The notes under the pieces were generated by a model. It was not told the DNA's origin and ran no database searches. It worked only from the letters and a program-made list of their open reading frames with translations. Positions 1 through 36,579 of a DNA stretch of 36,579 nt are shown here, piece by piece. The first letter of the stretch is position 1, and each line of letters opens with the position of its first letter. This DNA is from Methanobacteriota archaeon (GTDB lineage: Archaea; Thermoplasmatota; Poseidoniia; Poseidoniales; Poseidoniaceae), in NCBI GenBank assembly GCA_018662825.1, contig JABJFI010000015.1, positions 1-36,579 of the forward strand. The letters run 5' to 3'. The translations under genes and the position numbers were made by a program.

Positions 1-2
1 AA

Positions 3-839
3 GGTGGACGTTTTGAAAGAAATGACCGTCGTCAAGATAACCGCAATGGCGGAGATTGGGATTGTCCAAAATGTCAAAATTCAAACTTTGCTTTCCGAAC
101 TGAATGTAACCGATGTGGCGAAGCACGTGGTGCTGGTGGTGACCGAGGCCCTCGAAGAGATGACCGAAGAGGTGGAGACCGCGGATACCAAAGCCGGGAC
201 CGCCAAGGTGGGCGTTTTGAAAGAAATGACCGTCGTCAAGATAACCGTAATGGCGGAGATTGGGATTGTCCAAAATGTCGAAATTCAAACTTTGCTTTCC
301 GAACTGAATGTAATCAATGTGGACTCCCTCGAGGTCGTGGAAACGATAGACGTGGTGGAAACGACCGACGTGGTGGAAACGACCGACGTGGTGGAGAAGT
401 TTACAACGATAACGACTGGGATTGTCCTCAATGTAGCAACTCAAATTTTGCCTTCCGACAAGAATGCAACCGATGTGGAGCTCCTCGCTCCGGTGGCGGA
501 GGCGGCGGACGTGGCCCTCGAAGAGAAAGTGGTGGAAGACCTCCTCGTCGTGATGACCGCTCTCGTGCTCCAAGAACTGAAGATGGTGGAAGACCTCCTC
601 GTCGTGATGACCGCTCTCGTGCTCCAAGAACTGAAGATGGTGGAAGACCTCCTCGTCGTGATGGTCGAGACCGCAGAGATGAAAGAGGATATCAGAATCA
701 AGGATCTTATGGTCAAGACAGACCACCAGAACGTAAATCAAGAGAACCTCGAACCTTTAGAAAATCACGTGGAAACGGCCCTGGACATGCACATAACCGC
801 CCACCAAAACCTATATTCAAACCTGACCGAGAGGATTAG
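3..839 (+). CDS. Partial (5' truncated) RGG-rich protein with three RanBP2-type zinc fingers
   Basis: Frame 3 is open from the window edge to TAG at 837-839. It encodes GDWDCPKCQNSNFAFRTECNRCGEARG, GDWDCPKCRNSNFAFRTECNQCGLPRG and NDWDCPQCSNSNFAFRQECNRCGAPRS. Each fits W-x-C-x2-C-x3-N-x6-C-x2-C (RanBP2 ZnF). Linkers are rich in RGG/RRD. The listed ORF 4..846 is a shadow frame. Confidence 0.88.
   Translation, partial: GGRFERNDRRQDNRNGGDWDCPKCQNSNFAFRTECNRCGEARGAGGDRGPRRDDRRGGDRGYQSRDRQGGRFERNDRRQDNRNGGDWDCPKCRNSNFAFRTECNQCGLPRGRGNDRRGGNDRRGGNDRRGGEVYNDNDWDCPQCSNSNFAFRQECNRCGAPRSGGGGGGRGPRRESGGRPPRRDDRSRAPRTEDGGRPPRRDDRSRAPRTEDGGRPPRRDGRDRRDERGYQNQGSYGQDRPPERKSREPRTFRKSRGNGPGHAHNRPPKPIFKPDRED
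531..662 (+). repeat. 54-nt perfect tandem repeat inside the RGG-ZnF gene
   Basis: GGTGGAAGACCTCCTCGTCGTGATGACCGCTCTCGTGCTCCAAGAACTGAAGAT at 531-584 and 585-638, plus a partial third copy from 639. Confidence 0.93.
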
Positions 840-850
840 AGGGTGAAAAC

Positions 851-1885
851 ATGGGTGCTGAACATCACTATCTTAACTCTGTAGAAGCCTACGACGAAGG
901 TGATTTAGAAACCGCCTATGAACAAGCATACAAGGCAGTTCAAATCGACCCTGAACATATTGATGCATGGCAGTTATGCGCTGAAACCTCTCTTCCCCAA
1001 AAAGGTGAAAAACCATCACTGATACAAGCTGCAAAATCATTGGCAGCAGTTAGGAAAATCATTGCTATTGACCCAAATCGGACTGCTATGTGGATGCTTG
1101 GTGGACGTCTGTTAAGCGATGAATTAGGATTGCTCAGTGAAGGATTGCAATGGTGGCAAGACCTGCGCCACCACTTGCCTGATGAAGTAACTCCATTGGT
1201 TGAACAAGCATCCCTACTAGCCGACATGGGTCATTATCTTGAAGCAAAATACCGCTTGGATACGATTATCGAAGAGAATTTAGATGGTGGACCGAGTCAA
1301 ATGGCAAAAATTCATCAATTACGAAGTCAAGTTAGTGCTGCAGCAAATCTTCAATCCTCTGAACATTTCAAACCATGGGAAAAACACCACAACGGATGGG
1401 GGGCCATTGAACTCAAAATGGGGAAGGGACCAGTATCTGAAAGTTTTCTGTTCCTCATCACCACAGTCCCTGTGTTGATGGTCGTCGTTTATTTCTCAAA
1501 CCAAATCGCTGGACAAGGCTGGGGTGCATTTTGTTTAACAAGCATAGTTATTTTTGCTACCGTATTATTTGGAATGCGAACTGCAAAGCGTATGTTCCAC
1601 AACATCAATCGACCTGCATTCAATTTATTGCGAGCTATGAATTTCGAGGCAAATACTGGTTATTCAATCATTCATTCAGAAATTCGTACATCTCCACTAT
1701 ACATGTTCATCATGCAAAGAAAACCAAAAGCATGGCAAGAACGAATGCTTAAGATTATTGAATCGGATACGCCACTTCCTATGAACTGGAAACCAAGTTT
1801 CCCTGACTTTGATTCGCACTTGGATGAAATTGGCTACATCGAAGAAGGCGACGAAGAGAGTTTTGAGCCCTTCGAAGAAGAGTGA
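851..1885 (+). CDS. TPR-containing membrane protein
   Basis: N-terminal TPR-like helices (YLNSVEAYDEGDLETAYEQAYKAVQIDPEHIDAW), two hydrophobic segments near aa 200-245, acidic C-terminus. Confidence 0.7.
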   Translation: MGAEHHYLNSVEAYDEGDLETAYEQAYKAVQIDPEHIDAWQLCAETSLPQKGEKPSLIQAAKSLAAVRKIIAIDPNRTAMWMLGGRLLSDELGLLSEGLQWWQDLRHHLPDEVTPLVEQASLLADMGHYLEAKYRLDTIIEENLDGGPSQMAKIHQLRSQVSAAANLQSSEHFKPWEKHHNGWGAIELKMGKGPVSESFLFLITTVPVLMVVVYFSNQIAGQGWGAFCLTSIVIFATVLFGMRTAKRMFHNINRPAFNLLRAMNFEANTGYSIIHSEIRTSPLYMFIMQRKPKAWQERMLKIIESDTPLPMNWKPSFPDFDSHLDEIGYIEEGDEESFEPFEEE

Positions 1886-1956
1886 ACTGCTAGGCTTTCT
1901 TGCTTTCAATTTACAACTGACAAAGGAATCATCATGCCTTTCAGGGCACAATAACT

Positions 1957-1979
1957 TAGAATATACTCATCATGGTATA
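1957..1979. repeat. Left copy of 23-nt direct repeat TAGAATATACTCATCATGGTATA
   Basis: 22 of 23 identical to 3269-3291. Contains dyad TATAC-N8-GTATA. Confidence 0.85.
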
Positions 1980-2044
1980 CTCTTGTTCTATTTCAACTAT
2001 CTATACCCAGTTAGGATAATATCAAATAGGTTCTACGGCTAATC

Positions 2045-3271
2045 ATGGGCAGTAACCGTAATCTTGTAATTGCTCGTATTCAAAAGGCATATCAAGAGTG
2101 TTTGAAATTTTCCTCTGAACACCCAGACATTGCTGTTAATCGTTGCCGAAAGATCCTTGAAATGATGTTGATTCAAAATCATCGCGAAAAACAAGGGGAA
2201 CCCGATTCTAAAGCAATGCATAGTGTTGATAAATTAGTTGATATTGGGCAAAAATTGGGAATAATATCTCCCCTTCAAGGGCTCAATATGCGAGTAATCC
2301 AAACATTTGGTAATTTTGGCTCACACTTCCAAGATGGAGCAGAAGATGAACTTTGTTTTGAAGAAATACAACCTTGTATAATTGCAACGGAGACTTTGAT
2401 AAAATGGTTTGTTCCAGACATTGACATGAATGTGTTTTCCGGTAAAGAAGAACCTCCAAGAATTCAAACAGAAGTAATGGAAATCGAACAAGAAGATAAT
2501 GGCAGAACTACTATTCGAAGCCTAATCCACCAGTTAGCCAAAGATCGATTAACTGAAAACGGTGAAACAATCAGGCTCAGAGAAATTTCCAAATGGTTTG
2601 AAAAGCACCACCCCCGATATTCACGTAGTGCTGTGGAAACTCATGTTGGAATGATGGCTACTAATGGTGAAACTCGATTAGCCCATCACCTAAAATCTGA
2701 TGGTTCAGATGAATTATTCTTCCGTGTAATGCCGGGCTTATATCGATTATATTTGCCAGGAATCGATCCTGAACCGATAATCGAATCAGAACAGCATTCT
2801 GGATGGGAGGACAAACTTGTGGTAGTCAATACTGCTACTAGTTTCGATGCAGTGCGCCAATCAAGAATGTACATGAGCCCAAATACTGGTGGGAATTACA
2901 AACTTCAACGTTCTAAATATCTAGGGATTTACAAGAACAAAAATGTGCCATATATTGCCGAAGTTATTGCCCGTGTCTCATTTCATAAGATTACTTCTAA
3001 TGGCTTTGTATGGTGGCGAAACGACCACAACATCGAGAAATCCGAATTAGTGAAATTAGCTAAGGATGAAATTGAACGGAGAATGGATTTTGATTATCCT
3101 GTTCAAGTAATTATTACCGAGGATTTTATTGAAACTAATTTCAAGAAGACTAGTCCACGCGGCATGATACAAAATAATCGCGTTTTTGATATTACTAATG
3201 TAAATGAACAAAATGTATCAGAACTTGCAACTATTCTAGAAAGTACGAGTTGGGAAAATATTAACGCATAG
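2045..3271 (+). CDS. DUF4145/HEPN-like N-terminal domain protein with additional uncharacterised domains
   Basis: N-terminus AVNRCRKILEMMLIQNHREK...LGIISPLQGLNMRVIQTFGNFGSHFQ resembles DUF4145/HEPN. Middle segment resembles a winged-helix-like module. C-terminal domain (KYLGIYKNKNVPYIAEVIARV) not assigned. Confidence 0.6.
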   Translation: MGSNRNLVIARIQKAYQECLKFSSEHPDIAVNRCRKILEMMLIQNHREKQGEPDSKAMHSVDKLVDIGQKLGIISPLQGLNMRVIQTFGNFGSHFQDGAEDELCFEEIQPCIIATETLIKWFVPDIDMNVFSGKEEPPRIQTEVMEIEQEDNGRTTIRSLIHQLAKDRLTENGETIRLREISKWFEKHHPRYSRSAVETHVGMMATNGETRLAHHLKSDGSDELFFRVMPGLYRLYLPGIDPEPIIESEQHSGWEDKLVVVNTATSFDAVRQSRMYMSPNTGGNYKLQRSKYLGIYKNKNVPYIAEVIARVSFHKITSNGFVWWRNDHNIEKSELVKLAKDEIERRMDFDYPVQVIITEDFIETNFKKTSPRGMIQNNRVFDITNVNEQNVSELATILESTSWENINA

Positions 3272-3291
3272 AATATACTCATCACGGTATA
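3269..3291. repeat. Right copy of 23-nt direct repeat TAGAATATACTCATCACGGTATA
   Basis: Overlaps the stop codon (TAG 3269-3271) of the 2045-3271 ORF. One mismatch to the left copy. Confidence 0.85.
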
Positions 3292-3379
3292 AGTAAATGG
3301 ATATGTGACAATCAATCTGCTTATTCTCTACCTTGCTTACGCTCAACTCTTCATGAGTTCAAAACCGAAGTTCTGAAGG

Positions 3380-6300
3380 TCATTGTTGGCTTTGAGCATA
3401 CTGTAACGCATACTGCTGAGCATAGGTTGCGGCAGTTTGAGGATCATATCCTTGTGCCGTAAATTGCTGATAGTATTGCTGGTAGACCGCATCATCCATG
3501 ACTGGAGCCGCTGCTGCTGCAGCTGGTACTGCTGCTGCTGCTTGAGCAGCATATTGCTGAGCATAAGCACGAGCCGTTTCTTCAGGGTAACCTTGAGCGA
3601 TAAGTTGCTGGACATATTGTTCAGTTTGGTCAACTACGCCGCCAAAGCCAGTTTCACCAACTGAGAAGTCTTTGGTATCATCTCCAGAATCACTACGCAT
3701 GAAGACGAGTGTCAATATTACTACAATCACAAGCGCTAAACCGATGAGGCCAGGAACAAGTAATCCGTCAAGAGAACCTTTGGTTTCATCGCCGCCATTC
3801 TCGGTTTGAGGAGCGGTCCAATTACCGTCTTTGAAGGTCCATGCACCAGACCATTGACAATTGCCATCAGCATCGAGAACGAATTCTCCGCCTGCTGCTT
3901 CAGCTTCAAGATCGGCTTCAAGTCCCTGACATGCAGGCAAGGAAATTTCGAGTAATTCATAGGTAATGAAGCGTTCATTCGGTGCTTCACCTTCGTAAAT
4001 CTTAACGTAAATTAACTGACTAAGTGATTTGTTCGAATACATACCTTCAAGCGACAAAGTAAGAGCAAAAGTATCTAAATCTCCAAGAGGTTTAGATTTC
4101 TTCCAAAGTCCATCTTGGTCATATCCGAACTTATCAAACGCACTTGCATTGAAACTATCCATCATAAAAGAAACTTCGACGAAGATGTCTTTTTGATTTT
4201 CTTCGGCACCAGAAAGAACTTCACCAGAGATGGTAATGGTATCAGAATCAATTCTACAACTTTCTGGATCTGGACAAATACCATCGAAGGTATTATCAAT
4301 ATCAACATCTGGTTCTTGGTCACCAAAGCCATCTGGAACAACTTCGAAATACATACGATGCTTTTCAGAGAACTTATCGGCACCATCGTAAACAACTAAT
4401 TCAATTCGGATTTGCGTGGTTGAAGCCCCTGATGTATCAGCAGTTTGGTTACGGAATGTGTAGGCAAACAATCCATCACTTGCTGCAGTTTGTGTAAAAG
4501 AGTGGCCTTCGATATCGAAATCTTCATCATCGTATGGTGCGTCGAAAAGAACCTTCCATTCGTAACGCTCAATACCATTTCCTTCAAGTGCATCTTCGTC
4601 AGAAGAGTTGCTAGCATCCAAGTAAATAGTGACTTCACCGCTTGCATCGAGGATAATTCTGTGAACATCCCATTCTTTCGATTGAATAGTGTTCGTTCCA
4701 ATGAATTCAACTTGATCCATGTATTCTTGACGCATATCGATTTGAGCATCAGCAGTTGGTCGTGCTTCATCTGCAAAGACATCGTTGGTTTCAACGGTTA
4801 CTGTAATCACTCGTGAGTGGCCAGCAGCATCGTGAAGATGCAAGGTGACATCCCACTGTTCACCTTGTGCGCAACCTGTAGCAGAAGCAAGGTCAATCTT
4901 ACAGAACGTCATGACTGGGGAGGTATCACTTGTGTGATCTGTTCCAGTAGCCATTGCAGCATTGTCCCAAGATGTTGGTCCATCAATAATCCAATCAGTC
5001 TCCAATGTTTCAGTGGTATCTGTAATGTATGAGAATGTCAATTCTGCATCACTCTTGATGTAATGCTTTTGATATCCGCCGGTGCTCGGGTCATTGCCTG
5101 GTATAACATCGTTAATCTTCAGATTTAATCCATTGCCGAGAATACCAAATCCTGCTGGATAAGGTGTCACTTGATAATTGAGCAGATTTCCGAGTAGAGG
5201 CAATGTTGTGCTGTCCGCTCGTTCTGAGTGCGTTGCAATGTCAATGGTCGAAATAATCATTCCACCAGATTGGTAACTACAGACACCAAGGATTGTATCC
5301 ATTTGATCTGCTTGAGTTCCATCTTTACGAATAATTCGTTGGAATGTTCCGTCCTTCTTCGATTCACTGAATCCACCACAACGTTCTGGAACATTGTTCG
5401 CACTTTGTGAATTGGTTCGCAAAATGGCTGTAGCAACAGTCGATGAAGCATCAAATCCTTGGAATGCGGCCAAATCTACATTTTCCATAAGTGGGTGATA
5501 TGGGTCAGCAAAGTCGGTTTCTGAATAGGAGATTTCTTCTCCGAGGTTTTTACTTGCAATATTCAATCCAAACGGTAGACGGCCTGAGAGTCCTTGGCCT
5601 ACTCCATAGATTTGGCTTCCTTGAGGTCCAAGGTGGGCTTGAACGGTTCCACCGGCAAACATGAATCCTTCCAAAGTGTTACGGTTTGCTGTCGAACCCA
5701 ACTTTTGGTAATATCCTCGCCCTCCATTTTCAATATCTTTCGCAGCAATATCGGTTTGCCATGGGAGAACAATCTTGTCGTAATGTGTAAACCATCCACT
5801 CAAGAAGTATGTGTCCCAATCATTGATGTCGAATTGCGTATATGTCATTCCGAGAATATTGAGGTCCTCCTTAATTGCAGAAGTTCGAGGTGAGGTATCC
5901 GAAAGGATAGCTACGTTGATTGTTTCAGCAAAGGTTGCATGGAAGTAACGAAGGTTTCCAGATGGATTGCCATTAGAAAGTTCAGCATCAAAACTGATAT
6001 TGTATTCGTGACCATCAAGCCAACCATTCCACGGAGTGAAGGTGACATCAATCATTTGATGAGAATCCAAACTTTGAGCAGGTCCTGCGGTCGTTGTGTG
6101 GGCCTGTGAACCTGTAGTCATGTCGTAGATGTTCATGTTGAACACATAATCGCCTGCAAGGACACCGTTGGTTGCTTTCACAGTCCAATCGTGGGCTAAT
6201 GCACTGTCAATTGGCATTACGCACTCCAAGGTTTGGTCATTCAAACAATTAAGCGTATTTGGTTTTCCAAGAGTGATGTCAACAGATTCAACATTGAAAA

Positions 6301-9300
6301 TTACTGTCTCTCTGTTATTGGAAATAGACAATTCGTTATCGTTGAACCACGGCGTACCCACGGTTGTATTATCGAAGATTGTTTCAACATCGATCTTGTA
6401 AACGCCAGCAAAGAATTCATGGCTTGCGATGAGGTCGGTTGAAGATTGGTCTGCATCTACATTGGTTCGAGAGATGGTGTATGAATTGTCTTCGATGAAT
6501 GTAAATTCCTGAAGAGTAATGTTGTTGAATGCAACACCCTTGAAACCGTCATTAATACCATTTCGGCCATCGTCATCAGATTGGAATTCAAAGTTGATAT
6601 CAACGGTTGAGCCAGCGAGTGATGTGCATTCAAAGTCCCAATCACGAGAGTCTGCCGACGAAGTGTTGAGAGAATATAGGTGAGTTAAATCGATACTCGT
6701 GGTAGCAACAAGGTCGTTGGTGTTGAAGAAGACGTTGTAGTTTCCAGCAGAGCCATCAGTTGATGCGTCGTCTCCAATGTATGAAATCTCAGCGAAATCG
6801 ATTGGTTCTGATTCGTTGACTATGTTGTCTCCATTTTCATCACGTTGGCAAGTACCGTCTTCGTTGTAATCGTTCCATTGCCCCATTACAACGCTGCTGT
6901 AGGTTACACCGTCACGGAGAATGTCAAGAGTCATTGCTGCGTAATCGTTTACGTCAACAATACTTGAACCATCTGAATCGATGCCGTAGAAGGTATCTGC
7001 ATAGTATTCGAAGTTTAGTGATACGAAATCACCGCTCATCGAAGTCAAATCAACATCTGGTATGGTCAGAGTCTCATTTGCCCAAGCATCGCCATAGCCG
7101 TTTGAACCCGTGTCACAAGGATGACCGAACCAATAGGCGTAGTTATTGAAAATCTTGTCTTGACAAGCGTTTTCATTGTAAACTGCACCTTGTGGGTTTT
7201 GGCTTTCTTCATATCGGTAACCGTTCGCACCACCTTCGAATGTTTCTTCACATAACGCACTTGGAGTGCCACAGTAAATGTCAGACGGAGTAGCAGAGAA
7301 AACAGTTGCTTCGATGTCAAAGTCTACAGCGGTGTTACCCCAGTTATTGGTAACTACTTCAATGTCAAAGACACCTTCCGCATACAATCCACCAGGATTG
7401 AAATATTCAAGGCTCTCAACCATTGGGTCGTATAGATTGAAAGGAGTAATGTATCCTACAATTTCGTCGTTTTGAGATTGCTCATCCCAAGAATTACCGG
7501 AGAGAGTTGCAGAAATACGATAGGTCGTATCGTTAAGCATATCAGCAGTAATCGATGTAGTGTATTCTTGGCCTGGGCCAAGGTTGTTCAGAGGAACATT
7601 GGCTTGCTGAACCTGTGGATTCGGTTGGAAAGCGGTTGTCTGCTTCCAAATACTCAAATTATCAACAGCATATCCATCACGTCCAGACCATCGACTTTCG
7701 TTGTCATCAGAGATAGAACCATCAAAACCTGTTCGAAGACGGAAACGAATATCGACAGTTTCTCCAGCCCATGGGCTGAGGTCAAATGCTCCAACGCCTT
7801 CTTCAGTGAAATTATTCCAACCATAGTAAGTTCCAAAAGAGTATACTCCGTAGTAATAGATTCCTTCAGGAGCACCACCAATCGATTGTTTATACATGCG
7901 GTCCAAGTCAAATCCACCCCACATAGATTCACCAGATGCACATGCACCTGCGATTTGAGCGCTTTGAGGACAGGATATAGTAGACCATCCGGTTTCAACA
8001 CTACCAACTTCAATCATTGCGATATCGTCCCAGACATCTCCTGCAAGGTAGTTTCCAGTAGAATCCAAACTTCCCAAAACACCATGTCCCAAATGCTGGA
8101 ACACTTCAAGACTCATGAAAGCTCGGTCAGAACCTGTTAAATCAACATCTTCCAATACCATAGCATCGTCCCAGTTTCGGCCGTATCCAGACCATGAATC
8201 GCCAGAGGAATTAGTTTTGTATTGCCCTGCCCACATGAAATCAGTTGGGTTATTGTAATTGGCTGAAACGTTTGGAGCATTGTTACCATCGCTAGCACCT
8301 TGAGAGTGGTTGGTTTCTTCGTGCCAGAAGGTTGATTGGTCAATATATTCTTCATATGACCAAGTACATCCGCTACATGAAGCCTTATTCTCGGGAGAAT
8401 CCCAATCCATTTCATACACAGATGTATTAGTGGAGTTTGCTTGATCGACAACCTTCAACTCGACATCTAGGGTTGCCTGTTGTCCGTTGAGAACATCCAT
8501 TCCAGTATTGGTAACCGTGACATTGATATCACGAGTTCCTTCACCAACAATTCCATAGAATTTGTCGACGGGAGATATTTCAATTGAAGAGACTGACAAA
8601 TCTTTACTGTCCATCTCAATGACTGAGACTGTGTCGTATTGGCCTTGCCAGCCAAAATTATCTCTCCAACCGTTGAAACGCCAATTTGCGTGTCCGACAA
8701 CTAAATCGTTAGCAGAATTGCTTGTACCAGCGAGTTGACCTACATCAACAACATTCGGTCGGCGACCTGCTGCATATGACAATGGACTCAAATGACCGCC
8801 ATTACCATCTGAAAGGGTAACTTGAACAGTTGTTGGGAAATTGAGGTAGAACGAAGATGTCGAACCACCAGCTGAGTCAGTTGTGTTTTGCTGATATGCA
8901 ATGGTTGGGTTGATGAAGTCGGGTTCACCGTCTCCGTTCAGGTCGGTGACATGGATGCTCCACGAGATGTAAGGTCCGAAGTAGGCCTTTTGCGTGTTTC
9001 CGAAGGTGCCTTGTGCAGTCGCTTCCTTGAAGGAGACGTTCTCGAGGTTTGAGTCCATCATGGCGATGGTGTCGATGTAGCCGTTTCCGCCGATTTCGGC
9101 AATGGCAAAGTCATCGGAGAGTTCGACTCCGAACTGAATTACAGTGGGAGGGGCTGTAGCGATGTCAGAGGGGTATGAACCGGGTGCGGATGGGACGCCT
9201 GTGCAAGAGTATTCGATGATGGTGACGTTGTCCCCGTTGCCCGGGTTGGTGGTTTGACCCGTGGCGTAGTCAAGCCCTTCAGTACGGAGAAGGAAAATGT

Positions 9301-10060
9301 CGTCGTCTGTGCACGAGCCACCGACACCGACGCTCTGTGTTTCTCCGAGATCGCCGACTTCAAGGGAGCGGTAGGTGAAAGTTGAGGAAACGCCCAAGAA
9401 GGTTGTTGAAGGGGGAGTGGAGATGGAAATCGGACCACGGTAAGAGACCACGTTCTGTCGAGTGAGGTCTTCTTCCAATTCAAGAACGAAAATGTCGTCG
9501 TTGCCGTCTTGGTCGGCATCGCCCACTTTAAGGTCCCAAGCCCAGAAGTGAGTGAATCGAGCACCGATGCTCCATGTTTGTTCTTGACATCCACCGTTTT
9601 CGATGATGGTCACGTTGCCAGGTTCACCAGCAGGCGCACCGTTATCATCGGTCTTGAATGGATTGTTTCTTTGGAAAATTACGATGTCGATAGCATTATC
9701 GCCAGTAAACTCACCAACTTCAATGAACTGAACATTTGAGAATTCATCCCATTCAGCGTCACGGCTGGTGTTCTTTGAAACCCAAACATCTTGGCGTTCA
9801 CTAAAATCGCCATTACCATCATTCCAAAGAATCGAAATGGTGTGAGTTCCGTCGGTTGCCATGGCCAAATCATTATGGCCATCACAATTGAAATCGCCGA
9901 TAGCAACGTCATGTGGGTCACGGTTAGTGGTATACGAACGAGCCATTGACGCACTTGCTGTAGAAGCAATTGCAACAGTAGTCGAAAGTAACATCAGCAT
10001 GACGAGGAACATGCTTAGGGCGCGGCTCTTGAGGTGGTGGTTCTTGGGAATCATCAACAT
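3380..10060 (-). CDS. Giant secreted, C-terminally anchored surface protein with FG-GAP/VCBS beta-propeller, MAM/jelly-roll-like and GATase-like domains
   Basis: ORF 3380..10156. The likely start is internal (MLMIPKNHHLKSRALSMFLVMLMLLSTTVAIASTASA = signal peptide). Repeated xVGDxxxDGxxDI motifs, C-terminal TM LLVPGLIGLALVIVVILTLVFMRS, and a Q/A-rich cytoplasmic tail. Confidence 0.9.
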   Translation of the reverse strand: MLMIPKNHHLKSRALSMFLVMLMLLSTTVAIASTASASMARSYTTNRDPHDVAIGDFNCDGHNDLAMATDGTHTISILWNDGNGDFSERQDVWVSKNTSRDAEWDEFSNVQFIEVGEFTGDNAIDIVIFQRNNPFKTDDNGAPAGEPGNVTIIENGGCQEQTWSIGARFTHFWAWDLKVGDADQDGNDDIFVLELEEDLTRQNVVSYRGPISISTPPSTTFLGVSSTFTYRSLEVGDLGETQSVGVGGSCTDDDIFLLRTEGLDYATGQTTNPGNGDNVTIIEYSCTGVPSAPGSYPSDIATAPPTVIQFGVELSDDFAIAEIGGNGYIDTIAMMDSNLENVSFKEATAQGTFGNTQKAYFGPYISWSIHVTDLNGDGEPDFINPTIAYQQNTTDSAGGSTSSFYLNFPTTVQVTLSDGNGGHLSPLSYAAGRRPNVVDVGQLAGTSNSANDLVVGHANWRFNGWRDNFGWQGQYDTVSVIEMDSKDLSVSSIEISPVDKFYGIVGEGTRDINVTVTNTGMDVLNGQQATLDVELKVVDQANSTNTSVYEMDWDSPENKASCSGCTWSYEEYIDQSTFWHEETNHSQGASDGNNAPNVSANYNNPTDFMWAGQYKTNSSGDSWSGYGRNWDDAMVLEDVDLTGSDRAFMSLEVFQHLGHGVLGSLDSTGNYLAGDVWDDIAMIEVGSVETGWSTISCPQSAQIAGACASGESMWGGFDLDRMYKQSIGGAPEGIYYYGVYSFGTYYGWNNFTEEGVGAFDLSPWAGETVDIRFRLRTGFDGSISDDNESRWSGRDGYAVDNLSIWKQTTAFQPNPQVQQANVPLNNLGPGQEYTTSITADMLNDTTYRISATLSGNSWDEQSQNDEIVGYITPFNLYDPMVESLEYFNPGGLYAEGVFDIEVVTNNWGNTAVDFDIEATVFSATPSDIYCGTPSALCEETFEGGANGYRYEESQNPQGAVYNENACQDKIFNNYAYWFGHPCDTGSNGYGDAWANETLTIPDVDLTSMSGDFVSLNFEYYADTFYGIDSDGSSIVDVNDYAAMTLDILRDGVTYSSVVMGQWNDYNEDGTCQRDENGDNIVNESEPIDFAEISYIGDDASTDGSAGNYNVFFNTNDLVATTSIDLTHLYSLNTSSADSRDWDFECTSLAGSTVDINFEFQSDDDGRNGINDGFKGVAFNNITLQEFTFIEDNSYTISRTNVDADQSSTDLIASHEFFAGVYKIDVETIFDNTTVGTPWFNDNELSISNNRETVIFNVESVDITLGKPNTLNCLNDQTLECVMPIDSALAHDWTVKATNGVLAGDYVFNMNIYDMTTGSQAHTTTAGPAQSLDSHQMIDVTFTPWNGWLDGHEYNISFDAELSNGNPSGNLRYFHATFAETINVAILSDTSPRTSAIKEDLNILGMTYTQFDINDWDTYFLSGWFTHYDKIVLPWQTDIAAKDIENGGRGYYQKLGSTANRNTLEGFMFAGGTVQAHLGPQGSQIYGVGQGLSGRLPFGLNIASKNLGEEISYSETDFADPYHPLMENVDLAAFQGFDASSTVATAILRTNSQSANNVPERCGGFSESKKDGTFQRIIRKDGTQADQMDTILGVCSYQSGGMIISTIDIATHSERADSTTLPLLGNLLNYQVTPYPAGFGILGNGLNLKINDVIPGNDPSTGGYQKHYIKSDAELTFSYITDTTETLETDWIIDGPTSWDNAAMATGTDHTSDTSPVMTFCKIDLASATGCAQGEQWDVTLHLHDAAGHSRVITVTVETNDVFADEARPTADAQIDMRQEYMDQVEFIGTNTIQSKEWDVHRIILDASGEVTIYLDASNSSDEDALEGNGIERYEWKVLFDAPYDDEDFDIEGHSFTQTAASDGLFAYTFRNQTADTSGASTTQIRIELVVYDGADKFSEKHRMYFEVVPDGFGDQEPDVDIDNTFDGICPDPESCRIDSDTITISGEVLSGAEENQKDIFVEVSFMMDSFNASAFDKFGYDQDGLWKKSKPLGDLDTFALTLSLEGMYSNKSLSQLIYVKIYEGEAPNERFITYELLEISLPACQGLEADLEAEAAGGEFVLDADGNCQWSGAWTFKDGNWTAPQTENGGDETKGSLDGLLVPGLIGLALVIVVILTLVFMRSDSGDDTKDFSVGETGFGGVVDQTEQYVQQLIAQGYPEETARAYAQQYAAQAAAAVPAAAAAAPVMDDAVYQQYYQQFTAQGYDPQTAATYAQQYALQYAQSQQ

Positions 10061-10213
10061 CACTATTCTTCTCCAATCTCTGTTGCACTTTAATTCCTTT
10101 GCTTTCAAGTTCTTGTGAAAATAATGCATACAGCCCTTCAGTGGCACGAATAACACATTGGAATTGAGAAAAGAACTGTTTTCATCTCTTATTAGATAGG
10201 ACGGGTATGATTT

Positions 10214-10897
10214 TCAGAATTTTCCTGCTAACCATCGCGGTGATGGGCCCCATCCTGTGGCGTCTCCACCGTGAACTTTGACAAGTTTTCCAGCAGTAAA
10301 AAGAGATTCAAGCCAAACCTCGAGTTTGGTGCCTTCTCTTCCACCTAATCTTTTACTAGCAATTTCTTCGATATCTTCTGTTTTCAAAGCGGTGATTCCA
10401 TACTCGCGAACCACGAGATGGAGTAATTCTCGTAACCAAGCTTCAGCCATAGGGTCTACACTCATCGCACCTTGAACTGGTTGAGGAGGGTCCATTTCTT
10501 CCAACGTTGCCATCAGTTCGATTGGATCTGGGCGAAGAGGTGCTTCAAGGCCGAGTGACTCCAACTCTTCAGCGAGGTTTAATCGCCCAATAGGTCGACG
10601 GACAACAGGTATTCGAGATGGGTCGGGTGTAGGGCCCATATCCTCGGGCTTCTTGTTCACTGGAGCGTCGCTGTTTTCGTCAAATTCTTCATCATCCGTT
10701 GGTATTTTTATTCCTGAAGTATTTGTCGCTCGGACTTCTACAGCAATTGGCATTGTCCATCCAACGCCTTCTAATCCGAGTTCTCCGACCTGTTGCTTTA
10801 CCCAAGAGGCTTCACCTTCAAGAAGAACTTGAACATCATGTTCATCTGAACGAAAGCGATAACGTACTTGTCCTCGGAGTTCAGCCATCATTCTCAT
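10214..10897 (-). CDS. Hypothetical protein, 227 aa
   Basis: Intact ORF on the same strand as its neighbours with a disordered D/P-rich middle. No family recognised. Confidence 0.65.
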   Translation of the reverse strand: MRMMAELRGQVRYRFRSDEHDVQVLLEGEASWVKQQVGELGLEGVGWTMPIAVEVRATNTSGIKIPTDDEEFDENSDAPVNKKPEDMGPTPDPSRIPVVRRPIGRLNLAEELESLGLEAPLRPDPIELMATLEEMDPPQPVQGAMSVDPMAEAWLRELLHLVVREYGITALKTEDIEEIASKRLGGREGTKLEVWLESLFTAGKLVKVHGGDATGWGPSPRWLAGKF

Positions 10898-10945
10898 TCC
10901 ATTTTGTAAAAGGTATTCAAGTTAGTGCTGTAATATGCTCTCAAA

Positions 10946-13615
10946 CTAATCTTGTTTCGCTAGTTGACGAAGAACAGTATGTAAAATTCCGCCGTTACGA
11001 TAATATTCGACTTCAACTGGAGTATCAAGTCTCACTTGAGCTTGGAAGGTCAAATCTTTACCGTTTGGATGAACTGCTGTAATTGTTAGTATTTGCAGTG
11101 GTTGAACATCGTTTGAAACTGGAATCGAAAAGGATTCGGTGCCATCTAAACCAAGTGACTCATGTGTATCCCCGTCTACGAAGGTCAGTGGTAAAACACC
11201 CATTCCAACGAGATTTGAACGATGAATTCGTTCGAATGATGTCGCAATTACTGCTTCGACGCCAAGAAGGTATGTGCCTTTAGCGGCCCAGTCACGTGAT
11301 GAACCTGTGCCATACTGACTTCCAGCAAGAACAACTTTTGCTCCGGCATACGAGTGGGCTGCATCATATACAGATACGATTTCACCAGTGTTGAAATCCA
11401 CAGCATATCCTCCTTCGGTACCCGGTGCCATTTGATTGCGGATGCGTACATTTGCAAATGTTCCCCGCATCATAATTTCATGATTGCCTCTTCGGCTTCC
11501 AAAGGAGTTGAAGTCACCTTTCTCAATACCTCTTTCAACTAACCATTTCCCAGCAGGGCCATCCGCAGGGAATGCTCCAGCAGGAGAAATGTGGTCTGTT
11601 GTAATCGAGTCACCCAATTTCAACAACACTTTCGCATCGTCAATACTAGTAATGGGTTGGGGTTCTACGGAAAGTCCTGAGAAAAATGTAGGCAGGCGAA
11701 TATAGGTTGAATCCGCTTGCCAAGGATAAAGAGGGCTCGGTTCCGAAGGGATACTATCCCATCGAGGTTCATTCATAGCATCAGCATAGCGTTGACGGAA
11801 CATCTCAGGTGTAATCACACTCAATGCCTCGGCTAATTGCTCATCACTTGGCCATAGATCACTCAGCATTACTGGTGTTCCATCATTTGAAAATCCCACT
11901 GGTTCAGTTGCCAAATCGACTTCTAAAGAACCTGCCAAAGCATATGCGACGACTAGAGGCGGGCTAGCAAGGTATGACGCCTTGACTTTTCCATGTACTC
12001 TGCCCTCAAAATTACGGTTTCCAGAAATGACGGAACCGACGATAAGACCCGCTTCATCAACAGCAGCCTCAATTTCTTCTGGAAGAGGGCCAGAATTACC
12101 AATACATGTGGTACAACCGTAACCAACAACATTGAACCCAAGTGCATTCAAATCTTCTTGGAGTCCCGATGCTTCGTAGTATTCAGTTACAACCCGACTG
12201 CCTGGGGCGAGTGAGGTTTTAACCCATGGCTTGACTTCAAGACCGTAAGCTCGTGCATTACGAGCAAGAAGCCCTGCTGCGAGCATAACGCCAGGATTTG
12301 AAGTGTTGGTACACGAGGTTATTGCTGCAATGACTACATCGCCATGGTTGAGGTCATAGGTTTGGCCATTTCGTTCAACAATCGCGCCATTTGAAAGTTG
12401 GTCAGGTGATAGTCCATGGCCTTGATGGCCAAGTTCAGAGGTGAGCGTTTCTGCGAAATGCTGTTTCATATTTGAGAGGTCGACGCGGTCTTGAGGGCGT
12501 TTAGGGCCAGCAAGTGCAGGTTGAACAGTAGAAAGGTCAAGTTCCAAAGTATCAGTATATGATTTCTCAGCATCATCTGCGGAATACCACAAGCCTTGAG
12601 CCCGAGCATAGGCTTCGACTCCTGCAATCGCCTCTTCCTCTCTACCGCTTAAGCGGAGATATTCGAGGGTTCGTTCATCGACGGGGAAAAATCCGCATGT
12701 AGCACCATATTCTGGTGCCATGTTCGCAATAGTCGCCCGGTCCGCTAAAGTAAGAACTGACATTCCAGGTCCAAAGAATTCAACGAACTTTCCAACAACA
12801 CCATGTTCACGAAGAATTTCAACGATTCGCAAAGTCATATCAGTCGCAGTAACACCGGGATTGAGCGCCCCAGTGAGACGCATACCAACAACATCAGGGG
12901 CAAGCATGTAGATGGGTTGGCCAAGCATGACCGCTTCAGCCTCAATTCCACCAACACCCCAGCCAAGAACTCCAAGGCCATTGATCATGGTTGTGTGTGA
13001 ATCTGTCCCTACCAATGTATCAGCAAGCCAAATTCCGTTCTCTTGGCGAGCAACACTTGCCAAATATTCTAAATTCACTTGGTGAACAATTCCTCTTGAC
13101 GGAGGAACTGCTTGGAAATTTGCCAAGGATTGTTGGCCCCATTTAAGGAATGTATAACGCTCCATATTTCGATGATATTCAATGTCAAGATTTAGTTGCA
13201 AAGCATCGCTGTGACCTCCATCAACATCTACTTGCACCGAATGGTCGATGACTAAATCAACTGGCACTTGGGGATTGACTTTTTCCGGGTCACCGCCCAT
13301 TTCGACCATCGCATCTCGAAGCGCTGCTAAATCAACAACAGCGGGAACACCGGTGAAATCTTGAAGAATAACTCGGGAAGGACGGAAGGGGATTTCGCTT
13401 CTTTCACCGTTTGGAGTCCAACCAGCAATGTTTCTAATGTCTTCATCTCGAATCAAAAAACCATCGTTACCTCGAAGTGCACCTTCGAGCAAGATTCGAA
13501 TCGAATATGGAAGAGATGTGGTGTCAATTCCATTCTCATCAAGCCCTTCAAGAGCAAAATATTCGCCACCGACCGAGAGGGTTCGGCGAGCATTGTAAGG
13601 GTCGAGGGTCGTCAT
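10946..13615 (-). CDS. acnA: Aconitate hydratase
   Basis: Full-length aconitase A. Motifs include [53 protein letters not shown] and [22 protein letters not shown]. Confidence 0.97.
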
Positions 13616-13695
13616 GGTTCAAGCCATACGGCTCTCGTCTATGAACAAAACCCCTCATAATGTTCTGAATGCCGAAGCATGTTTCAAATCTTAAT

Positions 13696-14826
13696 TCACC
13701 AGAATTGGTACCAAGGTTCGTTTGAATCGCTACCTGAAATATATGCGCTCACAACTGTCACTGGATAGGTTGACAATTTGTTTTGATCAGTGCACGTATT
13801 TTCTCCAGACCCACAGCCAACCTGTGAGATTTGGTCAATCACTTCAATACCAGTTGTCTCAGAACCGTCAATTAGCCCTTTGTAAGCAAATCCAAAGGCA
13901 GTATATTGCCCATCAAGTGAATGGGCACCTGTAGAATCGACAAGATAAAATTGGGAGCCGGCTGAGTTTTCACTTTGAGAACGTGCAGCAGCAATGACGC
14001 CTGCATCATGCGTTTGACCGAATTCAGCCGGAATGACCCACTCGGTCATTTGATTTTCACACTCTGTAGATTCTGAAAACCCAGTACTTGCACAATAGCC
14101 GAAGTATTTTCCAGCATGGCCACCAGTTCCATCGCGATTTTCAAAGTCGCCACCTTGAATCATAAATCCATCTACGATACGGTGAAAGATTGTATTGTCA
14201 TAACGCCCAGCATCTGTATTTGCTCGGAAACTTTCTGCATGCATTGGAGTTGTATCTTCAAACAATTGAATCCAAATAGTACCTTCATGGAATGCGCCGC
14301 TTGTATCGGTCCATGATAGTTCCATGATGACATCCCCAACAGAAACTTCTTTTGGTTGGGCTAAAATTCCAAGACCTGCTAAAATGATAATGAGGCTTGC
14401 AACGAATGCAAAGACCCCTGCAACAGTTGGGGTTCCATCATTGAGCAAACGAGGAATGACACTCTCACTAATGCCTTTATCTTGCATTTCATTGAGGATC
14501 CCATTGTACGCTGTATTGGATTGTTTGTCCTTTGGGTTCATCTGCACTGAATCACGAAGGAGAGATGCTGCTTTGCGATATTCAGATTTTGAATTAGTTC
14601 TTTGTGCAATTTTATGTGTTGCTTCTCCAGCAAGTCGTAGGGTTGTAGAATGCGAACCGGTTGGGTCCACTTCTCTCAAGGCAAGAAGAGCGCCTTCTGG
14701 TTTCCCTTTGGTGGTCAATTTCTCCGCTTTAGTCCAAGCACTCTTTCGGCTCTCTTCAGAATTAAAAGGTGTCGTTTTGTCAACTTTTTCTGCAAGTGAA
14801 GTAGCCTTGCTTGCTTTGTCCGCCAT
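13696..14826 (-). CDS. Membrane-anchored cyclophilin-type peptidyl-prolyl cis-trans isomerase
   Basis: N-terminal helical/TPR-like region, one TM (VAGVFAFVASLIIILAGLGIL), then cyclophilin motifs YDNTIFHRIVDGFMIQGGDFENRDGTGG and GSQFYLVDSTGAHSLDGQYTAFG. Confidence 0.92.
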   Translation of the reverse strand: MADKASKATSLAEKVDKTTPFNSEESRKSAWTKAEKLTTKGKPEGALLALREVDPTGSHSTTLRLAGEATHKIAQRTNSKSEYRKAASLLRDSVQMNPKDKQSNTAYNGILNEMQDKGISESVIPRLLNDGTPTVAGVFAFVASLIIILAGLGILAQPKEVSVGDVIMELSWTDTSGAFHEGTIWIQLFEDTTPMHAESFRANTDAGRYDNTIFHRIVDGFMIQGGDFENRDGTGGHAGKYFGYCASTGFSESTECENQMTEWVIPAEFGQTHDAGVIAAARSQSENSAGSQFYLVDSTGAHSLDGQYTAFGFAYKGLIDGSETTGIEVIDQISQVGCGSGENTCTDQNKLSTYPVTVVSAYISGSDSNEPWYQFW

Positions 14827-15018
14827 GATGCGTCCACAGTGGTTGAGGTTTTGAGTCTCACTGTAGAAAAAATCGTCACATATTGTGAGGTGAAAGAGGA
14901 AGAAACCGGTGTGTTTTTCCGGATGTGTACATCAACATGTTCAAGGAGTGTATGCGAAACCGACTGTAAGAGAGGCAAGTGTTGATTCACAGAATAAACT
15001 CTCAGGGGAAAACAATCA

Positions 15019-16806
15019 ATGGACACCATTGCAAACGACTTCACCATAAACATCGCAACAGCAAACGGAACAGGTTCGCAATCCGCCAACCTCATTTTGC
15101 TGCAATCTCTATTTGAAATGGGAGTTCCAGTCAGTGGAAAAAATATGTTCCCGTCAAACATTTCCGGACTACCAACATGGTACATTGTCCGACTCTCAGA
15201 CCATGGCTATCAAGCCCCAGGAAATCGGACACACATTCAAGTTCTTGTGAATCCTGCTACTTGGCATGAAGATTTAGAAAGTCTCGAGCCGGGCTCAGTT
15301 GTAATTTGGAACGAGAACGCAAAAATGGAAATGACACGAGATGATGTAATATCCTATCCAGTTCCTATGTCCGCATTGGCAAGAAAAATCAATCCAAAAA
15401 TTGCCAAATTGGTGACCAATATCATCTATGTCGGGGTCATGGCAGAAATTCTTGGTATAGATCAAGCGGAACTTGAAGCTGCCGTTGCTAAGCAATTCAA
15501 AGGAAAGACAAAGGCCATTGAACTTAACGTAACTGCGCTAGGTCTTGGCCGTGATTATTTCAAAGAAAACCTCTCAAAAAGCGACCCATATGTGGTCGAA
15601 AGGCGAGTCAATGACAAACCCCAATTCTTCATCGAAGGAAATGAAGCCGTTGCTCTGGGATGTATTTATGGAGGAGTACAATTACTTGCTTGGTATCCAA
15701 TTACACCATCCTCATCTATTGCTGAAGGCATCATCAATTACATTCCGCAACTTCGAACAGATGAAGATGGAAACACGACATGTGCCGTAGTACAAGCAGA
15801 AGACGAACTCGCTGCTGCTGGAATGATTTTGGGTGCTGGATGGGCTGGTGGAAGAGGAATGACTGCCACTTCCGGACCTGGAATTTCTCTTATGCAAGAA
15901 TTCATTGGTTTGGGATATTTTGCTGAAATCCCATCCGTGTTTTGGGACGTCAACCGTGTTGGGCCCTCTACTGGTTTGCCAACTCGAACGCAACAATCAG
16001 ACATTACAATGTTGTACGAAGGAAGTCATGGTGACACCCAACATATTGTTTTGATTCCTGGAACAATTCAGGAATGCTTTGAATTTGGATGGCGTGCTTT
16101 CGATTATGCCGAGCGCTTCCAAACCCCTGTTTTTGGACTCAGTGACTTGGATTTGGGAATGAACCGTTGGGCGTGTGAAGGATTTGAATATCCCGACCAA
16201 GAAATGGACCGAGGCAAAGTTGTCCGAGACCGAGACGTGTTTGAGGCCTTCGAAGACTTTGGTCGATACCTCGATATCGATGGCGATGGAATTCCTTACC
16301 GCACTCTACCAGGTTCAGGCATGGACCCTATACTTTATCGAGGAACTGGGCACAATTCGAAAGGTGCTTATTCTGAGAAGCCTCACGATTATTATGAACT
16401 GATGCAACGATTAAAGCGTAAAATCGATGGCGCAAGAGATTTATTGCCAGCACCAATTCTTCGCGAAGAAACAGAATGTGAGATAGGAATCGTTTACCTA
16501 GGAAGTATGGAAACCACCATTCAAGAAATCGATGATATCCTAGAAGCCACCGGCATCAAAGTTAGTCAATGCCGAGTTCGTGCTCTTCCAATGCATAGTG
16601 AAGTTGAAAATTTCATTCGACGACACGAGATGACCATTGTTTTAGAAATTAACCGTGATGGCCAGTTGTATGGCATCCTTAGAAAAGAACTGCCAAATGA
16701 TTTGATTACTAAAGTACGTTCTGTTGCTTACAGTGATGGGATTCCACCCAGAGCAGGCATCTATGCTCAACTTATTCTTGACACCCTAAAGGAGGGAGAA
16801 CTATGA
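15019..16806 (+). CDS. korA: 2-oxoacid:ferredoxin oxidoreductase, alpha subunit (gamma-alpha fusion)
   Basis: N-terminal gamma domain (GTGSQSANLILLQSLFEMGVPVSGKNMFPSNI), then alpha domain (GGVQLLAWYPITPSSSIAEG, TSGPGISLMQEFIGLGYFAEIP). Confidence 0.93.
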   Translation: MDTIANDFTINIATANGTGSQSANLILLQSLFEMGVPVSGKNMFPSNISGLPTWYIVRLSDHGYQAPGNRTHIQVLVNPATWHEDLESLEPGSVVIWNENAKMEMTRDDVISYPVPMSALARKINPKIAKLVTNIIYVGVMAEILGIDQAELEAAVAKQFKGKTKAIELNVTALGLGRDYFKENLSKSDPYVVERRVNDKPQFFIEGNEAVALGCIYGGVQLLAWYPITPSSSIAEGIINYIPQLRTDEDGNTTCAVVQAEDELAAAGMILGAGWAGGRGMTATSGPGISLMQEFIGLGYFAEIPSVFWDVNRVGPSTGLPTRTQQSDITMLYEGSHGDTQHIVLIPGTIQECFEFGWRAFDYAERFQTPVFGLSDLDLGMNRWACEGFEYPDQEMDRGKVVRDRDVFEAFEDFGRYLDIDGDGIPYRTLPGSGMDPILYRGTGHNSKGAYSEKPHDYYELMQRLKRKIDGARDLLPAPILREETECEIGIVYLGSMETTIQEIDDILEATGIKVSQCRVRALPMHSEVENFIRRHEMTIVLEINRDGQLYGILRKELPNDLITKVRSVAYSDGIPPRAGIYAQLILDTLKEGEL

Positions 16807-17858
16807 GCGATACGCCAAAGAAACCTGCACGTGCAATAAAACTCAATGTTCTCAACGAGCCAAAGGATAGTTACACTGGAGGGAAATCCTCCCTTTGTCC
16901 TGGCTGTGGACACGACCAAATTTCAAATGTAATCATTAGCGCTGCATGGGAAAACGGCATTGAGCCACATCGAGTTGCAAAAATGTCTGGTATTGGTTGT
17001 TCATCAAAAACCCCTGCCTATTATTTGGGTCAATCTCACGGATTCAACACTGTTCATGGACGTATGCCATCAGTTACAACAGGTGCTTATACAATCAACA
17101 AGGATTTACTTTACATCGGTGTTTCCGGCGATGGCGATTCTGCTTCCATTGGAATCGGACAATTGATTCACGCTATTCGCAGAAATATGGATATGCTTTA
17201 CATTGTTGAAAATAACGGAGTTTATGGTTTGACGAAGGGGCAATATTCAGCAACCGCTGATATCGGCTCGAAAAAGAAAAAGGGCGCTCCAAACCAGACT
17301 CAACCGATTGATTTGTGCGCACTTGCAATCAATCTTGGTTGTACTTTTGTCGCGCGCTCATTCTCCGGTTCGAAGAAACAACTTGCTTCACTCATTAAGG
17401 CAGCAATGTCGCACAAAGGATTTGCACTCATTGATGTAATCAGTCCCTGTGTTACTTTCAACAACAATGATGAATCTATGCGTTCATATGGTTATGTCAA
17501 AGAAAATGAAATTACACTTCACATGACCGATTATATCCCTCACTTCAACCCTGTTGAAGAAGTAGAGGTTCCAGAAGGGCATTTCCGTGATATTACTTTG
17601 CACGATGGTTCTACCATTCGACTTGAAACTATTTCTGCGGAGCATGACCCCTCTAATGCAGTAGCAGCACTCGCTGCACTCCACAATGCAGAAACCGATA
17701 AGAAACACGTCACAGGCTTGTTATATTTCGACAGTTCCAAACCATCACTTGCTGAAGATTTAGGATTGGTCGATATTCCATTGGTTGATGTCCCAAATGA
17801 AGTATTACGTCCTCAAAAAGAAACACTTGACAAAATCAATGCTGCATTACATAGTTGA
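16803..17858 (+). CDS. korB: 2-oxoacid:ferredoxin oxidoreductase, beta subunit (TPP-binding)
   Basis: LCPGCGHDQISNVI, GIGCSSKTPAYYLG and GDGDSASIGIGQLIHAIRRN. ATGA overlap with korA. Confidence 0.93.
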   Translation: MSDTPKKPARAIKLNVLNEPKDSYTGGKSSLCPGCGHDQISNVIISAAWENGIEPHRVAKMSGIGCSSKTPAYYLGQSHGFNTVHGRMPSVTTGAYTINKDLLYIGVSGDGDSASIGIGQLIHAIRRNMDMLYIVENNGVYGLTKGQYSATADIGSKKKKGAPNQTQPIDLCALAINLGCTFVARSFSGSKKQLASLIKAAMSHKGFALIDVISPCVTFNNNDESMRSYGYVKENEITLHMTDYIPHFNPVEEVEVPEGHFRDITLHDGSTIRLETISAEHDPSNAVAALAALHNAETDKKHVTGLLYFDSSKPSLAEDLGLVDIPLVDVPNEVLRPQKETLDKINAALHS

Positions 17859-17881
17859 GGCAAACAGATGGAGATCGGGAT

Positions 17882-18901
17882 ATGGCAGCACCGTTGACAT
17901 TCCTTGGATTTGGCATTTTTTGTGGATTGATTTTTGCAATGATTCGGTCTCGTTCTCGTAAAAAGCGGCGGCTATATGTTGCGGCTCGTCGAGAAAAGCA
18001 TGCCCCTAAAACCACTGAAATTCCAACTCGTTTCACCTCATCAGGCAATCGGATAAAGATTTCAGAAAGGGCTCAGAAAAAGGTTGCTGAACAAAATAAT
18101 CAATCTGCAGATACAGATGAATCGACCGAACAAACTTCACTTGGCACATCAAGCCGTCAAGTCGATGAATTATCGGGTGAAGAGCGAGAAGAATATGATG
18201 TTCGTGACCAGGCTCGAGATGAAAACCTCATTTCTCTGCGCCTCTTGGTAGAAGATTTATTCGACCCCGAGGATAATTCATTAGATGGAGATGATAATGA
18301 GTCATTTGAAGAGGAAGAAGAGGCTGAAGAGAACTATGAATCCTCTTCTATTGAACTGCGAAACACTTGGATTGAACAAAATGAAGAACCACTGAACGAA
18401 CACGCTTCATTCGTAGAACAGGAAGAAATCGGCAGCGGCATCATGGTAATGGATTCTAGTGACATCGTAAACGATGACATCGAAGAGCGTCTTGAACGCG
18501 AAGGTGGAAAAACTGGTGAAGTTCAAATTTCCTTGGCCTGGGATGATTTTAATGATTTGGACCTTCACATGTTCTGTCCCTCTGGAGAAAGAATTTATTT
18601 CAACAATAAGAAAAGTGAGTGTGGGGGCGAACTCGACGTCGATATGAATGTTCGACCAACAAGTAATAATGCGGTTGAAAATATCGTTTGGACTGAAAAT
18701 GCACCTTTAGGAAAATACAAAGTGGGCGTTCATTTTTACAAACATCATCCCAAAGAAGACACGACACCCACATGTGTATTTCGGCTACGTGTTACGATTC
18801 ATGGGAATGTTCGCGATTACTCAGGAAGTATTACGCACGGTCAAGCAATGCAAATGGTAACGAGTTTTACTCTAAATGACAATGGAACACAAAATCAGTA
18901 A
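17882..18901 (+). CDS. Single-TM protein with acidic linker and C-terminal DUF2135/YfaP-like domain
   Basis: N-terminal TM (LTFLGFGIFCGLIFAMI), E/D-rich middle, C-terminal VQISLAWDDFNDLDLHMFCPSGERIYFNNKKSECGGELDVDMN. Start taken at the ATG inside ORF 17855..18901. Confidence 0.75.
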   Translation: MAAPLTFLGFGIFCGLIFAMIRSRSRKKRRLYVAARREKHAPKTTEIPTRFTSSGNRIKISERAQKKVAEQNNQSADTDESTEQTSLGTSSRQVDELSGEEREEYDVRDQARDENLISLRLLVEDLFDPEDNSLDGDDNESFEEEEEAEENYESSSIELRNTWIEQNEEPLNEHASFVEQEEIGSGIMVMDSSDIVNDDIEERLEREGGKTGEVQISLAWDDFNDLDLHMFCPSGERIYFNNKKSECGGELDVDMNVRPTSNNAVENIVWTENAPLGKYKVGVHFYKHHPKEDTTPTCVFRLRVTIHGNVRDYSGSITHGQAMQMVTSFTLNDNGTQNQ

Positions 18902-19215
18902 ATTTTACCGGTCAGTTTTCGTAGAATTCGAGCAAAGAGGGACACCTGAGGGCGTTCACTAAGTCCCAAACGCCAATCTAATTCATTTGCATTTTCATAT
19001 GTGAGTAATTCTTCAAAGCCACCAATCCATTCATCATCAATGAAAATTTGTGGAATGGTTTTACTTCCATTCGTGCGAATATGGAATTCTGCATCGATTC
19101 GTTTCGACGAGCCGAGCTTCTTTTCGACATAGTTGACTTTTTTTGAATCCAACAAACGTTTTGCATTAACACAAGCGCCACAGCCACGATTGGTATACAA
19201 CTCAACCTTCGCCAT
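18895..19215 (-). CDS. Glutaredoxin-like protein
   Basis: VELYTNRGCGACVNAKRLLDSKKV...TIPQIFIDDEWIGGFEELLTY: thioredoxin fold, CGAC active site. Overlaps the convergent neighbour by 7 bp. Confidence 0.88.
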   Translation of the reverse strand: MAKVELYTNRGCGACVNAKRLLDSKKVNYVEKKLGSSKRIDAEFHIRTNGSKTIPQIFIDDEWIGGFEELLTYENANELDWRLGLSERPQVSLFARILRKLTGKIY

Positions 19216-19268
19216 AATCAATGGTATAACTTCATTGTTTCAAACCTTTTCATCGAAAGAAGCGGTGG

Positions 19269-19341
19269 TAGTCCCTCTCGGATTTGAACCGAGGTCGGAG
19301 GAACCAGAATCCTCCATGATGGACCGCTACACTAAGGGACT
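19269..19341 (-). tRNA. tRNA-Gln (anticodon CTG)
   Basis: Reverse complement AGTCCCT...GAGGA-TTCTGGT-TCCTC...CTCGG-TTCAAAT-CCGAG-AGGGACT-A folds as a cloverleaf. CCA appears encoded at 19266-19268. Confidence 0.93.
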
Positions 19342-19437
19342 GTTAGTGGGCCCAATAGCCTTGGACTCTTCAATTCAACGGTTTGGTTTTCCTCTATACA
19401 AGGGCGATGTAGCCTATTCTCTTTTACAAAATCAAGG

Positions 19438-19632
19438 TTATAGAGTTACGAATCGAAAGAGAACTTTTGAGACGGCACTGATCATTAGAACAATCATGAA
19501 CGAGCCGAGCGCCCAGCGTGCCCAAGGGCGGTCGGGCTTTTCAGCAGGCCAAGGGTCAATTCCCAAAGCCTCTGCTTCACGGACAAGTTCTGCAAGTTCT
19601 TGCAGTTCTTCCTCCACTGATTGTGCCGCCAT
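19438..19632 (-). CDS. Small membrane protein, 64 aa
   Basis: Acidic helical N-terminus followed by one TM (WALGSFMIVLMISAVSKVLF). Intergenic, not explained by another gene. Confidence 0.5.
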   Translation of the reverse strand: MAAQSVEEELQELAELVREAEALGIDPWPAEKPDRPWARWALGSFMIVLMISAVSKVLFRFVTL

Positions 19633-19724
19633 GCATTGTGGCAGTTGGAGGACCTACATGAGATTCACGCATCACCAGAGGATGAGGAACAAAGCCTTGA
19701 AGGTCATGGCATGCAGCGAAATAT

Positions 19725-21242
19725 ATGAGTGAAGTCCCCGAAGGTCTGTCCTTTGACTCTTTGGAGCGACGACCGCCTAGGCCGACAGCAACCATAACAA
19801 TGACTCGTGATGGAGCAGATGGCGTCGAAGTCTTGATTGGACTCCGGTCAGAAACCATGGCAGCGTTTCCTGGCTACTGGGCTTTTCCTGGTGGGGGTTT
19901 GTCACGCGTTGATGCAACTGCAGTTGAGAAACTCGCTGGTTTTGTAGGTTCAGGGGCTAAAGCCATGGCTTGTATTCTTCGAGAAATGAGTGAAGAATTG
20001 GGTCTTGCCCCATCGGATGATGGATTGGTAGCACTGCCTCTTGAAGTTCGTCAGCAAATCATTGCTGATAAAAGCAGATACTTGCCGCTTGCTCAACAAG
20101 GGTTAGTTCCTTTCAATACCGATTCTCTAAGTCTCTTAAGCCATCGAATTACGCCGCCGTTTGGCCCAGTACAGTTCGATAATGCATTTTTACACCTACA
20201 TGCTGGCGATGAGAAGAATGTACCTGAAATCGACCTTGAACCTCAAACTGAATTCACTCAAATTATGTGGGCAACACCTAATGATATACTGCACAGATGG
20301 TCAAATCATGAAATAAAAGTGGCGCCTCCTGTTGTCACACTGTTGATGGAAATTGAAAGAACTCTCGAACGTAAAGAACGCAACATGAGAGAGGCTGCTC
20401 TCGATATTAGTCAACGATTACCGGGTCGCCGTTCAATTTTGTTCGCCCATGGCGTAGAGGTTGTACCTGTGAAAACAGCAACTCTCCCCCCTGCCGACCA
20501 CACAAATTGCTACCTTGTTGGTGACCCTGAAGGCGATTTTATTTTGGTTGACCCTGCTTCACATCTACGTGAAGGAATGGAAGATGTGGCAAAAGCAGTT
20601 GAGCGCCACAAAGGACAACTAATCGCCATCATGTTTACTCATTCACATGGCGATCATGTCGGTGATATCGGTTTGTTGCGAGAAGCATTTGATGTCCCTA
20701 TTTGGGGGAGCGAATATACCGCTCGTAGTGTCAAATGTGACCGAATTCTCACCGATGGTGAAACACTAGAACTCGGAAATCAAGCATGGCAAGTACTCAT
20801 TACACCAGGTCACCATCCCGGTCATATCTGCTTACTTGGAGATGCAGGGCTCATCGCAGGTGACATGGTCGCTGGCATTGGCACTATCTTGATTCCACCA
20901 CATACTGGCGATATGAATGTCTACATGGAACAACTTGAACGCTTGAAAAATCTCAAACCGCACCTGTTATTCCCGAGTCATGGACCGGTAATTGCTCTAC
21001 CAATTCAAAAATTTGACCAGTACCTCTCGCATCGCCAAGCACGTCATCAATCCGTCTATGAAGCGGTTCATTCTGGAATCGAAACTCTTTCTGCTATCGC
21101 AAGGGCTGCATATGCAGACACACCTAATGCACATCCTGGGCTTGCTCTTGACCAAACACTCTCGCATCTCGTGTCACATCAACGGTCTGGAACACTGGTT
21201 GAGCATTCTTCGAAGTGGTTCGTAAATGATACCAAACCTTAG
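19725..21242 (+). CDS. Nudix hydrolase fused to metallo-beta-lactamase-fold hydrolase (LACTB2-like)
   Basis: N-terminal Nudix-like region (GYWAFPGGGLSRVD...ACILREMSEELGL). C-terminal MBL NCYLVGDPEGDFILVDPA, FTHSHGDHVGDIG, TPGHHPGHICL. Confidence 0.88.
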   Translation: MSEVPEGLSFDSLERRPPRPTATITMTRDGADGVEVLIGLRSETMAAFPGYWAFPGGGLSRVDATAVEKLAGFVGSGAKAMACILREMSEELGLAPSDDGLVALPLEVRQQIIADKSRYLPLAQQGLVPFNTDSLSLLSHRITPPFGPVQFDNAFLHLHAGDEKNVPEIDLEPQTEFTQIMWATPNDILHRWSNHEIKVAPPVVTLLMEIERTLERKERNMREAALDISQRLPGRRSILFAHGVEVVPVKTATLPPADHTNCYLVGDPEGDFILVDPASHLREGMEDVAKAVERHKGQLIAIMFTHSHGDHVGDIGLLREAFDVPIWGSEYTARSVKCDRILTDGETLELGNQAWQVLITPGHHPGHICLLGDAGLIAGDMVAGIGTILIPPHTGDMNVYMEQLERLKNLKPHLLFPSHGPVIALPIQKFDQYLSHRQARHQSVYEAVHSGIETLSAIARAAYADTPNAHPGLALDQTLSHLVSHQRSGTLVEHSSKWFVNDTKP

Positions 21243-21267
21243 AATGCATCCGTGAGCAGGCAAATAT

Positions 21268-22287
21268 ATGCCACGCAGAGTTGAGTTTACCAAAGCCGGT
21301 TCACCAAACACGATTCGGATTGCTGAGATGCCGTTACCGGTTCCTGAAACCGATGAAGTTCGAGTGAAGGTTGCTTTTGCTGGAATCAATTTTGCTGACC
21401 TTTTGATGAGATTGGGGTTCTATCAACCACGCCCTCCGTATCCATTCACTCCAGGCTATGAAATCAGTGGAATTATCGATGCAGTTGGCGGCGAGAATAC
21501 AGGCTTTACCATTGGTCAGAGAGTCGTAGCAGCAATGTCTACAGGCGGCCAATCGAGCCATGTTATCGTCGACAAAAAACGTGTATTAGCCTTACCCGAT
21601 GAAATTGAATTAGATGTCGCAGCAGCGATGCCAGTCACCTATCTTACCGCCCACCACATGTTGCATCACCTAGGTCATATGGGAAAGGATGATTCTGTAT
21701 TGATTCACGGTGGTGCTGGAGGAGTAGGTACTGCTGCTCTGCAATTGTGCCAGTGGGCAGGTGTGACCAACGTATGGGCGACAGCCTCAGGCCCAAAAGC
21801 GGACATCATTCAATCACTGGGTGGCAGAGCAATAGACCGACATAACGAAGATTTTGTTGAGATTATCAAGCAAGAAACTGAAGGTGCTGGCGTCGACCAT
21901 ATTCTCGACCCCATCGGTGGTGAACACCTTACTCGCTCCCTTTCAGTACTCAAGGAAGGTGGAAGACTCTACACCTACGGAATGTCAGCTGTTGCACCAA
22001 CTTCCAAACGTTCGATGCTTCGTAGTTTTTTGGCATGGAGAAAAACTCCTGCATTTGACCCGCTTCGTTTAATGACACGAAATAGAGGCGTATTTGGCGT
22101 TCATATGGGTACATGGAAAGATGAAACTGTGATGCAAAAACAACTTCAAAGAATCTTAGAAGGAATCATCAGCGGTGCACTCTCACCGGTCATTGATTCT
22201 GTTTTTGATGTAGAAAATGTGGCTGAGGCACATCAATATCTACACGATGCAAAAAACATTGGAAAGGTTCTACTTCGATTCAAGTGA
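21268..22287 (+). CDS. Quinone oxidoreductase-like MDR (zinc-independent) family protein
   Basis: PRPPYPFTPGYEISGIIDAVG and VLIHGGAGGVGTAALQLCQWAG motifs of the MDR/QOR superfamily. Confidence 0.9.
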   Translation: MPRRVEFTKAGSPNTIRIAEMPLPVPETDEVRVKVAFAGINFADLLMRLGFYQPRPPYPFTPGYEISGIIDAVGGENTGFTIGQRVVAAMSTGGQSSHVIVDKKRVLALPDEIELDVAAAMPVTYLTAHHMLHHLGHMGKDDSVLIHGGAGGVGTAALQLCQWAGVTNVWATASGPKADIIQSLGGRAIDRHNEDFVEIIKQETEGAGVDHILDPIGGEHLTRSLSVLKEGGRLYTYGMSAVAPTSKRSMLRSFLAWRKTPAFDPLRLMTRNRGVFGVHMGTWKDETVMQKQLQRILEGIISGALSPVIDSVFDVENVAEAHQYLHDAKNIGKVLLRFK

Positions 22288-22331
22288 GGATTGAAGAAGA
22301 GTCGCCCACAGGTCTGTAGGAGGCGAGAAGC

Positions 22332-24506
22332 ATGAAAGCTGCAATGTCGGGCTTTGATTTACGTGCAGTTGCTCGTGAGTTGAATGAATTTTCAGGCGCC
22401 TATGTCAAGAAAGCCTACATGCCCCACTATGAGCAAATTGTCCTTCGAATCAATCCAAAAGGCATGGACCAATTCGACTTGGTACTCGTTCGTGGTGCAC
22501 GAATCTACACTTCGAATCGTGACCGCCCAATGCCGATGACGCCGCCCCCTTTTGCCATGGTTCTTCGAAAACATCTGAAAAATGCTCGTATGACAGGTGT
22601 TCGGCAACTTGGATTTGACCGAGTATTATGTTTTGATTTCGATACGAAATTTGGACAATACCATCTCTATGTTGAAGTATTCAGAGATGGAAATATCATT
22701 CTTACCGATGAAGAAGATACCATTATTCAACCACTCACTCACGCATCTTATGCAGGTCGGACTCTAAAGAAGGGAGTCACATATCAGCCTCCACCTGCTG
22801 CGATGGACCCGCATGAAATGGAATTAGAACAACTTGCTGAAATGTTTGCAACCTCAGACCGAGACCTTGTGTCAACACTTGGCGGAAAAGTAAACCTTGG
22901 AGGAACACATGCCAATGCGGTTTGTGCATTGGCAGGAATGGATGCGAACATCGACACACAGGTGGCGGATACTGAGAAAGTCCATGCTGCATTACAATCA
23001 CTTCTCAGTGATTTGGAACAAAGCAATGAAGGATTTTTGCTTCTCAAATCTGACAAAGAAAATACCAATGAAGAACTCGAATCGGCGGCGAAAAGTCACG
23101 AACCAAATGGGAAAAGAGACCGCTTTTTCGAGCAATTTGCTTGTGAAGCGACACCGACTCTCTTGCCAAATCATGACCGATTTGTCAAAATCACATTCCC
23201 GTCTTTATGCCAAGCAGTCGATGCATGGAAAGGTGCTCATGACGCGATAGCACTGGCACGACGGGAGGCCGAAAAGTTAGACATCGCAGCTCCTGGTCGC
23301 GGACATTCAACCGATGTTGAACGATTAGAACGTAGAAAGATACAGCAGGAGAAAGCATTGGAAGGATTCTCCACGAAAATAGAGAAGCAACAAATGCTTG
23401 GCCATCTCATACAAAACAACTGGACTCACATTGAAAGTTTACTTACTCAAGTTTCGTTAGCAGTTGAAGAAAAAGGCTGGAGTCAAGTCAAAAAGGATGC
23501 TAAGCAAATCTCTTGGATCATCTCATTGAATCCTGCACAACGTAATTTTGTAACTGTTTTACCTGATGAAAACAACGAACCAACTGGCCCTCAAGCCACC
23601 CTTTGTTTAGATGAAACTGTTCACCAAAATGCACAACGCCATTTTGAGGCTGCTCGAAAGCAAAAGGACAAAACAAAAGGTGCAGTTGAAGCCCTTGAGG
23701 AAACTCTTCTTCATTTACAACGCGCTAAAAAGAAGGAAATAAAGCAACAAGCGAGTGGTAAACTCAACAAAGTCAAACGAAGTAAACGTCTCTGGTTTGA
23801 AAATCACCGTTGGAGTATGATTAGTGGAGGGCATTTATTGGTCGGAGGAAAGGATGCGAAAGGTAACGATTCCATCGTTAAAAAGCACCTATCAGGTGCC
23901 GATATGTATCTGCATGCAGACTTGCACGGCGCTCCTAGTTGCAGTTTACGAGCAACCCAAGGTTTTGCTGCAGACCAACAGAAACCAGCACATATTCCAG
24001 ATGATGTCCCAGCATTCCGATTGATTGACAAACTCACCGATGAAAAGATAACTTCTGAAAAACTCGAAGAAGCGGCGACTTTGGCTCTATGTTGGAGTCG
24101 TGCCTGGGCAGGAGGCGGAGCACACGGTACAGTGTATGCAGTCAAACCTGCTCAAGTCTCAAAAACTGCTCAAACAGGTGAATACGTCGGCAAGGGCGCA
24201 TTCATTGTTCGAGGACAGCGTCAATGGTTCAAAGACCTCGATGTTCAACTTGGCATTGGTATTGTAGCCATCAATGGTGTTCCTCTCCTTATGGGAGGTT
24301 TGCCTGAGACTATTCGTTCATTTTGTCAACGCTATGCAATTCTACGGCCGGGTTTGGTCAAAAAAGAACAATTGGCAAACCGAATTTACAAGAATACGGG
24401 CTTGATTACTGATGATGTATTGCCTGTTTTACCAGGTGCTGCTGAAATTATCGAAGACCACGGAATATTTAGTCCAGCGAAAATTCAAACTCAAGAAGAA
24501 GAGTGA
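22332..24506 (+). CDS. rqcH: NFACT family protein, archaeal RqcH/Rqc2 (Tae2) homologue
   Basis: N-terminal FbpA-like SGFDLRAVARELNEFSGAYVKKAYM. C-terminal NFACT-R RWSMISGGHLLVGGKDAKGNDSIVKKHLSGADMYLHADLHGAPSC. Confidence 0.92.
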   Translation: MKAAMSGFDLRAVARELNEFSGAYVKKAYMPHYEQIVLRINPKGMDQFDLVLVRGARIYTSNRDRPMPMTPPPFAMVLRKHLKNARMTGVRQLGFDRVLCFDFDTKFGQYHLYVEVFRDGNIILTDEEDTIIQPLTHASYAGRTLKKGVTYQPPPAAMDPHEMELEQLAEMFATSDRDLVSTLGGKVNLGGTHANAVCALAGMDANIDTQVADTEKVHAALQSLLSDLEQSNEGFLLLKSDKENTNEELESAAKSHEPNGKRDRFFEQFACEATPTLLPNHDRFVKITFPSLCQAVDAWKGAHDAIALARREAEKLDIAAPGRGHSTDVERLERRKIQQEKALEGFSTKIEKQQMLGHLIQNNWTHIESLLTQVSLAVEEKGWSQVKKDAKQISWIISLNPAQRNFVTVLPDENNEPTGPQATLCLDETVHQNAQRHFEAARKQKDKTKGAVEALEETLLHLQRAKKKEIKQQASGKLNKVKRSKRLWFENHRWSMISGGHLLVGGKDAKGNDSIVKKHLSGADMYLHADLHGAPSCSLRATQGFAADQQKPAHIPDDVPAFRLIDKLTDEKITSEKLEEAATLALCWSRAWAGGGAHGTVYAVKPAQVSKTAQTGEYVGKGAFIVRGQRQWFKDLDVQLGIGIVAINGVPLLMGGLPETIRSFCQRYAILRPGLVKKEQLANRIYKNTGLITDDVLPVLPGAAEIIEDHGIFSPAKIQTQEEE

Positions 24507-24508
24507 TT

Positions 24509-26110
24509 TCAGTTGCGGTTTTTACCGCCACCGCGATTGTAGCCGCCTTTCTTGCCGCTATATTTGCCACTTGATTGTGAATTTTGGCCACCATGGTAGC
24601 CTTTGCTTGATTTCTTAGTTGGTTTGTAATTCTGGCCTCGAGCTTCACCACGGTATCCACCGCTGTTTCCACCATCTGAATTACTTCGGCCACCGCCGCC
24701 ACTTCGGCCACCGCCGCCACTTCGGCCTCCGCCGCCACCACGGTATCCACCGCCGCCACGGCCTCCGCCGCCACCTCGGCCTCCGCCGCCACCACGGTAT
24801 CCGCCGCCACGGCCTCCACCGCCACCGCGGTATCCGCCGCCACGGCCTCCGCCGCCACCTCGGCCTCCACCGCCGCCACGGTATCCACCGCCGCCGCCGT
24901 TTCGTTGGCTATAGTGACCATTTCGGCCACCAGAATCATTGCGATTGGAGCGTGGACGACGCTCTGCTGCGATATATTCGACTTCAAATTCAGGCAATAC
25001 TGAGAATTCAGGAGGTTCAAAATCTACACGAATTCCAACTTCTCGCTGAATCTTTCCAAATTGTTTTTTCTGAGGTTTTTGAACCAATGAGATGACGATA
25101 CCTGTGGCTCCACCACGTGCAGTTCGCCCACTTCGGTGCTTGTATGCCTTACCGTTTTCTGGAGGGTCATAATGAATAACACAATTGACACCTTCGACAT
25201 CGATACCTCGTGCAGCGACATCGGTTGCGATGAGCGCCATACATTCTCCATGTTGGAAACGTGACATTGCAGCGTCTCTTTGGCGTTGAGATAATCCTCC
25301 GTGGAGGGTTTCAATCGCCATTCCATCATACTGCATTTCATCTCCAACCCGATCGACTCCATTTCGAGTTCGGCAAAAGATGATTGTTCGACCACATTTT
25401 CGAATGATTTCAGATGAAATTGCTGATTTTTTGGAGTTCGGCATTAGCCAAAAATAATGTGTCATGCTTTCCATTGTTACTTCTTTTGGCCCCACTTCAA
25501 TGGTCACAGGGTTGGTCTGATAATCTCTCACCAAGTCAGCAACTTCATCATCTAAAGTTGCGCTGAATAAGATTGTTTGACGGTCAGATTTACACTTGTC
25601 AAGAATTTTGCAAACTGGCTCCATGAAACCCATGTCAGCCATTCTATCTGCTTCATCCAGAACAACGACACCAACATCTTGCAGGGAAACCGCCCCACGG
25701 TCAATCATGTCAATCAAACGACCAGGGCAAGCGACAAGAATGTCAACACCTTGGTCAAGGGCTCGAAATTGCTTATTGTATGAACTTCCACCATACATTG
25801 CTAAGGCATACAATTGAAGTTCGTAGGCAAGTGGGTCAAGAACTTTGTAAATTTGCTCTGCCAACTCTCGAGTTGGAGTAAGAATGAGTGAGGTTGGACG
25901 GCGTGGTTCGGCTTCCTCAGTTCGTGAAAGCAACGGTAGACCGAATGCAAGTGTTTTTCCAGAACCTGTTGGCGCTCTACAACAAACGTCTCGTCCAAGC
26001 ATACCATCTGGAATGGATTCTCGTTGAACTTCAAATGGTTCAAGAATCCCTTGCTTTTTTAGGACTTCAATCAAAATAGGCTCAACGCCAAGATCTTCGA
26101 ACGACACCAT
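24509..26110 (-). CDS. DEAD-box RNA helicase with C-terminal RGG/GYRGG tail
   Basis: APTGSGKTLAFGLPLL, PTRELAEQ, VLDEADRM, SATLDDE, HRSGRTARGGATG, followed by ~90 aa of (RGGGGG/YRGGGGGR) repeats. Confidence 0.96.
   Translation of the reverse strand: MVSFEDLGVEPILIEVLKKQGILEPFEVQRESIPDGMLGRDVCCRAPTGSGKTLAFGLPLLSRTEEAEPRRPTSLILTPTRELAEQIYKVLDPLAYELQLYALAMYGGSSYNKQFRALDQGVDILVACPGRLIDMIDRGAVSLQDVGVVVLDEADRMADMGFMEPVCKILDKCKSDRQTILFSATLDDEVADLVRDYQTNPVTIEVGPKEVTMESMTHYFWLMPNSKKSAISSEIIRKCGRTIIFCRTRNGVDRVGDEMQYDGMAIETLHGGLSQRQRDAAMSRFQHGECMALIATDVAARGIDVEGVNCVIHYDPPENGKAYKHRSGRTARGGATGIVISLVQKPQKKQFGKIQREVGIRVDFEPPEFSVLPEFEVEYIAAERRPRSNRNDSGGRNGHYSQRNGGGGGYRGGGGGRGGGGGRGGGYRGGGGGRGGGYRGGGGGRGGGGGRGGGGYRGGGGGRSGGGGRSGGGGRSNSDGGNSGGYRGEARGQNYKPTKKSSKGYHGGQNSQSSGKYSGKKGGYNRGGGKNRN
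24660..24905. repeat. GCC/CCGCC-rich low-complexity tract encoding the RGG tail
   Basis: Repeated CCGCCGCCAC[G/C]G and CCACGGTATCC blocks, in frame with the helicase. Confidence 0.9.
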
Positions 26111-26113
26111 GAG

Positions 26114-26150
26114 CCTACCCCATTTGGTGGCCGTTGCCCTACCCTATTTG
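26114..26150. repeat. Imperfect 13-nt direct repeat in the helicase 5' leader
   Basis: CCTACCCCATTTG (26114-26126) and CCTACCCTATTTG (26138-26150), 24-nt period, immediately upstream of the helicase start. Confidence 0.7.
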
Positions 26151-26197
26151 ATACCCACAGTCGGAATAACGGTTTTTTTGGGGTCTCAACAGTCGCT

Positions 26198-27391
26198 TCA
26201 AGAACGCCGAACTAGCATAGCAACAGCGTTGCCACCACCCAAACAGAGCGTAACTATTCCAGAACTTGCATCGCACCGACGCATTACCCCAAGCATAGTA
26301 ATCAGGCACCGGGTTCCACTTGAACCGAGTGGATGGCCAAGACTTACTGCCCCGCCATGAAGATTAAATCGGTCTTCAGGAATGTTCAGTTCTTGTGCCA
26401 CAGCACAAGATGCTGAAGCAAAGGCTTCGTTATGCTCATAAATGTCCACATCCAAAACTTCGAGTTGATTGCGTTCCAAGAGCATTTTCACTGCCGGTAT
26501 CGGGGCACTCATGACACGTTCTGGCTCAACTCCACTGGTGCAATAATCCTCGATGTAGGCAATGATTTCCCAGCCCTGTTGCTGAGCGTATTCAGCGTTT
26601 GCAATTACAACTGCACTGGCTCCATCATTGAGTGTGCTAGCATTTCCAGCAGTAACTTGTCCTTCTTTTTGGAAGACTGGCCGCAGGTTTGAAAGCGAAT
26701 CAACATCTGTTTTTGCACGAATGCCTTCGTCGAGAGAAAAGGTTACTGCTGGGCCTCGTCGTTGAGGGATTTCAATCGAAAATATTTCCCAATCAAACCA
26801 ACCATTAGATTGTGCTTGAGCAGCCCTTTGATGACTTTGAGCAGCAAAGGTATCAGATTGAAGACGAGAGATTGAACATTCTTTGGCAATCGTTTCTCCC
26901 GTGTTGCCCATGTGAACATCATTGTATCCATCCCACAGGCCATCGTGAATCATTGAGTCAACAAGTTTTGAATCACCCATCTTTGAGCCTTTTCTATGAT
27001 TCATCAGAAGGTGGGGTGCATTGGACATACTTTCCATACCACCAGCAATAATCACATTGTGTTCTCCTGCACGAATACTGTTTGCAGCCATCATTGCTGC
27101 TTTGAGTGAACTGCCACAGACTTTGTTGATGGTGACACATGGAGTGGTCACAGGTAAGTCTGATGCGAGAGCGACTTGACGTGCTGGGTTTTGGCCAGCA
27201 CCTGCTTGAAGAACTTGGCCGAATATGACTTCATCAACAGTGCCTTGCGATGGGTCAATACCAACCCTTTGGCAGACTTCTTTGACTGCAAGTGCGCCCA
27301 AATCAACGGCACTCATACTAGAAAGTGAACCCATGAACTTACCAATCGGTGTCCGAGCAACACCACAAATCGCTACTTTCGGTTGGCTCAT
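26198..27391 (-). CDS. Acetyl-CoA C-acetyltransferase (thiolase)
   Basis: NKVCGSSLKAAMMAANSIRAGEHNVIIAGGMESMS, NEAFASA, GGAVSLGHPLGSSGTR and CLGGGNA motifs. Confidence 0.96.
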   Translation of the reverse strand: MSQPKVAICGVARTPIGKFMGSLSSMSAVDLGALAVKEVCQRVGIDPSQGTVDEVIFGQVLQAGAGQNPARQVALASDLPVTTPCVTINKVCGSSLKAAMMAANSIRAGEHNVIIAGGMESMSNAPHLLMNHRKGSKMGDSKLVDSMIHDGLWDGYNDVHMGNTGETIAKECSISRLQSDTFAAQSHQRAAQAQSNGWFDWEIFSIEIPQRRGPAVTFSLDEGIRAKTDVDSLSNLRPVFQKEGQVTAGNASTLNDGASAVVIANAEYAQQQGWEIIAYIEDYCTSGVEPERVMSAPIPAVKMLLERNQLEVLDVDIYEHNEAFASASCAVAQELNIPEDRFNLHGGAVSLGHPLGSSGTRCLITMLGVMRRCDASSGIVTLCLGGGNAVAMLVRRS

Positions 27392-27487
27392 GTCAGTCCT
27401 AATAGACCGACATTCTTCAATGTGCGCGCACTTCTATTCGGAGAAAGTCAAGAGAAGACTTGATGAAGAGAAGGTGCTGGCGGTAAC

Positions 27488-28312
27488 ATGGCCAAATTCA
27501 AGACCGAGTTTAACACAGACCGCAAAGCAAATGAAATGCGACACGTCGAAGTAGAAATCGATTTTACACCGAATGCACTTGCATCGATTCTCTATCGTCA
27601 AGGCGATACTGTAATCCTAGTATGCTGCACGAAAGAGGCCCGTCTACCAGGATGGTTTCCACGCGACTCGACAAAAGGTTGGGTACACGCAGAATATTCA
27701 TTACTCCCAGGTTCAACTGATTCTCGTTTCCGAAGAGAACGACGAGGGGCGAAAGGACGTACTCAAGAAATCGAACGCCTCATCGCTCGTTCACTACGTG
27801 CTGCTGTTGACCTTGAAGCATTAGGGCCAGTCGCCTTGAATGTTGATTGTGATGTACTCAATGCTGATGGGGGCACACGATGTGCATCGATTACAGCGGC
27901 GAATATCGCCCTAAGATTAGCGGTTCGACGTTTAATTGCGCAAGGAAAATGCCTACCTTTGGATATGCGTCCAACCGAAGACCAACGAAAATCTGGCTGG
28001 ACAGCCCCTTCACTTTCTGAAACGGAAAAAAGCAATCATGAAAATGCTGTCATCCCTCATGATTTAGCAGCAATCTCAGTTGGTCTCATCGATGGTGAAG
28101 TATATTTGGACCTCGATTATGTATTGGATTCAAATGCTGATGTTGACATGAATGTCGTGAAAACCGCAGATGGAAAATACGTAGAAATTCAAGGCACTGG
28201 AGAAGAATCGACATTTTCAAGCGAAGAATTGACTGCTTTGCTTGGAAGGGCGGATGGCGGATTAGATGCTCTGTTTGAAGCTCAAAAGGTAATTCTCGAT
28301 GGAATTGAATGA
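27488..28312 (+). CDS. rph: Ribonuclease PH (bacterial-type)
   Basis: [66 protein letters not shown] and [17 protein letters not shown] are RNase PH hallmarks. Confidence 0.93.
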   Translation: [274 protein letters not shown]

Positions 28313-28344
28313 GATTTGTCTTTTAATCGGTTCAACTTTCTTTG

Positions 28345-28356
28345 GCGAAAGCCTTG
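28345..28356. repeat. GCGAAAGCCTTG, copy upstream of tRNA-Phe
   Basis: Exact 12-mer also found at 28474-28485 downstream of the tRNA. Confidence 0.7.
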
Positions 28357-28385
28357 ATATGGCAGGGGTTATCGCCGAACTGCAC

Positions 28386-28458
28386 GGGTCAGTAGCTTAG
28401 TTGGGAGAGCGCGGCACTGAAGATGCCGAGGTCGCTGGTTCAAGTCCGGCCTGACCCA
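28386..28458 (+). tRNA. tRNA-Phe (anticodon GAA)
   Basis: GGGTCAG-TA-GCTTAGTTGGGAGAGC-G-CGGCA-CTGAAGA-TGCCG-AGGTC-GCTGG-TTCAAGT-CCGGC-CTGACCC-A. CCA not encoded (CCT follows). Confidence 0.94.
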
Positions 28459-28473
28459 CCTCAACTCACTGTT

Positions 28474-28485
28474 GCGAAAGCCTTG
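28474..28485. repeat. GCGAAAGCCTTG, copy downstream of tRNA-Phe
   Basis: Exact 12-mer match to 28345-28356. Confidence 0.7.
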
Positions 28486-28544
28486 GGTCGTAAATACCAG
28501 TTTTCCATCGTTGGGTTCATGTGCTATGCCTTTCTGCTTGAACT

Positions 28545-30668
28545 ATGCCCGAGGTGAAAGGTGATTCCGGTAACGATACTGAGAACATTGACCACGAGGC
28601 AAAAGCCCACAACAAATTAACCAAAGAATTGTTAGAAATTCGGAATCGCCGAAGTGGCGATTCCAAGCAAAATTTTCTTGCAAAGAAGGAAAATTTTGTC
28701 CTCGCAGGCGGAATTATTTACACTGCATTGTATGTGTTACTCATCTTTGGAATGACATCTGGGGCCTTTGGGAACTCAACTGCAATCGATCATTCGGCTT
28801 CGAAAACATTCCTTGATATCGGTGGCGAATGTGAAGAAATTACCGATGAACCTTGGATTCACATTTACCCGAATGAAGATGCTGGGACGTTCTCAATGTA
28901 TGGTTATAATCTTCCAAGTGGTTATGCTGAAGGAACTTATACAATTGAACAAATCGATGAATCCGGAGTAAGAGTAGAATCATGGTCGAACAGTTCAACC
29001 AGATTTATCAGCCCAACAGGTGAATCTAATTCTGGACGAATGTATTTCTCAGCACCATTTATTGAACTAGAAGAAGGTCACTATGACTTGAAATATTCAA
29101 TTACAGTTTATAATCACTCAAATTCTTCTGACCCGAATACTACCATCGTGGAAGGTGGAAATGAAATTTTCAAAAGTGTCGAATTTGAGTTGGACATCTC
29201 AAAACAAGCTTTAGCCTTTTTACCATTCGTTGATTCAGAAAAGAAGCACCAAGTTCGATTGTTGGAAACTGGTGCCCGTTCCTGTTGGGGTGTTCAAGAC
29301 CTCGGAAATTGGGGATATGTGTTGATTGGAGCAGAATTAGGAGGCGGTAGAGAAACTGCAATGCTCGCAGGTGGGGCCGCAGGAATCCCTGCATGGTGGA
29401 TGGCTTTTTCCTCACTTTCCCTTTCTGCAATCACGTTATTGATAATCTATCCACTGATGTACAAAGTCTACCATCAAGATAGTGACGACATACTCTCAAG
29501 AACTCATATCTCTCGGTTAGTTGAAGATTCCATTCACAAAACAGCGAATCGATTGAACATTGAAATCGACTGGGAATTGTATAAAATTGAGCCTAGGGAT
29601 TTGTCTATTGACATCATGGTACCCTACAAAAACACTCAATCTACACTTTCAGACAGCAAAGATGTTCGTTCGGAAGTCCTTCGTGAAGTTCTTGAAGAAT
29701 TCGCGATATTCCGTGTATTCAAGCCAGTTCAACTTACCGTTCGAACCATTGGAGTAAATCAAGCGATTGATTTTGAATCCGGTGTTGGTATTGGAACTTC
29801 AAACGAACATGATGGAGATGAAGAGGAGCAGAATTATTCGGATTTCTTTTCCGAATTGCATACGCTCTCTCGTGTGGAAGAAGAAGTTAGAGAAAGTTTA
29901 GAATTGTTCTTCGCACGCCGAAATGATTTGAATATGGAAGCAGCCGTGGTAACAAGTGATGACCGTGTAATCTTTGTTTCAGTCATTTACCGCCCTACGC
30001 AACGCTTTGCATTCTTTAGATTCAAGAAAACACGTGATGAAGTACAAACTGAACTTCACCGCTTCATATCGAAGCGAAATTCCGATCTATTAGGGTCACA
30101 AGAATTGATTGTCAAAGGACGTAACCAAGTTTCAACATTGTCAGAACGTTCTGGAGCCGGCCGCGTAGAACGTGATTTGAATAATGATGAACGGATTGTC
30201 GCCGTTGCTAAACAAGATGGTTTTGGTGGAAAGATGCTCCAAACTAAATTCCTTGGTGATACGCTCTCAACTGTAGAATACATGGCCAATGAAAAGCGTG
30301 AAATGATCAATAAATGGGGATTCTGGGGCTTAATTGTCTTTGTTTGGATTCCGTTTATGGCTTCAGGAGTATTAGTTGGAGCCATGCTTGGTCTATTATC
30401 TCGAATGAATTTCATGCGCGTACTAAGCGCTACGGCTATTGGAGGTGCAATTGCCTCAATAACATGGGCCTATACTGCTGAAGGAATTGTTAAGTTCATG
30501 CACCAGTACAAATTAGAAGCGGTTATTCCTTTGATCATTGTTGTATTTATCGGTGCGGCGTTCCTTCACATTCGTTCAACAAAGATGCGACGCCAAACAG
30601 AATTATTCGAAGACACACTGCTAGACAATTTCCACGCAAACATCCAAGCCAAATACGGCGCAGAGTGA
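28545..30668 (+). CDS. Multi-domain membrane protein with extracytoplasmic domain and Sm_multidrug_ex-like C-terminal TM domain
   Basis: TM near aa 50-75, extracytoplasmic beta-rich region, second TM (AFSSLSLSAITLLIIYPLMY), cytoplasmic region, then KWGFWGLIVFVWIPFMASGVLVGAMLGLLSRMNFMRVLSATAIGG. Confidence 0.7.
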   Translation: MPEVKGDSGNDTENIDHEAKAHNKLTKELLEIRNRRSGDSKQNFLAKKENFVLAGGIIYTALYVLLIFGMTSGAFGNSTAIDHSASKTFLDIGGECEEITDEPWIHIYPNEDAGTFSMYGYNLPSGYAEGTYTIEQIDESGVRVESWSNSSTRFISPTGESNSGRMYFSAPFIELEEGHYDLKYSITVYNHSNSSDPNTTIVEGGNEIFKSVEFELDISKQALAFLPFVDSEKKHQVRLLETGARSCWGVQDLGNWGYVLIGAELGGGRETAMLAGGAAGIPAWWMAFSSLSLSAITLLIIYPLMYKVYHQDSDDILSRTHISRLVEDSIHKTANRLNIEIDWELYKIEPRDLSIDIMVPYKNTQSTLSDSKDVRSEVLREVLEEFAIFRVFKPVQLTVRTIGVNQAIDFESGVGIGTSNEHDGDEEEQNYSDFFSELHTLSRVEEEVRESLELFFARRNDLNMEAAVVTSDDRVIFVSVIYRPTQRFAFFRFKKTRDEVQTELHRFISKRNSDLLGSQELIVKGRNQVSTLSERSGAGRVERDLNNDERIVAVAKQDGFGGKMLQTKFLGDTLSTVEYMANEKREMINKWGFWGLIVFVWIPFMASGVLVGAMLGLLSRMNFMRVLSATAIGGAIASITWAYTAEGIVKFMHQYKLEAVIPLIIVVFIGAAFLHIRSTKMRRQTELFEDTLLDNFHANIQAKYGAE

Positions 30669-30681
30669 TGGAGTTGAATCA

Positions 30682-31266
30682 ATGGATTCTATCCAACAAT
30701 TGCTTGGGAATGAGACCCATTGTGGGGAACACGCAATACTTGGAATTGTGACTATCAGTGACCGAGCCAGTTCAGGTACATACCAAGATGAAGGAGGACC
30801 GGCGATTCTTGCTTTTTTCCAAGCCTGTTTAGCAAGTCCATCAACTGTTCATTACAGATGTGTTCAAGATGACCAAGATACCATTGAACAGACCCTCATC
30901 GAACTGAGTGATGAATTTGGGTGCCATGTAATTGTTACAACGGGTGGAACTGGCCCAGCAAAACGTGATGTTACTCCAGAGGCAACAGAGAATGTTTGTG
31001 AAAAAATTCTTCCCGGCTTCGGCGAGCAGATGAGAGCAATTTCATTGAACTATGTCCCCACCGCAATTCTCTCTCGACAAATTGGAGGGATTCGTGGTTC
31101 TTGTCTTCTCTTTAACCTCCCAGGCCGGCCAAAATCAATACGAGAAACCATTGATGAGTTATGGAAGTCAGTTCCATATTGTGTCGACCTTATTGGTGGA
31201 CCTTACATCGATACCGTTGACCATGTATGTGATGCATTCCGACCAAAATCAGCCCGTCGTCGTTAA
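30682..31266 (+). CDS. MogA/MoaB-family molybdopterin biosynthesis protein
   Basis: GIVTISDRASSGTYQDEGGPAI, VIVTTGGTGPAKRDVTPEATE and FNLPGRPKSIRETIDEL. Confidence 0.93.
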   Translation: MDSIQQLLGNETHCGEHAILGIVTISDRASSGTYQDEGGPAILAFFQACLASPSTVHYRCVQDDQDTIEQTLIELSDEFGCHVIVTTGGTGPAKRDVTPEATENVCEKILPGFGEQMRAISLNYVPTAILSRQIGGIRGSCLLFNLPGRPKSIRETIDELWKSVPYCVDLIGGPYIDTVDHVCDAFRPKSARRR

Positions 31267-31294
31267 GAGATGAAAGGGAGAGTTCATTGAGTGG

Positions 31295-32734
31295 ATGCGC
31301 TCAAACCCCAACATGGAGTCTGTACGTAGCCTAGGCCATTTGCTCATTCTTGGTGCAACTGTTGTCATGACCGATTCAACACGTCTAGCAGATGTACGTG
31401 TTTCAAATGGAATCGTTGAGGCTATTTCTGAGCCAAATCAACTTCAACCCCATGATGATGAATTACTCATCGATGGCTCGGGTTTGCATCTTCTCCCAGG
31501 CATCATTGACCCACAAGTACATTTTCGCGACCCTGGGCAACCAGAAAAAGAAGATCTCGAAAGCGGTTCTGCCGCTGCTGTGAGTGGGGGCGTAACTTCA
31601 TTTCTCGACATGCCAAATAACAAACCTGCCATCACAGACATGGCTGGAATGCAAATGAAACTCGATACTGCCGCTGCAAAATGTGTGAATAACTATGGTT
31701 TCTTTATTGGAGCAACACCCGACAATGTGAATGACCTATTGGAAGTTGTTGGGACGCCTGAAGCACCTCTGTCAATCCCCGGGATTTGTGGAATCAAGGT
31801 ATTCATGGGGTCTTCAACTGGTACATTATTGGTTAATGAAAAAGAAGCTTTAGAGACTATTTTTTCCAAGACTGCTGGACTCATTGCAGTTCATGCTGAG
31901 GATGAGAAACGCTTGAACACGCGATTCCCAGACTTTGAGCATCGAACTGATATCGCTGCACATGCTGAATGGAGAGATGATATCACGGCATTGCTAGCTA
32001 CGCAACTGGCTGTTGAATTGGCTCAAACCTATAACCACAGGCTACACATTCTTCATTTGACATCAGGCCTTGAAGCGGATTGGTTGAATGGAATTACAAC
32101 ATTGCCATCACAAGCTGGAGAAGGTGCCATCATTACGACAGAAGCACTTCCTCAACATCTAACATTTGACGAAAAGGATGTTGAACAACAGGGTACTCGA
32201 TTGAAAATGAACCCACCGATTCGTTATCAAGCAGACAAGGAAATTCTTTGGAAGCGTTTACTTGATGGAACTATTCAATGCTTGGCCACCGATCATGCCC
32301 CACATACCTTAGAATCCAAAGAACTTGGTTTCCCTCGAGCACCGAGTGGCATGCCTGGTGTAGAATCCTCGCTTGCGGTTATGCTTACTCATGCTAAAGC
32401 GGGACACTGTACAATTGAACAAGTTGTTCAGTGGATGTCTACCAATGTAGCAGATTGCTACAACATGATTGGGAAGGGGCGTATCGAGGTAGGGGCAGAT
32501 GCTGATTTTGTCTTGGTAGATATGGACACGGAACAGGAAGTAAAAGATGAATATGCGTGGTCTCGAGTTGGCTGGAATCCATTCAATGGTCGTGAATTGG
32601 TAGGATGGACAAAAATGACGATTGTTGGAGGTGTTCCTGTATTCGAACGAACAGATGCTACTGGACCAAAAGGGTGTATTTTGGTTGAAAAAGGGACTTC
32701 TGGCACTCCAATTCTCATGGCACCATGGAAATAA
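31295..32734 (+). CDS. pyrC: Dihydroorotase
   Basis: LLPGIIDPQVHFRDPGQPEKEDLESGSAAAVSGGVTSFLDMPNNKPA, ATDHAPHT and GMPGVESSL. The start could be ATG 31310. Confidence 0.94.
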   Translation: MRSNPNMESVRSLGHLLILGATVVMTDSTRLADVRVSNGIVEAISEPNQLQPHDDELLIDGSGLHLLPGIIDPQVHFRDPGQPEKEDLESGSAAAVSGGVTSFLDMPNNKPAITDMAGMQMKLDTAAAKCVNNYGFFIGATPDNVNDLLEVVGTPEAPLSIPGICGIKVFMGSSTGTLLVNEKEALETIFSKTAGLIAVHAEDEKRLNTRFPDFEHRTDIAAHAEWRDDITALLATQLAVELAQTYNHRLHILHLTSGLEADWLNGITTLPSQAGEGAIITTEALPQHLTFDEKDVEQQGTRLKMNPPIRYQADKEILWKRLLDGTIQCLATDHAPHTLESKELGFPRAPSGMPGVESSLAVMLTHAKAGHCTIEQVVQWMSTNVADCYNMIGKGRIEVGADADFVLVDMDTEQEVKDEYAWSRVGWNPFNGRELVGWTKMTIVGGVPVFERTDATGPKGCILVEKGTSGTPILMAPWK

Positions 32735-32814
32735 TTGCCCAAATCAGTGATTTTACCGAACTTTTGAGATATAACTATACGCTCAACCCGAATATTTGCG
32801 GTTAGGGTTACTAT

Positions 32815-33102
32815 ATGAGTTGGCTAGAAGAAAATATTGGAGAAGGATATCAACAGGTTGTGGTTGGGTTTAGCATTTTTATTATTGGTGCTTTACTTGG
32901 CTGGATGCAAGCGGCTGATAGTATGATGACTGCAGCAGATGTTTACATGCCCGCAGTCATAATGCTATCTGGTGCAATGATTACAATGTTGGGAATATCA
33001 TTTGGCACAGAAAGTGAAGAAGACAGAACTGATGATTTGATGAATGCTATCAACGAACTTACAGCACGTATGAATTCGATGTTGGGTTCTGAAGAAGAGT
33101 GA
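32815..33102 (+). CDS. Small two-TM membrane protein, 95 aa
   Basis: Two hydrophobic segments (VVVGFSIFIIGALLGWM, PAVIMLSGAMITMLGISFG) and an acidic C-terminus. Abuts the convergent neighbour directly. Confidence 0.65.
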   Translation: MSWLEENIGEGYQQVVVGFSIFIIGALLGWMQAADSMMTAADVYMPAVIMLSGAMITMLGISFGTESEEDRTDDLMNAINELTARMNSMLGSEEE

Positions 33103-34599
33103 TTACAAACCATACAAAGAACCATATTTTTCTTCGACATAACGAAGGAAAGGTTCGGGTGAAGGTGGCGAGCCTGTGGCAAATTCAATAAGTTTGGCAG
33201 GAGACATTTTGCTCCCTTGCTGATGGATTCTTGGACGTAGCCATTGAAGTAAACTGGACCAATCACCTGAAGAAATAATGTGGTCAATATCACCTAAATC
33301 AACAGCCATTGATTCGAGTAACTGAGCCGCATACAGATTACCCAAGGTATAGGTTGGGAAGTATCCAAAGGCACCCATCGACCAATGAATATCTTGTAAG
33401 CATCCAACTCGGTCTTCTGGAACTGAAACACCAAACCATTCTTCAAACATCGAATTCCAAGTTTCGGGCAATTTTGAAATCGGTAAATTCTCATTGAATA
33501 TTTTCTTTTCTATTTCATACCGGAGCATAACATGTAAGTTATAAGTTACTTCGTCTGCTTCAACGCGTATAAAGCCCTTTGAAACTGTATTTGCAATTCG
33601 GTTCAAAGTTGCAGGATCCCAATCTGGAGCACTTGGGAAATGTTCTCTAAACCAAGGTAAAGCAACATTCCAAAATTCGGTTGTACGACCAATTTGATTT
33701 TCCCAGAATCTACTTTGTGATTCATGAACGCCAAGTGAAACAGCCGCCCCCCTAGGTGTTAGAGAGAATTCTTTCGCAAGACCCTGTTCATACAATGCAT
33801 GCCCCGTTTCATGCATAACTGCGTAGAGACAGGAAAATGGGTCAAGTTCATCGAAACGGGTAGTGAATCGTGTATCTCCTGGCCAAAGTCCTGCAGAGAA
33901 AGGGTGCGTGGACGCATCCATTCTTCCAGCATCAAAATCAAATCCCATCGCTTTAGAAACCTTAGTGCAAAATTCAGTTTGTGCATCTATTGGAAAACGG
34001 AGTCCCTCGGGCAATACCAATTCGGGATTGGTTTGTTGTGCAATTGTGATTTTCTGAAGAAGTGGTACGAGACGGGAGCGTAATCCGGCGAAAAGAGGGT
34101 CGTAGTCAGTCACTTTCATTCCAACTTCATAGTCATCAAGAAGAATGTCGTATGGATTATCTTGGCCTCCATAATATGCAATCTTTTCTTTTGTCATGGA
34201 AATGAGGTTTTCAAGTTGCGGTAGAAATGCATTGAAATCTGAATTCTGTCTGGCTTTCTGCCAGGATAAGAGGGCTTCAGATTTGGCTTTTGCAAATGTT
34301 GCGACAAACTCGGAAGGCAATAATACAGCTTTATCATAAGCCCTACGCATTTCACGAACATTTGCTTCTTGGTCTTCATTCAAGGTTTCATCTTGCTCGA
34401 GAGCATTCAACATTTGACCCATAACTGGATCTATTATTCTATTATGATGTTCGGCAGCAAGCCATGAGAGTATATCTGAACGTGCATCTGAGCCCTTTAC
34501 AGGCATTATAGTCTCTTGATCCCATCCCAAATGGCCCTGTAATGCCGCAAGACGATGGATGTCTTTGACGCGTTCTATGAATTCGGAGTACTCTTGCAT
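33103..34599 (-). CDS. M32-family carboxypeptidase
   Basis: HLGWDQETIMPVKGSDAR, MHETGHALYEQG (HExxH), GVHESQSRFWENQIGR and VRVEADEVTYNLHVMLRYEIE-like motif. Start placed at MQEYSE inside ORF 33103..34632. Confidence 0.93.
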   Translation of the reverse strand: MQEYSEFIERVKDIHRLAALQGHLGWDQETIMPVKGSDARSDILSWLAAEHHNRIIDPVMGQMLNALEQDETLNEDQEANVREMRRAYDKAVLLPSEFVATFAKAKSEALLSWQKARQNSDFNAFLPQLENLISMTKEKIAYYGGQDNPYDILLDDYEVGMKVTDYDPLFAGLRSRLVPLLQKITIAQQTNPELVLPEGLRFPIDAQTEFCTKVSKAMGFDFDAGRMDASTHPFSAGLWPGDTRFTTRFDELDPFSCLYAVMHETGHALYEQGLAKEFSLTPRGAAVSLGVHESQSRFWENQIGRTTEFWNVALPWFREHFPSAPDWDPATLNRIANTVSKGFIRVEADEVTYNLHVMLRYEIEKKIFNENLPISKLPETWNSMFEEWFGVSVPEDRVGCLQDIHWSMGAFGYFPTYTLGNLYAAQLLESMAVDLGDIDHIISSGDWSSLLQWLRPRIHQQGSKMSPAKLIEFATGSPPSPEPFLRYVEEKYGSLYGL

Positions 34600-34720
34600 G
34601 TTTAGAGCCATACCAAACTCCATGATGAACACTTGTACTCCACTCTTTCAAAATGGGAATGGATTTCTTTTCCAGATATTAGTGCCACACATTGAAGGCA
34701 TACGTCCCCCTCCCAGTTGC

Positions 34721-35893
34721 ATGGTGCGACCTTTCTCCCGTAAGGCGAAGAAAATTACGCCATTAAAGATTGAAGATGACGAACTCGAAGAGGTCGTTGA
34801 TGCGGTGAAAGAAATCGGAGAAGAACCCGTTGATATTATGGGACAACCAAATGATGATGCGATTCAAGAAGTTGTTCCCTTTGATGAACTTTCTATAGAA
34901 GAAGTTGCTAGGCAACTTAAAGTAAGTGCTGAAATGGTAATAAAAACCTGTATGGATGTTCGAAGAGGCGAAAATGTCCTCATTGTCTGTGATCCAACTA
35001 CTGGCGAGATTGGGCAGGCATTGCACGAAGCGGCAAACGAGCGTTCAGACCGTGTACTCCTTATCGTCATGCCAAAAGCACGTCATCATGGAGAAGAACC
35101 TCCTTCTCCGGTTGCCAACTTGATGCGTCAGCAACAAGTCATCATCGCTCCTACTCGTTATTCGTTAACACATACTCGAGCAATTCGGCAATCACTTCGA
35201 GAAGGTTCTCGTGTTACAACAATGCCTGGAATGACAAATGAAATGTTCAGTCGTGGTGGAATGTCAGCAGATTTCTCAGAAATAAAACAGAAGATTAGCG
35301 ACCTCGGGCCTTATTTCCGACGTAGGAGAATCGTCAAAGTAACTTCTGAACAGGGAACTGATGTGTCATTTGAAGTCAATTGGCGCGAATGGAAACTGGA
35401 TGATAATGGCATTTGTAATCGCCCAAAGATGCTGACCAATCTCCCTGCTGGAAAGGCCTTCATAATGCCACGGGAAGGGTCGATGAATGGCACTGTAGTT
35501 ATCGATGGCTCTTGGGAGTCAAATTTGGTCGATGAACCAATTACGCTGATTATTGAGGATGGGATGATTATGGATGTCAAAGGTGGAACAATTGCTGCAA
35601 CGATTCGTCAAGAATTTGGTGAGGCTGCCAAACGTCTTCGCTCTAAAGATAGAGAAAATGTATGGACTATGGCTGAATTTGGTTTTGGAATGAATCCACA
35701 AGCACGGCTTTCTGGTAATGTTCTTGAAGATGAGAAACGGCTTGGAACCTGCTATTTCTCAGTAGGTGATAATACAGCACTAGGTGGCAATTCAGCAGTT
35801 GGAATTCATATTCCTGGAGTTCTAAAAAATGCCAGCGTTTGGCTTGATGACACCCAATTTATTTCCAAGGGTGAATTCAGCCTTTGGGAATAA
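34721..35893 (+). CDS. M29-like (aminopeptidase T, COG2309) family protein, possibly non-catalytic
   Basis: MAEFGFGMNPQARLSGNVLEDEKRLGTCYFSVGDNTALGGNSAVGIHIPGVLKNASVWLDD aligns with M29 C-termini. Start taken as ATG 34721 in ORF 34559..35893. Confidence 0.75.
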   Translation: MVRPFSRKAKKITPLKIEDDELEEVVDAVKEIGEEPVDIMGQPNDDAIQEVVPFDELSIEEVARQLKVSAEMVIKTCMDVRRGENVLIVCDPTTGEIGQALHEAANERSDRVLLIVMPKARHHGEEPPSPVANLMRQQQVIIAPTRYSLTHTRAIRQSLREGSRVTTMPGMTNEMFSRGGMSADFSEIKQKISDLGPYFRRRRIVKVTSEQGTDVSFEVNWREWKLDDNGICNRPKMLTNLPAGKAFIMPREGSMNGTVVIDGSWESNLVDEPITLIIEDGMIMDVKGGTIAATIRQEFGEAAKRLRSKDRENVWTMAEFGFGMNPQARLSGNVLEDEKRLGTCYFSVGDNTALGGNSAVGIHIPGVLKNASVWLDDTQFISKGEFSLWE

Positions 35894-36579
35894 TCAACGA
35901 ACTGCATTTTGCGTTCCACAAATTGGACAAAATCTCCAATAAGGGTCAAGTCCAATACCACATCCGCGGCACAATACTCCTGAACGTATCGTAGGTTGAA
36001 CATGTTGAATCGGTTGTCGGGGTTGATTCCAACCTTGTTGTTGAGCCGGTTGTTGATTCCAACCTTGTTGTTGATTAGGTTGTTGATTCCAGCCTTGTTG
36101 CTGAGCAGGTTGTTGAGCAGGTTGTTGAGCAGGTTGTTGAGCAGGTTGTTGAGCAGGTTGTTGAGCAGGTTGCTGAGCAGGTTGTTGAACCGGCTCTGGC
36201 TGAGAAAGTGGTTTGCGAACTGGAGCAACTGGACGAGGGAGAGATTGTGTTTTCTCAGCAGCTGGTGATGAAATGAATTCTGAAAGTGAAACGACACCAT
36301 CTCCATCAGTATCGGCTTGTTGATGCAAAATTTCAGCCTCTTCAAGTGAGGTGCCAGTAGCCACCGATAATTCTTCAACTGAAAGTTGTTGACTTCCATC
36401 TGTATCTGCGGCAAGGAAATGTTCAGCCGCACTGACAAATTCTGGCTCAGGTTCAGGTTCTGGTTCAGGTTCAGGTTCAGGTTCTGGTTCTGGTTCTGGT
36501 TCAGGTTCTGGTTCAGGTTCTGGTTCAGGTTCTGGTTCTGGTTTTGGTTCAGGTTCAGGTTCAGGTTCTGGCTCTGGCT
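35894..36579 (-). CDS. Partial PE-repeat / tandem EF-hand / Q-rich / C-terminal zinc-ribbon protein
   Basis: The frame of ORF 35894..36364 stays open to the window edge: ...PEPEPEPEFVSAAEHFLAADTDGSQQLSVEELSVATGTSLEEAEILHQQADTDGDGVVSLSEF...(QQPA)n...CRGCGIGLDPYWRFCPICGTQ. The listed start is an internal GTG. Confidence 0.85.
   Translation of the reverse strand, partial: PEPEPEPEPEPKPEPEPEPEPEPEPEPEPEPEPEPEPEPEPEPEPEFVSAAEHFLAADTDGSQQLSVEELSVATGTSLEEAEILHQQADTDGDGVVSLSEFISSPAAEKTQSLPRPVAPVRKPLSQPEPVQQPAQQPAQQPAQQPAQQPAQQPAQQPAQQQGWNQQPNQQQGWNQQPAQQQGWNQPRQPIQHVQPTIRSGVLCRGCGIGLDPYWRFCPICGTQNAVR
36095..36190. repeat. 12-nt tandem repeat GTTGTTGAGCAG encoding (PAQQ)n
   Basis: At least six near-perfect consecutive units, in frame with the - strand CDS. 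Confidence 0.88.
36440..36579. repeat. Hexamer (GGTTCW/GGCTCW) tandem repeat encoding Pro-Glu repeats
   Basis: Uninterrupted GGTTCA/GGTTCT units running to the window end. Confidence 0.9.

Follow-up and report, generated by a model that had tools for sequence, protein, structure and literature searches.

The gene at the contig edge and its continuation

The window analysed here is a stretch of 36,579 nucleotides from a Poseidoniaceae genome (1.96 Mb in 123 contigs), and its position 1 coincides with the end of contig C73, so that the gene with which it opens is truncated at the 5' end. Frame 3 is free of stop codons from the contig edge until a TAG at positions 837-839, and its product carries three zinc fingers (WDCPKCQNSNFAFRTECNRC, WDCPKCRNSNFAFRTECNQC and WDCPQCSNSNFAFRQECNRC) separated by low-complexity linkers (Table 1). 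We rejected the ORF at 4..846 because differences from nine relatives number 188/129/663 at codon positions 1/2/3 of frame 3, which marks frame 3 as the selected frame; the preliminary description of this DNA had also called 4..846 the wrong frame. That description had raised the possibility that frame 3 closes just upstream. The frame is open up to the contig edge and, with the upstream sequence recovered, a start was found at the end of contig C99.

Table 1. Positions in the window of the gene, its features and its downstream neighbour
Feature	Position	Strand	Remarks
Exact 141-bp overlap with the end of contig C99	1..141	+	Assembly branch at the finger repeat
3' part of the Gar1-RanBP2-finger gene	3..839	+	278 codons plus stop
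RanBP2-type zinc finger, first in window	45..119	+	PF00641 E=4.2e-9
R/G/D-rich low-complexity linker	120..248	+	
RanBP2-type zinc finger, second in window	249..323	+	PF00641 E=6.6e-9
R/G/D-rich low-complexity linker	324..413	+	18-bp tandem units (337-395)
RanBP2-type zinc finger, third in window	414..491	+	PF00641 E=2.0e-9
R/G/P/D-rich C-terminal tail	492..836	+	Perfect 54-bp tandem units (530-663)
C-terminal GHAHNRPPKP motif	783-812	+	Common to relatives
Conserved downstream neighbour, TPR-like	851..1885	+	344 aa; context only

C99 ends in exactly the same 141 bases with which the window begins. The end of C99 holds the 5' 105 codons of the gene, with the Gar1 core (68,838..69,291; loci L002, L036, L070), and also the genome's only other RanBP2 finger above the cut-off in a Pfam search of the genome. 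When C99 and the window are joined, the two parts form one ORF of 383 aa. The join is supported because the same genes flank the fused gene in relatives and because the fusion is found as an intact single ORF in numerous assemblies, one of them the closed chromosome CM001443.1. Among 80 named relatives' loci, the fused gene is flanked by the 672-aa gene that precedes it on C99 (L036 11763-13781) in 79 and by the TPR-like gene that follows it in the window in 55, although a locus that stops short has no chance of showing the downstream neighbour. Together, the intact ORFs and the conserved flanks rule out an assembly artefact as the source of the fusion. The upstream neighbour is a predicted exported or membrane protein; together with the TPR-like protein it brackets Gar1 across the whole order, and a functional link is not obvious.

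De Bruijn assembly with k=141 leaves just such an exact 141-base overlap where a repeat makes the graph branch, and a finger repeat may therefore have been collapsed. Three is thus the minimum number of fingers for the joined protein; in close relatives with an intact gene (NTD identity above 90%), 3-4 are present.

Elsewhere in the window, a DEAD-box helicase (PF00270, PF00271) at 24509-26110 (-) has a long Gly/Arg-rich C-terminal tail and is the window's second R/G-rich RNA-related protein. A further ORF at 35894-36577 (-), open at the contig edge, contains a (PE)n repeat, EF-hand-like DxDGDG motifs, QQPA repeats and a C-terminal zinc ribbon. No long tail was found on fibrillarin, whose 242-aa frame leaves no room for one.

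The N-terminal head, the zinc fingers and the linkers

The H/ACA RNP is an RNA-guided enzyme complex that introduces pseudouridine into ribosomal RNA, and GAR1 is one of its subunits. The N-terminal head of the joined protein is an 80-aa domain that matches the Pfam Gar1 family (PF04410) marginally (E=0.013-0.06, below the curated cut-off). The heads of 11 of 12 order members also match PF04410 below the cut-off, with no other family appearing, and the head's only marginal match in NCBIfam, again below the curated cut-off, is Gar1. Because these scores lie below the curated cut-offs, the assignment to Gar1 rests on profile-profile and fold comparison, which were used because the head profile had found no match among PDB sequences with hmmsearch. 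In hhalign, the order's head aligned over 73 columns with canonical Thermoplasmatota Gar1, a set gathered from the rest of the phylum outside the order (probability 95.9, E=5e-9), and this canonical set matched PDB Gar1 at E=5e-17. The AlphaFold model of the head has a pLDDT of 89, and its 16 best PDB folds in Foldseek are all Gar1/Naf1, at E-values of 3e-3 or weaker. The two best have TM-scores of 0.74 (query) and 0.80-0.82 (target), the top one being that of the archaeal Cbf5-Nop10-Gar1 complex (2ey4, TM 0.74/0.80).

The Naf1 core has the same fold as that of Gar1 and 2v3m is among the structural matches, so the head might instead belong to a Naf1-like assembly factor. This identity is very unlikely, however, given that archaeal Gar1 structures (2ey4, 2hvy) are the closest folds and that a search for a second, canonical Gar1 in this genome and its relatives gave no candidate. 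The H/ACA partners Cbf5, Nop10 and L7Ae are all encoded in the same genome. On the profile-profile match, the predicted fold, the lack of any other Gar1 candidate and the presence of these partners, we file the head as Gar1, the H/ACA ribonucleoprotein subunit, with high confidence. The Poseidoniales protein shows the Gar1 features that were tested: with archaeal Gar1 as exemplified by Pyrococcus furiosus (PDB 2ey4/2hvy; PF04410), it has in common the 80-aa beta-barrel core, its position as sole candidate and its co-occurrence with the three partners. The analysis thereby identifies a Poseidoniales Gar1 that is otherwise unannotated, PF04410 scoring above the cut-off in 0 of the 60 nearest relatives.

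Three RanBP2 fingers had been proposed for the window from its letters alone, and all three indeed match PF00641 above the Pfam cut-off (whole-protein E=3.8e-25). The motif W-x-C-x2-C-x10-C-x2-C is present together with an above-cut-off profile score, and it appeared in 0 of 20,000 residue shuffles of the ORF. Against the PDB, the finger profile matched FUS best (E=1.9e-11), as the proposal of FET-type fingers in an archaeal multi-finger protein had anticipated, followed by ZRANB2, RBM10, TAF15 and RBM5; the Ran-binding fingers of Nup153 were far weaker matches than these RNA-binding ones. In the numbering of PMC6384913, 106 of 124 distinct fingers and 3 of 3 window fingers retain the whole set of D4, N14, N16, an aromatic at 17 and R20, and position 19 is usually F, R or W. 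Several of these five positions are implicated in RNA contact by PMC6384913 and PMC7021683: D4 and R19/R20 are reported to be important and a W at 19, which EWS and FUS also have, to preserve GG specificity (PMC6384913), and FUS N435, F438 and R441, cited in RNA contact (PMC7021683), correspond in our own alignment to positions 14, 17 and 20. By their contact residues the fingers belong to the RNA-binding RanBP2 subclass and are predicted RNA binders. Variant fingers with N or S at position 19 and K at 20 occur in g6, g10 and g21; these may differ and are perhaps not RNA-binding.

The RanBP2 fold also has protein-binding members, and Nup153 is among the weaker matches, so the ligand of the fingers could be a protein (a GTPase or ubiquitin-like modifier) instead of RNA, as it is for Nup153 and NZF fingers. 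The near invariance of the RNA-contact positions and the far higher scores of RNA-binding fingers make this improbable.

The tail of the joined protein is 24% R, 17% G and 12% D, and it is of mixed charge (78 K+R vs 51 D+E). The earlier term 'RGG linkers' was apt in that the linkers are R/G/D-rich but slightly generous, since only 5 RGG triplets occur in 301 tail residues. A GHAHNRxPxP motif is kept across many Poseidoniaceae Gar1 tails (g1, g11, g12 and g14, with a variant in g17; window 783-812 and loci L006, L013, L024, L111, L116 and L121), and the tail linkers vary where this C-terminal motif is kept.

A RanBP2 finger between R/G-rich segments is a feature of FET (FUS/EWS/TAF15) proteins that the joined protein does possess. 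This arrangement, along with FUS as the best match of the finger profile, would suit a stand-alone archaeal protein of FUS/EWS/TAF15 type, one that binds ssRNA generally and forms condensates without any connection to H/ACA RNPs. However, the gene begins with the Gar1-fold domain, neither half of the joined protein matches an RRM or other extra domain in Pfam, and the head is commoner in the order than the fingers. Such a stand-alone protein therefore seems highly improbable. Membership of the FET family is ruled out, and the initial naming of the locus as a 'FUS/EWS/TAF15-like protein' does not stand: the first 80 residues form the Gar1 domain in place of a SYGQ-rich one, and there is no RRM. 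The resemblance to FUS is limited to the finger and the low-complexity linkers.

Both FET proteins and the Poseidoniales protein have a RanBP2-type finger with the same RNA-contact residues set in R/G-rich linkers, but here up to four tandem fingers are attached to a Gar1 core without RRM or SYGQ domain, and the finger spacing is C-x2-C, whereas in FET proteins it is C-x4-C. ZRANB2 likewise has several GGU-type fingers per chain, the second of them with the C-x2-C spacing, but is without a Gar1 core. By analogy, the Poseidoniales protein may work like a fusion of a Gar1 core with an ssRNA-binding arm of the FUS/ZRANB2 type.

Distribution of head, tail and fingers in Poseidoniales

A search with the head profile found the Gar1 head in 216 of 242 sampled genomes of the order, Candidatus Poseidoniales (Marine Group II). 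Among the high-quality genomes it is present in 33 of 35. It occurs in all 22 genera, nearly always in one copy. Two Gar1-finger genes occur in genome G070 (contigs C37 and C38), which may reflect a strain mixture or a duplication. One locus, L201, is titled Rhodobacteraceae bacterium; it carries the Poseidoniales Gar1 locus with its usual neighbours and is probably a mis-binned contig.

Every genus with a readable tail has an arginine-rich, mostly R/G-rich C-terminal extension. The proteins measure about 150-530 aa, with up to 36 RG in the tail and usually 1-4 fingers, and tail length varies widely across the order. Clear fingers occur in 17 genera from both families, so the Gar1 head is more widespread than the fingers. 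The tail is without fingers in g4, g8 and g17, its finger is degenerate in g2, and it is truncated in g22. Given the three fingerless genera and the degenerate finger of g2, the order can do without fingers. Across Poseidoniales, almost every RanBP2 match above the cut-off falls within the Gar1 gene or at a contig end consistent with it. Weak RanBP2-like matches were also seen in ORFs of 930-985 aa on contigs other than that of Gar1 (G001:C10:8749-8811 and G016:C16:14882-14944).

Canonical Gar1s in the rest of the phylum, in contrast, are about 80-110 aa long and have neither R/G-rich tail nor fingers. Those read in the sister family of the same class are 82-89 aa long without such a tail, and no R/G-rich tail was found on the canonical Gar1s examined elsewhere in the phylum. 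A possible C-terminal extension at L204 was rejected, the long frame there being an upstream open frame and not an R/G tail; of the long open frames around canonical Gar1s, L204 is the one read, and L203 and L205-L207 fall outside the comparison. The comparison of Gar1 tails covers the order's own phylum, with Asgard Gar1 left out. From this distribution, the simplest history would be a gain of tail and fingers at or close to the order's base, followed by loss of the fingers in some lineages.

The proposed function of the tail

Archaeal Gar1 binds Cbf5 alone and governs the state of the thumb loop and the release of product, and RGG domains, called eukaryote-specific, separate eukaryotic from archaeal Gar1 (PMC8096250). 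Removal of the RGG domains from yeast Gar1 alters turnover, which suggests contact with substrate RNA (PMC8096250). For R/G-rich tails, Poseidoniales are an exception to this separation of eukaryotic from archaeal Gar1. Their Gar1 resembles eukaryotic GAR1 in combining the Gar1 core with glycine/arginine-rich low-complexity sequence, but in eukaryotic GAR1 RGG domains are found at the N- and the C-terminus (PMC8096250), whereas the Poseidoniales tail is C-terminal only, is richer in D/N and contains RanBP2 fingers.

The reading we favour, with moderate confidence, is that the protein is a Gar1 core whose tail serves as a GG-preferring ssRNA tether holding pre-rRNA near the pseudouridylation enzyme; this grade takes in the function of the tail, the Gar1 identity by itself being far more secure. 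As in other archaea, the core would dock on Cbf5 and govern the thumb loop and product release, and the order-specific C-terminal extension would act as a flexible RNA-binding arm. Its fingers would hold single-stranded GG(U/G) sites while the arginine-rich linkers held RNA loosely, such that pre-rRNA would be caught beside the guide RNA and kept or annealed there. Capture of this kind could raise target engagement by an otherwise minimal enzyme.

The main rival to the tether is condensate formation, in which the Gar1 core would work normally and the chief role of the tail would be to concentrate H/ACA RNPs and pre-rRNA in a nucleolus-like condensate, not to act on single substrates. The long low-complexity tails and repeated fingers would be in keeping with such a role, and RGG domains have been cited in phase separation (PMC8096250). 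Nevertheless, the mixed charge of the tail and its few RGG triplets, the wide variation in tail length across the order and the lack of an RG-rich tail on the genome's own Cbf5 and Nop10 all speak against it, and we consider it unlikely. Returning to the tether, it is conceivable, though rather doubtful, that the order independently gave its H/ACA enzyme a eukaryote-style R/G-rich Gar1 tail together with tandem sequence-specific ssRNA-binding fingers. The two would form a second, protein-based layer of substrate recognition that may shift or broaden the uridines modified.

A partial literature search found neither an archaeal Gar1 with zinc fingers nor an archaeal RanBP2/RGG protein, and an earlier description is possible. 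Archaeal Gar1 has so far been treated as a minimal version without the RGG domains of eukaryotic GAR1. In Poseidoniales, which are abundant marine archaea, an R/G-rich Gar1 tail is found throughout the order, mostly with FUS-like zinc fingers. The order thus provides a natural comparison by which to ask what GAR1 tails do, in a simple, reconstitutable system and with a ready-made series of tails that runs from R/G only to one to four fingers.
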